From assembly GCA_040221055.1 (NCBI GenBank), contig JAVJVN010000011.1, positions 1 to 63,375 of the forward strand: a stretch of 63,375 nt of DNA, written 5' to 3'. This stretch comes from Rhodothermales bacterium. GTDB taxonomy: Bacteria; Bacteroidota; Rhodothermia; Rhodothermales; UBA10348. Below, piece by piece: positions 1 through 63,375 of the stretch. Numbering within the stretch: position 1 is the stretch's first letter; each line of letters starts with the position of its first letter. Under the pieces are notes generated by a model. It saw nothing but the letters and a program-made list of their open reading frames with translations. It was not told the origin of the DNA and ran no database searches. The position numbers and the translations under genes are program-made.

Positions 1-26
1 TCGGTGCTGTTCCGGATATTGGACAT

Positions 27-108
27 AACCCGTTGGGTGTTGCATGGAACTTGTTTGTTCGCACCATCAAGATACCAATTATATGCAACTTAGCCCAACG
101 GGTTTTTT
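27..108 (+). terminator. Long interrupted hairpin with T-run, probable terminator or attenuator
   Basis: AACCCGTTGGG (27-37) is the exact reverse complement of CCCAACGGGTT (94-104). The stem continues inward with GTTGCAT (39-45) against ATGCAAC (83-89), leaving a loop of 37 bases. Six T residues (103-108) follow directly. This fits an intrinsic terminator of a gene lying left of the window, or a leader attenuator of the importer operon that starts at 185. The long loop is unusual for a simple terminator. No full gene can be placed left of it. Confidence 0.5.
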
Positions 109-184
109 GTGTCCGTACGTCAGAATCGCACAGCTTAGGTCCCTCAAAGATCCTATCTGTTACCAAAATCGAATGAAGGCAGTT

Positions 185-1801
185 ATGATGACGAAATATG
201 TACTCTGCCTGTGCGCTCTCCTGGTTCTCTTCACGCATCCATGCGTTGCCCAGATCATGCGCTATGCTGAACGAACGACGCCCAATACGCTGAATCCTTA
301 TCAGATGCATAAGGAAAGAGGAGTTACAGAACGGCTGTATTCACTGTTGTATCAGGGACTCGTTCTCTACGATCCGGAGATCGAGCAGTCCGTTTCTCGG
401 TTAGCCAGTCACTGGGAGCCGGAACAGGGCGTTACCGAATCCTTGACCTTTCATATCAGGGAAGGAGCAATGTGGCACGATGGTACCCCGGTGACGGCCA
501 GAGACGTGGAGGTGACCTACAATAAATTGCTCAACAATATCAAAGTCCAGAATACGGAAACCGTGGAAACCGTACGAAGCATCGTCGAGAAGGTCACTCG
601 GCTGGGTAATACCGTCATCAAGTTTGACCTGGTTCGAAGTACCGACGTAAGTACCGCACTTCAATATTTTGAGCAGTGGATTGTACCTGCACATGCATTC
701 AATCCGGAAACGGGACTCGAAAATAGTCTGAACAACAGTTATCTCTCGGACCTGGCGATTGGTACTGGACCCTTTGCAATGCGCAAAAAAAAGAGTGCCA
801 ACGGGAACGTACAGATGACATCGTTCGATCGGACCGGAACGTGGGAATACTGGGGTGACGTCCCCAATCTGTCCGAGATTGAAATGTACGTTGAACCCGA
901 CCCGTTCAGCAGGGTCCAGAGTGCCTTGGCCGGGTCGGCAGAGTTGATTATTGACGTACCGGTCAGTCAAGTAGACCGCATCCAGAATGAGTCGGGCTGG
1001 ACGGTGAAAAAGTATGCGAACGATTCGTTCATTTCCTTGGCCGTCAACTTGAGCAATGCGAAACTTGCCAACGTCAAGGTGCGACAAGCCATGATGCATG
1101 CGATGGATCGTCTTGGCTTGTTGAAGACGCATTACCAAGGCAGGGGCACAATTCTGCATGCCCCTATGGTCCCGGGAACGCCTTTCAGTACCAACGACGT
1201 TGTCCGTTACGACCATGATGTTGACAAGGCCAAGGGGCTCCTCGCAGAAGCAGGCTTTTCCATAATTGGATCTTCAGGGATACGTCAAAATGCCGCTGGC
1301 GAGCGACTTGAATTCACGATGATAAGCTTCGTGGATGGCGCGGCAACCGAGACGACCCGCAGTAACGTGTTGGACACCATCGTGAATGAACTTGAAGATG
1401 TGGGTATCCGTGTCAACGTAGAACCCCTGGACTTCCCCGTGTACATAGAAAGGCTGCGATCATCCCGGGAATATGATTTGGCATGGTGGGCTCCTTCTTT
1501 CGATTCATCGTACAACATTACGAAGTTCTTTCACTCGAACTACAATGCGAAAGGACAGCCCAACTTCGTAGGCTATCAGAATAATCTCGTCGACCGATAT
1601 CTGGATGAATTCAATGCGGCAACAGATCCCCTGAGTCGAACAAGCAATATGGCTGCGGTCCTGAAAGAGTTGTCTCAAGATCTGCCATATCTGTACTTGT
1701 TGTCCATTGACAAATACTATGCGACGCACGTGAACCTGGCTGTGCCCAAGGTGCATCCCTTTTACTTCTTCTCATTTGTAGAAGTTTGGTCCAAGTTTTG
1801 A
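185..1801 (+). CDS. ABC importer periplasmic solute-binding protein, family 5 (oligopeptide/dipeptide type)
   Basis: About 538 residues, the usual length for DppA/OppA-like family 5 binding proteins. It should bind the imported peptide or similar ligand outside the inner membrane and deliver it to the permeases encoded next. The N-terminus is a signal peptide: a short basic start, hydrophobic LCLCALLVLF, then a CVA/Q cleavage site. There is no convincing lipobox, so the protein is probably soluble rather than lipid-anchored. Family features include an NTLNPYQ-type opening and a WHDGTPVTARDVEVTY stretch near residue 95. An in-frame ATG at 44 lies inside the hairpin; ATGs at 173, 185 and 188 better match the signal peptide and 185 is chosen. 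It leads a five-gene operon with overlapping neighbours. Base composition is more AT-rich than most of the window. The ligand cannot be read from sequence. Confidence 0.85.
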   Translation: MMTKYVLCLCALLVLFTHPCVAQIMRYAERTTPNTLNPYQMHKERGVTERLYSLLYQGLVLYDPEIEQSVSRLASHWEPEQGVTESLTFHIREGAMWHDGTPVTARDVEVTYNKLLNNIKVQNTETVETVRSIVEKVTRLGNTVIKFDLVRSTDVSTALQYFEQWIVPAHAFNPETGLENSLNNSYLSDLAIGTGPFAMRKKKSANGNVQMTSFDRTGTWEYWGDVPNLSEIEMYVEPDPFSRVQSALAGSAELIIDVPVSQVDRIQNESGWTVKKYANDSFISLAVNLSNAKLANVKVRQAMMHAMDRLGLLKTHYQGRGTILHAPMVPGTPFSTNDVVRYDHDVDKAKGLLAEAGFSIIGSSGIRQNAAGERLEFTMISFVDGAATETTRSNVLDTIVNELEDVGIRVNVEPLDFPVYIERLRSSREYDLAWWAPSFDSSYNITKFFHSNYNAKGQPNFVGYQNNLVDRYLDEFNAATDPLSRTSNMAAVLKELSQDLPYLYLLSIDKYYATHVNLAVPKVHPFYFFSFVEVWSKF

Positions 1802-2691
1802 AGGTGGGCCCAAACCTGGTAAGAGCGGGACTCCAGCTCGCGAGAATAGTCGTCATCGGCTTGGGAACGGCAGCAATCACGCTCCTTGTCGTCAGCTTAC
1901 TTTCCAACCCCCAGACGGGTCACGCTACATACTGGCAGCGCCTGTCGCTGTACTTCTCCGATGTTGTCGGAGGACTGTTCTCAGCAGATCGAAGTCGAAG
2001 TGGATTGAGTCTGCAGGACTTTGCCATCCGGACGTCTTGGACCCTCTACCTGGTTGTAGTATCCGGGCTGACAGTATGTACGATTGGAGTCCTGTTTGGA
2101 ATAGTACGATCCGTGACCGATCGCCGTATCCTATCGAAACTACTCCGGACAATGGTGCTGGCGATTACATTCATTCCACTATTAATCTGGTCCAATTATC
2201 TTCAACTGGTTTCCAGTGAGTGGTGGGGGATCAATGTAAATGCTTCTTTGAATGACCCGGGTCTAGCTTCCTACGGAGTGTTGATTATCCCATGTGCAGC
2301 ACTCGCGCTCAGTGATGGACTCATTGACCGGTTGGCCTCAACGGTGGAATTGGATCTGAGAAAGTTCTTCGCGTCGTCCTACTGTCTTGCCTTGAGGTCG
2401 CGCGGCGTCCCCCTGGTGACCCATGCGGCTCGGTCCATATTGCCGGGTGTCGCGTTTCAGACAGCCTCCATGCTCATTTATTTATTGGGCGCCAGTCTGG
2501 TCGTGGAGCACATATTCGCGATATATGGACTGTCCATGACATTATACCAGGCCATATTCGAGACGAGACAGTTCGATATTGTGGTTTACATATCAACGGC
2601 GTTCGTCCTGATTACATATGTCCTGCATGAAACCGGTCAGGCGGTTGCAGCGTGGGCCGATCCTCGTGAACGTCGGGTCCGGCATGGATAG
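1786..2691 (+). CDS. ABC importer permease, DppB/OppB-like
   Basis: About 300 residues with roughly six hydrophobic segments. The C-terminal half carries the binding-protein-dependent permease pattern, with the coupling-loop region (RSRGVPLVTHAARSILPGV) followed by the VVEHIFAIYGLS segment typical of DppB-type subunits. It should form the membrane channel with the next gene product. The listed start is a TTG overlapping the binding-protein gene by 16 bases. A TTG at 1798 overlapping the stop as TTGA, or GTG at 1804, are equally possible. The overlap implies translational coupling. It is somewhat divergent from textbook DppB, particularly in the first periplasmic region (residues 45-85). Confidence 0.85.
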   Translation: MVQVLKVGPNLVRAGLQLARIVVIGLGTAAITLLVVSLLSNPQTGHATYWQRLSLYFSDVVGGLFSADRSRSGLSLQDFAIRTSWTLYLVVVSGLTVCTIGVLFGIVRSVTDRRILSKLLRTMVLAITFIPLLIWSNYLQLVSSEWWGINVNASLNDPGLASYGVLIIPCAALALSDGLIDRLASTVELDLRKFFASSYCLALRSRGVPLVTHAARSILPGVAFQTASMLIYLLGASLVVEHIFAIYGLSMTLYQAIFETRQFDIVVYISTAFVLITYVLHETGQAVAAWADPRERRVRHG

Positions 2692-3898
2692 CTCCCGCAT
2701 GCGAAAGAGTCTGCCTGCATTGTTGGCGATTGGAATTCTCGTAGCATGGTCCGTTGCGGGTTTCTGGATATCCACTCCAAGGGATTCCAATAAGGACACC
2801 GTAGCGCCACCCGTGCATAGCATATTGCAGCGCAATATGGTCTCAACAGCGTCGTGGTATGAAGCCTATCCGGCGCGAAGAGCCTTCGAGTCCATCTTTG
2901 ATGATGTGTTCGGTTCAGAGTGCGATGTTGACAGCAGTATGGTGGATAAAGGCTCTTCAAGCCTCCTATCACGTATTGCCGCCCCCCCGTCTTTTGTAGC
3001 CATTGTCGGGCAACCCTATGTCTATGATACGGGTCTGGAATGGGACGACGCATGCATTGTCTCGGCACCTGACGGAGTCAGTATCGAGGGTGGGGTTTTG
3101 CGATGGACACCTCTGTCAAAAGACATGGATTATGCAAGCCAGGAAAAAAACTTCAAGGTCGGCTATTTCAGGGGAGACTCCGCGGGCGTCGTACAGGAAT
3201 ACAGGGTCAAAGTGACATCAGAGTCGTTCCTGCTGGGGACCGATTTACGTGGACGCCCGATCTCCAACCTGATTATTCGAGCTGGTCGCTGGATAATACT
3301 GCCCGGACTTGTCGCCGTACTTGGCATCCTTCTATTTGGGCTTATTCCTGGCGTATTGGCAGGTTATCGCGGTGGTCGACCGGATGCAATCGTGTCTTCT
3401 TTTGCTCAGGTCTCTGAATCGGTACCGATCATCATTGTATTGGTTGTGGTAGCTATTGTAACTGGAATGAATATATATGCAACCATGTTTGTTGTCGGAA
3501 TGATATTGGCACCAGGTGCGGCAAGGGATATTAAGGCCAGGGTGCGATCATTGAATGAAAACCAGTTTATAGAATCTGCAAGAGAACTGGGCTTGTCTGA
3601 GAAAAGAGTGATATGGAGTGAAGTGGTTTGGTACAATTGCATGGATGTCATAACCAAACATGTCTTTGCTGTGCTTCTGTTTTCCGTGGTGGTCGAAATA
3701 ACGTTGAGCTATCTCAAGGTGGGGCTACCGGAATCTGAGATCAGCCTCGGCGGACTGATTCTTGCAGGACGAGCTTTGGCATTCAACCAAGGGGCATATT
3801 GGTTGCTGGCGCTCTCCTGTGGTGCCACGATTGCTGCAATGGGGTTGTTCGCTATGGCTGGTAATGCGGTCACTGAATTCTTCAAACGGGGCGAATGA
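2684..3898 (+). CDS. ABC importer permease, DppC/OppC-like, with extra periplasmic Ig-like domain
   Basis: About 404 residues, roughly 100 more than usual for DppC. The first membrane segment is at residues 11-29 and the family GTDLRGRP motif at 185-192. Five further hydrophobic segments and the coupling loop (ESARELGLSEKRV) follow. Between the first segment and the GTD motif lies a periplasmic insertion of about 150 residues. Residues 101-178 read like a putative Ig/cadherin-like (He_PIG type) module: GQPYVYD, a central PDGVSI, then LRWTP and a closing YRVKV strand. The start at 2684 gives an 8-base overlap with the previous gene; an upstream ATG at 2618 would need a 74-base overlap. The permease assignment is firm. 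The Ig-like label is from motif resemblance only. Confidence 0.82.
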   Translation: MDSSRMRKSLPALLAIGILVAWSVAGFWISTPRDSNKDTVAPPVHSILQRNMVSTASWYEAYPARRAFESIFDDVFGSECDVDSSMVDKGSSSLLSRIAAPPSFVAIVGQPYVYDTGLEWDDACIVSAPDGVSIEGGVLRWTPLSKDMDYASQEKNFKVGYFRGDSAGVVQEYRVKVTSESFLLGTDLRGRPISNLIIRAGRWIILPGLVAVLGILLFGLIPGVLAGYRGGRPDAIVSSFAQVSESVPIIIVLVVVAIVTGMNIYATMFVVGMILAPGAARDIKARVRSLNENQFIESARELGLSEKRVIWSEVVWYNCMDVITKHVFAVLLFSVVVEITLSYLKVGLPESEISLGGLILAGRALAFNQGAYWLLALSCGATIAAMGLFAMAGNAVTEFFKRGE

Positions 3899-3901
3899 GC
3901 C

Positions 3902-4726
3902 ATGGAATACGCCGCAGTACCCGAACAACTCAGCGTAGGCAACCTGTGTGTAGACGTCAAGAGTGACGGTGGTCTGAAGCGCGTGGTGTCTGATGTCGGT
4001 TTCTCACTTCGTGAGGGAGGTCGCCTTGGAATAGCCGGCGAATCCGGCTCGGGAAAAACACAGCTTTTGCGGGCTTTGCAAGGAGTCAGTCAAGGGACGG
4101 TGAGCGGAACAATGATATTCGAGGGGGCCGAGGTTGAAGTGGCGAAACCTCTTCCGTTTGTTCTCAGACGGCGTAAACGTTCATCGGATAGCCGCTACCG
4201 GATGGGAATGGTTTTCCAGGAACCGCAGGCTTCATTTTCGCCGTATCAGACGGTACTTGATCATGCACACGACACGGCGGCATCAGCCGAAGGGCAACAA
4301 GCAGACATCAAATTGCATGTGGAGTCCACCCTTTGTGCCAGACTGAGCGAGTTGGGATTCGCGTCTCCGGAAGCCTATTTGGGGAAATATCCTCATGAGT
4401 TGAGCGGAGGAGAAGCCCAGAGGGTTACTATTGCACTCGCATTGATGATGGAGCCGCGTCTGATTCTGGCGGATGAACCCACTACGCAATTGGATGCGCT
4501 CATTCAAGTCCAGGTCCTTGAGCTTCTTGATACCGTCATTCGTGACAAGGCACTCTCTCTTATCCTTGTCTCACACGACCTGGCGGTACTCGGCAAAATG
4601 GTCGATCGCATTCTGGTTCTCAAGAATGGGCAAGTAGTAGACTATTCGGATACTCAGGAAATTCTGTTCGGGCCCATTGAGGCCTTGCATCCCTATACCC
4701 AAACCCTCCGTCGGGCGGTAGAATGA
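3902..4726 (+). CDS. ABC importer ATPase, DppD/OppD-like
   Basis: 274 residues. It should power import by ATP hydrolysis on the cytoplasmic face, paired with the next ATPase. All nucleotide-binding motifs are visible: Walker A GESGSGKT, Q-loop VFQEPQASFSP, signature LSGGEAQ, Walker B LILADEP and the switch histidine in SHDL. The gene starts 3 bases after the permease stop. It ends in an ATGA overlap with the next ATPase gene. The C-terminal extension typical of DppD (iron-sulphur or oligopeptide/dipeptide C-terminal domain) is short here, so the protein is at the small end of the family. Confidence 0.87.
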   Translation: MEYAAVPEQLSVGNLCVDVKSDGGLKRVVSDVGFSLREGGRLGIAGESGSGKTQLLRALQGVSQGTVSGTMIFEGAEVEVAKPLPFVLRRRKRSSDSRYRMGMVFQEPQASFSPYQTVLDHAHDTAASAEGQQADIKLHVESTLCARLSELGFASPEAYLGKYPHELSGGEAQRVTIALALMMEPRLILADEPTTQLDALIQVQVLELLDTVIRDKALSLILVSHDLAVLGKMVDRILVLKNGQVVDYSDTQEILFGPIEALHPYTQTLRRAVE

Positions 4727-5547
4727 GCGAAGGAAATATTGTACAGGTACAGTCACTAAGTGCGTCATACCGGAACGGCTATGTTGGTGGAAAAAACATG
4801 GGTGAAGAGCGTAAAGCGGCGCTCAGGAATATATCCCTCAATGTCGCGTACGGGGAAGTATTCGGAATTGTAGGCGAGAGTGGTAGCGGAAAATCAACGC
4901 TCGTCCGATCTCTCCTCAGATTACATGAACCGGATGCCGGGAGTGTACAGATAGCAGGATTGGATGTAATGCGTCTGGACACGGAGCAGCTGAGAATTCG
5001 GCTCCGACGCGTCGCCAGACTGATGTACCAGCATCCGGACTCTTCTTTGAACCCTGGTATGACGGTTCGTGATATCCTGCTTCAGTGCACAAGGCTGCAT
5101 CGTTCCGACTTGGATGACGTTTCGGCTCTCAAGGAAATATTGGATTTCCTTGAGAGCGTAGGGCTGGACGGCAGTTACCTGGGTAGATGGCCAGGAGGAT
5201 TGAGTGGAGGCGAAAAGCGGAGGATAGCCATGTGCCGTTCCCTGCTGTCCCGTCCCCGTGTATTGTTCGCAGATGAACCGACATCAGGGCTCGATGCCGC
5301 AACGCAGGAGAGCTTTCTTCGCGTACTTATCCGCCTCAAGGAACAGCTCAAGCTTACAGTGGTCGTGATATCCCACGACTTGGGCCTCATTGGTCGAATA
5401 TGCAATCGGGTCGCCGTGATGAAGGCAGGCGAGATTGTGGACACATTGAATCGAGAACAGATCTTGCGGCGCGAGTCCAATCACGCGTATGTCCGAGACT
5501 TACTGGCTGCGCATCTGAAGTTGTCTGACCTTCAGGCTGAACCGTGA
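4723..5547 (+). CDS. ABC importer ATPase, DppF/OppF-like
   Basis: 274 residues, second ATPase of the importer. Motifs: Walker A GESGSGKST, Q-loop LMYQHPDSSLNPGMT, signature LSGGEKRR, Walker B VLFADEPTSGLD and switch histidine in ISHDLGL. The start overlaps the preceding stop as ATGA, so the pair is translationally coupled. This is the last gene of the operon; the next gene is convergent and only 10 bases away, with no recognisable terminator between them. A perfect 14-base-pair inverted repeat lies inside the gene at 5125-5157, just before the signature motif. Confidence 0.87.
   Translation: MSEGNIVQVQSLSASYRNGYVGGKNMGEERKAALRNISLNVAYGEVFGIVGESGSGKSTLVRSLLRLHEPDAGSVQIAGLDVMRLDTEQLRIRLRRVARLMYQHPDSSLNPGMTVRDILLQCTRLHRSDLDDVSALKEILDFLESVGLDGSYLGRWPGGLSGGEKRRIAMCRSLLSRPRVLFADEPTSGLDAATQESFLRVLIRLKEQLKLTVVVISHDLGLIGRICNRVAVMKAGEIVDTLNREQILRRESNHAYVRDLLAAHLKLSDLQAEP
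5125..5157. repeat. Perfect 14-bp inverted repeat inside the DppF-like gene
   Basis: GCTCTCAAGGAAAT (5125-5138) and its exact reverse complement ATTTCCTTGAGAGC (5144-5157) flank a 5-base loop. It encodes part of a helix before the signature motif. No T-run follows on either strand, so it is not a simple intrinsic terminator. A stable mRNA hairpin is the direct prediction; function unknown. Confidence 0.75.
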
Positions 5548-5557
5548 TATTCTGGCA

Positions 5558-6454
5558 TCATTCGCGATTCCGGTATCGTTTGTTGTTACTCTCAAGGCTT
5601 CGCGGTGTCAGAATTATGAACGGTTCCACGAAATGATGGTCGTCCTCGAATGAAATGATGACCTCTTCGCCTACGAGTTTATACGTACCATAGGCTACGG
5701 TCGGTTTGACGGATTCCCAATCGGACGGGAAAGTCGTCAGTGTCCAATGTCCGCTTCTCGTTTCCGGCAGCCAGCGCCTAAACCACTCAAACGTTCCGTC
5801 ATCACGTAGCAGTATCCAATACGTGTCGCCAAATTCAGAATCAGACTCAAAACGGCCCATCTTCAGCATTGCTGCGTTGTTACGTCCTGGTTGGTCAACC
5901 TGATCAATCTCATCGGGCTGGAATAACGGTTCAACTGGCTCTTCGTCGTAAATCAAGGAGTTGTCAAATGTCGCATCTGGGTATTCTGGCGCGGGTTGGT
6001 AATAAAGAAAGTCATCATATCTTCTGTCAAGCCATCTGAGAAATGATATGGATGTCATTTCGCTTACCAGCTTGCGATTATCGGTGTTGGTTGCCAAGAG
6101 AATACTGAATAGAAAATCAGACAAACTGACAGAGTTTCCAAGCGGACCGACACCGGAGATTATGCGCTCTATCGTGATGGGGCACTCCATGAATACGGAA
6201 TCCAACGCCTGGTGAGTGAACTCGCTGATCATTCCGCCAAATACTTGGTCAAACATGCTTTCGGAACGCACGTTTCCTGTTCGTTCTGTTTGTATATCCC
6301 TCCGGTATTCGTTGAGGTAAACAGAATACAATCCTTGATATGTCTGAAAGAATTGTTGGGCATTTGCAGCGCACGATTCACGTTGCGCGTGCGCGTCATG
6401 GTATTTAAGAAAGTTCGCGAGGAGAAAAACAGCGAGCAGGAATCGCATATTCAT
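5558..6454 (-). CDS. Secreted protein of unknown function
   Basis: 298 residues, family not recognised. The N-terminus is a signal peptide (FLLAVFLLANFL, then AHA/Q cleavage). The mature protein is acidic with a proline- and acid-rich middle (EEPVEPLFQPDEIDQ). The C-terminal 100 residues have a repeated beta-strand rhythm (GTFEWF, SGHWTL, YGTYKLVGEEVIISF) that resembles small lipocalin- or META-like barrels, but this is only an impression. It is convergent with the importer operon and shares its low GC content. A second ATG at 6448 is an alternative start. A link to the importer is possible but unproven. Confidence 0.6.
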   Translation of the reverse strand: MNMRFLLAVFLLANFLKYHDAHAQRESCAANAQQFFQTYQGLYSVYLNEYRRDIQTERTGNVRSESMFDQVFGGMISEFTHQALDSVFMECPITIERIISGVGPLGNSVSLSDFLFSILLATNTDNRKLVSEMTSISFLRWLDRRYDDFLYYQPAPEYPDATFDNSLIYDEEPVEPLFQPDEIDQVDQPGRNNAAMLKMGRFESDSEFGDTYWILLRDDGTFEWFRRWLPETRSGHWTLTTFPSDWESVKPTVAYGTYKLVGEEVIISFEDDHHFVEPFIILTPRSLESNNKRYRNRE

Positions 6455-6560
6455 TGTGGTTCAATATTGACGCTCGACTTCGGCATAGTACGTATCCTTG
6501 CAATCTGTCTGCGTTGCGGATGTTTTTCCAAAAATGATTTCGGGAACTACTCCATTTAGA

Positions 6561-6623
6561 TGGGCGCGGATTTGGGGGATTGGTGTGAGATGGCCGACCG
6601 TTAATACCCTCAATTCGCGCCCA
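6561..6623. repeat. Palindromic repeat family 2, copy 1
   Basis: A 63-bp element lies between the secreted protein gene and the aldo/keto reductase. The left arm TGGGCGCGGATTTGGGG (6561-6577) pairs imperfectly with CCCTCAATTCGCGCCCA (6607-6623). The core contains GATGGCCGACCG, shared exactly with copy 2 at 17289-17300 and closely with copy 3 near 51513. It sits at the boundary between AT-richer and GC-rich DNA. The rest of the 195-base gap (6455-6649) shows no clear promoter. Confidence 0.65.
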
Positions 6624-6649
6624 AACCCGCCGCGGCGTATTTTACCCCC

Positions 6650-7624
6650 ATGCCCAACTACGACACCATGACCTACCGCCGATGCGGGCGCAGCGGGCTG
6701 CGGCTGCCGCTGATTTCGCTCGGGCTGTGGCACAATTTCGGGGATGTGGACGACCAGGAGACGGCGCGCAGCATGATCCTGCACGCGTTCGAGGCCGGCA
6801 TCACGCATTTCGATTTGGCCAACAACTATGGGCCGCCGCCAGGCTCGGCCGAGGCGAATTTTGGGCGCATCATGGCGGCGGACCTCTGGCCGCACCGCGA
6901 CGAACTCATCATTTCCTCCAAGGCCGGATACCACATGTGGAACGGTCCGTATGGAGAGTGGGGCTCGCGCAAGTACCTGGTGGCCAGCTGCGACCAGAGC
7001 CTGAAGCGGCTCGGTCTGGAGTACGTGGACATCTTCTATTCGCACAGGTACGATCCCCGCACACCGCTCGAGGAGACCATGGGAGCGCTCGACTACATCG
7101 TCCGCTCCGGCCGCGCCCTCTACGCCGGCATTTCCAACTACGGCCCGCAGGAAACACGGGATGCGGCGCGCATCCTCCGTGAACTGGGGACCCCGTGTCT
7201 CATCCATCAGCCCAAATATTCCATGTTCGAGCGATGGATTGAGCCGGAATTGATTGATGCGCTCCAGGAAGAGGGCATGGGATGCATTCCGTTCTCCCCG
7301 CTGGCCCAGGGGATGCTCACCGACAAGTATCTGCACGGCGTGCCGTCCGATTCGCGCGCGGCCAAGGAGCACGGCTTCCTCCAGCCCGACGCCCTCACGC
7401 CGGAGCGCTTGGAGCAGATCCGCGCCCTGAACGCGCTCGCCGCCGACCGCGGCCAGACCCTCGCCCAAATGGCCCTGCAGTGGGTGGCCCGCCTGCCCGT
7501 CGTCACGTCCGTATTGATCGGCGCCAGCCGCGTCGCCCACATTGACGACGCCCTCGGGATGCTCACGGCGCCCCCCATCACCGACGACGAATTCGCGCGG
7601 ATAGACGCGGTTTTGACGGGCTGA
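6650..7624 (+). CDS. Aldo/keto reductase, YghZ-like
   Basis: 324 residues, a full-length AKR with an eight-stranded barrel. It should reduce an aldehyde or ketone with NADPH in the cytosol. Catalytic tetrad candidates are visible: Asp in THFDLANNYGPPPGSAE, Tyr in the same NNYG motif, Lys in IISSKAGY and His in YSHRYDP. The GPPPGSAEANFG segment and the MWNGPYGEWGS stretch match the YghZ (L-glyceraldehyde 3-phosphate reductase) branch better than other AKRs. GC content returns to the high level of the rest of the chromosome here. The gene stands alone. Confidence 0.88.
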   Translation: MPNYDTMTYRRCGRSGLRLPLISLGLWHNFGDVDDQETARSMILHAFEAGITHFDLANNYGPPPGSAEANFGRIMAADLWPHRDELIISSKAGYHMWNGPYGEWGSRKYLVASCDQSLKRLGLEYVDIFYSHRYDPRTPLEETMGALDYIVRSGRALYAGISNYGPQETRDAARILRELGTPCLIHQPKYSMFERWIEPELIDALQEEGMGCIPFSPLAQGMLTDKYLHGVPSDSRAAKEHGFLQPDALTPERLEQIRALNALAADRGQTLAQMALQWVARLPVVTSVLIGASRVAHIDDALGMLTAPPITDDEFARIDAVLTG

Positions 7625-7662
7625 GCCTGTCTCTGTACAGTGATAGCCTGAAGGTTATACGG

Positions 7663-7956
7663 GTGTCCATGATGGGTCCAATCGGCATGCCCCGGATATC
7701 AGAATTTTTCGGCATCTCGATATATCTCTATTTTGATGACAGAAGCCATCACGCTTTGCCACATATACATGCGATGTATAGTGGAAACGAAGCGGTGTAT
7801 TCCATCCAAAACGGGATCAGATTAGCTGGTCAACTGCCGCGTCGCCAGGATCGACTGGTCAAGAAATGGATGTCGCTTCGAACCAGCGAATTGGAACATG
7901 CATGGCAGTGTGCTGTGAAAATGGAAGATCCCGGCCAGATAAAACCTCTGACATGA
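7663..7956 (+). CDS. DUF4160 protein, probable partner in a small two-gene module
   Basis: 97 residues from a GTG start with a GAAGG ribosome-binding site 8 bases upstream (7650-7654). ATGs at 7669, 7672 and 7687 are alternatives; the last gives the MPRISEFFGI beginning usual for this family. The body has the DUF4160 pattern: ISIYLYFDD, then HHALPHIHAMYSG, then a conserved RQDRLVKKWMSLR segment. DUF4160 and DUF2442 genes commonly occur as adjacent pairs and are often treated as toxin-antitoxin-like. Biochemical function is not established. It overlaps the next gene by ATGA. Confidence 0.8.
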   Translation: MSMMGPIGMPRISEFFGISIYLYFDDRSHHALPHIHAMYSGNEAVYSIQNGIRLAGQLPRRQDRLVKKWMSLRTSELEHAWQCAVKMEDPGQIKPLT

Positions 7957-8261
7957 TGCCACAGTCACCATCGGCTACTGCAGCCAAGCCCATCGCACTC
8001 ACGCCGCGTATTGTAAGGCTGGACGCAGATCCGCAGAATTACGTGCTAACGGCCGTTTTTGACACGGGTGAGACCAAGTGTTTCAATGTTGAGCCCTTGC
8101 TTACTCAAGGTGTGTTTCGCCAACTCCGGAGCCACGAGGCGTTTTCGTCGGTTCATATCGACGAGCTGGGAGGAGTAATTTGGGATGCGGGACCGGATTT
8201 GTGTCGCGATACGATTTACTTTCAGGGCACACTCGCGCCAAGCCCAACTACCACAATTTGA
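7953..8261 (+). CDS. DUF2442 protein
   Basis: 102 residues. The start ATG overlaps the DUF4160 stop as ATGA, so expression is coupled. The family pattern is present: YVLTAVFDTGETKCFNVEPLL, then FRQLRSHEAFSSVHID and a closing GGVIWDAGPDLCRDTIY. DUF2442 is a small helix-strand protein usually found beside DUF4160; a DNA-binding or antitoxin role is often supposed but not proved. A family 1 inverted repeat begins 36 bases after the stop, as also happens after the HicAB pair. Confidence 0.82.
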   Translation: MMPQSPSATAAKPIALTPRIVRLDADPQNYVLTAVFDTGETKCFNVEPLLTQGVFRQLRSHEAFSSVHIDELGGVIWDAGPDLCRDTIYFQGTLAPSPTTTI

Positions 8262-8296
8262 TGTATGGCTGAAGCAGAGACAGCCGGCAGCGGGGG

Positions 8297-8434
8297 AGGC
8301 TCATTCTATCAAATGGCGGAGGGCCCTTTCGTTGCGTTCGGAATCTGTCCTGCAGAAACAGGCTGATCCTTCTTCTGCACCCCACTTTGGGAACGAGCGC
8401 ATAAGACCGGTTTTCCATTCGATAGGAAGAGCCT
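8297..8434. repeat. Inverted-repeat element family 1, copy A
   Basis: A 138-bp element. The left end AGGCTCATTCTATCAAATGG (8297-8316) matches the reverse complement of the right end CCATTCGATAGGAAGAGCCT (8415-8434) at 17 of 20 positions. Inside is a smaller stem, TGCAGAA against TTCTGCA. Blocks shared with copy B are CCCTTTCG, TGCAGAAACAGG, TTCTTCTGCACCCCACTT and the whole right end. No reading frame. It fits a MITE- or REP-like non-coding repeat and fills most of the 255 bases between DUF2442 and the kinase gene. Confidence 0.75.
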
Positions 8435-8516
8435 AGCCGAGCACGAATGAGCTTATCGCGGCCGGGCTGGTTTGGCATCGACTTTTCTTCGATCTTCAGG
8501 GATCAGAGGAAGGACC

Positions 8517-11480
8517 ATGCAGCGACGCAGACGTAGACGCAAACGCAGCCTATCGCAGACCGTGCTCTTGACAGGCCTGTTGGCGTGTGGATGCGGGCTG
8601 CACGCAGCCGGCGCGCTCGCTCAGGCTCCGGAATTCGAGCGGTTCGATACGGGCGACGGGCTGCCGAACAACACCGTCCACGCCCTTCACACGACTGAAG
8701 ATGGTTTCTTGTGGGTCGGCACCACGGACGGTCTGGCCCGATGGGACGGGTACCGGTTCGAGGTTTTTCGACGGGACCTGCCCAGCACGCACGTCAAGGC
8801 CATTGACGATGCGCCGGATGGGGATCTGTTCGTGTTGACCCACGACGGTTTGGTGCGCTGGAATCCCCGGACTGGTCGGCCCATGAGGGAGTGGCCCTTC
8901 GCGGATGCGCAGGCCATGCTGGTCCTGTCCGATCAAGTCTGGGTGCAAGCGAGCGGCAGCGTATTCCGTATCCGGTCGACGGTGGGTGTGCCAGTCAGAG
9001 TTCAGACAGACGCCGATGTAGGTGCTGAGCGGATTTGGGGATTTGGTAACGTCCGGACCAGCCCGGAGCGCACGTGGGGCCTGATGGAATGGGGCGGTGA
9101 CATCTGGATGTCGTCGCCCGGTGACGGCATCATCCGCATGGATCCCGAAACGCTGGAGGCAAACGTGTGGCCATGGCCGCAGGACATTGGTCCGGGAGTT
9201 CAGTTTCCTGGTCTCTTCCGCTGGAACGATCAGCTTATCGTCAGCCACGCTGAGGGAGCGTTCTCCGTGTCAGTTGGGGAAGGAGGCGCGCCCCGATTCA
9301 GTCCATTGGAAGGTGAGCGCTTCGCCGAACCCTGGCACGCGATAACCGGGCACGTCGATGGAACAGGGGCAGGCGTCGCTGGAGAATGGGTCACTATTGG
9401 GACGGATTTCGGCATCGTCAGGGGCTCGGGTTCGGGCGAGCGGATCCTTGTGGAAGCCGGGCCGACGCGGGAGCTCTCCAATGTGGTGCTGGCGGCCGCG
9501 ACCCTGCCGGACGGATCGACGTGGCTGGGAACGCGGAACGGGCTTTATCGGATGCGGACGCCGGCGGCTGCTGGCTCGCAACTGTTCATGGAGGGGGTAC
9601 CGGTACTGTCGCTGGCACGCGCGCCATCGAGCACGGACATTTGGGTCGGGACGTTCGGCCAGGGCGTGTACAGGATGCATAGTGAGGCGGTGACGGCGAG
9701 CCCAAGTGGATTGTCTGCTGCCGAACCTGTGGAAATGGGCGCCTGCAATCCCACGGTATGGACGCTGTTTATCGATGCAGCGCAACGGGTTTGGGCGGGT
9801 ACCGACGGGGGGCTGTGCCTGTGGGATGCGTCGCAGGAGCGTTTCGATCCGGTGTCGATCGGCGAGGGCGTGCACGCGATCGCAGAGCATCCCGAGGGCA
9901 CGGTGTTGGTGGGGACCACGAAAGGGCTCTGCAAAATCCAGGCCCCAGGAGGAGACGATGGTGAACAGCATCCAGTAAACTGGAAAACGGAATGCACGGG
10001 TCCCGAAGGGCACGTGCAGGGGCTGGAGGTGGATTCCGCCGGCGCGCTCTGGATGGCGCTTTTTGACGGGCGGGTGTTCCGGGACGGGACGGAACTGGAG
10101 GGAGTGACGGTAGGTGGCGAGGGGGGATGGATGATTTCGGATGTGGGCGCGGCCGTCGCCGTGTCGGGCGCATCGGGACTGACGATGGTGACGGGCGACG
10201 GCCGCGCCCACACCTTCCTGGCAGACCATATCGTGTATGGCGCGACGACGACCTCCGACGGAACGCTCTGGGCCTCGACCAGCAAGGGACTGTTTCGGGC
10301 TTCTGAGGGGGGCGGGGCCGGGGAGGAAGGGTGGCAGGCTGCAGATTTTGAGCCGATCGGTGCGCTTCAGAGTGAGTTCAACCGCCGAGCCATCCTGGCC
10401 GTGGACAGCGTGTTGTTCATAGGGGGCATGGACGGGTTGACGCGGCTGGACCGGGTGGCCCGGCCTGCGCAGCTGAACCTTGTGGTGACGCGGGTGGACG
10501 TGGTGGGCCGGGACTCATCCTACGTATTGCCGAGTCTGCCGAACGGGGGGCTGGAGCTTGCCCACGACCATGTTTCGTTCGAAATGGAGTTTTCTGCGCT
10601 GGGGGGCCGGGAGTCGCTGGTGTATCGGTATCGGCTGGAGGGGTTCGATACGAACTGGAATACACCGCCGGCCCGGACGGCGCGCTACACGAATTTACCG
10701 CCGGGCGACTACCTGCTGCGCGCCGAAGCCCGCGGCCCAGCCGCGACCGCCGAGCTCTCCATTCCCATTCACGTCCGCACAGCCTGGTTCGCCACCTGGT
10801 GGTTCCGGCTCGGCGTACTGGCGCTCATCCTGGCGGCGGCAGGCACCGGCTGGCGTCTGCGCCAAGCGCATCTGGATGCCATGGCACGCATCCGATCCCG
10901 CATTGCCAGTGATCTGCACGATGATGTAGGCAGCCGCCTGGCGGGCATTGCGCTGTTGTCGGAACTGGTGGCGAGCAGCGCATCCCTCCCCGGCACCGAG
11001 TCGGACCGACTGGAGACCATCAGCAAGACGGCGCGGGAACTAGTGACGAGCGTCAGGGACATCTCGTGGCTGGCGCATCCATCGAATGATCAAATCCAGG
11101 ATCTGGCCGACCGGATGCGGGAAGCGGCGCAGGCGCTGCTGGGCGATCGGACGTGGGAGCTGCGCGCCGACGCCGAGCATGCCAAGGATCGGCTTTCGCT
11201 GCACGTCCGCCGGCACGTTTTCCTTGTGTTCAAGGAGGCGCTGCACAACATTGGCCGCCACGCCGGCCCCACCGCCGAGGTCGACGTACGGCTCGGCGTT
11301 GAGGGAACGCGATTGGTGCTTGTCGTGTCGGACACTGGAGCCGGGTTCCTGCCGAGTGCGGCGGGCACGGGGCAGGGCCTGCGGAACATGGCGGACCGGG
11401 CGCGCGAAGTCGGCGGGACGTTGGACATCCGCTCGGCGGTGGGCGAGGGTACGACCATTACCTTGTCGGTTCCACTGTAA
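8517..11480 (+). CDS. Propeller-type sensor histidine kinase (Reg_prop / Y_Y_Y / LytS-NarX-like kinase)
   Basis: 987 residues. After a basic start and signal segment comes a periplasmic region made of two-component-regulator propeller repeats (first copy LPNNTVHALHTTEDGFLWVG, later copies through about residue 620). A Y_Y_Y-like domain follows (YRYRLEGFDTNW, YTNLPPGDYLLR), then one membrane helix (WWFRLGVLALILAAAG). The cytoplasmic kinase has its phospho-acceptor His801 in SDLHDDVGS, an N-box in FKEALHNIGRH and the DTGAGF ATP-lid motif. This is a HisKA_3-type dimerisation domain, matching the NarL-type regulator next door. ATG at 8517 is preferred over TTG at 8472 because of the good AGAGGAAGG site. 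It probably senses an extracellular carbohydrate or surface cue. Confidence 0.9.
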   Translation: MQRRRRRRKRSLSQTVLLTGLLACGCGLHAAGALAQAPEFERFDTGDGLPNNTVHALHTTEDGFLWVGTTDGLARWDGYRFEVFRRDLPSTHVKAIDDAPDGDLFVLTHDGLVRWNPRTGRPMREWPFADAQAMLVLSDQVWVQASGSVFRIRSTVGVPVRVQTDADVGAERIWGFGNVRTSPERTWGLMEWGGDIWMSSPGDGIIRMDPETLEANVWPWPQDIGPGVQFPGLFRWNDQLIVSHAEGAFSVSVGEGGAPRFSPLEGERFAEPWHAITGHVDGTGAGVAGEWVTIGTDFGIVRGSGSGERILVEAGPTRELSNVVLAAATLPDGSTWLGTRNGLYRMRTPAAAGSQLFMEGVPVLSLARAPSSTDIWVGTFGQGVYRMHSEAVTASPSGLSAAEPVEMGACNPTVWTLFIDAAQRVWAGTDGGLCLWDASQERFDPVSIGEGVHAIAEHPEGTVLVGTTKGLCKIQAPGGDDGEQHPVNWKTECTGPEGHVQGLEVDSAGALWMALFDGRVFRDGTELEGVTVGGEGGWMISDVGAAVAVSGASGLTMVTGDGRAHTFLADHIVYGATTTSDGTLWASTSKGLFRASEGGGAGEEGWQAADFEPIGALQSEFNRRAILAVDSVLFIGGMDGLTRLDRVARPAQLNLVVTRVDVVGRDSSYVLPSLPNGGLELAHDHVSFEMEFSALGGRESLVYRYRLEGFDTNWNTPPARTARYTNLPPGDYLLRAEARGPAATAELSIPIHVRTAWFATWWFRLGVLALILAAAGTGWRLRQAHLDAMARIRSRIASDLHDDVGSRLAGIALLSELVASSASLPGTESDRLETISKTARELVTSVRDISWLAHPSNDQIQDLADRMREAAQALLGDRTWELRADAEHAKDRLSLHVRRHVFLVFKEALHNIGRHAGPTAEVDVRLGVEGTRLVLVVSDTGAGFLPSAAGTGQGLRNMADRAREVGGTLDIRSAVGEGTTITLSVPL

Positions 11481-11490
11481 CACCAGGACG

Positions 11491-12171
11491 ATGGACGCGA
11501 ATACGATTGCGGTCTGGCTGATTGAGGACGATGCGCTCTTCCGCGACACGGTGGCGGCGGTGCTCAGCACGGTGGAGGACATCGCATGCACGGGCCGATT
11601 CGTGACGTGCGAGGAGGCGCTGGAAAGGCTGGCGGCGGCGGATGGCGATTCCCGAATAACAGACGTGCAAGGTCCGGACGTTATCCTGCTCGACATCGGG
11701 CTTCCGGGAATGGGCGGGCTGGAGGGCATCCCGCGTCTGCGGACGGCGGCGCCCCAGGCCGAAATCGTCATTCTGACCGTCCATGAAGACAGTGATCGCG
11801 TGTTCGATGCGATCTCTCGGGGCGCCAGCGGATACGTTCTGAAGCCGTCCACGGCAGAAGGCATCGTACGGGCCGTGCGGGCCGCGTATCGTGGCGAATC
11901 GCCCATCACACCGCGCATTGCCCGTCGCATCCTGGATCGATTCAAGGGGACGCCTCCCGAATACGGCCTGTCGGACCGGGAGCGGGACGTGTTGGAGCTG
12001 ATGGTGACCGGCATGACCAAGCGGGCCATGGCCGAGGCGCTGACGCTGTCTGTGCACACCATCGATCAGCACGTGCGGCACATCTACGCCAAGCTGGATG
12101 TGAACACGCGGGGCCTGGCGGTGGCAAAGGCGGTGGGGGAAGGGCTCTTGGGGCCGAGGCCCACAGAATAA
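11491..12171 (+). CDS. NarL/FixJ-family response regulator
   Basis: 226 residues. The receiver domain has the acidic pair IEDD near the N-terminus, phospho-acceptor Asp68 in LLDIGLPGMGG, a conserved Thr in ILTVHED and Lys in VLKPSTAEG. The C-terminus is a LuxR-type helix-turn-helix: LSDRERDVLELMVTGMTKRA, then HTIDQHVRHIYAKL. It begins 10 bases after the kinase stop and is the obvious partner. The next gene downstream is the secreted adhesin-esterase fusion, only 68 bases away on the same strand, so that gene is a candidate target or operon member. Confidence 0.92.
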   Translation: MDANTIAVWLIEDDALFRDTVAAVLSTVEDIACTGRFVTCEEALERLAAADGDSRITDVQGPDVILLDIGLPGMGGLEGIPRLRTAAPQAEIVILTVHEDSDRVFDAISRGASGYVLKPSTAEGIVRAVRAAYRGESPITPRIARRILDRFKGTPPEYGLSDRERDVLELMVTGMTKRAMAEALTLSVHTIDQHVRHIYAKLDVNTRGLAVAKAVGEGLLGPRPTE

Positions 12172-12178
12172 CGCGTTT

Positions 12179-12230
12179 GCGTCATGTGCCGGACAGGACC
12201 CGCGGATAGGTTGCAGGAGCAACCTGACGC
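12179..12230 (+). promoter_or_regulatory. Structured leader of the adhesin-esterase gene
   Basis: AGGTTGC (12208-12214) and GCAACCT (12219-12225) form a perfect 7-bp stem around the purine loop AGGA. An outer stem GCGTC (12179-12183) with GACGC (12226-12230) can close the structure. The only ribosome-binding-like sequence upstream of the ATG at 12240 is this loop, about 21 bases away. No T-run follows, so termination is unlikely; a translational control element is possible. Confidence 0.4.
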
Positions 12231-12239
12231 CCCGGTACC

Positions 12240-15200
12240 ATGCGCTTTTTTCTCGTCCTCTGTCTGGCCACTGCCACAAACGTCTTCGCCCAGGCCGATC
12301 TGAGCCTCTCCGTGAGCGGCGTCCCGGCCGATGAAATCCGGGGCGGCAATTTCACGGCGCAGTACGAGGTGCACAACGCCGGGCCGCAGGATACGAACGG
12401 GAATGTCGTGGTGACCATTGCGTTGGACAACGCATCCATCCAATCCCTGAATGGCGGCGTCGGCGGGACGGTGAACCAGACCGATGCGCAGAATGCCACC
12501 GTGACGTATCCGTCGTTTCCCTTCGGACTGACCGTCACGAACGACGTCATCATCGTGACCAACGGCAGCGGCGGGGATGCGACGGTGACCATTTCGGTGG
12601 CGACGGGGAACGACTCAAACACGACAAACAATGCATTCACCGCGACCGTCACGGTGCCCACGCGGCCCGAGGGCGATCTGAATGGCACGGTTTACAAGGA
12701 CGTGAACAAGAACGGCGAGGTGGACGACGGCGATACGCCCATCGAGGGCGTCCAGATCTCGCTGAACACCGGCACGTCGCGGACCACCAATGCCGAGGGT
12801 TATTTCGAGTGGATTGACCTGTTCCGCCGGCCCTACGACGTGACGGTCGGCCTCCCAGAGGGTTTTACCCAGGTCATCCCCGAGACGAATCCGTTCACGG
12901 TCGATGTGGTGGATGGTGGCGTCACGACCGTGGTCATCCTGCTCAACGATGAGAACGAGGTGGTACCGGGACGCGTTTCGGGGATCCTTACCATTGACCG
13001 GACGGGCAATGGAAACCCGGTGCCCATGGAAGGCATCCGCGTGTATGATGACGGTAACGACAACGGAGTGTTCGAGCAGGCAGAGACCTCGACCCTGACC
13101 GATGCCGAGGGGGTCTTCGACTTCGAGAATCTGACGCCGGGAACGGTATTCCGGGTGCGCGCAGACGTGCCCGCCTATGCGGTGCCGGTCGACCCGTCGC
13201 CCGCACGCGAGGACGTGGCCATCGGTCCGGGCACGAACGCGGCCGTCTTCTATACCTACCGCTTCAGCGGCTCGGTTGCGGGTTTCGTGTACGTGGACAA
13301 CAATGCGGACGGCATGTACACGGACGGGGTGGACGACCGGTTGCCGCTCGACGAGGATGATTTGGAGTTGCTCGATACGCATGGCGTCGTGGAGGGCGCC
13401 CAGAATACGGGGGATCTCCTGGTCGGTGAGTTCCTGTTCGGAGGGCTGTATCCCGGGGAGTATATCGTGCCCATATCGCCCCCCGACGGTTGGGAGCGAA
13501 GCGAGTTTCCGGGCGCGATGGTCGTGAGCGAAGCCAACCCGTTTCCGGACGAATACCGCCTGGGAACGTACGAGCGGGTGAACATCCGGGCCGATGCCTT
13601 CTACGACCTGAACGAGAACGGCGTGCGGGATACCGGCGAGCCACCTGCTCCCGGAATCGGCGTGACCTGCGTCAGCAGCGGGGATTGCCAGGGAATGACC
13701 GACGAATCCGATGCGCAGGGCGTGATTTCCTTCTTCCAGGTACAGCCCGGCACGTTCACGCTCAACCTGACGGCTCCCGAGGGGCCGGGGCAGTTCGTGG
13801 CGCCGGCGAACGGGCAGTTCCAGTTCACGCTCAAGTCGGGCCAGGACAACGTGGAGATGATGGTCGCCGTGAAGGAGCCCGTGAATGGGGTGCCCATCCC
13901 GGATATTCTTGTCGCCCCGTCGGCCCAGCCCGCCAATCCCGCACCGGGCGACGACGTGCAGCTGGAGGTCCTGGTCGTGAACCGGGGCACCGGCGAAGCG
14001 CTCGAGGTGAACTCGACGCATCGGCTGGTTGCGCTGGATTACGTATCGCACACAACATCGCAGGGGGGATGCGACTTCGATACCCAGGCCAACACGATTC
14101 GATGCACGCACGGGCTGATGGATGCAGGGGATACGACGCGCGTGGCCATATCGGCACGCGCATCGGTTGCCGGTCCCGCGGCGGTCGATGCGTCCGCAGT
14201 GACCTCATCCGTAGAATCCAATGAACTCAACAACCGGGTCGTGCTGGACGTGGTGGTGTCGGCGACGGAATTGACCATGGTCCTGCAGGACGAGGAAGAA
14301 CTGACCTGCACCCCCGATTGGGGGCTCATGGCCGGGGGGCGCACGTCGGAGGGCAACGATGTGCGCCTGCGCGTGCGGGTGGTAAACAGCCATCCCGATC
14401 GGGATGAGACGGTGCGGGTGGCGCTCGAGGGCCTGGCGTCGCAGGTAAGTCTGCCCGAGCAGACCGTTGTGGTGCCCGCCCAGGACCTTGTGGTGGTTGA
14501 ATTCCGCTTTTCGACCGAAGGGTGGGCCTGGAACGCGGACGGGACGCCCCGGGAAGAGGCGTATCCGGCCGTTTTCCGACTGCGCCGCGGTGAGGAGTTG
14601 ATGAGCGAGCTTGAATACCCATTGACGGTCCTCCCGAAACCGCTTGTGCTGGTCCATGGACTCTGGAGCAATGCGGCTACCTGGGATGCATGGCCGGCGT
14701 ACGCCACGGCAGCCCATCCCGGCTGGGACGGACGCGTGTTTGCGGTCAACACCATGGATACCGGAACGATCACCTTTGCAGGCAAGCGGCTTGCCGCAGC
14801 GACGTTCACCCGGACCACCATTGCCCAGAACGCCGAGGCGATGGACGCCTTCATTGCCAACGTGCGGAATGAGACCGGATCGTGCCACATCGACATCGTC
14901 GGCCACTCGATGGGCGGACTGATTTCGCGCAAGTTCATCCATGAGCACATGCCGGAACTGGAAACGGATGGTCGACCGCTGACGGACAAGCTCATCATGC
15001 TCGGAACGCCCAATCAGGGAAGCCCATGCGTAGAGCCCGCCATGGCACTGTACGTGCATGCGCAGTACGAGCAGCTGCGTAATCCGCCGACCGATCCCGC
15101 GGACCGGTTGACCTTCCCGCCGAACAACATCATAGAGCTGGATCGTGATGTCATGGGCCGGTTCAACGATCGGGTATCCAACAAGAAAGGCGTCACGTTC

Positions 15201-16361
15201 GACGTGCTGGCCGGTGCGACCATCCCGACGACATGCCAGGTCACCAATCCCGGCGACCTGCTGGTAGAGCGGCGCAGCGCCTTCGCGCTGGACCGCCCCA
15301 CGATCGTCGACGCGGAAACCGTGTGGGACATCACCCACATCAGCATGACGAGCGACGAGCCGCTGTTCACCGAGTTCGTCTTGCCGCGGCTGAAGCCGTC
15401 CGGTGGTTCCCAAGAGCCGGTGAGCACGGTGGCGGCCGCGTCGTCGGCCGCAGCGTCGTCGACGGATGCGGGTGTGTCGGAGGTGTATACCGTGAACCAT
15501 GATGTCGCTTCGGGCGATGCCGTTTTCGAGGTCGGTTCATTCGAAGCGATGTCCGTGGTGCTGTTCGTGCCGGACCATGTGACGACGCAGCTCCTGGACC
15601 CGATCGGGGCCGTCGTATGGGAAGTGCTGGCGGAATCCGATGCGGCGAACGCCTACTTCCGGTCCGCGACCGTGGAATCGCCGGAGGTGGGTACGTGGCG
15701 TCTGACCTTCGCGTCGTCGGAACCGCTAACCGACGCCTCCGCGAGCTTCAGTGTCTACGCGCGGAACCCGTCGTTTGCCGTGGAGGCGACATTCGGCGAG
15801 CCGGTAGCCGACATCGTGCCCGTTCTGGCTACCGTGACGGTGGATGGCATGCCGGGCTCGGCGGTCGTCGAGGCGGAAGCGGTCGGGGAGACCATAACGA
15901 CGCGTCCGCTGTTCGATGATGGCGCGCACGGCGACGGGCTCGCCGGCGACGGCATCTACGGTGGCCAGGTGGCGGTTGGCGCCGCCGGAACCGCCATCGT
16001 CGCCGTGCGCGCCACACGGGACGGCGAAACCCGCCGCGTGCAGTCCATCGTGGAGGTTGTGACCGTCACGGATACGGAGCCTGCGGGAGCGGAAATCCCA
16101 TCGGAATTCCGGATGGCGAACATCTACCCCAACCCCATGTCCGGCAACGGGATGTTGGAAGTACACCTGCCGTCCGAGACCTCCGTTTCCGTTCGGCTGT
16201 TCGACACGCTCGGACGTCAGGTCGAGCGCGTGGCGGACACCCACCTGGCCGCGGGCGTCCACCGCATTCCCGTGGACGTGCGCGCCGCCGCCGGCGTGTA
16301 TCTCCTGGTTGTGGAGACCCGGTCAGGCCGCAGCCACCGGCAGATCGTGATTACCCGATAG
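12240..16361 (+). CDS. Secreted multidomain protein: SdrD-B-like repeats, alpha/beta-hydrolase, T9SS sorting domain
   Basis: 1373 residues. Order: signal peptide (cleavage after VFA); a DUF11-like beta domain (about 20-140); four SdrD-B-like repeats (about 142-225, 245-330, 343-440, 447-520) with calcium-type signatures such as DVNKNGEVDDGD and DLNENGVRDTGE; a CARDB-like domain (about 560-680). Next comes an alpha/beta-hydrolase (about 800-1045) with oxyanion motif LVHGLWSN, nucleophile Ser890 in GHSMGG, Asp1006 in NPGDLLVERRSA and His1033 in THISM, a complete lipase/PGAP1-like triad. After beta-rich modules, including DDGAHGDGLAGDGIYGG, the C-terminal 75 residues are a T9SS sorting domain (IYPNPMSG to RQIVITR). 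It should be exported through T9SS and displayed or released. Substrate unknown; an ester or lipid is likely. It follows the sensor pair closely. Confidence 0.85.
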   Translation: MRFFLVLCLATATNVFAQADLSLSVSGVPADEIRGGNFTAQYEVHNAGPQDTNGNVVVTIALDNASIQSLNGGVGGTVNQTDAQNATVTYPSFPFGLTVTNDVIIVTNGSGGDATVTISVATGNDSNTTNNAFTATVTVPTRPEGDLNGTVYKDVNKNGEVDDGDTPIEGVQISLNTGTSRTTNAEGYFEWIDLFRRPYDVTVGLPEGFTQVIPETNPFTVDVVDGGVTTVVILLNDENEVVPGRVSGILTIDRTGNGNPVPMEGIRVYDDGNDNGVFEQAETSTLTDAEGVFDFENLTPGTVFRVRADVPAYAVPVDPSPAREDVAIGPGTNAAVFYTYRFSGSVAGFVYVDNNADGMYTDGVDDRLPLDEDDLELLDTHGVVEGAQNTGDLLVGEFLFGGLYPGEYIVPISPPDGWERSEFPGAMVVSEANPFPDEYRLGTYERVNIRADAFYDLNENGVRDTGEPPAPGIGVTCVSSGDCQGMTDESDAQGVISFFQVQPGTFTLNLTAPEGPGQFVAPANGQFQFTLKSGQDNVEMMVAVKEPVNGVPIPDILVAPSAQPANPAPGDDVQLEVLVVNRGTGEALEVNSTHRLVALDYVSHTTSQGGCDFDTQANTIRCTHGLMDAGDTTRVAISARASVAGPAAVDASAVTSSVESNELNNRVVLDVVVSATELTMVLQDEEELTCTPDWGLMAGGRTSEGNDVRLRVRVVNSHPDRDETVRVALEGLASQVSLPEQTVVVPAQDLVVVEFRFSTEGWAWNADGTPREEAYPAVFRLRRGEELMSELEYPLTVLPKPLVLVHGLWSNAATWDAWPAYATAAHPGWDGRVFAVNTMDTGTITFAGKRLAAATFTRTTIAQNAEAMDAFIANVRNETGSCHIDIVGHSMGGLISRKFIHEHMPELETDGRPLTDKLIMLGTPNQGSPCVEPAMALYVHAQYEQLRNPPTDPADRLTFPPNNIIELDRDVMGRFNDRVSNKKGVTFDVLAGATIPTTCQVTNPGDLLVERRSAFALDRPTIVDAETVWDITHISMTSDEPLFTEFVLPRLKPSGGSQEPVSTVAAASSAAASSTDAGVSEVYTVNHDVASGDAVFEVGSFEAMSVVLFVPDHVTTQLLDPIGAVVWEVLAESDAANAYFRSATVESPEVGTWRLTFASSEPLTDASASFSVYARNPSFAVEATFGEPVADIVPVLATVTVDGMPGSAVVEAEAVGETITTRPLFDDGAHGDGLAGDGIYGGQVAVGAAGTAIVAVRATRDGETRRVQSIVEVVTVTDTEPAGAEIPSEFRMANIYPNPMSGNGMLEVHLPSETSVSVRLFDTLGRQVERVADTHLAAGVHRIPVDVRAAAGVYLLVVETRSGRSHRQIVITR

Positions 16362-16412
16362 GCCGATCCTGGTATACCGTCCACCAATTCCAGGAACCAG
16401 GTACGCAAGGCA

Positions 16413-16429
16413 GTGTCTAATAATGACAC
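16413..16429 (+). promoter_or_regulatory. Small dyad at the hicA start, candidate HicB operator
   Basis: GTGTC (16413-16417) and GACAC (16425-16429) flank TAATAAT, which itself resembles a -10 element. The dyad overlaps the listed GTG start. HicB proteins with ribbon-helix-helix domains usually repress their own promoter at short palindromes, so this is a reasonable operator candidate. No good -35 box was found. Confidence 0.4.
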
Positions 16430-16697
16430 CATTCATCTTTCCAGCAAACATCGAAGGACGATGGCCTCGATCTTTGAAGATCCGGTCCGTTCAAACGTGA
16501 AGTGGATGGACGTGGAAAGATTGTTGCGTGCACTCGGTGCAGACCTGACTGAAGGGCGCGGCTTTCGCGTTCGAATCCATTTACGAGGTGTTCGAGCCGT
16601 CTTCCATCGTCCACACCCCGAGCCTGACACGGACAAGGGCGCTCTACGGTCAATGCGACGTTTCTTGAATGAGGCTGGAATCAATCCCCATGCGTGA
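16413..16697 (+). CDS. hicA: HicA-family toxin (mRNA interferase)
   Basis: 94 residues. HicA toxins are small double-stranded-RNA-binding-fold proteins that cut mRNA using a conserved histidine. The family pattern is clear: SKHRRTMASIFEDPVRSN, then DVERLLRALGA, GRGFRVRI, and the histidine-rich VFHRPHPEP followed by KGALRSMRRFL. In most relatives the loop reads GRGSRVR; here Phe replaces Ser. The start is a GTG; the conserved SKHR stretch would be lost if the ATG at 16461 were used, so the longer form is preferred. It overlaps hicB by 8 bases. Confidence 0.87.
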   Translation: MSNNDTIHLSSKHRRTMASIFEDPVRSNVKWMDVERLLRALGADLTEGRGFRVRIHLRGVRAVFHRPHPEPDTDKGALRSMRRFLNEAGINPHA

Positions 16698-17019
16698 TAT
16701 GCTGACTTACAAGGGCTATACGGGACGTGTTGAGTACGACGACGAATCTGGCCTGCTGCACGGAGAAGTGCTGGATCTCAGGGATGTCGTCACGTTTCAA
16801 GGCAAGAGCGTGGAAGAAATCCGGCAGTCGTTTCGCGACTCAATCGACGATTATCTGGATTTCTGTCGGGATCGGGGAGAAGAACCGGACAGGCCTTTTT
16901 CTGGAAGACTCATGCTTCGTCTCCCACCGGAATTGCATCGAAAAGTCCATGTGCGGGCCCAGCACGAGGGTAAAAGCCTGAACCAATGGATTTCGGATCG
17001 CTTGGCCATTGCGGATTGA
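16690..17019 (+). CDS. hicB: HicB-family antitoxin
   Basis: 109 residues. It should neutralise HicA and repress the pair. The N-terminal half is the partial RNase H-like HicB fold (YKGYTGRVEYDDESGLLHGE, then VVTFQGKSVEEI and DSIDDYLDFCRDRGE). The C-terminus is a ribbon-helix-helix DNA-binding segment (SGRLMLRLPPELHRKVH, then EGKSLNQWISDRL). ATG at 16690 gives an 8-base overlap with hicA; ATG at 16699 is the alternative. A family 1 repeat starts 25 bases after the stop. Confidence 0.9.
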   Translation: MRDMLTYKGYTGRVEYDDESGLLHGEVLDLRDVVTFQGKSVEEIRQSFRDSIDDYLDFCRDRGEEPDRPFSGRLMLRLPPELHRKVHVRAQHEGKSLNQWISDRLAIAD

Positions 17020-17043
17020 CACGATTCGTCCATCATGTAGGGT

Positions 17044-17204
17044 AGGTTCATCCTATCAAACGCTGGAGTGACCCTTTCGAGGTGACCGGAATTGGTCATG
17101 CAGAAACAGGTTGATCCTTTCGAAGAGATAGGCCGATCCTTCTTCTGCACCCCACTTCGGGAAACCACACCAAAACCCGATTTTCCATTCGATAGGAAGA
17201 GCCT
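17044..17204. repeat. Inverted-repeat element family 1, copy B
   Basis: A 161-bp element between hicB and icmF. The left end AGGTTCATCCTATCAAA (17044-17060) pairs with the right end CCATTCGATAGGAAGAGCCT (17185-17204), which is identical to copy A. The middle shares TGCAGAAACAGG and TTCTTCTGCACCCCACTT with copy A. It has an extra 22 bp that duplicates the GATCCTT block. Together with the family 2 copy at 17219-17323 it accounts for nearly all of the 309 bases between hicB (ends 17019) and icmF (ends 17329). Confidence 0.75.
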
Positions 17205-17218
17205 GTCCGGTGGCAGCT

Positions 17219-17323
17219 CGGGCGCGGATTGAGGGATTGACGGGCCTCCATCTCCCATGAAAGGGCGCCGCCCACAATGAATATTGGAGATGGCCGACCG
17301 GAAGTCCCTGCAATCCGCGCCCG
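17219..17323. repeat. Palindromic repeat family 2, copy 2
   Basis: A 105-bp element immediately downstream of the icmF stop. Left arm CGGGCGCGGATT (17219-17230) is the exact reverse complement of AATCCGCGCCCG (17312-17323), with AGGG/CCCT blocks just inside. A nested perfect stem CCATCTCC/GGAGATGG lies within, and the GATGGCCGACCG core matches copy 1. It may fold as a branched hairpin. No T-run follows on the icmF strand, so it is not a classic terminator although it could protect the mRNA 3' end. Confidence 0.68.
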
Positions 17324-17328
17324 AAAAA

Positions 17329-20300
17329 CTACATATTCCGACGGTACTGCCCGCCGACTTCGAAGAGGGCGTGGGTGATCTGGCCGAGCGAGCAGACCTG
17401 GACGGCATCCAAGAGGGTGTCAAACATGTTGCCGCCGGTGCGGGCGGTTTCCTGGATACGCTCCAGCATGGCCGGTACATCGTCCGCATTCCGGGCCTGG
17501 AAGGCGCGCAGATTCGAGATCTGGAGCTGCTTCTCGGAGTCGGATGAGCGCATGAGGGGGACGGCGTGGGTATTGGCCTCGTCGCTGTCCTCGGCTTTGA
17601 ACGTGTTCACGCCGATGACGGGGAGTTCGCCCGTGTGCTTCCGATGCTCGTAGAACATGCTCTCTTCCTGGATTTTGGACCGCTGGTACATGGTCTCCAT
17701 GGCTCCCAGCACGCCACCCCGGTCGTTCAGCCGTTCGAATTCCTGCAGGACGGCCTCTTCGACCAGGTCCGTCAGTTCATCGATGATATACGAGCCCTGC
17801 AACGGGTTTTCGTTCGTCGCCAGTCCCAACTCCCGATTGATGATGAGCTGGATGGCAATGGCCCGCCGGACGCTTTCTTCCGTGGGCGTCGTGATGGCCT
17901 CGTCGTAGGCGTTGGTGTGCAACGAGTTGCAGTTGTCCTGGATGGCCATCAACGCCTGTAGCGTCGTCCGGATATCATTGAACTGGATTTCCTGGGCGTG
18001 GAGGCTTCGGCCGGACGTCTGAATGTGGTATTTGAGCTTCTGGCTGCGCTCGTTGGCTTTGTAGCGGTCCCGCATGGCAGCGGCCCAGATCCGGCGTGCC
18101 ACGCGGCCGATAACGCTGTACTCCGGGTCCATACCGTTCGAAAAGAAGAACGACAGGTTCGGCGCGAAATCGTCGATGTCCATTCCGCGGGCCAGGTAGT
18201 ATTCCACCAACGTGAACCCGTTGGAGAGCGTAAATGCCAACTGGGAAATCGGATTGGCGCCGGCCTCGGCAATGTGGTAGCCGGAAATGGACACGGAGTA
18301 AAAATTCCGCACACCATGTTCGATGAATGATGCCTGGACATCGCCCATCATGCGCAGGGCAAACTCGGTGGAGAAAATGCAGGTGTTCTGCGCCTGATCT
18401 TCCTTCAGGATGTCGGCCTGGACGGTGCCGCGGACCACGTTCAAGGCATAGGTTCGCAGTTTTTCGTACGTGTCGGCATCGAGCAGACCCCATTTCACAA
18501 GGTGCGCGCCGGTGGTACCGAGCAGGGCAAGCCCGAACCCGTCATTCGTGGCCGGCATGCTGTCCATTGGGCCGTTCGGGCCGGTCGGAGTGTAGGTGGG
18601 CATCCGATCGCCGAGCCGCTTGGCGATTTCATTGCGGACGGCGTCCAGTCTGCCTTCCTCGGCCAGGTGCTTTTCCACCTGCTGGTCAATGGCCGTGTTC
18701 ATGAACATGGCCAGGATCATGGGCGCCGGACCATTGATGGTCATGGACACACTCGTCGTCGGGCTGCACAGGTCGAAGCCGGAGTACAGCTTCTTCATGT
18801 CATCGAGCGTGCAAATGGATACGCCGGCGTTGCCGACCTTGCCGTAGATGTCGGGACGTTCGTGCGGATCGAATCCGTAGAGCGTCACCGAGTCGAACGC
18901 CGTCGACAGCCGCTTGGCAGGCATGCCTTCCGATACCAAATGGAAGCGGCGATTCGTACGCTCGGGGTTGCCTTCGCCCGCAAACATGCGCGTCGGATCC
19001 TCGCCTGTCCGTTTGAACGGAAACACGCCTGCCGTGAAGGGGAAGTACCCCGGGACGTTCTCGAGGAGCGCGAAACGCAGGCGCTCGCCGGGGTCTTCGG
19101 TGCGGGGAAGGGCCACGCGGGGCACGTGCGTACCGGAGAGCGATTCGGTGTACAGCGGAACGGTGAAGTCGCGGCCGCGGACGCTGTACGTAAATGCATC
19201 TGCGCGGTAGGCCGCGGCCGTTTCATCCCATTTTTCGAGGATGCTCCGGGAATGATGGTCCAGGCGGTTCCACCAGCGCTCTGCCATTTCCGTGAGTCGC
19301 GGGGCGAGTTGCTCCCGGTCTTCCGGATTCCATTCTTCGATCTGGGTCAGTGCTCCTTTTGCCTCACCCCACTTGCGCGCAAGCCGGATCTGCTCCTCGG
19401 CGTGTTGGCGATAGTTCCGACAGGTATCGGCAATATCGCCCAGATACCGCTGCCGTTTACCAGGAATGAGAGCCTCGGTGCCGACGGCTGCCCCGGGTTC
19501 GTGACCCTCGGCATAGACCGTGGACGTGCGCCCGAAATCGAAGTCAGCATTCAGGCGCTCCAGGAGACCGAGGTAGAGTTTGGTCACGCCGCCGTTATTG
19601 AAGTGCGACGCCATGGTCGGATATACGGGCATCTCATCCGGCTGGACGTCGAACGCCATTCTGTTGCGCTGCATCTGCTTGCGAACGTCGCGGAGCGCAT
19701 CCTCACTGCCGCGCTTCTCGAACTTGTTGAGCGCCACGAAGTCGGCCACGTCGAGCATCCCGATCTTTTCGAGCTGCGTCGGGGCGCCGAATTCCTGCGT
19801 CATGACGTAGAGCGTGAGGTCCGTGAGCTCGGCGATTTCGGTATCGCTCTGGCCAATTCCTGCGGTTTCCAGGATGATGATATCGAATCCGGCGGCCTTG
19901 CATACCCGGATGGCCTCACGGAGGGCGAGCGACGTGGCCCGGTGCGCCTGTCGCGTTGCGAACGAGCGCATGTAGACGCGGCCGTCGGCGGCATCGTAAA
20001 TGGCGTTCATGCGGATGCGATCGCCGAGCAGCGCGCCGCCCGTGGAGCGCTTGGTGGGATCGACGGAGAGTACGGCAATCCGTACGTCGTCGAAGTCGTT
20101 CACGAAGCGGCGAATAATCTCATCGGTGAGCGTGGACTTGCCTGCGCCGCCGGTGCCGGTAATGCCGATGGTGGGAATCTTCCAGTCCGCCACGCGGTCG
20201 GACGGTGCTCCGTCGCCACCCGCCGGGGCGCCTTCAAGACGAGTCAGCGCACGTGCGAGTGAGCCGGGTTCGTCGGGGCTCACGGCATCGGCCGGAGGCG

Positions 20301-20796
20301 CAAGCTCGGCGGTCGAAAAGTCGCATTCGCGCATCATCACATCGATCATGCCGCGCAAGCCCAGTTTCAGTCCGTCTTCCGGCGAGAAAATGCGGGCGAT
20401 TCCGTATTCGTGGAGCTCATCGATCTCTTCCTGCACGATGACGCCGCCGCCGCCACCATAGATTTTGATATGACCTGCTTTAAAATCATGTAGCAGGTCG
20501 TACATGTATTTAAAGTACTCCATGTGCCCGCCCTGATAGGACGAGACGGCAATTCCCTGGACGTCTTCCTGGATGGCCGTTTCGACCACGTCCTTCACGG
20601 ACCGGTTGTGCCCGAGGTGGATGACCTCGGCGCCCGCCGACTGCAGGATGCGCCGCATGATGTTGATGGCGGCGTCGTGTCCGTCGAACAGGCTGGCGGC
20701 CGTCACGAAACGGATGGGGTGCTTCGGCACATACCATTCGTCCGTGGTGGCGGCCTTCGCGTCGGCGGACTTTTCGGTTGGGGAGGCAGTAGACAT
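17329..20796 (-). CDS. icmF: Fused isobutyryl-CoA mutase-type acyl-CoA mutase (IcmF)
   Basis: 1155 residues, the IcmF architecture in one chain. It carries out adenosylcobalamin-dependent carbon-skeleton rearrangement of acyl-CoAs (isobutyryl/n-butyryl-CoA, and isovaleryl/pivalyl-CoA in some members), feeding branched-chain and fatty acid metabolism. The B12-binding domain is first (about 28-160) with the cobalt ligand His40 in DGHDAAI and the GGGGG loop. A MeaB-like GTPase chaperone follows, with Walker [10 protein letters not shown] at about 214-222. The C-terminal 600 residues are the mutase barrel ([36 protein letters not shown]). Substrate choice between IcmF and close relatives cannot be settled by eye. 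A large imperfect palindrome precedes the gene; a family 2 repeat follows it. Confidence 0.92.
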
Positions 20797-20820
20797 GGCG
20801 TCTGGTTCAGTCAGGGTGTA

Positions 20821-20851
20821 CTCCCTGCCTTAACGCCGTTAACGGAGGGAG
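20821..20851 (-). promoter_or_regulatory. 31-bp imperfect palindrome upstream of icmF, candidate operator
   Basis: The core TTAACG (20830-20835) and CGTTAA (20837-20842) are perfectly symmetrical around C20836. The symmetry extends outward to CTCCCT (20821-20826) and AGGGAG (20846-20851), with 13 of 15 positions matching. It lies 24 bases upstream of the icmF ATG, in the 98-base gap between the CPBP gene and icmF. The form fits a repressor operator such as a TetR- or GntR-type site, but no regulator gene is adjacent. No T-run, so not a terminator. Confidence 0.5.
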
Positions 20852-20894
20852 GTTTTGCGGCGCATCCCAGCGGAGCCGCGGCCCGATTGCCGCA

Positions 20895-21626
20895 TCATCC
20901 ATACATCAGGAAAATCCCGGCGACGGCCACGCTGTTCCAGATGGAATGGGCCACAATACACGCGGTCAGGCGGCCGGTATAGAGGAAAATCGCGGCATAT
21001 CCAATGCTCGGAATGAGGATGTCGACCCAGTCGATGAGGCCGGACGGCAGGTGTCCGGCGGCGAAGAACACGACGGAGAGGGCCGCTGCGGCGAAGGCGG
21101 GCCAACCCATGGCGCTCGATGAACCGGCCAACGTTTTGCCGCCGCCCAGGATATCGCGCAGCACGGTAATGAAAAAGCCGCGGTTGTAGAGTTCTTCGGC
21201 GACGCCACCGCCGAGCACCCCAAGCGGCAGATACCACAGTACGTTCATCCAGCGGCCGTCCACCATCTTCAGGATTTCAGCGATGTCGGGACGGGCGGCA
21301 CCGCCGGTTTGCGGGAAGAGCACCAGGAACTGGACGGCAATCCAGAGGGCGGCGGCACCGACGCCGAGCAGCAGGTCCTGCCGGAAGGCTCCGGACAGGA
21401 AATCCGGCGTCCGCAATCCGATGTCATGGAAGTTCATGCCCAGCATGCGCGTTCCGACGCGCAGGACGCCGACGACCAGCACCAGTTGAATGACGCCGAG
21501 CAGGGCAAAGTTGGGGCCCTGGTAGCCGCCCAGGCCGCCCATCTGGAAGAAGATGGCAGGCGCGGCGAACATGATGAACCCGACCACGATGACGGCCAGG
21601 AAGACGAGGATCTTTTTCCGTTTCAT
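20895..21626 (-). CDS. CPBP-family intramembrane metalloprotease
   Basis: 243 residues with about seven hydrophobic segments. The CPBP (Abi/Rce1-like) motifs are all present: EE144-145 and Arg149 in EELYNRG, His192 in FFAAGHL, and His227/Asn231 in HSIWN. These glutamates and histidines form the metal or water-activating site of Rce1-type proteases. Bacterial members are linked to protein maturation or bacteriocin self-immunity; the substrate here is unknown. It is divergent from the AbiE pair and lies upstream of icmF on the same strand with 98 bases between. Confidence 0.85.
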   Translation of the reverse strand: MKRKKILVFLAVIVVGFIMFAAPAIFFQMGGLGGYQGPNFALLGVIQLVLVVGVLRVGTRMLGMNFHDIGLRTPDFLSGAFRQDLLLGVGAAALWIAVQFLVLFPQTGGAARPDIAEILKMVDGRWMNVLWYLPLGVLGGGVAEELYNRGFFITVLRDILGGGKTLAGSSSAMGWPAFAAAALSVVFFAAGHLPSGLIDWVDILIPSIGYAAIFLYTGRLTACIVAHSIWNSVAVAGIFLMYG

Positions 21627-21685
21627 CCTTCCGGCCTACGGACGCGAGCGGGATGGTTTCAACTTCGACGCACTATGGAAATCGT

Positions 21686-21714
21686 TTGCAAAAAGTAACG
21701 AAAATCGTTACTAT
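21686..21714 (+). promoter_or_regulatory. abiE promoter with overlapping operator dyad
   Basis: TTGCAA (21686-21691) and TACTAT (21709-21714) are separated by exactly 17 bases, a good sigma70-type pair. A perfect dyad GTAACGA / TCGTTAC (21695-21701 and 21705-21711, 3-base spacer) spans the spacer and -10 box. AbiEi antitoxins are known to repress their own promoter at inverted repeats, so this is the likely operator. The expected start of transcription falls at about the ATG (21721), implying a leaderless or nearly leaderless mRNA. Confidence 0.65.
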
Positions 21715-21720
21715 ACGCGA

Positions 21721-22524
21721 ATGAAATCGGAAGAACAATCTCCAAGTGCACGGACATTCGTGGATGCACTCGCGGCATCCGGCCGGCACCACTTCACGTC
21801 CAGCGAAGTGCGTGCTGCGTTGGGTGTTTCTGCACAAGCTACCCGGATGGCCATGCATCGGCTTTTGCAGCAGGATGTCGTGGCATCGCCGGCGCGCGGG
21901 TTCTACGTGATTATTCCGCCTGAGTATCGCTCCGTTGGTTGTCTGCCAGCCGATCACTTCATCCCGGAACTCATGGATTTCGTGGGGGCCCGGTACTACG
22001 TTGGCTTGTTGTCCGCGGCACAATTCCACGGCGCGGCGCATCATCGACCTCAGGAGTTCCAGGTCGTACTTGAGAAAACCAGACGGCCCATTGCATGCGG
22101 TCGTGTTCGCATCGCATTCGTCCAACGACGGAATGCGAGCCGGATACCCGTCCAACAATTCAATACTCCCCGCGGGTTCATTGCCGTCTCAACGCCTGAG
22201 GCAACGGCACTCGACCTGGTCGGATACCATGATCGCTCCGGCGGGCTCGACAACGTGGCTTCGGTGTTGACTGATCTGGCGGAGAAGATTGATCCCGCGA
22301 AATTGGTAGCGTCCGCAAAACTGTCTCCGATCGCGTGGTCACAGCGATTGGGGTTTCTGATGGATTTGGTTGATGCTGGCAGCCAAGCAAGGGAACTCAA
22401 GTCGTTCGTCTCGAAAAACGCGCGCGAATACACTGGCTTACTTCCAGGCTCTACCGAGTCGGTGACGAGCCGGGACGACGTGTGGAAAGTGGACGTCAAT
22501 ACTGAAATTGAGGTCGATTCATGA
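21721..22524 (+). CDS. abiEi: AbiEi-type antitoxin of a type IV toxin-antitoxin system
   Basis: 267 residues. The N-terminal winged-helix domain (about 1-75: FTSSEVRAALGVSAQATRMA, then LLQQDVVASPARGFYVIIPP) binds DNA for autoregulation. The C-terminal antitoxin domain follows (AARYYVGLLSAAQFHG, RRPIACGRVRIAFVQR, then STPEATALDLVGYHD). AbiEi opposes the AbiEii toxin without direct complex formation in described type IV systems. The start at 21721 is chosen because the promoter-operator lies immediately upstream. The gene overlaps abiEii by ATGA. AbiE systems give abortive infection against phage and stabilise replicons. Confidence 0.88.
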   Translation: MKSEEQSPSARTFVDALAASGRHHFTSSEVRAALGVSAQATRMAMHRLLQQDVVASPARGFYVIIPPEYRSVGCLPADHFIPELMDFVGARYYVGLLSAAQFHGAAHHRPQEFQVVLEKTRRPIACGRVRIAFVQRRNASRIPVQQFNTPRGFIAVSTPEATALDLVGYHDRSGGLDNVASVLTDLAEKIDPAKLVASAKLSPIAWSQRLGFLMDLVDAGSQARELKSFVSKNAREYTGLLPGSTESVTSRDDVWKVDVNTEIEVDS

Positions 22525-23315
22525 TCCCAAGGGATTACATCACGGAATGGCGAGCCCAAGCACCGTGGGTGCAGGCTTACCAGATAGAACAGGACCTCGT
22601 CATCAGCAGGGCATTGGTCGAAATATTTTCACACCCCGTTCTCGGCAAATCATTGGCCTTCCGCGGGGGCACGGCTCTGTACAAGCTGCATTTCAGGCCT
22701 CCCCAGAGGTACTCGGAAGACATTGACCTGGTACAGATTCGTGCCGAACCTGCCGGTCCCGTGATGACGGCACTCCGAGAAGTCCTCGAACCTTGGCTTG
22801 GACCGGCGCAGTGGAAGCAGAGTGCCGGTCGGGTGACACTGAATTTCCGGTTCGATTCTGAGGATCAACCCCCGATTCCGCTGCGGCTCAAGGTTGAAAT
22901 CAACACGCGAGAACACTTTTCAGTTTTTGGATATCAGCAGGAACGATTCGAGATGGCGTCGCGCTGGTTCAGCGGGGAGGCCGACATTTGCAGCTATTCC
23001 CTGGAGGAATTGCTCGGAACGAAGCTTCGCGCGCTGTATCAACGAAAGAAAGGCCGGGATCTTTTCGACCTCGCGACGGCGCTCGACAGTGGGGAAGCAA
23101 GCGCGCCGGGCATTGTCGAGGCATTCCTGGAATACATGACACGAGAAGGCCATGGCGTACGTCGTCAGCAATTTGTCCAGAACATGTCGGAAAAAATGAA
23201 TGACCGGAAATTCACCGCCGATATCAGCCCTTTGCTGGCGTCCGGAGTAAAATGGAATATGCATTCTGCCGCAGAACGGGTGTCCTCAGCACTGTTTGAA
23301 TTGCTTCCAGAATAA
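22521..23315 (+). CDS. abiEii: AbiEii-type nucleotidyltransferase toxin
   Basis: 264 residues. AbiEii toxins are DNA polymerase beta-like nucleotidyltransferases. The catalytic features are clear: the FRGGTALYKLH motif (Gly49-Gly50) and the metal-binding SEDIDL (residues 65-70), followed by LRLKVEIN and the C-terminal KLRALYQRKKGRDLFDL motif. Recent work on related proteins points to modification of tRNA 3' ends or GTP binding as the toxic step. Start overlaps abiEi as ATGA. The active-site residues look intact, so the system is probably functional. Confidence 0.9.
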   Translation: MIPRDYITEWRAQAPWVQAYQIEQDLVISRALVEIFSHPVLGKSLAFRGGTALYKLHFRPPQRYSEDIDLVQIRAEPAGPVMTALREVLEPWLGPAQWKQSAGRVTLNFRFDSEDQPPIPLRLKVEINTREHFSVFGYQQERFEMASRWFSGEADICSYSLEELLGTKLRALYQRKKGRDLFDLATALDSGEASAPGIVEAFLEYMTREGHGVRRQQFVQNMSEKMNDRKFTADISPLLASGVKWNMHSAAERVSSALFELLPE

Positions 23316-23333
23316 ATAATACAGAGTACCCCC

Positions 23334-24944
23334 ATGTCCCATTTGACCGGCCGGAGTCTGCTCCGGGATGCATCACAGAACAAAGGAACGGCATTCACGG
23401 CGGAGGAGCGGGAGGCCTTCAAGCTCAGGGGGCTCATGCCGCACAATACGTGCAGCCAGGCCATCCAGGTGGAACGCATCATGGGGCACGTACGCCGGAA
23501 GGAGTCGGACATCGAGCGCTATATCGCGCTGAACGCCCTGCAGGACCGGAATGAACGGCTCTACTACCGGACGCTCATCGAACACATTGAAGAGCTCATG
23601 CCGATTGTGTACACGCCGACGGTGGGGCAGGCGTGCAAGGAGTTTGCGCACATCTACCGGAATCCCAAGGGCTTCTACATCACGCCGGAGGATCGGGGCG
23701 ACATCCGCCGGATGCTCGACAACTGGACGGAAGAGGACGTCCGCGTCATCGTGGTGACGGATGGGGAGCGGATCCTCGGGCTCGGCGATCTGGGCGCGAA
23801 CGGCATGGGCATCCCAATCGGGAAACTGGCCCTGTACGTGGCGCTGGCTGGCGTGCATCCCAAGTGGTGCATGCCGGTCATGCTGGATGTGGGCACGGAG
23901 AACCAGGGCCTCCTGGACGATCCGCTCTACATGGGGTATCCGCACCCCCGGGTTCGCGGGCAGGCGTATCACGATCTGGTGGAGGAGTTCGTGCAGGCGG
24001 TGACGGACAAATATCCGGATATCCTCATCCAGTTCGAGGATTTCAAGACGGAAAACGCGTTCGGGTTGCTTGAGGAATACCGGGATCGGGTGTTCTCCTT
24101 CAACGATGACATCCAGGGCACGGCGGCGGTCACGCTCGCGGGCGTCCTGGCGTCGAGCCGGATAAGCGGGGTGCCGTTCGAGGAGATGCGCATCATGTTC
24201 CTCGGCGCCGGTTCGGCGGCCGCGGGGATCGGCCAGCTCATGGCGTCGGCCATGCAGGAACGCGGTGTGCCGCATGACGATGCGTTCCGGCGATTGTGGT
24301 TCGTGGATTCGACGGGACTTGTCGTTCGGTCCAGGGACGGTCTCGCTGATCACAAGCTGCCGTTTGCCCACGACCACGCGCCCATGCAACTCCTGGACGC
24401 CATCCAGGAAGTGAAACCGCACGTGCTGATTGGCGCGACAGGTGCGCCGGGGACGTTCACGGAGGAGGTCGTGGCCCTCATGAGCCAGCTGAACGACCGG
24501 CCGGGGATATTTGCGCTGTCGAATCCGACGGCGAACGCCGAATGCACGGCCGAGGAGGCCTACCGGTGGTCCGAGGGACGCGCCATATTTGCCTCGGGCA
24601 GCCCGTTTGCTCCGGTGGATGCGCACGGCAAGCACTTCGAGCCCACGCAGGCGAACAATGCCTACATTTTTCCGGGCGTCGGCCTGGGCGCCGTGGCCGT
24701 CCGGGCCACGCGGGTCACCGATTCCATGTTCATGGCCGCGGCCAACGCCCTCGCAACCATGGTCGATGAGGAGCGCCTGGCGGTCGGCGGACTGTTTCCG
24801 CCGCTCACGGACATCCGGGAAGTCTCGCTCGAGGTCGCTGTCGCCACCGCCGAGGTCGCCTACAAGGAGGGACTGGCCCGCGTCGACCGCCCGGACGACC
24901 TCCGCGCCATGCTGGCCAAAATGCGGTACGACGGGACGTACTAA
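23334..24944 (+). CDS. maeA: NAD-dependent malic enzyme
   Basis: 536 residues. Converts malate to pyruvate and CO2 with reduction of NAD, linking the TCA cycle to pyruvate in the cytosol. Family motifs: MPIVYTPTVGQACKEFAHI with the catalytic Tyr, GLGDLGANGMGIPIGKLALY, the dinucleotide loop FLGAGSAAAGIGQLM, and FALSNPTANAECTAEEAYRW. Length fits the MaeA/SfcA branch without the phosphotransacetylase domain of MaeB. It lies 18 bases after abiEii but probably has its own expression. Its stop overlaps the stop of the convergent permease gene by 4 bases. Confidence 0.93.
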   Translation: MSHLTGRSLLRDASQNKGTAFTAEEREAFKLRGLMPHNTCSQAIQVERIMGHVRRKESDIERYIALNALQDRNERLYYRTLIEHIEELMPIVYTPTVGQACKEFAHIYRNPKGFYITPEDRGDIRRMLDNWTEEDVRVIVVTDGERILGLGDLGANGMGIPIGKLALYVALAGVHPKWCMPVMLDVGTENQGLLDDPLYMGYPHPRVRGQAYHDLVEEFVQAVTDKYPDILIQFEDFKTENAFGLLEEYRDRVFSFNDDIQGTAAVTLAGVLASSRISGVPFEEMRIMFLGAGSAAAGIGQLMASAMQERGVPHDDAFRRLWFVDSTGLVVRSRDGLADHKLPFAHDHAPMQLLDAIQEVKPHVLIGATGAPGTFTEEVVALMSQLNDRPGIFALSNPTANAECTAEEAYRWSEGRAIFASGSPFAPVDAHGKHFEPTQANNAYIFPGVGLGAVAVRATRVTDSMFMAAANALATMVDEERLAVGGLFPPLTDIREVSLEVAVATAEVAYKEGLARVDRPDDLRAMLAKMRYDGTY

Positions 24945-27601
24945 ACGTGCCTGAGCGCCTCCGTGGGATTGGTGGATGCGGCGCGCACGGCTTGCCACGC
25001 CACGGTTCCGACGGCAATCACGGCCATTAGCAGGCCGCCGACGAGGAAGGTGATCCAGTCGACCTCAATCCGGTAGGCGAACGTGGCCAGCCAGTGGTCC
25101 GATGCGATCCACGCCACGGGTACGGCCACGAGGAAGGCAATGCCCACCAACAGCAGGAATTCCCGCGTCAGCAGGACGAGGATGCTGCGCCGGCTGGCAC
25201 CCAGCGCCTTTCGAACGCCGATTTCACGGGTTCGGCGGACGGCGGTGAAGGCGGCCAGGCCGAACAGCCCAAGGCACGCAATGAGGACGGCCGTCAGCGA
25301 GAAGACGTTGAACAACCGCGCCAGTTGGTACGGTCCTTTGTACAACTGATCGAAGGCTTCATCCAGGAAGCGGTAATTGAACGGGCGGGTCGGATCAATC
25401 CGCGTCCATTCGGCCTCCATGGCGTCCAGCACGCCGGCATAATCCTCCGTGCCCACGCGGACCGAGATGAACCGCGTCCAGAAGTCCTCCCGGGGAAGCA
25501 GCATGATCGGGGTAATCTCGTCGTGCAGGGAGGCCATGTGGAAATCCCGCACGACCCCGACCACACGGTAGCTGTTGCCATTGGGTTGGACGGGGAGTTT
25601 GGCGCCGATCGGATCCTCCGCGTCCAGGAGCGGGACCATGGCTTCATTGATGATGGCACCGCCCTCGCGGGTCTGGTTCGACGCATCGTTGATGGCGGTG
25701 TCAAAATTCCGGCCGGCCACGATGTCCATGCCCATGGTTGCGGCGAATACCGCATCTACCGGAAATACCGCCGCGTAGTGTTGAACCTCACCGATCTTGA
25801 AGCCGAATCGGGCCGATGTCTGGGAGGGGATGGCGCCGGAAAGCGTCGCCCCGCCCACGCCGGGGAGCCCCCGGTACGCCTCGGCCAGGACCTCGGCCTG
25901 TTCGGCCGCCTCCCCGCCCAGTCGCACCGACACGACGCGTTCCTGGTCGAATCCCAGGTCTTTTTCCTGGATGAAGCTGAGCTGGCGCTGGATGGTGATG
26001 GTGCCCACGACCAGCACGATTGAAATGGCGAACTGGAGGACGACCATGGCGCGTCGGATGTTGACGCCGCTCGATGCTCCGCCAGATTCTCCCTTCAGGA
26101 CTAGTGAGGGCCGATATCGCGCCAGGACGAACGCAGGCCAGCTTCCGGCGCCAAGCCCGACCAGGAGCACCATGGCGGCGAGGGCGGCCAGTACGGGTCC
26201 GTCCAACAGGTCACCGAAGGCGAGCGACCGCTCGACGAGCGTGGCAAACGGTCCGACGGTTGTGGCCGCCAGGATGAGCGCCAACACGAGCGCGAACAGG
26301 GTGGTCATCATGGATTCGCCTATGAACTGCCGGACGAGGGCCTTGCGGTCGGCGCCCACGGCCTTGCGGATGCCCACTTCCCGCGCGCGGAGCGTGGCAC
26401 GCGCCGTGGCCAGGTTGATGTAATTGATGCACGCAATGATGAGGATAAGCGCGGCGATCGACGAGAATACGTACAGGAAGCGGACGTCGGCCGTGATGGA
26501 GAGGCCGCCGTTGATGTTCGAGAAATGATGCTCGCGAAGCGGCTCGAGCGAGAAGTCGGAGTTCTGGATGAACGGGGCGTCGGTCTGGGCGAGGATGAGG
26601 GGTTTGATGCGCGAAGCGGTCTCCAATGCCGATGCCGTAGGACGGACCAGCACGTACGTGGGATACCCCATGGCGCCCCAGCCGCTTTCAAACATGCCGC
26701 GTTCCGCGGGATGCGACGCGAGCGTGGCCATGGATGCGAGGAAGTCGAACTGGATGGACGACGCAGCCGGGGGTGTTTGGACGACGCCGGTCACGGTGAA
26801 GGGGTCGGCGCCCTGGACCGGGAGCGTGCGGCCCATGGGGTTCTCGCCCGGAAACCACGTTTCGGCAGCGCGTTCCGTGAGGACCACCGACCACGGCTCG
26901 GCCAGCGCTGTGGCAGGGTCCCCCTGGACGAGCGGGAAGCTGAACACGTCGAAGAACGAGGCGTCCGTGTAGAGGAAACCGGTTGCCGAACGGACCGTCT
27001 CCCCGGGTTCGCCGATGGCGATCTCCTCGACCGAGCGGAAACGCACCGTTGCCTCCACGCCCGGGATCTCGTTTTCCAGCATAGGACCCATCAATGCCGA
27101 CTGGTAGGCCATGACTCCGAAGTTGGATTGGACGACCACTCGATGGATGCGGTCGGCGTTTTCATGGAACGTGTCGAAGCTGAGCTCTTCGCGGACGAAC
27201 AGGACCAGGAGCAGGCACGCGGCCAGTCCGAACGCCAGTCCGGCAATGTTGATGAATGCGTAGCCTTTCTGGCGGCGCATGCTGCGCAGGGCCGTGGTAA
27301 CGTGGCTTCGGAGCATGGACATGGTATGGTTGATTTCAGTGGCAAACGTGTGCCGGTGAACGGATTTCTTCCAGTGGATTTTCCGGTATTCGCGCTCAAT
27401 GGCGAACGGATCGTCGAGGTCGCGGACGGCAAGGCGGAAGGCCGTTTCGGAAGATGCGCCGGCCGCTCGATGGTCATCGATGGCGTCGCGCAGCGTGCTT
27501 TCCAGTTCGCGCAGGTCGTCCGGGGCCACGGCGCGCATGTGTTCGAGCGGCCGGCGCCACGCGGCTATCGCCGCTTCGGTGTTGAACTTGGACGCGCTCA
27601 T
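24941..27601 (-). CDS. MacB/FtsX-type ABC permease with N-terminal prefix domain
   Basis: 886 residues. A cytoplasmic prefix of about 90 residues (helical, rich in Ala and Glu) precedes two tandem MacB_PCD-FtsX units. The first membrane helix is at INIAGLAFGLAACLLLVLFV. FtsX segments include LIIACINYINLATARATLRA with REVGIRKAVGA, then a second REIGVRKALGASRRSIL near the C-terminus. These permeases work in MacB-type mechanotransmission or export rather than classical import. No ATPase gene is adjacent, so it must pair with one elsewhere. The start overlaps the padR stop as ATGA, so PadR and permease are co-translated. PadR-permease pairs of this type are common in Rhodothermota, Bacteroidota and Acidobacteriota. 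Confidence 0.88.
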   Translation of the reverse strand: MSASKFNTEAAIAAWRRPLEHMRAVAPDDLRELESTLRDAIDDHRAAGASSETAFRLAVRDLDDPFAIEREYRKIHWKKSVHRHTFATEINHTMSMLRSHVTTALRSMRRQKGYAFINIAGLAFGLAACLLLVLFVREELSFDTFHENADRIHRVVVQSNFGVMAYQSALMGPMLENEIPGVEATVRFRSVEEIAIGEPGETVRSATGFLYTDASFFDVFSFPLVQGDPATALAEPWSVVLTERAAETWFPGENPMGRTLPVQGADPFTVTGVVQTPPAASSIQFDFLASMATLASHPAERGMFESGWGAMGYPTYVLVRPTASALETASRIKPLILAQTDAPFIQNSDFSLEPLREHHFSNINGGLSITADVRFLYVFSSIAALILIIACINYINLATARATLRAREVGIRKAVGADRKALVRQFIGESMMTTLFALVLALILAATTVGPFATLVERSLAFGDLLDGPVLAALAAMVLLVGLGAGSWPAFVLARYRPSLVLKGESGGASSGVNIRRAMVVLQFAISIVLVVGTITIQRQLSFIQEKDLGFDQERVVSVRLGGEAAEQAEVLAEAYRGLPGVGGATLSGAIPSQTSARFGFKIGEVQHYAAVFPVDAVFAATMGMDIVAGRNFDTAINDASNQTREGGAIINEAMVPLLDAEDPIGAKLPVQPNGNSYRVVGVVRDFHMASLHDEITPIMLLPREDFWTRFISVRVGTEDYAGVLDAMEAEWTRIDPTRPFNYRFLDEAFDQLYKGPYQLARLFNVFSLTAVLIACLGLFGLAAFTAVRRTREIGVRKALGASRRSILVLLTREFLLLVGIAFLVAVPVAWIASDHWLATFAYRIEVDWITFLVGGLLMAVIAVGTVAWQAVRAASTNPTEALRHV

Positions 27602-27930
27602 GCCGTGGCGGGGCTCCAGAGCCGGGAGAGGACCGCGTTCACGCGCAGCCACTCGCCCTTGGTTCGGGCCAGGGTGCGACGGCCTTTGGGCGTGATGGCG
27701 TAGTACTTGCGTTCCCGGCCGCTGGAGGCGGTCTGCCACGAAGCCTTGACCAACCCGCTCGCCTCCATATCGTGCAGCAAGGGGTAGAGCGTGCCCGGCG
27801 TCCACCGGATGGACCCGTCCGACAGCCGGTCAACCCGCTTGATGAGGTCGTATCCGTACGTGGCGGCGCCCTCCAGGATGGACAGCACGATCGGTTCGTA
27901 GCTGGCGGCAATCAACTTTCTGGAAATCAT
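27598..27930 (-). CDS. PadR-family transcriptional repressor
   Basis: 110 residues. The winged helix is visible: ILEGAATYGYDLIKRVDRLS, then WTPGTLYPLLHDMEASGLVK and the wing SGRERKYYAITPKGRRTL. PadR proteins repress neighbouring genes until a ligand binds. The gene is upstream of, and overlaps by 4 bases, the MacB/FtsX permease gene, which should be its target. A palindrome of the expected kind sits 18 bases upstream of its start codon. Confidence 0.92.
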   Translation of the reverse strand: MISRKLIAASYEPIVLSILEGAATYGYDLIKRVDRLSDGSIRWTPGTLYPLLHDMEASGLVKASWQTASSGRERKYYAITPKGRRTLARTKGEWLRVNAVLSRLWSPATA

Positions 27931-27947
27931 GGACGTCTGATGGGATG

Positions 27948-27968
27948 ATGTATCGAGTCGCGATATAT
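27948..27968 (-). promoter_or_regulatory. Candidate PadR operator
   Basis: ATGTATCG (27948-27955) pairs with CGATATAT (27961-27968) at 7 of 8 positions across a 5-base spacer. AT-rich dyads with ATGTAT/ATACAT or TATCG/CGATA arms are the usual form of PadR targets. It lies between the padR start and the phosphopantetheinyl transferase gene, in a position to cover the padR-permease promoter. Confidence 0.55.
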
Positions 27969-28071
27969 CCAGTTACGATAGCTGCAGGACACAGGTTGCA
28001 GCGAAAGGGATTACGACTCATTCCTGGCTGGGACGCGGAAAAAGAATCGGCGGCGTGATCTCCGGTACACG

Positions 28072-28152
28072 CGAAGATAGGCTGAACCTGTTTCTGCACC
28101 CCCAAACGGAAAACGCGCAAAAGTCCTGTTTTCCATTTGATAGGATGAGCCT
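28072..28152. repeat. Inverted-repeat element family 1, copy C (left end missing)
   Basis: 81 bases matching the right half of copies A and B: CGAAGATAGGCTGAACCTG, then TTTCTGCACCCC, and the right end CCATTTGATAGGATGAGCCT (28133-28152, 18 of 20 identical to copies A and B). After the end, the flank GCGCACGATGAGCT resembles the flank of copy A (GAGCACGAATGAGCT). The left inverted arm was not found, so this copy is truncated. It lies in the 259-base gap between padR and the phosphopantetheinyl transferase gene. Confidence 0.65.
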
Positions 28153-28189
28153 GACTGCGCACGATGAGCTGAGCCTGGCTGCCTCGAAC

Positions 28190-28921
28190 TCACCACGCGA
28201 TGGCTGTGGCGTAACCATCGGCTACCTGGAAGCAGGCGTTCCACGTGCGTTCGTCCGTGTCCAGGACGGTCGCGCGGCGCCACTCCGGGCCTGTGACCGC
28301 ACCCGAATCTGCCGAGGTCGCCGGCGGAGCCAGGCCTCCCGGCGTAATCCGGAGCCGACGCGGGCCGGTGCGCAAGCCGGTGCCAATGCCTTTCAGGACG
28401 GCCTCCTTGAGCGTCCAGACGGCATAGAGCTGTTCATGCGCAGTAGGGGCGAGTGCGCCGAGCACGGGGCGCTCGTCCTCGTGGGTAATGTACTTCAGCA
28501 GGCTTTCCTTGCGCGGCTTCATGATTTCGAGGTCCACGCCGAGCGGACGAGCACCCGACACTGCCAGGGCGCGATCCCCGGAGTGGGCGAGCGAAATAAC
28601 GAGGGAAGACGTGGAGGATGAGTCGGCGACGCCCGGCGCACCCGCGTCCAGGACCAAACGCCCACTCTCCAGGATCCGGATGGGGACGTCGCGCGGGTCC
28701 ATGCCCAGCCGCTCGCCGAGATGCCTGCGCAACACCAGACGGCCGAGCGTAAAAAGGGTGCGGCGGGCCTCGTTGTTCAACGAGGCCCGCCGCACGTGTT
28801 CTTCGTCCGTCAACACCGTCTCCCACGCGCCGTCAGCGAGCAGGGCCACGGTTCCGGAGGCCACGTGTATATCAGACGGCAGCGTCAAAATTGGCTGCGA
28901 CCTGGTTCCAGTTGACCACAT
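28190..28921 (-). CDS. 4'-phosphopantetheinyl transferase, Sfp type
   Basis: About 243 residues. Transfers phosphopantetheine from CoA to a carrier-protein serine. The family motifs are intact: [10 protein letters not shown] (magnesium-binding Asp and Glu) and [15 protein letters not shown]. The N-terminal [18 protein letters not shown] region is also family-like. The gene overlaps the 3' end of sodA. The start is uncertain: ATG 28921, TTG 28888 or GTG 28864 (before ASGTVALL) are all possible. An intrinsic-terminator-like hairpin lies inside the coding sequence at 28751-28795, downstream of every candidate start. No carrier-protein or polyketide genes are nearby, so this may be the general enzyme of the cell. 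Confidence 0.82.
28751..28795 (-). terminator. Intrinsic terminator of sodA located within the downstream gene
   Basis: GTGCGGCGGGCCTCGTTG (28758-28775) and its exact complement (28778-28795) form an 18-bp perfect stem around 2 bases (in practice a 14- to 16-bp stem with a small loop). On the minus strand the stem is followed by CCTTTTTAC (28757 down to 28749). This is a textbook rho-independent terminator for sodA, whose stop is 76 bases upstream. It lies entirely inside the phosphopantetheinyl transferase coding sequence. Confidence 0.8.
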
Positions 28922-29480
28922 TCCAGAAGGCGGCAATGTAGTCGGGACGTCGGTTCTGATAGTTCAGGTAGTAGGCGTGCTCCCAGACATCCAGGCCGAG
29001 GATGGGCGTGTGGCCCTCCATGTACGGCGAGTCCTGATTGGCCGTCGAGTAGACCTTGAGTTTGCCGTCAGCCACGACGAGCCAGGCCCAGCCGGAACCG
29101 AAGCGGGTGGCAGCGGCGTCCGCGAAGGCCTTCTTGAAGCCCTCCAACGAGCCGAACGCCGCGTCGATGGCGGCTGCCAGTTTGCCGGAGGGGTTGCCAC
29201 CGCCATCCGGCGACATGACGGTCCAGAACAGGGAGTGGTTGGCATGTCCGCCGCCATTGTTGCGCACGGCGCCGCGGATGGATTCCGGGACCGAGCCAAT
29301 GCCACGCAGCAGGTCCTCAATGGATTTGGCCGCCAGGTCGGCATGCCCTTCGAGTGCCGCGTTCAGTTTGTCGACGTAGCCCTGATGGTGCTTGCCATGG
29401 TGGATTTCCATGGTCTTCGTGTCGATGTTGGGCTCGAGTGCGTTGTGAGCGTAGGGAAGCTCGGGAAGTGTGTGGGCCAT
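28872..29480 (-). CDS. sodA: Superoxide dismutase, Fe/Mn family
   Basis: 202 residues, normal length. Converts superoxide to oxygen and hydrogen peroxide in the cytosol. Metal ligands are all present: His27 (in IHHGKHH), His82 (NHSLFW), Asp164 and His168 (LDVWEHAYY). The [11 protein letters not shown] and ANQDSP features suit a manganese or cambialistic enzyme. The 3' end overlaps the start region of the phosphopantetheinyl transferase gene, and a strong terminator lies 76 bases beyond the stop. The gene follows nuoN by 89 bases on the same strand but seems to be expressed separately. Confidence 0.94.
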
Positions 29481-29495
29481 GTCAGCGTTCCGTAT

Positions 29496-29524
29496 GACTT
29501 ATGAAAGATGATTCACGGGGTCAA
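29496..29524 (-). promoter_or_regulatory. Weak candidate sodA promoter
   Basis: On the minus strand TTGACC (29524-29519) is followed after 17 bases by TAAGTC (29501-29496). The -35 is good and the -10 poor. The predicted transcript would start about 9 bases before the sodA ATG. It would explain separate expression of sodA from the nuo operon. Confidence 0.33.
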
Positions 29525-29569
29525 ACGCTCCGGCCCCCGGTAGGTTTTAAAGCGAGCATTAAGACCCGC

Positions 29570-31021
29570 TTATACCCCGAACAGGCGCTCGGTCAATTCC
29601 CAGAGATGCGTCGTCACACCGAGCGCCACCAGCGCTAACGCACAGGCTACCAGGATGACGCGGGTCGAGACCGGCACGGGGAACGTTGCGGCAGCGGCGT
29701 CGCTGGTGTCGTCCTCCTTCTTCATGAAGAAGACCACGAGCACGCGCAGGTAATAGTAGGCTGAAACAGCGCTCGTGAGTACGCCCACGACGGCCAGCCA
29801 CACCAGACCCGCATCGATGGCCGGGGCGAAGACCGCCCACTTTCCGAGGAACCCGGCCAACGGCGGAAAGCCGGCCAAAGAGAACATGAAAAACGCCATG
29901 GTCCAGCCCAGCAAGGGCCGGCGATAGCCGACGCCCGCAAGCGAATCGAGCGACTGGGTGCTACCCTGCGCATCGTCCCATTCCAGGTACGACAGGACCC
30001 CGAAGGCGCCGATGTTCATGATGGAATAGATGACCAGGTAATAGATGGCGCCGGCGTATCCCTCGGGCGTTTCGGCGGCGAGGGCCACCAGGATGTATCC
30101 CGCATGGGCAATGGAGGAGTAGGCGAGCATCCGCTTCACGTTCGACTGGGACAGCGCGACCACGTTGCCCACGACCATGGTGATGACGGCGAATACCGCC
30201 AGCACGCCCGCCGTCTTGCCGGCAGGCACGGCTGTGGCCAGGACCACCACGAAGGCGGCGAAGGCGGCGGCTTTCGATGCCGTGGACATGAAGGCCACCA
30301 GCGGCGTCGGCGCGCCCTGGTACACATCGGGCGTCCACATGTGGAACGGAACGGCGCTGACCTTGAACAGGAAACCGACCAGCAGCAGCGACACACCCGC
30401 CCAGAACATGACCGAACCGCCGGAAGCCGCGGCCTGCATGGCGGCGAGGTCCATGGTACCGGTAGAGCCGTACAACAACGCCATGCCGTACAGGAAGAAC
30501 CCGGTGGAGAAGGCGCCCAGCAGGAAGTATTTCAGTGCGCCCTCGAGCGCGCCCTGGTTGGTCCGGACCAGTCCCGCCAGGATGTAAAGGCAGACGGACA
30601 TGGTTTCCAGGCCGACGAAAATGGATACCAGGTGATTGCCGGCGCCGAGTACCAGCATGCCCACCGTGGCGAACAGGACCATGGCGTAGACTTCTCCGAT
30701 GTGCTGGTTCAGGCGTTGCAGATACGGCGTCATGAGCACTACGGATACGGCCGCAGTACCCAGAACCAGCAGGTTCACGAATGAGGCCAGTCCGCCTGTG
30801 CGCAGCAGTCCGTAATACGCCGTTCCGTCACTTCCCAGCGCGCCGAGCTCCAGAACAAAGGCGACCGCGAGCCCCGCGAACGCCATCCATGGTGTGGCGG
30901 CGTGACGATTCCGGAACGCATCGAACACCACCACGACCAGGCCGGTCAGCATGACCAGCACCAGGGGCAGCGTCGCCAGTACATCGGCCCACAGATTCGA
31001 ATATGCCTGCGTCAAATCCAT
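29570..31021 (-). CDS. nuoN: NADH-quinone oxidoreductase subunit N
   Basis: 483 residues, antiporter-like membrane subunit of complex I that carries one proton channel. About 14 hydrophobic helices. Family signatures: the proton-path segment KYFLLGAFSTGFFLYGMALLYG, PFHMWTPDVYQGAPTP, and SNVKRMLAYSSIAHAGY. It is the last gene of the complex I group in this window and begins 4 bases after the carbinolamine dehydratase gene. Genes nuoA to nuoI are not in the window. Confidence 0.93.
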   Translation of the reverse strand: MDLTQAYSNLWADVLATLPLVLVMLTGLVVVVFDAFRNRHAATPWMAFAGLAVAFVLELGALGSDGTAYYGLLRTGGLASFVNLLVLGTAAVSVVLMTPYLQRLNQHIGEVYAMVLFATVGMLVLGAGNHLVSIFVGLETMSVCLYILAGLVRTNQGALEGALKYFLLGAFSTGFFLYGMALLYGSTGTMDLAAMQAAASGGSVMFWAGVSLLLVGFLFKVSAVPFHMWTPDVYQGAPTPLVAFMSTASKAAAFAAFVVVLATAVPAGKTAGVLAVFAVITMVVGNVVALSQSNVKRMLAYSSIAHAGYILVALAAETPEGYAGAIYYLVIYSIMNIGAFGVLSYLEWDDAQGSTQSLDSLAGVGYRRPLLGWTMAFFMFSLAGFPPLAGFLGKWAVFAPAIDAGLVWLAVVGVLTSAVSAYYYLRVLVVFFMKKEDDTSDAAAATFPVPVSTRVILVACALALVALGVTTHLWELTERLFGV

Positions 31022-31025
31022 AATG

Positions 31026-31319
31026 TTATACCCAGCTCAGCGATTCAATCCGATTCGCCAATTCGAGGTCCTTTTGGGTTACCGTATTCCCGGCATCGTG
31101 CGTCGTAAGCGACACGTCGACCCGGTTGTACACATTGGTCAATTCGGGGTGGTGATTCAGGGCCTCGGCCTCGAATGCCAGGCGGACCATGAATCCCATG
31201 GCTTCCTTGAACGATCCGAAGGAAAACGTCTTTTTGAGCGCATTGTCCGACCACTCCCAACCCGGGAGGGATTGGAGGGCGTCACGAATGGCGTTCTCGG
31301 TCAGTGTTGCGTTGCTCAC
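31026..31319 (-). CDS. Pterin-4-alpha-carbinolamine dehydratase within the complex I operon
   Basis: 97 residues. Dehydrates 4a-hydroxytetrahydropterin in pterin recycling; some members also act as dimerisation cofactors of transcription factors. The core motif EALNHHPELTNVYNRVDVSL with LTTHDAGN and a D-LA near the end matches the family, including the catalytic histidines. The start is a GTG overlapping the nhaD stop as GTGA, so it is translationally tied to the antiporter and complex I genes. The same placement of a pcd gene with nhaD in complex I genes is known from Rhodothermus marinus. Confidence 0.92.
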   Translation of the reverse strand: MSNATLTENAIRDALQSLPGWEWSDNALKKTFSFGSFKEAMGFMVRLAFEAEALNHHPELTNVYNRVDVSLTTHDAGNTVTQKDLELANRIESLSWV

Positions 31320-32782
31320 AGGATGTATCCGCTGAAGAAGACGAGGTAGATGACAAGATAGATGGGCAGCAGGACCGGGATGGAATACCGGAGGATGTAG
31401 CCCATGAAGGACGGCGTTTCGACGCCGTTCGATTCGGCAATGGCCTTCACCATGAAGTTCGGGGCGTTGCCGATGTAGGACATGGCGCCAAAGAATACGG
31501 CAGCGACCGAAATGGCCTGCAGGAAGATGACCGAGTCGATGGCGTTGGCGAACTGGAGCACGGCAGCCGGATCATTCACGTCCAGCCCGAACTTGCCCAT
31601 GGCCGCCGCCAGGAAGTTCAGATAGGTCGGTGCGTTGTCCAGGATGCCCGACAGGATACCCGTGGCCCAATAGAACAGCCCGACGGTCAGGGAATCGGCG
31701 TGGCCCGCGGCGTAGTTGCTTATGAGCTGCAGGGCCGGCTGCATGGTCGCGAAAATGCCCAGGAACAGCCAACCGACTTCGCGGATGGGTTCGAAATTGA
31801 ACTCGTTCTTGGCCATGGCCTCCTTGTCGGCCGTAACGTAGGCCAGGCCCGCCACCGAGAGCATGATGATTTCCCGGATGCCGAACGGCACTCCGAACAG
31901 GTCGTGCAGGTTGGGTACCCACGGGAAGACGTTCGGGTCAATGAAGACGGCAGCGATGATGATGGCCACCCAGAAGAAGCTCTTCGTGCCCTGGAGCGAA
32001 ATCACCGGCTTGTCGGGGTCCGGATCGGGGCTGGTTTCCTTGTTGCGCGTGTCCAGGAACCAGAACACCGCCAGGATCATGATGGTGGCCGGAAACCAGA
32101 TGTACCAGACATGGGTGAATGTCCAGAAGAACGGCACACCGCGCAGGAAACCGAGGAACAGCGGCGGATCGCCGATGGGTGTGAGCGCGCCACCCACGTT
32201 CGCCACCAGGAAGATGAAGAACACGATGTGATACGCTTTCAGCCGACCTGCATTCAGGCGCATGTAGGCGCGGATGAACAGCATGGCCGAACCCGTCGTG
32301 GCAATCAGGTTGGCAATGACACTGGCCGCGAACAGCAGGATGATGTTGTTGCGGGCCGTACCGCGGGCATTGATGCTCACGAAGACACCGCTGGCGGCAA
32401 TGAAGAGCGACGCCACGAGCGCAATGAATGAAATATATTCGGTGGCGGCGTGCTCCATGGCGATGGGCGCCTTAAGTACGAAGAAGTAGTACACGGCCAC
32501 GATCAGGCCGAGCCCCACCGAGTATTTGGGATAATGATGGTGCCAGTGGTGGGCGAAGAACAGGGGACCCGTGGCAATGAGCAGCAGGATGGCGACGAAC
32601 GGCAGCACCATCCAGACCGGCGGGAGCGGGCCATGGGCATCGTCCCCGTGGGCATCCTCCTGGGCGTGGGCGTCCGTGGTCATCACGGTATCGGCCGCTG
32701 CGGCGGTCGAGTCCTGGGCAAGCGCATCGGGCACGGCCACCAGGGCCAGCCCGAGTATCAACAGGAGGACAAGTTTTCGCAT
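31316..32782 (-). CDS. nhaD: NhaD-type sodium/proton antiporter within the complex I operon
   Basis: 488 residues with a signal-like N-terminus (LVLLLILGLALVAV, cleavage near ALA/Q), a histidine-rich periplasmic segment (ahead of HHWHHHYPKY) and about 12 membrane helices. Ion-transporter-superfamily signatures are present: GGALTPIGDPPLFLGFL in the first repeat and ILDNAPTYLNFLAA with SYIGNAPNFMVK in the second. It should exchange sodium for protons, allowing the proton gradient made by complex I to be turned into a sodium gradient. It lies between nuoM (18 bases away) and the dehydratase gene (4-base overlap). Confidence 0.9.
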   Translation of the reverse strand: MRKLVLLLILGLALVAVPDALAQDSTAAAADTVMTTDAHAQEDAHGDDAHGPLPPVWMVLPFVAILLLIATGPLFFAHHWHHHYPKYSVGLGLIVAVYYFFVLKAPIAMEHAATEYISFIALVASLFIAASGVFVSINARGTARNNIILLFAASVIANLIATTGSAMLFIRAYMRLNAGRLKAYHIVFFIFLVANVGGALTPIGDPPLFLGFLRGVPFFWTFTHVWYIWFPATIMILAVFWFLDTRNKETSPDPDPDKPVISLQGTKSFFWVAIIIAAVFIDPNVFPWVPNLHDLFGVPFGIREIIMLSVAGLAYVTADKEAMAKNEFNFEPIREVGWLFLGIFATMQPALQLISNYAAGHADSLTVGLFYWATGILSGILDNAPTYLNFLAAAMGKFGLDVNDPAAVLQFANAIDSVIFLQAISVAAVFFGAMSYIGNAPNFMVKAIAESNGVETPSFMGYILRYSIPVLLPIYLVIYLVFFSGYIL

Positions 32783-32800
32783 CGTTCAGGAAAAACGGGG

Positions 32801-34348
32801 CTATTGGATTTCGATGGCCGACTGCGGCGCCGATTGGGGCGCTGTCGCCCGCTTCGTCTCGATGGTCTGCAGGAGCTCCGTAACGGCAGGCTCGCTCTTG
32901 TCCAGGAAGGGCTTGGGCATGACGCCCATGACCACCATGAGGACCAGGAGCGGAATGAGGATGCCGAGCTCGCGCGCGTTCAGATCCTTCATGTTCCGGT
33001 TCTCATCGCTCTCCAGGGGACCCCAGAACGTGCTGTAGACCATGTAAAGCAAGTAAACCGCCGCCAGGATGACGCCCGTCGTGGCTACGATGACCAGGAA
33101 CGGACTGCCGAGCGCCGTGCTCTTGAAGGCGCCGATCAGGATGAGGAATTCACCCACGAAGCCGTTCAGGCCCGGGAGGCCGGCCGAAGCCAGGACGCTC
33201 ACAATCATGAAAAAGGTCAGGACCGGGACGGACCGCGCAATGCCGCCGAAGTCGGACATGAGCCGCGTATGGCGACGCTCATAGAGCATGCCCACAATGA
33301 GGAACAGCGCGCCGGTCGAAATGCCGTGGTTGATCATCTGGATCATGGCGCCCTGCATGGCTTCGGTATTGAACGCGAAGATGCCGAGCACCACGAATCC
33401 GAGGTGGCTCACGGACGAGTAGGCCACGAGTTTCTTGGCGTCCGTCTGCGCGCGCGAAACCAGGGCGCCGTACACGATGCCGATGACCGCCAGGACCGCG
33501 AACAGCATGCCGTACTCGGCGGCCGCGTTCGGGAAGAAGGGCAGGCAGAACTTGACGAGCCCGAAGGTCCCCATTTTCAGGAGCACGCCGGCCAGGATGA
33601 CGCTGCCACCCGTTGGGGCCTGCACATGCGCGTCGGGAAGCCAGGTGTGCAGCGGGAAGAGCGGCACCTTGATGGCAAAGGCCAGCGCGAACATCAGGAA
33701 CAGCCAGCCCTGCATGTCGATGGGCATGTTGTAGGCGACCAGCTTGAACCAGTCCGTCGTGAAGACGCCGCCGTTCACGGCATCGCCGGCCGCGAACCCG
33801 AGGGCAATGAGCGCCACGAGCATGAGCAGCGATCCGACCAGCGTGTAGATGACGAACTTGAGCGCCGCGTAGACCCGGTTTTCGCCGCCCCAGATGCCGA
33901 TGATGAAGTACATCGGGATGAGCGTGAGCTCGAAGAAGATGTAGAACAGGAAAATGTCGAATGCCGCGAAAACACCCGTGACGCCCGTCTGGAGGACCAG
34001 CAGCAGGACGTAGTAGGGCTTCAGCGACTTCTGGATGTAGGTCCAGGACGACAGCACGACAATCGGCCCCAGGAGCGTCGTGAGCAGGATGAGCAGCAGG
34101 TTCAGCCCGTCAATGCCGACGTAGTACTTGATGTCCATGGTATCCGGGAACCAGCTCGAGGACATCTGCGCCAGCTGGGGCGCCGTGGCCGTCGAGATGG
34201 CCGGGTCGAACTGCATCCACAGTCCGAGCGACACCACGAACGTGACGAGGGTGGTCAGGAGGGCCGACCATTTGATGGCCTGCTCACTCCGGGCAAGCAT
34301 CGTCAGAAGGGCTCCGACGAGGGGCAGGAAAATGACGATCGAAACCAT
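32801..34348 (-). CDS. nuoM: NADH-quinone oxidoreductase subunit M
   Basis: 515 residues, 14-helix antiporter-like proton-pumping subunit. Signatures: the GLNLLLILLTTLLGPI helix, FYIFFELTLIPMYFIIGIWG with the conserved Glu, PLFPLHTWLPDAHVQAPTGG, and KLVAYSSVSHLGFVVLG. It starts 3 bases after nuoL stops, typical of this operon. The C-terminus ends in a flexible Ala/Pro/Ser-rich tail. Confidence 0.94.
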   Translation of the reverse strand: MVSIVIFLPLVGALLTMLARSEQAIKWSALLTTLVTFVVSLGLWMQFDPAISTATAPQLAQMSSSWFPDTMDIKYYVGIDGLNLLLILLTTLLGPIVVLSSWTYIQKSLKPYYVLLLVLQTGVTGVFAAFDIFLFYIFFELTLIPMYFIIGIWGGENRVYAALKFVIYTLVGSLLMLVALIALGFAAGDAVNGGVFTTDWFKLVAYNMPIDMQGWLFLMFALAFAIKVPLFPLHTWLPDAHVQAPTGGSVILAGVLLKMGTFGLVKFCLPFFPNAAAEYGMLFAVLAVIGIVYGALVSRAQTDAKKLVAYSSVSHLGFVVLGIFAFNTEAMQGAMIQMINHGISTGALFLIVGMLYERRHTRLMSDFGGIARSVPVLTFFMIVSVLASAGLPGLNGFVGEFLILIGAFKSTALGSPFLVIVATTGVILAAVYLLYMVYSTFWGPLESDENRNMKDLNARELGILIPLLVLMVVMGVMPKPFLDKSEPAVTELLQTIETKRATAPQSAPQSAIEIQ

Positions 34349-34351
34349 GGA

Positions 34352-36334
34352 TCAGAAGAGCATGAGCCAGACGATGAGAAGGACACCGAATACAATGGAG
34401 ACGGCGTAGGACTGCACGTTGCCCGTCTGGATGTATCGAAGTACGAAGCTGACGGCGCGCGTGAAGAAGGCCACGCCGTTCACCAGACCATCAATGATGT
34501 ATTTGTCGAACGGAGCGAAGAAATGGTTTGCGCCACCGACCACCGGGCGGACAACGGCCTTGTCGTAGGCCTCGTCCAGGAAGTACTTGCCGGCCCAGAG
34601 GGTGTAGAGGCCGCCGAAACGGCTTTTCAGGGTCTCGTCGAAGGCCAGTCCCTTCGTCGTGTACCAGCGCCATCCCAGGGAAACCCCGATGATGGCCACC
34701 GCCGAGCCGAGCGCAATCAAACCCCACTCGAGGGCCAGCGAAACGTGCCCGTCGAACAGTTTTTCGGCCACCGGGCCGCCTTCGCCGGCCAACCAGTGGT
34801 GGATCCAGTTCAGGTCGCCGTGGGCGATGACCGCCGGAATGCCCAGGAAACCGCCGACCATCGAGAGGCCGGCGAGGACCCAAAGCGGGAACGTCATCGA
34901 CGCGGGCGATTCGTGCGGGTGGAGGGTGTCGGCGTGGGGCCAGCGGGGGGCGCCTTCAAAGGTCAGGACGTAGGCGCGCATCATGTAGATGGCCGTCAGG
35001 AGGGCCGTGATCAAGCCCACGATCCAGGCGAACCAGCCGATCGGGAAGCCGAAGGAAGCGGCTTCGAAGGCCTTGAACAGGATTTCGTCCTTCGAGAAGA
35101 ACCCGGCCAGGAGCGGGATGCCGGCAATGGCGAGGGTCGAAATGAGGAACGTCATCCGCGTGGCGGGCATGTACTTGCGGAGGCCTCCCATGGTGCGCAT
35201 GTCCTGCGGATCCAGCTTGTGGCCGTGCCCGTCGTGCGCCAGTTCATGCTCCACGTGGTGCATGCCGTGGATGACGCTGCCGGAGCCAAGGAAGAGGCAG
35301 CCCTTGAAGAAGGCGTGCGTCATGACGTGGAAGATGGCCACGTAAAAGGCGCCGACGCCCGTGGCGACGAACATGTAACCCAGCTGCGATACCGTGGAGT
35401 ACGCCAGGACTTTCTTGATGTCGTTCTGCGTGATGGCAATCGTGGCAGCGACCAGCGCGGTGGTGGCACCGACCACCGTGATGACCATCATGACATTCGG
35501 CGCCATGAGCACGAGCGGGGAAAGGCGGGCCAGGAGGTAGAGTCCCGACGTGACCATGGTGGCCGCGTGGATGAGCGCCGAAACCGGCGTGGGGCCCGCC
35601 ATGGCGTCCGGGAGCCACGTGAAGAGCGGAATCTGGGCGGACTTGCCGGTGGCGCCAATGAACAGCAGCAGCACGATCCAACCGATGGTGGCTTCCGGCA
35701 TGTTCAGGCCTTCGGTCAGGATGACGCCTACATCGAGTGACCCGATCTCTTTGAAAATCATGAACATGGCAATCAGGAAAGCAAAGTCCCCGATCCGGTT
35801 CATGATGAATGCTTTGTTGGCCGCTGCGCTGTTCTTCAGGTTCGTGTACCAGAAGCCGATGAGCAGGTAGGAGCAGAGCCCGACGCCTTCCCAACCGAGG
35901 AACAGCACCACCAGGTTGTCCCCCAGGATGAGGTTCAGCATGGCGAAGATGAACAGGTTCAGGTAGGCGAAGAAGCGCCAGAACCCGTCGTCGCCGTGCA
36001 TGTAGCCGACGGAATAGACGTGGATGAGGCTGCCGACGCCCGTGACCACCAGCCCCATGAGGAGCGAGAGTTGGTCAATCCGGTAGGCAAAATCCAGCGA
36101 GAGGTCGCCGGCGGCCATCCAGGTGAACGCGGACCATACAATGGGCTCGCCGTCGTAGGCCAGGAACAGGTAGACGAACGCCAGGAAGGGGACCGTGACC
36201 ATGGCCGTCCCGATGGCGCCGATCAGGCCCTCCTTGGACCGGTACGAGGGCATGAAGAGGCCCACGAGCCCGTTCAGTGCCGCTCCCGCCAGCGGAAGCA
36301 ACAGAATCAACAGAATGAGTACAGCAGAATCCAT
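34352..36334 (-). CDS. nuoL: NADH-quinone oxidoreductase subunit L
   Basis: 660 residues, the largest antiporter-like subunit, including the long lateral helix in its C-terminal part. Signatures: WEGVGLCSYLLIGFWY, AQIPLFTWLPDAMAGPTPVS, KKVLAYSTVSQLGYM and the HAFFKGCLFLGSGSVIHGMH segment. The DLSLDFAYRIDQLS motif is near residue 55. The gene follows nuoK after 27 bases. Everything looks full-length and intact. Confidence 0.95.
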   Translation of the reverse strand: MDSAVLILLILLLPLAGAALNGLVGLFMPSYRSKEGLIGAIGTAMVTVPFLAFVYLFLAYDGEPIVWSAFTWMAAGDLSLDFAYRIDQLSLLMGLVVTGVGSLIHVYSVGYMHGDDGFWRFFAYLNLFIFAMLNLILGDNLVVLFLGWEGVGLCSYLLIGFWYTNLKNSAAANKAFIMNRIGDFAFLIAMFMIFKEIGSLDVGVILTEGLNMPEATIGWIVLLLFIGATGKSAQIPLFTWLPDAMAGPTPVSALIHAATMVTSGLYLLARLSPLVLMAPNVMMVITVVGATTALVAATIAITQNDIKKVLAYSTVSQLGYMFVATGVGAFYVAIFHVMTHAFFKGCLFLGSGSVIHGMHHVEHELAHDGHGHKLDPQDMRTMGGLRKYMPATRMTFLISTLAIAGIPLLAGFFSKDEILFKAFEAASFGFPIGWFAWIVGLITALLTAIYMMRAYVLTFEGAPRWPHADTLHPHESPASMTFPLWVLAGLSMVGGFLGIPAVIAHGDLNWIHHWLAGEGGPVAEKLFDGHVSLALEWGLIALGSAVAIIGVSLGWRWYTTKGLAFDETLKSRFGGLYTLWAGKYFLDEAYDKAVVRPVVGGANHFFAPFDKYIIDGLVNGVAFFTRAVSFVLRYIQTGNVQSYAVSIVFGVLLIVWLMLF

Positions 36335-36361
36335 GGTCGAACCGGCGGGGATGTGGGGTCC

Positions 36362-36667
36362 CTAGTATTTGAACAGGTTGAATTCGGTAACGTCGATCGT
36401 CGTCTTGTTCCTGAAGATGGCAATCACAAGTGCCAGGCCGATGGCGGCCTCTGCAGCAGCGACAGCCATCACGAAGAACACCAGGATCTGTCCCTGGGGA
36501 TCACCCAGCGACTGGCTGAAGGCCACCAGCGTCAGATTCACGGCGTTCAGCATGAGCTCGACCGACATGAGCATGACGATGGCGTTGCGCCGGAAAAGAA
36601 AACCGATGACGCCCGCCGTGAAGAGCACGGCACTGAGCGACAAGTACCAATTGAGGGTGACTTCCAT
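36362..36667 (-). CDS. nuoK: NADH-quinone oxidoreductase subunit K
   Basis: 101 residues, three membrane helices. The conserved buried glutamates are in [15 protein letters not shown] (helix 2) and [11 protein letters not shown] (helix 3). The ATG overlaps the nuoJ stop by one base (TGATG), so the two are co-translated. NuoK forms part of the proton path near the quinone site. Confidence 0.95.
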
Positions 36668-37176
36668 CAGACAGCTTTGCGTTTGGCCAGCATGACGGCA
36701 CCGATGGTGGCGGCAAGCAGGAGAATACCAATGATTTCAACCGGCATGGCGAACTGCACGAACAGCGATTTCGCCAGATTGGACGCCGAGCCGTTTTCCG
36801 CGACCGCTTCCAGGCTGCCGGGAACGGGAAGCATGTCCAGGCTGGATGCCACCACGAATGACAGCATGGCCAACAGGCCCATGCTCAGCACATACGCGAG
36901 CACACGACGACCGTCGATTTTCTTCAGGTCCGGCAGGGCTGCCAGGTTCAGCAGCATGAGCACGAACAGGAACAGCACCATGATGGCACCGGCGTAAACC
37001 AGCACCTGCACCACGGCAATGAACTCCGCATTCAGCGTCAGGTACAGGCCGGCAATGCAAAACAGGTTCAGGATGAGCCAGAGTGCGCTGTTTACCGGGT
37101 TCCGGGAGATGAGCATGCCGAGCGCTCCGGCAATGGCAGCGGTCGCGAGCGCAAAAAACAGGATCTGGGCGGCCAT
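36667..37176 (-). CDS. nuoJ: NADH-quinone oxidoreductase subunit J
   Basis: 169 residues, five membrane helices. Signatures: [20 protein letters not shown], and [17 protein letters not shown], which includes the pi-bulge helix region. ATG at 37176 is chosen; the frame stays open upstream but the extra sequence is not family-like. This is the first complex I gene in the window and the next gene upstream (MATE) is divergent, so nuoJ seems to start a separate transcription unit, with nuoA-I elsewhere. Confidence 0.92.
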
Positions 37177-37225
37177 GTACGTCCGTAGGGTGGGGTTGAT
37201 CGCGGCGCAAGTTAGCGACCGTCCG

Positions 37226-37255
37226 ATTGTACGGCAAGGAAAGATCCGATAAAGA
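37226..37255. promoter_or_regulatory. Weak divergent promoter region between nuoJ and the MATE gene
   Basis: On the minus strand TACAAT (37231-37226) is a good -10 box about 50 bases before the nuoJ start, though its -35 is poor. On the plus strand TTGTAC (37227-37232) and TAAAGA (37250-37255) are spaced 17 bases apart ahead of the MATE gene. The two would overlap. Both are suggestions from motif inspection only. Confidence 0.3.
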
Positions 37256-37316
37256 CACCGATGCGATTGGGTGATGCGCCACCCGAATGTGTAGACTGCT
37301 GCATCCCGGCAAGCAA

Positions 37317-38738
37317 ATGCATTCCAGTACTGACAACGCGCACGCCGCGTACTCCTCGTCCTTGTGGCGGGACATCTCTGCCGCCATGCGCGGCGCACAA
37401 TTCGACTACACGTCCGGCAACCTCTGGCGGGCCATCATCATCCTGGCCATCCCGATGGTGCTGGAGATGGTCATGCAGTCCGTCCTGGAAGTGGTCGATA
37501 TCTACTTCGTGGGGCGGCTCGGCGCTGACGCGGTTGCGGCCGTCGGCCTGACGGCCAGTCTCATCATCATCATTTTTGCCATCGGGCTCGGCCTCGGCAT
37601 TGCCGCGACGGCCATGGTGGCGCGGCGCATTGGCGAAAAAGATGTGGACGGCGCGGGCGCGACGGTCTGGCAGGCCGTGCTGTTGACCCTGGCGGTGGCG
37701 CTCCCGACCGGTGTGTTCGCCATCTTCACGGCCGATGATCTGCTCCGCCTCATGGGCGCGACGGAATCCGTGGTGGCCATCGGCACGCCCTACGCACAGG
37801 TCATGCTGGGCTCCAACGTGGTCATCCTCATGCTCTTCCTGCTGAACGCGGTGTTCCGCGGTGCGGGGGATGCGAGCGTGGCCATGCGGGTGCTCTGGAT
37901 AGCGAACATCCTGAACATCATCCTGGACCCCATCCTGATTTTCGGGTGGGGACCCATTCCGGCGTACGGTGTGATGGGCGCGGCCGTGGCCACGGCCATC
38001 GGCCGCGCCGCAGGGATTGGCTACCAGGTATGGATCCTGATGGGCGGGCGGACCCGGCTGCAGCTCCGGCGCAAGCACATGGTGCTGCAGACGTCCGTCA
38101 TGCGGCGGCTGGTGCGTATTTCACTGCCGGGCATGGCGCAGTACCTGGTAGGAACGGCCAGTTGGCTGGCACTCATGCGGATCATGGCCGAGTTCGGCAG
38201 CGAGGCGCTGGCGGGCTACACGGTGGCCGTGCGGATCATCATCTTCGCGCTCCTGCCCTCGTGGGGCATTGCCAACGCGGCGTCGACGCTCGTGGGGCAG
38301 AACCTGGGGGCGAAGCAGCCGGATCGGGCCGCGACCTCGGTCTGGTACTGCACGCTGGCGGACGTGGTGTTCCTGTCGCTCATGGGCGTCGGGTTCTGGA
38401 TATTCGCCGACGAGGTCGTGGGGATCTTCGTGTCCGAAGCGGGGGCCCGCGCCGTTGGCGTGCAGAGCATCCACATCCTGACGCTGGCCTACCCCATCTG
38501 GGCGGTGAGCATGGTCATCATCCAGGCCTTCAACGGCGCGGGCGACACGTCCACGCCTACCTGGATCCACTTCCTGGCCTTCTGGGTGCTCCAGTTGCCC
38601 GCCGCCTGGTATCTGGCCCTGCACCAGGAAATGGGGCCGCTCGGCGTGTTCCTGGCCATCGTGGCGGGACAGTCCGCCGCGGCGGTGATGGGCGCGGTGA
38701 TGTTCAGGCGGGGGAGCTGGAAGGCGACTGAGGTTTAG
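37317..38738 (+). CDS. MATE-family multidrug/toxin exporter
   Basis: 473 residues from ATG 37317 (ATGs at 37287 and 37386 are alternatives). Twelve hydrophobic helices in two homologous halves. Family features: LWRAIIILAIPMVLEMVMQS, VDIYFVGRLGADAVAAVG, RGAGDASVAM with its second-half counterpart NGAGDTSTPTW, and LVGQNLGAKQPDRA. It should export cationic compounds by sodium or proton antiport; sodium coupling would fit the nearby NhaD. It is divergent from nuoJ and its 3' end overlaps the convergent acetyltransferase gene by 35 bases. Confidence 0.9.
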   Translation: MHSSTDNAHAAYSSSLWRDISAAMRGAQFDYTSGNLWRAIIILAIPMVLEMVMQSVLEVVDIYFVGRLGADAVAAVGLTASLIIIIFAIGLGLGIAATAMVARRIGEKDVDGAGATVWQAVLLTLAVALPTGVFAIFTADDLLRLMGATESVVAIGTPYAQVMLGSNVVILMLFLLNAVFRGAGDASVAMRVLWIANILNIILDPILIFGWGPIPAYGVMGAAVATAIGRAAGIGYQVWILMGGRTRLQLRRKHMVLQTSVMRRLVRISLPGMAQYLVGTASWLALMRIMAEFGSEALAGYTVAVRIIIFALLPSWGIANAASTLVGQNLGAKQPDRAATSVWYCTLADVVFLSLMGVGFWIFADEVVGIFVSEAGARAVGVQSIHILTLAYPIWAVSMVIIQAFNGAGDTSTPTWIHFLAFWVLQLPAAWYLALHQEMGPLGVFLAIVAGQSAAAVMGAVMFRRGSWKATEV

Positions 38739-39306
38739 CCCGGCGCTCCAGGCGCGCCCGGAGATGGTCCCGCACAGCCGGCCACTCCGGGCGCGTCACG
38801 GAGAAGTAGACCGTGTCGCGCAGCGAGCCGTCCGCGAGGATCATGTGGTGCCGCAATGTGCCTTCCTCGACGCATCCAATGGCGCGCATGGCCGCACGGG
38901 ATTGCGTGTTGCGGGCGTCCGTCTTGAGCTCAACGCGGTTGTACGCGAGCGTATCGAAGGCATGCGAAAACAGGAGCAGCTTGGCCTCCGTGTTCACCAC
39001 GGTGCCCTGCCATGCCGGGGCAATCCAGGTCCATCCGATTTCCAGGCGCCGATGCTCGGGAACGATGTTGCCGTAGCGGCTGCATCCGACGACCTGGCCC
39101 TCGAATTCGATGGAAAACGGCACGAACGTGCCGTCGGCGTGGCCGGCGAGTGCCTTTTGAACGTACCGGAGCATATCTTCCGGAGTCCGGACGGGATCGG
39201 GATTTACGTGCCAGATCCGTTCGTCAAGGCCGATTTCCACGAGCCGGTCCACGTCGGACAGGGCGAGTGGTCGGAGCCGGACAAATTTCCCCTCGAGTAC
39301 GACCAT
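38704..39306 (-). CDS. GNAT acetyltransferase, RimJ/RimL-like
   Basis: 200 residues. Acetyl-CoA-dependent N-acetyltransferase: the start VVLEGKFVRLRPLALSDVD, EIGWTWIAPAWQGTVVNTEA (the acetyl-CoA binding region) and LAYNRVELKTDARNTQSRAA with GCVEEGTLRHHM are typical of the ribosomal-protein-alanine acetyltransferase group. Substrate unknown. The ATG (39306-39304) overlaps the first ATG of the galactokinase-like gene (39305) on the opposite strand, so the two genes share start-codon bases. Its 3' end overlaps the MATE gene. Confidence 0.85.
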   Translation of the reverse strand: MVVLEGKFVRLRPLALSDVDRLVEIGLDERIWHVNPDPVRTPEDMLRYVQKALAGHADGTFVPFSIEFEGQVVGCSRYGNIVPEHRRLEIGWTWIAPAWQGTVVNTEAKLLLFSHAFDTLAYNRVELKTDARNTQSRAAMRAIGCVEEGTLRHHMILADGSLRDTVYFSVTRPEWPAVRDHLRARLERRAKPQSPSSSPA

Positions 39307-40564
39307 GATGCTGGATGCGTTGACGGAGCCGAGGCTCCAGGATTTGAAGGCCCACCTGGCCGCTCTTCCGGGCGAGTCGACCGTGCGCGTCATGTACGTG
39401 CCGGGCCGGATCGAGTTGCTGGGCAAGCACACGGACTATGCGGGCGGCGTGAGCCTGACGTGTGCCTCGTCGCGACGTATGGTGGCCATCCTGGCGGAAA
39501 CGCGGGATGCCGGAATCACCTTCATCGATGCCGTCACGGGAGAGCGCGAACGAATTGCGTTCGACGGCTCGGCGGTGGTCAAGGGCTGGGCGTCCTATGC
39601 GGACGTGGCCGTGCGACGCGTGGTGGAACGGTTCGGCAAGCCCAAGCGCGGCGCGACGGTTGTTTTCATGAGCGATATCCCGAAGGCGGCCGGCATGAGC
39701 TCGTCGTCCGTCGTGACCACGATGGCGGTGCTTGCGGCACTGTCGCTGAATGGTGACGGGCCGCAGGAGGGCGTGCAGACGCTCGGCGAACTGGCCACCT
39801 TCCTGGGCGAAGTCGAGTCGGGCGTGGGCACGCGGGGAGGCAGCCAGGACCACACGGCCATCCTCATGGGCAAGGACGGGAAGGCGTCGCTGTTCGGATA
39901 CCACCCGGTGGAACGGCTGCTGGAGCTGGATTGGCCATCCGACATGCATCTGGTCATCGGCGTCAGCGGCGTGAAGGCATCGAAGCGTACGGGGGCCAAG
40001 GAACTGTACAATGCGGCGTCGGCGCTGGCGCGTCGGATTGGCGAGGCGTGGGCAGACGACGGAATGCCGTCGTTGATGGGCGCCATCCTGGAACACGGCG
40101 ACATCGACGAATCCCGCGTAATTGAAATGATCGATGCGATTGCCGGGAGCCCGGAGGATCGGACGCGGCTTTGGCACCGGTTCGCGCAGTTCCACGACGA
40201 ATGCACGGTCGTCATACCCGATGCGGTCCAGGCGTGGCGGGCGGGGGATTGGGATACGTTCGGGGACCGGGTGGCCTACTCCCAGCAGATGGCGGAGGAG
40301 TGGCTTGGAAATCAGGTGCCCGAGACGTCCTGGCTCGTCCGGTCGGCGCGGGAGCACGGCGCGGTCGCGGCATCGGCCTTCGGTGCCGGGTATGGTGGCG
40401 CGGTCTGGGCGATGGTCCCCGTGGACCGGTCCGCCGCCATGATGGAACAGTGGTCGGCGGCCTATGGGCGGGCGTTTCCGGACCGGACGGGAAAGGCGTT
40501 GTTCTTCCGGGATCGGCCTTCCGAGGGTGTGCGTGTGGAAGGCGGTGCAACTTGGCCGGAATGA
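39305..40564 (+). CDS. Galactokinase-like GHMP sugar kinase
   Basis: 419 residues. ATP-dependent sugar-1-kinase fold. Motifs: the substrate signature PGRIELLGKHTDYAGG (Lys where galactokinases usually have Glu), the ATP-binding loop KAAGMSSSSVV, the catalytic-Asp region TRGGSQDHTAILMG (most galactokinases have a CGIMDQ-type motif) and the third motif ASAFGAGYGGAVWAM. The altered first and catalytic motifs mean the sugar may not be galactose. ATG 39308 is an alternative start. No galactose pathway genes are adjacent. Confidence 0.78.
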   Translation: MMLDALTEPRLQDLKAHLAALPGESTVRVMYVPGRIELLGKHTDYAGGVSLTCASSRRMVAILAETRDAGITFIDAVTGERERIAFDGSAVVKGWASYADVAVRRVVERFGKPKRGATVVFMSDIPKAAGMSSSSVVTTMAVLAALSLNGDGPQEGVQTLGELATFLGEVESGVGTRGGSQDHTAILMGKDGKASLFGYHPVERLLELDWPSDMHLVIGVSGVKASKRTGAKELYNAASALARRIGEAWADDGMPSLMGAILEHGDIDESRVIEMIDAIAGSPEDRTRLWHRFAQFHDECTVVIPDAVQAWRAGDWDTFGDRVAYSQQMAEEWLGNQVPETSWLVRSAREHGAVAASAFGAGYGGAVWAMVPVDRSAAMMEQWSAAYGRAFPDRTGKALFFRDRPSEGVRVEGGATWPE

Positions 40565-40615
40565 GTTCGTCTTGATGATGAGCGTGCCCCCATCACGCTT
40601 TCCTGTCAACAAACG

Positions 40616-40634
40616 CCGAGCGCCGGACGCTCGG
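40616..40634 (+). promoter_or_regulatory. Hairpin just upstream of the NTF2-like gene
   Basis: CCGAGCG (40616-40622) and CGCTCGG (40628-40634) form a perfect 7-bp stem with a 5-base loop, ending 10 bases before the ATG at 40645. A second weak stem AGCGTG/CACGCT lies at 40581-40599 followed by TTTCCTGT. These may end the kinase transcript or shape the next gene's leader. Confidence 0.35.
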
Positions 40635-40644
40635 GAATCCCGCC

Positions 40645-41526
40645 ATGAATCGTATTTCGCTATTCTCCGCATTTTTTGCGGCGATTATCCTCTTGGGCGC
40701 GCCCGCATCGATGGTCGCAGCCCAATCCGCATCTTCTGAATCTTCCCTGGATGAAGCTCGCTCCCGCCACGAGGTGATGGACGTCATCGAGACCCTCTTC
40801 GAAGGCATGCGCACCGGCAACGCCGACATGGTCGCGTCGACGTTCGCCGAGGGGGCGACGCTCGCATCCAGTGGCACGCGGAACGGCGTACCGTTCGTCC
40901 AGAAGAGTGCCGCATCGGAATTCGTGGCCGCCGTCGGCCGCCCTTCCCCGCAGCCATGGGATGAGCGCATCTGGAACGTCGAAATCGACGTCCGGGACAA
41001 CCTGGCCAGCGCCCGCATGGATTATGCGTTCTTCTTCGGCGAGGAGTTCATGCATTGCGGCCAGAATCACATCCAGTATGCGCGTCACGCCGACGGATCC
41101 TGGAAGACGATTGCCCTGGCCGATACGCGAACGCCGGCTGCCGAGTGTGAACTCGATCCCGACCAGGTGGAGGAAACCGCCGTGCGGGCTGCCCTGCGCC
41201 ACTACCTGAAGGGGCATGCGACGGGGGACGGAGCGCATCATGCGCAAGCCATGGCGGAAGAGGTGGGCAGCATGTACTTCGTGAATGACGGCGCCCTGCA
41301 GCAACGCACGTTCGAGGCCTACATTGCCGGATCCCCCGGGGCCCCGGCGCCGAACGAGGCCGAGCGTTTCCGCTACATCGACTGGGTGGAAGTCAGCGGC
41401 ACGGCCGCCGTTGGCCGCGTTGTCCTGGATTACCCGGGCACGTTCTTCGTGGACTACATGTCGCTGCTCATGATCGACGGCGAGTGGCAGATCGTGAACA
41501 AGATCTTCGACCGGTCTTCGAGGTAG
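40645..41526 (+). CDS. Secreted protein with two NTF2-like domains
   Basis: 293 residues. A signal peptide (LFSAFFAAIILLGAP, cleavage near VAA/Q) is followed by two NTF2/SnoaL-like alpha+beta barrels. The first spans about 40-165 (VMDVIETLFEGMRTGNADMV, then SWKTIALADTR). The second spans about 175-293 (AVRAALRHYLKGHATGD, then SLLMIDGEWQIVNKIF), the second resembling the lumazine-binding-like family. Such proteins bind small molecules or act as accessory enzymes; no catalytic role can be assigned. It is 80 bases from the kinase gene and 69 from ICDH. Confidence 0.72.
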   Translation: MNRISLFSAFFAAIILLGAPASMVAAQSASSESSLDEARSRHEVMDVIETLFEGMRTGNADMVASTFAEGATLASSGTRNGVPFVQKSAASEFVAAVGRPSPQPWDERIWNVEIDVRDNLASARMDYAFFFGEEFMHCGQNHIQYARHADGSWKTIALADTRTPAAECELDPDQVEETAVRAALRHYLKGHATGDGAHHAQAMAEEVGSMYFVNDGALQQRTFEAYIAGSPGAPAPNEAERFRYIDWVEVSGTAAVGRVVLDYPGTFFVDYMSLLMIDGEWQIVNKIFDRSSR

Positions 41527-41595
41527 TGGGGGAACACCGCGCGGGTCCGTCGCGTGTTTGGCTGCCTTTCTGACCACGCTTACCCGGATTGCCCC

Positions 41596-43044
41596 ATGTC
41601 TGATCTCATTCCCGTAACCATTGCCCGCGGCGACGGCATTGGCCCTGAAATCATGGATGCCACGCTGCGCATCCTGGACGCGGCCGGAGCCCCGCTCCGC
41701 TACGATGAAATCAAGATCGGGAAAGCCCTGTACGAGACGGGAAACACGTCGGGCATTGCGCCCGAATCGTGGGATACCATCCGCCGCAACAAGGTCTTCC
41801 TGAAGGCGCCCATCACGACGCCCCAGGGCGGTGGGTACAAGAGCCTGAATGTGACCATCCGCAAGTCGCTGAGCCTCTATGCCAACGTGCGGCCGTCGAA
41901 GTCCTACGCGCCGTTCGTGACCAGCCAGCATCCGAGCATGGACCTGGTCATCATCCGCGAGAACGAGGAAGACCTGTATGCCGGAATCGAGCACCAGCAG
42001 ACGAACGAGGTCGCGCAGGTCCTGAAACTCATTACGCGTCCGGGAACGGAGCGGATTTGCCGGTATGCCTTCGAATATGCACGGGCCTACGGTCGCCAGA
42101 CCGTGACCTGCATGACGAAGGACAACATCATGAAGCACACCGACGGGCTGTTCCACAAGGTGTTCGATGAGGTGGCGAAGGACTATCCGGACATCGAGTC
42201 CGAGCACTACATCATTGATATCGGCGCGGCCCGCGTGGCCGCGCAGCCGGAACGCTTCGACGTCATCTGCACGCTGAACCTGTACGGGGACATCCTGTCC
42301 GACATCGCATCGCAGATTGCCGGCTCGGTGGGTCTGGCCGGGTCCGCCAACATCGGCGACGAGATTGCCATGTTCGAGGCCATCCACGGATCGGCGCCGG
42401 ACATTGCCGGCCACAACGTGGCCAACCCGTCGGGTCTGCTCGTGGCCGCCAACCAGATGCTGGTGCACCTGGGTCTGGGCGACGTCGCCACCCGCGTGGA
42501 GAATGCATGGCTGTGCGCCCTGGAGTCGGGCTACCACACCGCCGACATCTTCCGCCAGGGGCTTTCCGAGCGGGAAGTCGGGACGGACGGGTTCACGGAG
42601 GTGGTCATCCAGAACCTGGGCAACCAGCCGAGGAAACTGCGCAGTGTGGAATACAAGAAAGGGGGCATTTCGGTGCCCAAGCCGTCCGTACGTCGCGCCA
42701 AGAAGGAATTGCAGGGCATTGACGTGTTCCTGGACTGGGATCCGGACAAACGGGACCCCGACGTGCTCGGGAAGGGGCTCGAGGATGCCTGCACAGGTAC
42801 CCCGTACAAGCTGAAGATGATCACGAACCGCGGCGTGAAGGTCTATCCGGATGGATTGCCCGAAACGTTCTGCTCGGATCACTGGCGTTGCCGGTTCCTG
42901 GCCCGCGACGGCCAGCCCAAGCAGTTTGACAGCATCCTGGAACTGCTGACCGCCGTGAGCGGTGCCGGATTCGATGTCATCAAGACAGAGCATCTGTACA
43001 CGTTCGACGGCGAACGCGGCTACTCGCTCGGACAGGGCGAATAG
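41596..43044 (+). CDS. icd: Isocitrate dehydrogenase with C-terminal extension
   Basis: 482 residues. Oxidative decarboxylation of isocitrate to 2-oxoglutarate in the TCA cycle. Signatures: the N-terminal PVTIARGDGIGPEIM, the substrate-binding Ser/Arg region SLNVTIRKSLSLYANVRP, IIRENEEDLYAGIEH, and the metal-binding NLYGDILSDIASQIAGSVG with FEAIHGSAPDIAGHNVANP. The last 140 or so residues form an extra alpha/beta domain of the type seen in Thermus- and Rickettsia-like enzymes. Cofactor (NADP or NAD) is not decided. ATG 41596 matches the family N-terminus. Confidence 0.92.
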   Translation: MSDLIPVTIARGDGIGPEIMDATLRILDAAGAPLRYDEIKIGKALYETGNTSGIAPESWDTIRRNKVFLKAPITTPQGGGYKSLNVTIRKSLSLYANVRPSKSYAPFVTSQHPSMDLVIIRENEEDLYAGIEHQQTNEVAQVLKLITRPGTERICRYAFEYARAYGRQTVTCMTKDNIMKHTDGLFHKVFDEVAKDYPDIESEHYIIDIGAARVAAQPERFDVICTLNLYGDILSDIASQIAGSVGLAGSANIGDEIAMFEAIHGSAPDIAGHNVANPSGLLVAANQMLVHLGLGDVATRVENAWLCALESGYHTADIFRQGLSEREVGTDGFTEVVIQNLGNQPRKLRSVEYKKGGISVPKPSVRRAKKELQGIDVFLDWDPDKRDPDVLGKGLEDACTGTPYKLKMITNRGVKVYPDGLPETFCSDHWRCRFLARDGQPKQFDSILELLTAVSGAGFDVIKTEHLYTFDGERGYSLGQGE

Positions 43045-43058
43045 GCCCGGGCGCACGC

Positions 43059-43580
43059 ATGGCGAACCTGAACCGTACCACACGAAAGGTCCACTACTGG
43101 ATAGGTGCGGCCATCCTGTTGCCGGTACTGGTGGTGACCGTGAGCGGTCTGTTGCTCCAGGTCAAGAAGCAGTCCAGCTGGATCCAGCCGGATGAACATC
43201 GGGGCACAGGCACCGTGCCGGAAGTGACCCTGTCCGAGGTGCTCACACTGCTCCAGGGGATGCCCGAGCTCGGCGTCACGTCGTGGGACGATGTGGACCG
43301 CCTGGACGTGCGTCCCGGCAAGGGCATGACCAAGATCCGGCTCAACTCCGGATACGAAGTGCAGGTCGACATGGGCACGGGAGAGGTGCTGCAGGTGGCC
43401 TACCGCCGGACCGATCTGATTGAGGCCCTGCACGATGGATCGTGGTTCGGCGGCGACTGGACCAAGTTGGGCCTGTTCCTGCCGAGCGGTGTCGGTTTGT
43501 TGGTGCTGGCACTCTCCGGACTGTGGCTGTTCATCCTGCCGTTCCGGTCCCGGCGACGCAAGCGGGCATGTGGGCGCTAG
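43059..43580 (+). CDS. PepSY-associated membrane protein
   Basis: 173 residues. The first helix (YWIGAAILLPVLVVTVSGLLL) follows a TRKVHYWIG motif typical of PepSY_TM proteins. A periplasmic PepSY-like domain lies at about 45-115 (LDVRPGKGMTKIRLNSGYEV, then DMGTGEVLQVAYRR). A second helix (GVGLLVLALSGLWLFILPF) is next to a basic tail. This short form has two helices only. Such proteins are linked to iron/siderophore uptake or reductase modules; no such gene is adjacent. It begins 14 bases after icd and may be co-transcribed. Confidence 0.82.
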   Translation: MANLNRTTRKVHYWIGAAILLPVLVVTVSGLLLQVKKQSSWIQPDEHRGTGTVPEVTLSEVLTLLQGMPELGVTSWDDVDRLDVRPGKGMTKIRLNSGYEVQVDMGTGEVLQVAYRRTDLIEALHDGSWFGGDWTKLGLFLPSGVGLLVLALSGLWLFILPFRSRRRKRACGR

Positions 43581-43690
43581 TCGTACTGTGCTTGCCTGAT
43601 GTCGTGACTCTCGGCACATGACATATATCGCCTGGCACAGTATTGTCTACATGTGATCAGGAAGAATGCCCACGGAACACGTGGTACTAT

Positions 43691-45319
43691 ATGGACATCC
43701 GTACGTTCTGGCGACATCTAGTAGCTGTTATCGGTCTAGTGACGAGTCTCGTACCCGTGATTGCTGAAGGGCAGTCAACAGATGATGCCTCCGTCGTAGA
43801 TTGTCCGATCAGGCCCGACAGGCGTGCATTGTCGACTCGTCTGATGACAGCCAGCTTGCAAAACGACGGGCGGCTCTTTGGAGACAGGGCTGAACCTATG
43901 CTGTCAATTCCGCCCGAGGCAACAGACGGATCGTTGTCGTCGCTTGCCGTGTGGGTATCAGGAACGATATCGGGCCAACAGCGAGTGTCGGGGAATATCT
44001 ACTTCGACTCGTCGTTCGCCCCGGGTTCACATGAACCCATGTCAGCTGTGGATGCTTGTCGAAGCGGCAAGATCTACAGGATGTCGAGAGACATAATCGA
44101 GCGCTTTCGTCGAAACGGAGAAGTCTCACCAGAACTCCGGGATTGGCCGTGGGACCTCGGTGCTCCGGTGGTTGATGGCGATGGGGACAATTCCAACTAT
44201 GACATTGAAAACGGGGATTTGCCGGCACTCCACGGTGATTCAATGTTGTGGTGGGTAATGAATGACGTCAGTTCGAGAAATCAATATTCATTGGATCTGG
44301 AAGTCCGCGTAATTGCGTACGTCCTTGCGGGTCGCGGCATGCAAGAGACGACGTTATTTCTAAAGTATTCAGTTATCAACAAGAGTGATCATGACCTGGG
44401 TAATGGCCGATTCGCGCTATTCGTGTCGCCGAATATCGAGGATGATGCCGGCGGTACGGACACGACGCGCGCAATGGTATACGCGTATGGGGCCAACGAT
44501 TATTCTTCAACTGATCCGGAGCTGATTTCTCCAGCTATTGGTGTCATACTACTTGCCGATGGTACCTCTACGCCAGAAGTGTATTCGAGCATAATAGAAT
44601 TGGACACGCAATCCGTCCCGCGCATCGAATCAGAATACATCTTGGCTCTTGACAGCAGACGACCAGGCGGAAGTCAATTTCTGGAGGGCGGTTTCGGGCG
44701 CGGAACCACGCAGCAGTGTCCCGTCACGCAGAATCCTGTGCGGATAATGTACCCCGGCGACCCAGTGACTGGTTCATATTGGAGTATGGAGAACCTGACT
44801 GGCAATCCGGATCAGTGTTCTTTGAATACGATCAACGGAAGAACTGAATCCGACGTCGTCGCGATGCTTACATCGACTGCACGTGTAGACATTCCCGCTG
44901 GCGGAGAGGCGGAATACGCCTATGCGATAAGCTGGGCTCGCGGGTCCAGTCGACACGACTCAATTCTAAAGCTTAGGGACAATGCCGATGTCATTCGAAT
45001 GAACTCGTCTTCGTTGTTGAACTCGGTGATCGAGACAACTCCACCAGAGGACGTGGTTCCAAGCGGCCTTTTCTTCACCGCATATCCAAATCCAACCGAG
45101 GACAGGCTCAGGGTGACGTATTCGATTCCCTCACCAGCAATCGTTGAGATGTCAATTCATAATGCTCTTGGGCACACGGTGCTTCATCGTGAATCGCGTG
45201 AGCAACTTGCAGGCGAATATTCGGACGTTATCGATGTTTCTTCATGGCCGGCAGGTGTTTACGTGATTCGTCATCGTATCAACTCGCGATCCTTCTCGAA
45301 GACGGTAGTTGTTCTGTGA
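43691..45319 (+). CDS. T9SS-exported protein, WWVMND family, smaller paralogue
   Basis: 542 residues. ATG 43691 is followed by a signal segment (LVAVIGLVTSLVPVIAEG). The middle (about 145-300) carries a conserved block: WPWDLGAPVVDGDG, then NYDIENGDLPALHGDSM, WWVMNDVSS and YSVINKSDHDL. It is clearly related to the protein at 53561-56512 but shorter and without its fibronectin-like part. The C-terminus (about 465-542) is a T9SS sorting domain: YPNPTEDRLRVTY, a central GHTVLHRES and a final SRSFSKTVVVL. The gene is notably AT-richer than its neighbours and is next to an IS3 remnant, suggesting acquisition or relocation. Molecular function unknown. Confidence 0.78.
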   Translation: MDIRTFWRHLVAVIGLVTSLVPVIAEGQSTDDASVVDCPIRPDRRALSTRLMTASLQNDGRLFGDRAEPMLSIPPEATDGSLSSLAVWVSGTISGQQRVSGNIYFDSSFAPGSHEPMSAVDACRSGKIYRMSRDIIERFRRNGEVSPELRDWPWDLGAPVVDGDGDNSNYDIENGDLPALHGDSMLWWVMNDVSSRNQYSLDLEVRVIAYVLAGRGMQETTLFLKYSVINKSDHDLGNGRFALFVSPNIEDDAGGTDTTRAMVYAYGANDYSSTDPELISPAIGVILLADGTSTPEVYSSIIELDTQSVPRIESEYILALDSRRPGGSQFLEGGFGRGTTQQCPVTQNPVRIMYPGDPVTGSYWSMENLTGNPDQCSLNTINGRTESDVVAMLTSTARVDIPAGGEAEYAYAISWARGSSRHDSILKLRDNADVIRMNSSSLLNSVIETTPPEDVVPSGLFFTAYPNPTEDRLRVTYSIPSPAIVEMSIHNALGHTVLHRESREQLAGEYSDVIDVSSWPAGVYVIRHRINSRSFSKTVVVL

Positions 45320-45353
45320 GGTGGTCAGCGGTTCACCTGGGTTAGTCGGACAG

Positions 45354-45461
45354 GTTGAGAGCGTGCTTCACAGGCATGACATCAGGATCTCCATGGACGG
45401 CAAAGGCCGTTGGATGGACAACGTTTATGTGGAGCGACTCTGGCGGAGCCTGAACAGTTAA
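45354..45461 (+). pseudogene. IS3-family transposase remnant
   Basis: Translating frame 45354-45461 gives VLHRHDIRIS then MDGKGRWMDN, VYVERLWRSLN and a stop. This is the highly conserved end of the DDE integrase core of IS3-family (orfB) transposases, where the glutamate of ERLWRSL is the catalytic E. Neither the upstream catalytic Asp residues nor the C-terminal KYEEVYL-type continuation is present, and no terminal inverted repeats were found. It is a short decayed fragment that records a past insertion between the T9SS protein gene and the symporter gene. Confidence 0.8.
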
Positions 45462-45484
45462 ATAGAGATGCTGGTGACGTGCCA

Positions 45485-47290
45485 CTAGTCGAACGTCAAG
45501 TGCGGCCAGAGTCGCCAGAGCGCAATTCCGGCCGCCACGGCAAACGCCCCCGTGCCCAGGGCCGCCCCGGTCTGGCCGTGCAGCAGATAGCCGGTGGAGA
45601 ACAACACCCCGTAGATGGCGAATACGCCTAGGAACGCTGCCAGGAGGGAGGCCGGAATGGAGTTTTCAGGCGGGCGGTTCGCGGCTCCCGGTTCAGCACC
45701 CAGTCCGGCACCAACGCCCGTCCGCGGAAGGGCCTCGTAGTCCCGCCATCCAGGGCCACCGGGGCGAACGGTCTGCACGAACTGCTCCAGCTTTGCGCGG
45801 TCGGTCTTCGGCCCGATGAACGCCACCAAGAGCCACGACGCGGTTGTAATCCCAACGCCCACAAGGAGTTGCTGCCAGGCCAACAGGCCGAAACCGTCCT
45901 GCATCTGCAGCACGACCGCCACGACGAAGCTGACGATGATGGCCGTCAGTTCGGATGCGGCGTTTATCCGCCACCAGTACCAGCGCAGGATGAAAATGAG
46001 GCCGGTACCGGCGCCGATCTGGACCAGGATGGTGAACACCTGCAGCGCGTTTTCCAGGTACAACGCCAGCGTACAGGCCACCACCATCAGGATGACCGTC
46101 CACAGACGACCCATCCAGACCAGCCGAGATTGCGAGGCGTCGGGGCGGATGAACCGGCTGTACAGGTCGTTCACGATGATGGATGAGCCCCAGTTGACCT
46201 GCGACGACATGGTGGACATGTAGGCGGCGGCGAGCGACGTGACCACGAGCCCCAAGAGGCCGGCCGGCAGGAAGGTCAGCATGGCCGGATACGCCAGGTC
46301 ATTGCGCACCACCTGCTCGGGGATGTTCGGGAAGCGCTCGGCGATCGAGGCCAGGTCGGGAAACACAATCAAGGAGGCCAGCGCGATCAGGATCCACGGC
46401 CACGGACGCACGGCGTAGTGCATGGCGTTGAACAGGAGGGTGGCGCCCACGGCGTGCTTCTCGTTGCGGGCCGAAAGCATGCGCTGCACGACGTATCCGC
46501 CACCGCCGGGTTCGGATCCGGGATAATAGGCGGCCCACCACTGGACCGCGATCGGAATCAGGAAGAGCGGCACCAGATCCTCCATCGACATCCGCTCGAA
46601 GGACGGCAGGAAGTCCAGGCGCGGAATCACATTCTCGTGCGCCAGAAGGGCGTCCAGGCCGCCCACTTCCGGCAGGTTCAGCACGTAGACGGCCGCCCAG
46701 ACCGAGCCCACCATGGCCATGGCGAACTGGATGAGATCCGTGAAGACCACACCTCGCAGGCCGCCCAGCGCCGAATAGAACATGGTCACGCCGGCCGCCA
46801 CCACGACGGTTTCCAATGGTGACCAGTCCAACATGACGCCCCCGATCTTGATGGCCGCAAGCGTCACCGACGCCATGATCAGGATGTTGAACAGGATGCC
46901 CAGGTAGACGGCCCGGAATCCGCGCAGGAACGCCGCAATCGGGCCGGAATAGCGGATTTCGTAGAATTCGACGTCGGTGAGCGCGCCGGAGCGCCGCCAC
47001 AGTTTGGCGTACAGGAAGACCGTCAGCATGCCGGTCAACAGGAAGGCCCACCACGTCCAGTTGCCGACCGTGCCGTTCGAGCGGACGATGTCGGTGACCA
47101 GGTTCGGCGTATCCGTCGAGAAGGTGGTGGCCACCATGGAAATGCCCAGGAGCCACCACGGCATGGTCTGTCCGCCGAGGAAAAAGGCGCTGAAGTCCTT
47201 GCCCGAGCGACGCGAGACCACAATACCGATACCCAGGCTGACCGCGAAGAACGCGGCCATGATGATCCAGTCGATGGTGGCGAGTTGCAT
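45485..47290 (-). CDS. Sodium:solute symporter (SSS family)
   Basis: 601 residues with about 13 to 14 helices. SSS signatures: FAVSLGIGIVVSRRSGKDFSAF-type start with FLGGQTMPWWLLGISMVATTF, then ALGGLRGVVFTDLIQFAMAM, and SLAAAYMSTMSSQVNWGSS near the sodium site. Substrate is probably a sugar, amino sugar or organic acid. ATG 47290 is chosen; the frame remains open upstream but that sequence overlaps the divergent GH109 gene and lacks family features. It is divergent from the GH109-like gene with 61 bases between, so both may respond to the same sugar. Confidence 0.9.
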   Translation of the reverse strand: MQLATIDWIIMAAFFAVSLGIGIVVSRRSGKDFSAFFLGGQTMPWWLLGISMVATTFSTDTPNLVTDIVRSNGTVGNWTWWAFLLTGMLTVFLYAKLWRRSGALTDVEFYEIRYSGPIAAFLRGFRAVYLGILFNILIMASVTLAAIKIGGVMLDWSPLETVVVAAGVTMFYSALGGLRGVVFTDLIQFAMAMVGSVWAAVYVLNLPEVGGLDALLAHENVIPRLDFLPSFERMSMEDLVPLFLIPIAVQWWAAYYPGSEPGGGGYVVQRMLSARNEKHAVGATLLFNAMHYAVRPWPWILIALASLIVFPDLASIAERFPNIPEQVVRNDLAYPAMLTFLPAGLLGLVVTSLAAAYMSTMSSQVNWGSSIIVNDLYSRFIRPDASQSRLVWMGRLWTVILMVVACTLALYLENALQVFTILVQIGAGTGLIFILRWYWWRINAASELTAIIVSFVVAVVLQMQDGFGLLAWQQLLVGVGITTASWLLVAFIGPKTDRAKLEQFVQTVRPGGPGWRDYEALPRTGVGAGLGAEPGAANRPPENSIPASLLAAFLGVFAIYGVLFSTGYLLHGQTGAALGTGAFAVAAGIALWRLWPHLTFD

Positions 47291-47351
47291 GGCGACGAAT
47301 GTACAACGGTAGACCGTACTTTGTCGACCGAACTCATCCCAACACGAGAAC

Positions 47352-48755
47352 ATGGACAGACGCAAATTCATCGCTGCAGGCGCAGCCGTCGGGCTCGGCT
47401 CGGCGCTCGCTGGTGGCACCGGCCTGGCCCGTGCCGCAAGCCCCGGTTCCACGCCCGGCCCACACGGCATACCCGGCCCGGTCGGCCAGCCCAAGGACAA
47501 AGCCCGGATTGCCTTCATCGGGACGGGCCTCCGCGGTCGCGAACACCTGAGGCTCACCTGCCTGCGGGACGACACCATCATCCCTGCCATCTGCGATATC
47601 GATCCGCAATCGGTGGCAGAAGCCCTGAAGGTCATCCGCGACCACGGACGGCCGGAGCCGGAGGTCTATTCGGACGGCGAATTCGCCTACGAGGCCCTGC
47701 TGGCCCGCGACGACATTGACGGGGTGTTCATTTCCACGCCGTGGCTGTGGCACACCCGCATGGCCGTCGACACCATGAAGGCCGGCAAGTACGCGGGCGT
47801 TGAAGTCTCGGCGGCGAATACACTGGAAGAGTGCTGGGACCTGGTCAACACGCACGAGGAGACCGGCATGCCGTGCATGATCCTGGAGAACGTGTGCTAC
47901 CGCCGCGACGTGATGGCCATCCTGCAGATGGTGCGCGAGGGTCTGTTCGGCGAGCTCATCCACCTGGAATGCGGCTACCAGCACGATCTGCGCGAAGTCA
48001 AGTTCAACAACGGCCGCCAGCCCTACGGCGGCGGTGTGGAGTTCGGCGAGAAGGGCTTTTCGGAGGCCCGGTGGCGCACGGCGCATTCCGTGCATCGCAA
48101 CGGCGACCTGTACCCCACGCATGGCATTGGCCCGGTCGGCGTTTACCTGGACATCAATCGCGGGAATCGCTTCGTATCGTTGACCTCGACGGCCACCAAG
48201 GCCCGGGGCCTGCACAACCACATCGTGAAGCACGGGGGGGAGGATCACCCGAATGCGCGCATCGAATTCAAACTGGGGGACGTCATTACGACCGTCATCC
48301 GCACGCAGAACGGGGAATCCATCATCGTGAGCCACGACACGAATTTGCCGCGGCCCTATTCCCTCGGATTCCGCGTGCAGGGCACGAAAGGGATCTGGAT
48401 GGACCTGAACAAGTCGCTCTACATTGAAGACGTCAGCCCGCGGGCGCACGCGTGGGAGCTGGCCGAGCCGTATCTGGAGAAATACGACCATCCATTATGG
48501 CGTCGGTACGAGGACCGGGCGACAGGCGCCGGGCACGGCGGCATGGATTTCTTCGTGGACCACGCGTTCATCGAGGCCGTGAAGCGCGGCGAGCCGACAC
48601 CCATGGACGCCTACGATGCGGCCGCCTGGAGCGCCATTACGCCGCTCTCGGAAATGTCGATTGCGGCCGGCAACGCGCCACAACTGTTCCCGGATTTCAC
48701 CCGCGGACGGTGGATGACCCGCAAGCCAGTGTTTGCCCTTGGAGATGACTATTGA
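47352..48755 (+). CDS. GH109-like glycosidase of the Gfo/Idh/MocA family, Tat-exported
   Basis: 467 residues. A twin-arginine signal (MDRRKFIAAGAAVG) indicates folded export with its NAD. The Rossmann motif is IAFIGTGLRGREH (about 52-64). GH109 enzymes are alpha-N-acetylgalactosaminidases using an NAD-dependent oxidation-elimination-reduction route. Matching family segments are TPWLWHTRMAVDTMKAGK, EVSAANTLEECWDLV, MILENVCYRRDV and YPTHGIGPVGVYLDINRG, with the key histidine in YPTH. Substrate specificity is inferred from family only. The divergent symporter may import the released sugar. Its 3' end overlaps the pabB-pabC gene by 11 bases. Confidence 0.83.
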   Translation: MDRRKFIAAGAAVGLGSALAGGTGLARAASPGSTPGPHGIPGPVGQPKDKARIAFIGTGLRGREHLRLTCLRDDTIIPAICDIDPQSVAEALKVIRDHGRPEPEVYSDGEFAYEALLARDDIDGVFISTPWLWHTRMAVDTMKAGKYAGVEVSAANTLEECWDLVNTHEETGMPCMILENVCYRRDVMAILQMVREGLFGELIHLECGYQHDLREVKFNNGRQPYGGGVEFGEKGFSEARWRTAHSVHRNGDLYPTHGIGPVGVYLDINRGNRFVSLTSTATKARGLHNHIVKHGGEDHPNARIEFKLGDVITTVIRTQNGESIIVSHDTNLPRPYSLGFRVQGTKGIWMDLNKSLYIEDVSPRAHAWELAEPYLEKYDHPLWRRYEDRATGAGHGGMDFFVDHAFIEAVKRGEPTPMDAYDAAAWSAITPLSEMSIAAGNAPQLFPDFTRGRWMTRKPVFALGDDY

Positions 48756-50619
48756 TCCTGGATCGGTGCTGCTGGTAGGCCCGGATGCACCGCCGCGTCT
48801 GTTTTCGGGCCCGGTGGACGTGATTGAAGCGTGGTCGTCGGATGATGTGGATGATGCGCTCTCGGCGGTCAGTGCTGCGCTCGCGGCCGGCCGGCACGTG
48901 GCCGGTTTCCGCGCGTACGATGCGGGAGACGGGACGCTGCCGCTCCTCTGGTTCGGCGTGTATGACGAGGCGCGTCCGGTAGCCGATGCGTTGCGAGGGA
49001 CCGCGCCTGGCTCGGCGGTGGGCGCGCTTGTCCCACGCGAAGACCGCTCGGCCTTCATGCGAGGCGTGGAACGTGTCCGGGAGCTCATCCGCGAGGGCGA
49101 TGTGTACCAGATCAACCTCACGACGCAGTTCGAGGGGGCGGTCGATGGAGATCCATTGGACGTATTCCGGGCCGTGTGGCAGAACCAGCCGGTAGGGTAT
49201 GGGGCGGTCATCCGTCTGCCCGCCAGCCCGGCGCCGGATAGATGGGTCCTGTCATGGTCGCCGGAGCTTTTTTTCGAACGGGACGGTTCAGTCATCAGGA
49301 CCCGCCCGATGAAAGGCACCCACCGCCGGGGGTTGTGGCCCGCGCAGGATGCCGCATTCCGCGAGCGGCTGCAGGCCGACGAGAAGAGCCGCGCCGAGAA
49401 CCTGATGATCGTGGACCTCCTGCGCAACGACCTGTCGCGCGTCTGCGAACCCGGCTCGGTGGTTGTGCCGCGCCTGTTCGACGTGGAAACCTACCGCTCG
49501 GTCCTGCAGATGACCTCGACCGTCGAGGGCCGCCTGCGCCCGGGCGTGTCGTTCGGGGACATCATGGATGCGCTGTTTCCCTGCGGATCGATTACGGGCG
49601 CACCCAAGATCCGTGCGATGCAGCGCATTGGTGAACTGGAACCGGGGCCGCGCGGGGTCTATTGCGGCACCATCGGATACGCCGCGCCCGGCGGCGAGGC
49701 CCGCTTCAGCGTGGCCATCCGCACGGCGGTCGTCTCGGACGGCCGCCTCTTGATCGGCGCCGGCGCCGGCATAGTCTGGGACTCCGACCCCGCCGCCGAA
49801 TACGACGAAACCGTGCTCAAGACGCGTTTCCTCCACCGTCGGATGCCGGACTTCCGCCTCCTGGAGACCATGCGGGCCCTTCCTGAGCCCCGCGGCGCGG
49901 GCGAGCCTTCTTCATCTTCATCAACTTCTTCTTCCGATCCCCCTTCCTCTTCCACTGAACTCCCGCTTCGAATTCCCCTTTTAGAGGCCCATTTGGATCG
50001 GCTCATGGCCTCGGCGAACTACTTCGGGTGGCGTCTGAACCGCGAGGCCGTTCAGTCGGTCATCCTGACATCCGTTCAGGCATTTTTCCGTGATCATCCC
50101 GACGTCAGCCCGGGTACACCCGCAGACGCCGAGGAGTTGACACGCCCGTGTCGCGTTCGGGTGACGGTCGGGGGGGCGGGCGACGTTCAAGTGTCATGCA
50201 CCATACCGCCCGCCCCCCCAGTCAGGCTCCAGATCGGCTTCAGCACGGTCCGGGTGGACCGGAGTGACGTTTTCCTGTATCACAAAACGACGAATCGGCC
50301 GGATTATGATCGGGCGCGGGCGGAGGCAGAAGCGCGGGGCCTCTACGACGTCCTGCTTCTGAACGACGCCGGGCGCGTGACCGAAGGGAGCATCACCAAT
50401 GTGTTCGTGCGGCATGGCACCACGTGGTCCTCACCGCCGGTGGAGGAGGGGCTGCTGGGCGGCGTCATGCGCGCGGCCTTCATGGCCGAGCGGAACCGCC
50501 TGGATGGCCAGCCGGTGGCGGAACGGCCCCTCACCCCCGAAGACGTTCGCAGTGCCGACGAAATCGTGCTGACGAACGCGTTCCTGGGCTCAGCGCCCGC
50601 GGAACTCGTCCATGCTTGA
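48745..50619 (+). CDS. pabBC: Fused aminodeoxychorismate synthase component I and aminodeoxychorismate lyase (PabB-PabC)
   Basis: 624 residues. The N-terminal part (about 80-390) is a chorismate-binding PabB domain: INLTTQFEG, SWSPELFFERDG, RPMKGTHRRG, NLMIVDLLRNDLSRV, PCGSITGAPKIRAM and GAGIVWDSDPAAEYDET. A Ser/Pro/Glu-rich linker (about 395-415) leads to a PabC-type PLP lyase (about 415-624): YHKTTNRPDYDRA with the catalytic Lys, and DAGRVTEGSITNVFVR. Together they take chorismate to p-aminobenzoate for folate. The amidotransferase PabA is not in the window. ATG 48745 is preferred over TTG 48733. Confidence 0.9.
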   Translation: MTIDPGSVLLVGPDAPPRLFSGPVDVIEAWSSDDVDDALSAVSAALAAGRHVAGFRAYDAGDGTLPLLWFGVYDEARPVADALRGTAPGSAVGALVPREDRSAFMRGVERVRELIREGDVYQINLTTQFEGAVDGDPLDVFRAVWQNQPVGYGAVIRLPASPAPDRWVLSWSPELFFERDGSVIRTRPMKGTHRRGLWPAQDAAFRERLQADEKSRAENLMIVDLLRNDLSRVCEPGSVVVPRLFDVETYRSVLQMTSTVEGRLRPGVSFGDIMDALFPCGSITGAPKIRAMQRIGELEPGPRGVYCGTIGYAAPGGEARFSVAIRTAVVSDGRLLIGAGAGIVWDSDPAAEYDETVLKTRFLHRRMPDFRLLETMRALPEPRGAGEPSSSSSTSSSDPPSSSTELPLRIPLLEAHLDRLMASANYFGWRLNREAVQSVILTSVQAFFRDHPDVSPGTPADAEELTRPCRVRVTVGGAGDVQVSCTIPPAPPVRLQIGFSTVRVDRSDVFLYHKTTNRPDYDRARAEAEARGLYDVLLLNDAGRVTEGSITNVFVRHGTTWSSPPVEEGLLGGVMRAAFMAERNRLDGQPVAERPLTPEDVRSADEIVLTNAFLGSAPAELVHA

Positions 50620-51369
50620 GGTAATGCCGAGCCAGCGGACGAGCGCGTCGAACACGGGGACAGGCAGCAGTCGGACCAGGTAGACCGCGTACACGAACCG
50701 GGGCATGATGAGTCGCCGGCGACCCTTCCGGATGGCCCGATGAATCCGGCCAACGGCATACTCCGGTTTCAGGATGGGCAGCAACCAGGGTACACGGGTC
50801 TTGACCCCATCGAACATGCCCGTGTTGATGTAGAACGGGCACACAACGGTGGTTTTCACGGGATGCCCCGCGCGTTGCAGGTCGTATCGGAGTGCCTCGT
50901 CGAATCCCACGGCGGCAAACTTGCTGGAAGCATACGGGGCCATCCGCGCCGTGGCCACCAGTCCGCCGGCCGATGCGATGGTCACCACATGGCCGCGTCC
51001 GGCGCGTATCATCCCCGGAAGGAAAATCCGGGTCAGCAGGAAGGGCGCGAACACATTCACTCCGAACACCCGCTCCACCTCGCCGTCCTCGATCTCCGTG
51101 AACGGCTTTCCGGTGACGATTCCCGCGTTGTGGATGAGCATGTCCACGGGCCCTTCGGCAGCGATGGCCTCGGCGGTGGTCCTCAGCGCGGCTGTGTCCA
51201 GCAGGTCGCAGGTTACGGGCGTGAACCGGTCGCCCAGTTCCGCCGCCACCGCCTGGAGCGCTTCATGGTCCCGGTCCATGCCGACCACCCGATCCCCGTC
51301 CGCTACGAACCGGGCGGCCAGCCCGCGGCCGAGCCCGCTGGCGGCGCCGGTAATGACAATCGTTTTCAT
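50590..51369 (-). CDS. Short-chain dehydrogenase/reductase
   Basis: 259 residues, classical SDR. Motifs: TGAASGLGRG cofactor loop (residues 7-16), HNAGIVTG, catalytic Ser in IASAGGLV, and YASSK. The presence of Asp after the second strand (VVGMDRD) suggests NAD. The long C-terminal hydrophobic segment (FVYAVYLVRLLPVPVFDALV) resembles membrane-associated DHRS/RDH10-type members acting on lipids or retinoid-like alcohols, but the substrate is unknown. Its 3' end overlaps the convergent pabBC gene by 30 bases. Confidence 0.88.
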   Translation of the reverse strand: MKTIVITGAASGLGRGLAARFVADGDRVVGMDRDHEALQAVAAELGDRFTPVTCDLLDTAALRTTAEAIAAEGPVDMLIHNAGIVTGKPFTEIEDGEVERVFGVNVFAPFLLTRIFLPGMIRAGRGHVVTIASAGGLVATARMAPYASSKFAAVGFDEALRYDLQRAGHPVKTTVVCPFYINTGMFDGVKTRVPWLLPILKPEYAVGRIHRAIRKGRRRLIMPRFVYAVYLVRLLPVPVFDALVRWLGITSSMDEFRGR

Positions 51370-51481
51370 GTTGTTCTGTGTTCCGATTCAGCGTGGGGTT
51401 CAATAACAGGTTCAGCACATCGAAGAATACGGTTCAGCCTGCTTCCGGCAAGCGGCCCGGATTGTCACGACCCCGAATGGG

Positions 51482-51526
51482 CGGGCGCGGATTGGGGGAT
51501 GCTCGGCACAGACGCCGACCGGTGGC
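51482..51526. repeat. Palindromic repeat family 2, copy 3 (partial)
   Basis: GGGCGCGGATTGGGGGAT (51484-51501) followed by GACGCCGACCGGTGGC matches the left arm and core of copies 1 and 2. The right GCGCCC arm is absent. A local stem of CCCC upstream (51471-51474) with GGGG (51494-51497) is possible. It lies in the 190-base gap between the SDR gene and acs. The same gap has three GGTTCA words (51397, 51409, 51431) of unknown meaning. Confidence 0.5.
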
Positions 51527-51559
51527 TATCTTGCAGGGAACGAAAACCGCACAAGCGCC

Positions 51560-53515
51560 ATGTCCGACGAAATCCTTCCCACACCCGCCGAATTCAGCCG
51601 GAACGCCCACATTCCAAGCCGCGAGGCGTACGATGACCTCTATCGGCAATCCACGCAGGACCCCGACGGGTTCTGGCGGAAGGCGGCCGGCCGGATAGAC
51701 TGGTTCGAGCCGTTCCACACCGTGAGCGACACGAGCTATGCTCCCGGGAACGTGCGGATTGGCTGGTACCTGGGGGGCAAATCGAACGCGTGTTACAATG
51801 CGCTCGACCGGCATCTTCCGGAGCACGCGGACCGGACGGCGCTCATCTTCGAGCCCGACAATCCGGAGGACGAGGTCCGGCACATCACCTACGGCCAGCT
51901 GCACGATCAGGTCTGCCGCATGGCGAACGTGCTGAAGAAGCACGGCGTGAAGAAGGGCGACCCGGTGACCATTTACATGCCCATGATTCCGGAGGCTGCG
52001 GTCGCCATGTTGGCCTGCGCACGCATCGGAGCGCCGCATTCCGTGGTTTTCGGGGGCTTTTCGCCGGATTCCCTGGCGAGTCGGATTCAGGACTGCGCAT
52101 CGACCACGCTGATTACGGCCGATGAAGGGCGTCGCGGCGGCCGTGCGGTCCGCCTGAAGGACAATGCCGATGCCGCGCTGGCCCAGTGTCCGGAAGTCAC
52201 GACGACGCTCGTCGTGCGGCACACCGGAGCGGAAGTTGCCATGCAGGCCGGTCGGGATGCGTGGCTCCACGAAGAAATGGCCGCGGTCAGCGCCGACTGT
52301 CCGTGCGAGCCCATGGACAGCGAGGATCCGCTCTTCATCCTGTATACGTCGGGTTCGACCGGCAAGCCGAAGGGGCTCGTCCACACGACCGGCGGGTACC
52401 AGGTGTTCGCCTCCATGACGCACGAACTGGTGTTCGATTACCACGCGGGCGATGTGTACTGGTGCACGGCGGACGTCGGCTGGATCACCGGCCACTCCTA
52501 CATTGTCTACGGGCCGCTCATGAACGGGGCGACTCAGGTATTTTTCGAAGGCGTTCCGACCTGGCCCACGGCATCCCGGTTCTGGGAAGTCGTTGATCGC
52601 CATAAGGTTACACAGTTCTACACGGCGCCCACGGCCATTCGGGCGCTCATGCGTCAGGGGGATGACTGGGTGACGAAGACCGACCGGTCCTCGCTGCGCC
52701 TGCTGGGCACGGTGGGCGAGCCCATCAACCCGGAAGCATGGAAGTGGTACCACCGCGTGGTCGGGGACGGGCGCTGCCCCATCGTCGATACGTGGTGGCA
52801 GACCGAGACGGGAGGCATCATGATCACTCCGATCCCGGGCGCCATCGCACAGAAGCCGGGTTCAGCCACGGTACCGTTTTTCGGGATCGAACCGGAAATC
52901 CTGGGCTCGGACGGAGAACTCCGGAAACCGGACCCGAAGACGGGCGATACCGAAGGGGTCCTGACCATCCGCCGCTCCTGGCCCGGTCAGGCGCGGACCA
53001 TCCATGGCGACCACGAGCGGTTCATGCAGACGTATTTCTCGAGCTACCCGAACCGCTACTTTACGGGAGACGGATGCCGGCGCGACAAGGACGGGTACTA
53101 CTGGATTACGGGCCGCGTGGACGACGTCATCAACGTGTCGGGGCACCGGATGGGCACGGCCGAGGTGGAAAGCGCGCTGGTCGCGTACCACGCCGTGGCC
53201 GAGGCCGCCGTGGTGGGCTTCCCGCACGACGTGAAGGGGCAGGGCATCTATTGCTTCGTGACGCTGAACGAAGGGGTGGAGGGGGACGATGCCATGCGCA
53301 AGACCCTCACTGAGCACGTACGCACCGTCATCGGGCCCATTGCCAAGCCGGATGTCATCCAGTTCGCACCGGCGCTGCCCAAGACCCGGAGTGGCAAGAT
53401 CATGCGCCGGATTCTTCGCAAGATTGCCGCAGGGGAGTCCGACAGCCTGGGTGATACCTCAACCCTCGCCGATCCCGGTGTGGTCGAGGATCTGGTGGCC
53501 AATCAGCAGTCGTGA
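51560..53515 (+). CDS. acs: Acetyl-CoA synthetase
   Basis: 651 residues, full length. Activates acetate to acetyl-CoA through acetyl-AMP. Motifs: adenylate-binding [32 protein letters not shown], the substrate pocket [30 protein letters not shown], and the acetylation-controlled Lys in [14 protein letters not shown]-like CoA region and [19 protein letters not shown] are present. The Trp in DTWWQTE favours acetate over longer acids. The gene stands alone, with a partial family 2 repeat in its upstream region. Confidence 0.94.
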
Positions 53516-53560
53516 CTTCGGGCACATTCGGATTCCGCGTCAACCGCGTATGTTAACGGT

Positions 53561-56512
53561 ATGATGCGACACGTCCGACCTGCCATACGTATTGGAATAT
53601 TGATGCTATGGGTGTGGGGTGTCAGCGTTGCCGGAGCGCAGTCCTGTGACCCCGCCACCGCTGAGTCCCTCCTCAACGCCAACGACGTCCGGGCCAAGAT
53701 GCTCAACAACGGCGGTTTGTTCTGGAACCGACAGGGGAACGTGTACGAAGTCCCGGCAGGAGGAGGCAACCACGCAACATTCGCGGCCGGTTTGTGGCTG
53801 GGCGGATACGTGGACGGCGATCTGCGTACGGCAGCGTCGGCGTACGGGCCGTACGAATTCTGGCCTGGGCCGTATGAAGCGGTCGCAGCCGGCGGTGACT
53901 GCGCCTCGTTTGATACGATTTTTGAGGTATCGCGGCGGGATCTGCTGGCGCTGGATTCCGGTGGCGAGCCCTCCGCGCACGTCAACCATTGGCCTTGGCA
54001 GCTGGGTGCACCGGTAGAGGACGGTGACGGCAATCCGGACAATTATGACCTGAATGCCGGCGATCGGCCCCGGTTGTACGGCGACGAAATGCACTGGTGG
54101 GTCATGAACGATATCGGGAATGTGCATGAGCAAGGTGGATCCGCGCCCCTCGGCGTTGAAGTCCAGGTTCTGGCCTTTGCAACGGCCGCCGAGGGCTATG
54201 ATAGAACGACGTTCTACCGCTATACGGTCATCAACAAGTCGCCGGATACCATCCGCGACCTGCAGTTCGGCATTTTTGCCGATACCGATCTGGGTAGAGC
54301 CTTCGACGACTACGTGGGAAGTGACTCCAGCCTGGCCATGGGTTTCTCGTACAATGCGGACAACAATGATGACGACGTGTACGGCCTCGCGCCGCCGGCC
54401 ATCGGATATCAGTTGACGCGGACCACGGGTTTTGACGCGATGCTTCCAAACATGACCTCGTTCACCTACTACAACGGGGGTGGAGGACGAACGGGTGATC
54501 CCCACGGGTCATCAGAGGAGTTCTACAATTACATGACGTCTCGCTGGCTTGACGGTAGTCCCTTTACGCTCGGCGGTCGAGGAGCGGACACGTCTGGCAC
54601 CCCGGTGCCGTATGCATTTCCCGGGGACCCGGAACGACGGGAATTCTGGTCGGAAATCAACTCCGATGGCAACGGAACGGCCATCGCTCCCGCGGACCGT
54701 CGGAATGTTCAATCGGTCGGCCCGGTGACGTTGGCGCCAGGTGACTCGGTAGAAGTATTCGTGTCCATCATTACCGCGTTCGGTGCGGACCATCTGAACA
54801 GCGTTACGAAGCTCAAGGAGAAGGCTGCCGAGTTGCTGAACCGATCACCGGAGAGTATTCCGCGCAGTGTCGGCGCGGCCGAGCCGATTACCATGGCGCC
54901 CGAAATCCTGAACGTAGGGCCCTATGCGGAACGGCAGCCCGTGGCGTTTGACCTGCTGTGGTCATGGGAAGGGCCGGAGATGCCGTTTCAGCTGGAAGTC
55001 ATGCCGGTCGGACGTCCGGAGCGTGCGGAGATCAGGGATACGAGACTTCCTCGCGCAAGTCTGGAACTGGACCGCAACACCATGTATGCGGTGCGCGTGC
55101 GCGCAACGGACCGCTTTTCGTATGGCCCGTGGTCGGAGCGGATTGTGTTCACAACCGGCGGACGCCCGGTCTCCATGAATCCCATCACCTCCATTTCCAT
55201 TACCGCCAATGCATCGGGCCGGCTGGATCCTCCCGTCATGGGCGCCTGGTCGGCCGATGATACCGGATTTCCCACGGTGGATGGGCAGGATCGACCACCC
55301 GCCCACGCACAAACGTCCGGCGCGACATGGGTCCTGCACACGGGACGCGATTCAGAGTTCAGTCATTCCGGTGACTATGCTACGTTCCTCCGGCGGTCCA
55401 TTCGCACAACGCCGTCCACGCTGCTCAGGTCGGATCTGGAAATCCGCTTCACCGACGCGTGCCGCTCCGCCTGGGAAGAGGCCGAAACACCCGTCGAGTC
55501 GAGCCCTACGGCGACCGGGTGCTACGGATACGATCGGTTCAGCCAGTTCGACGGCTACTCGCTCCAAGCGGTGCCATTTGAACTCTGGTGGACCGGTCGT
55601 GACACGACCGGCGATACGTCAGACGATGTCCGTCTGATTCCCGCGGTACTCGACGTGGATCAGGATGGCTGGGGCATGCGGGACGCGGATCATCCCGTCT
55701 CCGATGAACAGGACGACCCCCAGACCGACTGGATCTACGCTTTCAGCCCGCTCGATACCGCTCCGGGCTCGACTGGCCATGACGTGTGGCTCCAGACACT
55801 CATCAGTTCGTGCTACCACCCGGGCCCTGACTGCCAGCCGAACGTCCATGGCGAGGAAGTGCTCGGGCGCCTGGTGTTCGTCAGCGTGGACGCAGATGGC
55901 ACCTCTCCCATGCCGGAGGTCGGCACCGTTTTCCGCGTTAATGTTCCATCCGTACCCGGTCCGACGCCCGGAGCGCCGTCGCGCGGACAGATCGTTCAGG
56001 GCAATCAGCCGACGTTTTACTGGGAGGAGCAGGTCTTCGAGGCCGATGTCCTTCAGATCGCGCTGGATGAGGAGTTTGAACAGGTTCTCTTCGAAGTCGA
56101 GGGCGCTCGCTCCGGTGAGGTCGTGGCTCCTGTTCTTGGGGCGGGGACGTATTACTGGCGCATCTCGAATGAAGTCGGGACGTTTTCCGAAGCGGTACCG
56201 TTCTTCATTGCCAGCAACGTGGGGGCCGAGAGCGATGCGGCGCTACCGACGGAGATCGCGCTGACCTCAGTCTATCCCAATCCGTTCCGGGACCAGGCAC
56301 GGGTCCAATACACGTTGAACGGCACGGAAAGAGCACAGATCGATCTGTTCGATGCGCTCGGCCGCCACATGGGCACGCTCCAGGATGCCGTTCAGTCCGC
56401 GGGACAGCACACGGTGCTGTTGGATGCCGCATCCTTGCCCGCCGGCTTGTATCTGGTTCGACTCAGGGCGGGCGGCGTGACCTCGACGCGAAGTGTGATC
56501 CTGACGCGGTGA
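53561..56512 (+). CDS. Large T9SS-exported protein, WWVMND family
   Basis: 983 residues. Signal peptide (IGILMLWVWGVSVAGA/Q). The N-terminal half (about 140-420) has the block WPWQLGAPVEDGDG, NYDLNAGDRPRLYGDEM, WWVMNDIGNVHEQGG, FYRYTVINKSPDTI and DDYVGSDSSLAMGFSYN. It is shared with the protein at 43691, so the two are paralogues. A fibronectin-III-like region follows (about 450-535), then unassigned beta-rich domains. A last Ig/FN-like module with the TYYWRISNE segment precedes the T9SS sorting domain (about 905-983: [24 protein letters not shown]). It should be surface-exposed or released. Proteins of this block occur widely in Rhodothermota with no known role. The 3' end overlaps gluQ by 50 bases. 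Confidence 0.82.
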   Translation: MMRHVRPAIRIGILMLWVWGVSVAGAQSCDPATAESLLNANDVRAKMLNNGGLFWNRQGNVYEVPAGGGNHATFAAGLWLGGYVDGDLRTAASAYGPYEFWPGPYEAVAAGGDCASFDTIFEVSRRDLLALDSGGEPSAHVNHWPWQLGAPVEDGDGNPDNYDLNAGDRPRLYGDEMHWWVMNDIGNVHEQGGSAPLGVEVQVLAFATAAEGYDRTTFYRYTVINKSPDTIRDLQFGIFADTDLGRAFDDYVGSDSSLAMGFSYNADNNDDDVYGLAPPAIGYQLTRTTGFDAMLPNMTSFTYYNGGGGRTGDPHGSSEEFYNYMTSRWLDGSPFTLGGRGADTSGTPVPYAFPGDPERREFWSEINSDGNGTAIAPADRRNVQSVGPVTLAPGDSVEVFVSIITAFGADHLNSVTKLKEKAAELLNRSPESIPRSVGAAEPITMAPEILNVGPYAERQPVAFDLLWSWEGPEMPFQLEVMPVGRPERAEIRDTRLPRASLELDRNTMYAVRVRATDRFSYGPWSERIVFTTGGRPVSMNPITSISITANASGRLDPPVMGAWSADDTGFPTVDGQDRPPAHAQTSGATWVLHTGRDSEFSHSGDYATFLRRSIRTTPSTLLRSDLEIRFTDACRSAWEEAETPVESSPTATGCYGYDRFSQFDGYSLQAVPFELWWTGRDTTGDTSDDVRLIPAVLDVDQDGWGMRDADHPVSDEQDDPQTDWIYAFSPLDTAPGSTGHDVWLQTLISSCYHPGPDCQPNVHGEEVLGRLVFVSVDADGTSPMPEVGTVFRVNVPSVPGPTPGAPSRGQIVQGNQPTFYWEEQVFEADVLQIALDEEFEQVLFEVEGARSGEVVAPVLGAGTYYWRISNEVGTFSEAVPFFIASNVGAESDAALPTEIALTSVYPNPFRDQARVQYTLNGTERAQIDLFDALGRHMGTLQDAVQSAGQHTVLLDAASLPAGLYLVRLRAGGVTSTRSVILTR

Positions 56513-57347
56513 GTGTGGATATCCGCCACGCATCGAACCCGGCGCGGACGTCCTCGGGCGTAAACCCCGTGGTCTCGAGCAGGCTCTGCGCCCGCCGGCC
56601 AGCGGATTTGGAGATTTTTGCGTCTTCCCGTGCGGTGAGGAGGGGGTGATGGAGGAAGACCACGCGTGCGAAGGCCGAATAATCCGGCCCAAGGTCTGAC
56701 GTCGGGCTCGGCGTTGACTCCAGCGCGCGGGCCAGGGCCTGTTGGATGCGGGTGGATGCGCGCAGGTCTTCGCCCCGAACCACGTGGGTGATGCCCATGT
56801 CCACGTCATCCACGACCGATGCGATGTGATAAGCCGGACGGCCGTCCCGCTTCCGGACCACGGGATCGCGCACGTCCGGCGCACCGTCCAGGCGGAATCG
56901 CCACGCCACGTCGGGCGCGTCTAGCGGAATGCCCACGTCGCGGCAGGTGCCGGGGTATCCTCCGTCCTCTGATGCCTCCGAGACGTCCGAACGGGAGCAC
57001 CGGCACGCGAAAACGTGGGGGCGGAGGCGGTCCAGTGCTGCGGTGTATCGGTCGAGTCTCAGATTCTGTGAGTACGTGGATTCCAGCTCGGCGACCGAGC
57101 GGGGTCCGGCGGTCCAGTCCACGCCGAGCCATCGCATCACCCGGAAAATGTCCTCGGCATACTTCCGGCGGTACCGGCTGCGGTCCAGGTCGTCCACGCG
57201 CAGGATGAGATCGGCGCCGAGTTGCTTGGCCAGCCGCTCCACGAGGAGCAGGTTGTACAGGTTGCCGAGGTGCAGGTATCCGCTGGGGGTCGGCGCGAAC
57301 CGCGTTACGAGCTTCACTTTTTGGACTTCTTCATCCCCGGCAATCAT
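56463..57347 (-). CDS. gluQ: Glutamyl-queuosine tRNA(Asp) synthetase
   Basis: 294 residues, a glutamyl-tRNA synthetase paralogue without the anticodon-binding domain. It attaches glutamate to queuosine at position 34 of tRNA(Asp). Features: [16 protein letters not shown] (class I HIGH-type site), [12 protein letters not shown], the zinc-binding pattern CRC with GYPGTC (C-x-C ... Y-x3-C, a GluQ-RS hallmark), and AKISKSAG (KMSKS-type loop). The last residues run antisense through the end of the T9SS gene. The start is 50 bases from the divergent pckA gene. Confidence 0.9.
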
Positions 57348-57397
57348 GGAACGTGCTACATTTGGTTCAATTGACGTTCATCTATCCAACGTTTCCC

Positions 57398-58975
57398 ATG
57401 TTCACGCTTGAAAAGTACGGCATTACGGTCAAGAACCTCATCCGCAACGCAGCGCCCCCCTGTCTCTACGAAGAGGCCATCCAATACGATGAGGGCGCCG
57501 CCATTTCGAGCGTGGGTGCGCTCATGGTCCGTTCCGGGAAGAAAACGGGGCGCAGCCCGTCGGACAAGCGGGTTGTGGATTCGGCCGATGTGACGAGCGA
57601 TGTGTGGTGGGGCCCGGTGAACATCAAGCTGGACGAGCATACGTTCGACATCAACCGGGAGCGGGCCATTGATTACCTGAACACGTTGCCGCGCCTGTAC
57701 ATCGTGGACGGGTTTGCCGGCTGGGATCCGCGCCATCGGATCAAAGTCCGGATTGTGTGCACGCGGCCGTACCACGCGCTGTTCATGCACAACATGCTCA
57801 TCCGCCCGACCCCCGAGGAACTGGCGGATTTCGGCGATCCGGAATACATCGTCTACAACGCGGGCAAATTCCCGGCCAACAAGAACACGTCCCACATGAC
57901 GTCGAAGACGAGTGTGGACCTGAATTTCCGCACGGGTGAGTTCGTCATCCTGGGCACGGAGTACGCCGGCGAAATGAAGAAGGGCATTTTCAGTGTGATG
58001 AACTACATCATGCCGAAGAAGGGCGTGCTCTCCATGCACTGCAGCGCGAACGAAGGGAAGGACGGAAGCGTTTCGCTGTTCTTCGGGCTGTCCGGAACGG
58101 GCAAGACGACGCTGTCGGCCGATCCGCACCGCGCCCTGATCGGGGACGATGAGCATTGCTGGTCGGACGAAGGCGTCTTCAACATCGAGGGCGGATGCTA
58201 TGCAAAGGCCATCGACCTCTCGGCCGAAAAGGAGCCGGAAATCTTCGGCGCCATCCGGTTCGGCACGGTGCTCGAGAACGTGGTCTACGACGAGAAAACG
58301 CATACAGTCGATTATACGGATGTGAGCATCACGCAGAATACGCGGGCGTCGTATCCGATTGAGCACATTGCCAATGCCAAGATTCCATGTGTGGGCGGCC
58401 ACCCCGACAACATCATCTTCCTGACGTACGACGCGTTCGGCGTGCTGCCCCCGGTGGCGCGGTTGACGCCCGAGCAGGCCATGTATCACTTCATTTCGGG
58501 CTACACCGCCAAGGTTGCCGGTACCGAAATGGGGGTGGATGAGCCGCAGGCCACCTTCTCGGCGTGTTTTGGCGCCGCCTTTCTGGTCCTGCACCCGAAT
58601 GCCTATGCCGAGATGTTGGCTGCCAAAATGAAGAAGTTCGGGGCGAATGCCTGGCTGATAAACACCGGCCTGTCCGGCGGCGCCTATGGTACCGGGACGC
58701 GCATGAGCCTGAAGAACACCCGTGCCATCATCGATGCCATCCACGACGGCACGTTGCAGCACGCGCCCACCGTGCCCGATCCGGTCTTTGGCATGCGTAT
58801 TCCCGCGCAGATTGCCAACGTCGACACCGACGTGCTCATTCCGCGCTCGGCCTGGTCGGACGGCGATGCCTATGACGTCACGGCCAGGAAGCTGGCCGGC
58901 CTCTTCCGCGATAACTTCCGGAAGTATGAGGATGGGGTTTCGGAGGCGGTCAAGGCCGCCGGCCCGATCATCTGA
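57398..58975 (+). CDS. pckA: Phosphoenolpyruvate carboxykinase (ATP)
   Basis: 525 residues. Converts oxaloacetate to PEP with ATP in gluconeogenesis. Motifs: the P-loop [18 protein letters not shown] (about 228-245), [47 protein letters not shown] and [16 protein letters not shown] 57398 gives the family [10 protein letters not shown]-terminus. With acs, malic enzyme and ICDH this suits growth on acetate, amino acids or fatty acids. It ends 25 bases from the convergent kinase gene. Confidence 0.95.
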
Positions 58976-59000
58976 CTCTGACGGCGATAAATTCCGCGTG

Positions 59001-59942
59001 TCATCCGGCGGCGGCCAGTTCGAGGGCGCCCTGGACGGGCGGATGCGCCGGCGGGACCAGCGTGTAGTCGGGCAACTCCGTCTCGAGTGCCGACTCCAGG
59101 ATGGTTTTGTAACCGTCGTCATTGACCAGGCCGCCCACGAGCGCGATGTGTCGTTTGGCGGGAGCATGGTGGGCCACCAAGCGGGCGCCTTGCCTGGCCA
59201 GTTGGCCGGCCTCGTCCAGCAGGAGGTCGCGGGCGTGTGGACAGCCGTCGGCATAGGCGCCCAGCACCACCGGGGCCAGGCGGGCGGTATTGGGAGAAGA
59301 CGAGGAATAGAACGCGTCCAGCAGGACGCCTGTGGACACCGCATCCGGACCGAATACGCGCGCGCCGTCCAGCAGGGCCTGTGCCGTGCGATCGGCCGTC
59401 ATGGAGAAGGAGCCGGCCTCGGCGGAAACCAGGGTATGGCGCAGGGCAGCCAGACCGATGGAGCGTCCGCTTCCCGGGTCGCCGATGACGGGTCCCCAGC
59501 CGCCGGTGCGGTATTCCGAGCCGGTTTCGTCCACCGTGTAGCAGCCTGATCCGGTACCGGCAATCACGATGATGCCTGATTCACCGCCGAACGCCCCCTG
59601 CCAGGCAATCCGTGTATCCGATACGACCTGGACGGCTTCCAATTGCTCCATGCGGGCGAGCAGGGCCTGTTCCAGGGCCTCGGCGGCCGTGCGACTGCCG
59701 CCACCGGCGGCGCCGATGCACATCCAGATGGGATGTCCAGCCGTGAGCACGTCTTTGAGGCAGGATTCCAGGCGGTCTGCCCAGACATCCGCGGGATCCA
59801 GTCGGAGGTTGCCGCCCTCGGTCCGGATGCTGGCCGCATTGGGCCCGCTCCGGACGAGCACATCGGTTTTCGTGCCACCGATATCCACGCCGATCAGGTA
59901 GCGAGCAGACGTTCCGGAAGCCGGGGTTGGAGGTGGGGTCAT
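59001..59942 (-). CDS. N-acetylglucosamine-kinase-like ASKHA kinase (BadF/BadG family)
   Basis: 313 residues, an actin-like ATPase-fold sugar kinase. The phosphate-1 loop is LIGVDIGGTKTDVLV (about 16-30), phosphate-2 is IIVIAGTGSGCYTVD, and GGWGPVIGDPGSGRSIGLAA is the NAGK-type segment. The likely activity is phosphorylation of N-acetylglucosamine or a related amino sugar; a murein-recycling role is possible. The start overlaps the stop of the upstream penicillin-acylase-like gene as ATGA, and polX lies upstream of both on the same strand. Confidence 0.82.
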   Translation of the reverse strand: MTPPPTPASGTSARYLIGVDIGGTKTDVLVRSGPNAASIRTEGGNLRLDPADVWADRLESCLKDVLTAGHPIWMCIGAAGGGSRTAAEALEQALLARMEQLEAVQVVSDTRIAWQGAFGGESGIIVIAGTGSGCYTVDETGSEYRTGGWGPVIGDPGSGRSIGLAALRHTLVSAEAGSFSMTADRTAQALLDGARVFGPDAVSTGVLLDAFYSSSSPNTARLAPVVLGAYADGCPHARDLLLDEAGQLARQGARLVAHHAPAKRHIALVGGLVNDDGYKTILESALETELPDYTLVPPAHPPVQGALELAAAG

Positions 59943-61651
59943 GGCACCGCCGTGATGGCGTCTATGGGATGATCCAGGCGCATGGAGCGACCCAGGAAGG
60001 CATCGAACCGGATATCGGGACGACGGAATGCGAGGGCGCCCCGGGCACCGACCGCGCCCTCCCAGGCCGATGTGGCCGGGGCGCCCGGCGTGGCATGCCA
60101 GACGAGGGACGTGGGATGCCCACCTCCATGTACGGTAACCGGTGCGTATCGGTCCCGGAAAATCCGCACCGTTCGTGGCTCAGGCTCGGGATCCGGGTCC
60201 GATGGTGCCGGGGTCCATCCCGGAAACGCCAGTCGCTGCGGATGCGCATCGGCCCACCGCCAGCGGCTGGGATCCGGCCCCATCCGGAGCGTGAGCCGGT
60301 CCATGGCCTGGTTCAAGCGGGTGAGCGGTTGCGAGGGTGTGCTGTCGGGTTGGATCTCCAGCGCATCGAACAGGGTGGCGCCGATTTCCGTGGCATCGAA
60401 CGTGACATTCCAGTTCCGCAGATAGGTGAGCGCCTGCGTGCTGGCGGCACCGAGCGAAACGGAATCCGGAATGGTTGCCAGGAAGGCCTGGACCCGATCC
60501 TGCGCGAAGGGGCTATGGGTGGAGGTGGGGTCAGTGGACTCGACGAAGGCGCGCTCGGCCGAGGATTCCGGGGGCGCGTTCGACACGAGCGTGCGTCCGC
60601 TGGCCTGAACGACGGTCTCCGGGCGCCCCGAGATCCGTACCGGCTGCCCGGCTTCCCGGACCAACCCGTCACCCGTGTGGAGCATCCACGGCCCGCCCGC
60701 CCGGCCGTCCAGCAGGGCCATCCACTGCGACGCATCGGTGGCGGCGCCGAGGCCGGCCCATCGGAGATCGGCGTTCGGGCCGGGCATACGTATAGCATCG
60801 TCCGGTCGACGTCGGCGTTCCACCAGCACCTCATCCAGGCCGATGGTGACCCGGTCGTGTTCCACGGTCACGCCCGTCCCGGCGGGCAGTCGCTCAATGC
60901 CGCTCCGCAGCGTGAAGGCCCAAGCCAGCTCCGGACGTGCACCCATGGGCGCCATGATGGTGCCGGGAATGGTCAACAGGCTGCCGAGCCAAGCGCCGTC
61001 GGGGCGCCGGATGTAGGCTTCCTGGAACACGGGAACGGCCGATGTACCGGTCAACAGGCGGGCTCCGGCCGCACCGTCTTCACTCATCCAGACGTGGTTC
61101 CAGAGGCCCCCTGACCAGGCCAGGCGCTGCTGGAGAAGGTAGTCGGCCGTGCCTTCCGGGTGGGAGGCGTACAGCCACAGGACCAGCCGCTCGACGGCCA
61201 GAGCGTGCCAGGCCTCCCACCGCGCCGGCTCAGCGTCGAGGATGACGAGCGGGGCGGCCAGGGAGGCGTCGGCCGCGGCGAGGCCCGCATTCATGCCGCG
61301 GGCGTAGGCTGCAAAACGGTCCTGCTCGGCTTCCGGAAGCGCCTGGAACGCGGCGCGGGCCGATACGGCAAAACCGAGCTCCACGACGCGTATGTCCTCG
61401 GCGGTGGCCGACGGACCGAACCAGGTACCGAGTCGACCGAGGGCGGCCTGCCGCAGGAGCAGGCTGATCCACGTCCGGTGGGTGGCGTGCGCTCGGCCCA
61501 GGTCTTCGTACAGATGGGTTGAGCGCAGGTCCACGACCTCGGACGGGTCCGGTCCATCCTGGACGCCGTAGGCCAGGTGCCATACGAGCGAGACCCCCCC
61601 GGCAAGGAGCGCGAGGACCAGCAGGCTGCCGATCAGGATCCGGGACATCAT
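59939..61651 (-). CDS. Degenerate penicillin-acylase-superfamily protein, secreted
   Basis: 570 residues. An N-terminal signal or anchor helix (ILIGSLLVLALLAGGVSLVW) precedes a region resembling the alpha chain of S45 penicillin acylases (FAAYARGMNAGLAA, AERLVLWLYAS-like helices) and then the beta chain (PGTIMAPMGARPELAWAFT corresponds to the family GLPGI..G.N..IAWG.T segment). The canonical processed GSN-W nucleophile site is not evident: the expected place reads GGLWNHVWMSEDG. The protein may be inactive or use different residues. It starts 16 bases after polX and overlaps the kinase gene by ATGA, so the three form an operon. Confidence 0.65.
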   Translation of the reverse strand: MMSRILIGSLLVLALLAGGVSLVWHLAYGVQDGPDPSEVVDLRSTHLYEDLGRAHATHRTWISLLLRQAALGRLGTWFGPSATAEDIRVVELGFAVSARAAFQALPEAEQDRFAAYARGMNAGLAAADASLAAPLVILDAEPARWEAWHALAVERLVLWLYASHPEGTADYLLQQRLAWSGGLWNHVWMSEDGAAGARLLTGTSAVPVFQEAYIRRPDGAWLGSLLTIPGTIMAPMGARPELAWAFTLRSGIERLPAGTGVTVEHDRVTIGLDEVLVERRRRPDDAIRMPGPNADLRWAGLGAATDASQWMALLDGRAGGPWMLHTGDGLVREAGQPVRISGRPETVVQASGRTLVSNAPPESSAERAFVESTDPTSTHSPFAQDRVQAFLATIPDSVSLGAASTQALTYLRNWNVTFDATEIGATLFDALEIQPDSTPSQPLTRLNQAMDRLTLRMGPDPSRWRWADAHPQRLAFPGWTPAPSDPDPEPEPRTVRIFRDRYAPVTVHGGGHPTSLVWHATPGAPATSAWEGAVGARGALAFRRPDIRFDAFLGRSMRLDHPIDAITAVP

Positions 61652-61667
61652 GCGCCAGGTGGGTTTG

Positions 61668-63332
61668 TCATGCGCGGTGGGCCCAGGCTTCGAAGGCGTC
61701 TGCCGACAGGGTGTTCAGGCACTCGTCCAGTTGGAGGCCGCCCTTCCGGGCCGCCCGGACGCCCCACTCGGTGAGGTCCAGCTGGTCCACGGAATGCGCA
61801 TCGGGGTTGATGGCGACCCGAACGCCGAGCTCCCGGGCACGCTCAATCCACGTCCAGTCGAGATCCAGGCGGTAGGGGTTGGCATTCAGTTCGACGGCCA
61901 CGTCGTGCTCGGCACACGCCTGGAGTACGGTTTCATGGTCGATGTCGTAGCCCTCGCGGCGCAGGATGAGCCGCCCAGTGGGGTGCCCCAGAATGCGCGT
62001 ATGCGGATTCCGGATGGCGGTTACCAGGCGTTCGGTGGCCTGCTCGCGGGTCATGTTGAACGACGTGTGCACGCTGGCGACAATGAAATCGAATGTGGCC
62101 AGGATGTCGTCCGGGTAATCCAGGCTGCCGTCCAGCAGGATGTCGCTTTCCACCCCCGAGAATATCCGGAACGCCGGTCCGCCGTCCGTTGCGAAGGCCT
62201 GGTTCAGCGCGCGGATTTCCTTTTGCTGGCGGCTCACCGTGGCGGGCGTCATGCCGTTGGCCACCTTGAGTGATTGGGAGTGGTCGCAGATGCCCAGGTA
62301 GGACCAGCCGCGCGACCGGCAGGCCAGGGCCATTTCGCGGAGGGAATGGGCCCCGTCGCTGTAGGTGGAGTGGTTGTGGAGGCTGCCCTGCATGTCGTCG
62401 AGCGTAATGAGGTGCAGCCGGGCCAGCTCGGCGGTGCGTTCCACCGCTCCCGGCAGGTCACGCAACGCCGGATGGATCCACGTCAGGCCGGCAGCTTCGA
62501 AGACGGCTTCTTCGGTGTCTGTGTCACTCCCGATTCCAGCAGTCTCGCCCCCCAATGCCCCCACGAGGACCTCCGAAAACGAGTCCGGTCCCGTCGTGAG
62601 CGCCAGCGCGCGGGCCAGATCGGCCCCGGGCGCGGCCACCAAGCGGACGGCCATGCCGTCGGAGAGGGTTCCGTCCAGGGCAGCAAACCCGTGACACGTG
62701 GTCGGGACAGGATCCCTGAGCCAGTCTCCCGCATCCGGCAGGTCGCCTTCCAGCAGCAGGTCCAGCCGACCGACGTCATTCAGGTTGCGGCGGAGTTCGC
62801 CGGTCACCTGCACGCGCCGATCCCCGAGGTGGGCGGCCACGCGGGCCACCAGCGCGGACGCATCGGCCAGGCGGCGGCGCCCCTGGTAGGAGCGAAGCAA
62901 TGCCACGTTGTCCACGATGGACTGCTGGCTCTTCGCGCCGAATCCCTCCAATTCCGCAATCCGACCCGTTGCCGCGGCCTGTTCCAGGTCCTCCAGGGTC
63001 TGTACGCCGAGTTGTTGCCAGAGCGCGCGGGCCTTCTTGGCGCCGAGGCCTTTCACTGAAAGGATGTCGAGCAGGCCGGGAGGGATGGACCCGAGCAGGT
63101 CATCCCGCACTTCGAAGGTGCCCCGCTCCAGGATCTCGCCGATCTGGGCGGCCAGTCCGGCCCCGATCCCGGCAATACCGGTCAGGTCACTGAGGGTGGC
63201 AATCTGTTCGTCCATCCGCTCGATGGTGCGGGCCGCGTTCGCGAAGGCCCGGGCCCGGAAGGGATTGCCTCCGGTAAGCTCGACCAGGGCGGCGGTTTCC
63301 TTCAGTGGACGGGCGATTTCTTTGTTGGTCAC
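61668..63332 (-). CDS. polX: PolX-family protein with PHP domain and eroded polymerase site
   Basis: 554 residues, the bacterial PolX layout: helix-hairpin-helix 8-kDa domain (about 1-150, GIAGIGAGLAAQIGE and VKGLGAKKARALW), pol beta-like palm (about 170-300) and a C-terminal PHP domain (about 315-554). The PHP metal site looks whole: HNHSTYSDG (319-327), CDHS, SGVESDIL, ASVHT, GHPTGR and INPDAH. The palm is degenerate: the usual G-D-x-D metal pair reads GRLD (188-191), and the third Asp strand reads AVRLVAAP. The TGSKxHN-type loop is TGPDSFSE. So 3'-5' exonuclease or phosphatase activity may remain while polymerase activity is doubtful. First gene of the operon with the acylase-like and kinase-like genes. 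Confidence 0.88.
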   Translation of the reverse strand: MTNKEIARPLKETAALVELTGGNPFRARAFANAARTIERMDEQIATLSDLTGIAGIGAGLAAQIGEILERGTFEVRDDLLGSIPPGLLDILSVKGLGAKKARALWQQLGVQTLEDLEQAAATGRIAELEGFGAKSQQSIVDNVALLRSYQGRRRLADASALVARVAAHLGDRRVQVTGELRRNLNDVGRLDLLLEGDLPDAGDWLRDPVPTTCHGFAALDGTLSDGMAVRLVAAPGADLARALALTTGPDSFSEVLVGALGGETAGIGSDTDTEEAVFEAAGLTWIHPALRDLPGAVERTAELARLHLITLDDMQGSLHNHSTYSDGAHSLREMALACRSRGWSYLGICDHSQSLKVANGMTPATVSRQQKEIRALNQAFATDGGPAFRIFSGVESDILLDGSLDYPDDILATFDFIVASVHTSFNMTREQATERLVTAIRNPHTRILGHPTGRLILRREGYDIDHETVLQACAEHDVAVELNANPYRLDLDWTWIERARELGVRVAINPDAHSVDQLDLTEWGVRAARKGGLQLDECLNTLSADAFEAWAHRA

Positions 63333-63375
63333 AGTCGTTCGGGGATGGGATCAATCACGGCTTGCGGTCCGTAAC

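Follow-up and report, generated by a model that had tools for sequence, protein, structure and literature searches.

The window, that is, the whole stretch of 63,375 nucleotides analyzed here (a Rhodothermales contig, referred to below as C11, of genome G000), begins with an importer operon of five tight genes encoding a binding protein, a B subunit, a C subunit and two ATPases, as identified from open reading frames and matches to Pfam and NCBIfam. The genes and the features within them are as follows.

173..1801, + strand: family-5 substrate-binding protein with signal peptide (SBP_bac_5, 188.1 bits)
1786..2691, + strand: DppB-like permease subunit (B subunit), 301 aa (Opp1B-type NCBIfam match, 5.7e-11)
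1903..1935, + strand: site of the shortened scoop in the B subunit (alignment of 30 B subunits)
2684..3898, + strand: DppC-like permease subunit (C subunit) with Ig insert, 404 aa (ORF, Pfam, NCBIfam and structural matches)
2711..2770, + strand: TM1 of the C subunit, about residues 10-29 (hydropathy; model helix 3-26, low confidence)
2780..2971, + strand: linker from TM1 to the Ig domain, residues 33-96, with a PPxxxxLQR motif (sequence and family alignment)
2972..3229, + strand: Ig/cadherin-like (He_PIG-type) domain, residues 97-182 of the C subunit (family profiles and predicted fold)
3236..3259, + strand: GTDLRGRP motif ahead of TM2, residues 185-192 of the C subunit (conserved alignment columns)
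3572..3592, + strand: EAA-type coupling motif ESARELG, residues 297-303 of the C subunit (conserved alignment columns)
3902..4726, + strand: first ATPase, DppD-like, 274 aa (ABC_tran, 87.7 bits)
4723..5547, + strand: second ATPase, DppF/NikE-like, 274 aa (ABC_tran, 101.4 bits)

The mechanical open reading frame of the binding protein spans 44-1801, and the start at 173 was judged likely by eye; its best PDB relatives are family-5 binding proteins (e.g. 8efz, and AppA 1xoc). The B subunit scores 22.1 bits against Pfam BPD_transp_1, which is under the cut-off, and clusters with 10 cassette B subunits. Both ATPases carry the Walker A, signature, Walker B and H-loop patterns, with all four motifs intact. 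Directly after the operon, on the opposite strand (5558-6454, - strand), lies a gene for a 298-aa protein with a signal-peptide-like start, for which a Pfam search up to E = 10 gave no match.

The C subunit is a family-5 (Dpp/Opp/Nik) ABC importer subunit with an ordinary permease core. BPD_transp_1 is matched at residues 220-399 (31.2 bits against a cut-off of 26.4), and the top 13 structural matches of the C-subunit model are all Dpp/Opp permease chains from E. coli and M. tuberculosis, with Z ranging from 21.7 to 20.6 (21.7 to OppC, 21.5 to DppC) and the first row below them at Z 15.5. No curated NCBIfam equivalog is reached, the best being Opp4C at 96.2 bits against a cut-off of 350, so the protein is assigned to the family and to no named subtype. 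The E. coli DppABCDF and OppABCDF systems share with the window importer the five-gene layout, the permease core fold, the motifs and a family-5 binding protein, but E. coli DppC, OppC and NikC have loops of 19-23 residues without an Ig domain, and their B partners keep the scoop. A further difference concerns the 4Fe-4S domains described for E. coli DppD and DppF (PMC12136057), which are absent from the Pfam families matched by the window ATPases (10 of 10 families for the first, the best 25 of 28 for the second).

The preliminary description of this DNA had placed about 150 extra residues between TM1 and the GTDLRGRP motif, and the loop measures 152 residues, compared with 23 in E. coli DppC, 19 in OppC and 20 in NikC. 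The loop of E. coli YejE has 79 residues; YejE and GsiD are unmatched by the motif pattern used for measuring loops, and GsiD was judged by eye from its sequence. As the preliminary description had expected of well-studied DppC proteins, the same insert is absent from the five C subunits of E. coli K-12 (Dpp, Opp, Nik, Gsi and Yej). Its more general statement that DppC loops are normally short is borne out by E. coli DppC, OppC and NikC and by the window's own family, where 11 of 11 measured non-Ig permeases (L004-L014) have loops of 13-25 residues, but fails in the wider phylum, where all 26 best-hit loci (L026-L051) have loops of 72-118 residues of other sequence. The possibility that the insert is simply typical of the phylum was rejected, because two profiles built from 19 of these 26 loops are unrelated to the Ig inserts (hhalign probability 0.2 each). 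The two phylum loop groups may themselves be related to each other (hhalign probability 64.8).

From the topology, comprising a basic N-terminus, an insert after TM1 and a DppC/OppC-like core, we infer that the insert is periplasmic. Assignment of all of the approximately 150 residues to an Ig fold was rejected, since the first 64 or so after TM1 form a low-confidence linker (pLDDT mostly <50 in the whole-protein model), leaving an Ig module of about 86 residues. Predicted alone with AlphaFold, residues ~97-182 form a seven-stranded beta sandwich with a mean pLDDT of 80.3; in the whole-protein model the pLDDT of this region is ~60-75. The best VIA rows for the isolated domain are a fucoidanase domain (Z 8.6) and dystroglycan (Z 8.5), values to be read with the tool's warning that Z of 7-8 is common. 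A Foldseek search with the isolated domain gave no match at E <= 0.001, the best rows being dystroglycan and Rib domains, and a six-row profile of the inserts matched Rib and SraP domains in the PDB at E ~5e-4 from sequence alone.

The window insert has no Pfam match up to E = 10, searched alone or within the whole protein, and a Pfam search with the insert of G012 (P0003) likewise gave no He_PIG match. The insert of G031 (P0002), by contrast, is recognized as He_PIG (PF05345) at 27.0 bits against a cut-off of 24, and four of eight family members match He_PIG at E <= 1. The window domain scores 97 bits against a profile of eight family inserts, the window copy itself being among the eight. Identity between the window permease and seven aligned relatives is 25-31% overall, while the inserts diverge fast, with 13-22% identity to that of the window (five aligned inserts, four relatives). 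Recurrence of the insert in other genomes, the He_PIG matches and the predicted beta sandwich together show that the Ig insert is more than a chance resemblance, and the label Ig/cadherin-like is supported for the family by profiles and predicted fold. The Ig/He_PIG module of the preliminary description stands as a predicted Ig-like fold at about residues 97-182 with a relative that passes the He_PIG cut-off, and not as a Pfam match of the window copy. The domain shares with He_PIG/dystroglycan-type cadherin-like domains the predicted fold and the Pfam match in relatives; unlike these, the window copy sits inside a membrane permease and below Pfam detection. Among the matches listed in a search of open-licence PMC articles, no description of an Ig domain in an OppC/DppC-type permease was found in titles or the beginnings of abstracts.

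A contig scan with the window permease (P0001) alone found no homologue, and a scan with a three-row alignment found eight loci, five with long inserts (L015-L019) and three ordinary (L020-L022). In total, nine genomes contain an Ig-type permease: G000 itself; G012, of the same family; G031, of the same order, whose protein is identical to one on the MAG contig JAUIDY010000107.1, labelled Rhodothermia; G160, of the same class; G466 (CANGXD010000004.1, Gemmatimonadaceae, Gemmatimonadota) and G619, of the same phylum as G466; G468 (JANQNV010000233.1, Longimicrobiales); G467 (JANXLV010000352.1, a MAG labelled Myxococcales); and G465 (JAGLOF010000017.1, labelled only as bacterium). The insert is a clear Ig-type module in eight of the nine. 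The exception is G465, in which pieces of the insert match the Ig profile in another order (20.2, 3.2 and -0.5 bits), so that its fold is unsure; in this permease (L016 4656-4955) the WTP-motif block precedes the one containing the first-strand motif, as would result from a rearrangement of the domain. The permease loop of G468 contains two tandem Ig-type copies (L019 7440-7697 and 7776-8057), the first of which scores 33.1 bits against a profile containing only the second.

The Ig-type permease is rare across the surveyed order, class and phyla. Matches were obtained in 3 of 114 genomes of the window's order (none in the three other genomes of its genus), 4 of 244 of its class, 3 of 249 of the phylum of G466 (one of them, G673, without the insert), 2 of 235 of the phylum of G467 (one, G971, without the insert) and 1 of 82 of the phylum of G465, at strict thresholds of 1e-45 to 1e-60, under which diverged members may go unnoticed. 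In a search of the window's phylum at 1e-20, 177 of 394 genomes matched, and among the matches listed, four start at query position <=16 and the rest at >=151.

In a tree of permease cores (41 rows, after 13 redundant phylum rows had been dropped), all nine Ig-type permeases form one clade with support of 100/99; G465 is its deepest branch, and G673 and G971 are the nearest relatives outside it. Long branches lead to the permeases of the window and G012, which pair with each other in a grouping that is unsure. G467 groups with G466 (99/96; L018 locus), and its Myxococcales label may therefore reflect transfer or a mislabelled contig.

The partner B subunit is altered in the same clade. In E. 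coli DppB, the scoop lies between TM1 and a short helix and occupies the cleft of DppA; its deletion lowers ATPase activity to about a quarter, from which the authors infer that the scoop helps efficient import (PMC12136057). Thirty B subunits were aligned, namely the nine Ig partners, five from E. coli K-12, the B subunits of G673 and G971, and 14 whose genes neighbour other permeases (from the flanks of 40 loci, 26 of which gave none). The segment matching DppB 32-63 has 8, 8, 9, 9, 10, 10, 11, 20 and 22 residues in the Ig partners, with 10 in the window, compared with 32 in E. coli DppB; the two longest belong to G468 and G012 (20 and 22 residues). All 21 other B subunits have 28-34 residues, or 69 in YejB, and the nearest non-Ig relatives keep the segment (G673, 32; G971, 28). 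Judged from this alignment, the scoop of the B partner is lost in part or mostly in nine of nine Ig operons. A long C-subunit loop by itself is compatible with a retained scoop, as in both long-loop non-Ig pairs available (YejE/YejB and L047). The p value of 1e-5 for the difference in scoop length assumes independent rows, and the comparison is actually of one clade with several near-copies. Since gain of the Ig domain and loss of the scoop are confined to one clade, they count as one joint event, not nine.

MalF of MalFGK2 likewise has a folded domain in the periplasm at the equivalent position of its permease core; this domain, P2, contacts MalE. In two structures, the first aligned pairs between the C-subunit model and MalF are 181 with 262 and 47 with 91 (chains 9nxc_H and 9bcr_H, assigned to MalF by their numbering). 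The MalF domain comprises 180 residues between TM3 and TM4 (PMC2246101). MalF is absent among the best 50 structural rows listed by VIA for the isolated domain, which by itself leaves room for a fold relation to P2; the likeness to P2 described here is one of position. MalFGK2 also differs in belonging to the sugar-importer family and in having a scoop on MalG besides P2 on MalF (PMC8134467). A second parallel is provided by Thermotogales MalG1 and MalG2, with a hydrophilic region of ~500 aa between TM1 and TM2; these are again sugar-importer subunits, and the region is reported to be without similarity to known proteins in the account cited here (PMC2246101).

The preliminary description had suggested that the domain could dock the binding protein, which seemed to lack a lipid anchor. 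The missing anchor carries little weight, since no lipobox-like pattern was found in the first 75 residues of 10 of the 11 binding proteins compared, and the sole match (LSSC at residues 7-10 in G012) falls within what is probably a signal peptide; diderm bacteria usually have soluble binding proteins. The dipeptide contacts R383 and D436 of DppA have no counterpart in any of the 11 cassette binding proteins, and perhaps the ligand is not a plain dipeptide; neither residue has a counterpart in E. coli OppA, GsiB or NikA.

Because the window starts at base 1 of contig C11, the genes upstream of the importer lie outside it. A propeller profile made from relatives has a match (1.1e-54) at the end of C8, another contig of the same genome, while a search of this genome with the G012 secreted protein alone gave no match. 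The order of genes at the end of C8 is FGE-sulfatase-like, VWA, Hanks kinase, FHA and PP2C, followed by the cassette genes, which encode two lipoprotein-like proteins (a small one, then a larger one), the propeller and the secreted protein, and then the contig end. The first five lie in a row upstream of the cassette (L082 5400-13302). No 12-mer is common to the final 300 bases of C8 and the initial 300 bases of C11, and the adjacency of the two contigs is thus deduced from gene order in relatives.

G160, G466, G467, G468 and G619 share the order lipoprotein, propeller, secreted protein, importer, and in G012 the propeller and the secreted protein are separated by an ORF of 610 aa. The G465 contig stops past the secreted protein. 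In G031, the next ORF on the upstream side of the secreted protein (L015 2-2311) is partial, with 769 aa, runs off the contig and does not match the propeller profile. The secreted protein belongs to one sequence family in six of the nine Ig genomes and in G673, weakly also in G971, and agrees by position only in G000, G012 and G160. A single TPR-like family of secreted proteins throughout was rejected, as the sequence family covers only these six Ig genomes, and the secreted proteins of G012, G160 and G000 have no TPR match in Pfam at the cut-offs used. G673 has the propeller and the secreted protein without the Ig domain; their counterparts in G971 are weaker relatives, of which the propeller-like one lies downstream.

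Docking of the binding protein by the Ig region appears plausible, and more so for the loss of the scoop: it is favoured because the element shortened in the partner B subunit is the very one that E. coli DppABCDF inserts into the cleft of its binding protein. Loss on the B subunit and gain on the C subunit in one lineage suggest that the Ig region took over the contact. The tentative reading that we prefer, while giving it somewhat less than an even chance, is that the element engaging the binding protein moved between the permease subunits of a family-5 importer. The C subunit would have gained a linker and an Ig/cadherin-like domain between TM1 and TM2 as the scoop of the B subunit was shortened. 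Tethered close to TM2 at the periplasmic mouth, the Ig domain would catch and orient the loaded binding protein, much as MalF P2 does for maltose-binding protein, and so replace the scoop contact; ATP-driven opening would then deliver the ligand into an ordinary DppBC-type pore. Probable partners of the importer would be the lipoprotein, the propeller and the secreted protein, whose genes directly precede its own, and in the window's class a Hanks kinase/FHA/PP2C switch probably controls it. The coexistence of the MalG scoop and MalF P2 in MalFGK2 (PMC8134467) indicates that one need not replace the other.

A rather unlikely alternative is that the Ig domain acts as a scaffold to the envelope proteins of the cassette, in a trans-envelope machine for uptake or sensing, with the binding protein docking without it. 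Detection of the propeller and lipoprotein upstream in seven of the nine Ig genomes fits such a role, as does the presence in the same cluster of a kinase, PP2C and FHA or FHA-related protein in G000, G012 and G160, but the cassette also exists without the Ig domain (G673, and G971 with weaker relatives), and a scaffold role does not itself explain the loss of the scoop. That loss, together with retention of the insert in nine of nine clade members over deep divergence, also makes it improbable that the insert has no docking role and is tolerated as a decoration or spacer in a freely varying loop, as might be supposed from the unrelated 72-118-residue loops in 26 of 26 measured phylum homologues and from an insert that diverges fast, is doubled in G468 and is scrambled in G465. 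Binding of the cargo itself, or of a glycan or surface partner, so as to feed a large ligand to the importer is more improbable still: the fold matches include fucoidanase, sialidase and adhesin domains, but the Ig-type fold is common and a shared fold shows no function, and the missing counterparts of DppA R383 and D436 in all 11 cassette binding proteins, which would fit this reading, are equally missing in OppA, GsiB and NikA of E. coli. On the preferred reading, exchange of the scoop contact for an Ig contact, the Ig clade may receive its cargo differently from known importers. The case bears on how the permeases of family-5 importers recognize their binding proteins and on whether delivery needs the scoop: a natural lineage seems to have cut back the scoop and added to the other subunit a domain that is separable and foldable, which opens the exchange to direct testing.

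The kinase, FHA protein and PP2C on C8 look like a phospho-signalling module. In G000, G012 and G160, the sole PP2C_2 match of the genome lies in the cassette cluster, at ~9, 12 and 9 kb, respectively, from the permease (in G000, across the inferred contig join); roughly estimated, the chance for one random gene to fall within 12 kb on either side is <1% per genome. FHA is confirmed by Pfam in G000 and G012, and G160 has a homolog of the G000 FHA protein. The sole Pkinase match of G160 is also in the cluster, while G000 has 13 such matches and G012 has 9. In G466, G468 and G971, PP2C matches lie on other contigs (3, 2 and 9, respectively), and kinase matches are so numerous (54, 18 and 75) that a neighbouring kinase there proves little. 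The broader proposition that the lineage exchanged the DppB scoop for a DppC Ig domain within a trans-envelope cassette that, in the window's class, is run by the kinase, FHA protein and sole PP2C of the genome as a phospho-regulated machine for uptake or sensing, is an unlikely one. For this transporter, possibly controlled by Ser/Thr phosphorylation, the cassette suggests candidate partners. Read through one TAG, which makes its gene start or frame uncertain, a second Pkinase match lies near the cassette at L082 1872-2618 (G000:C8:17871-18617).
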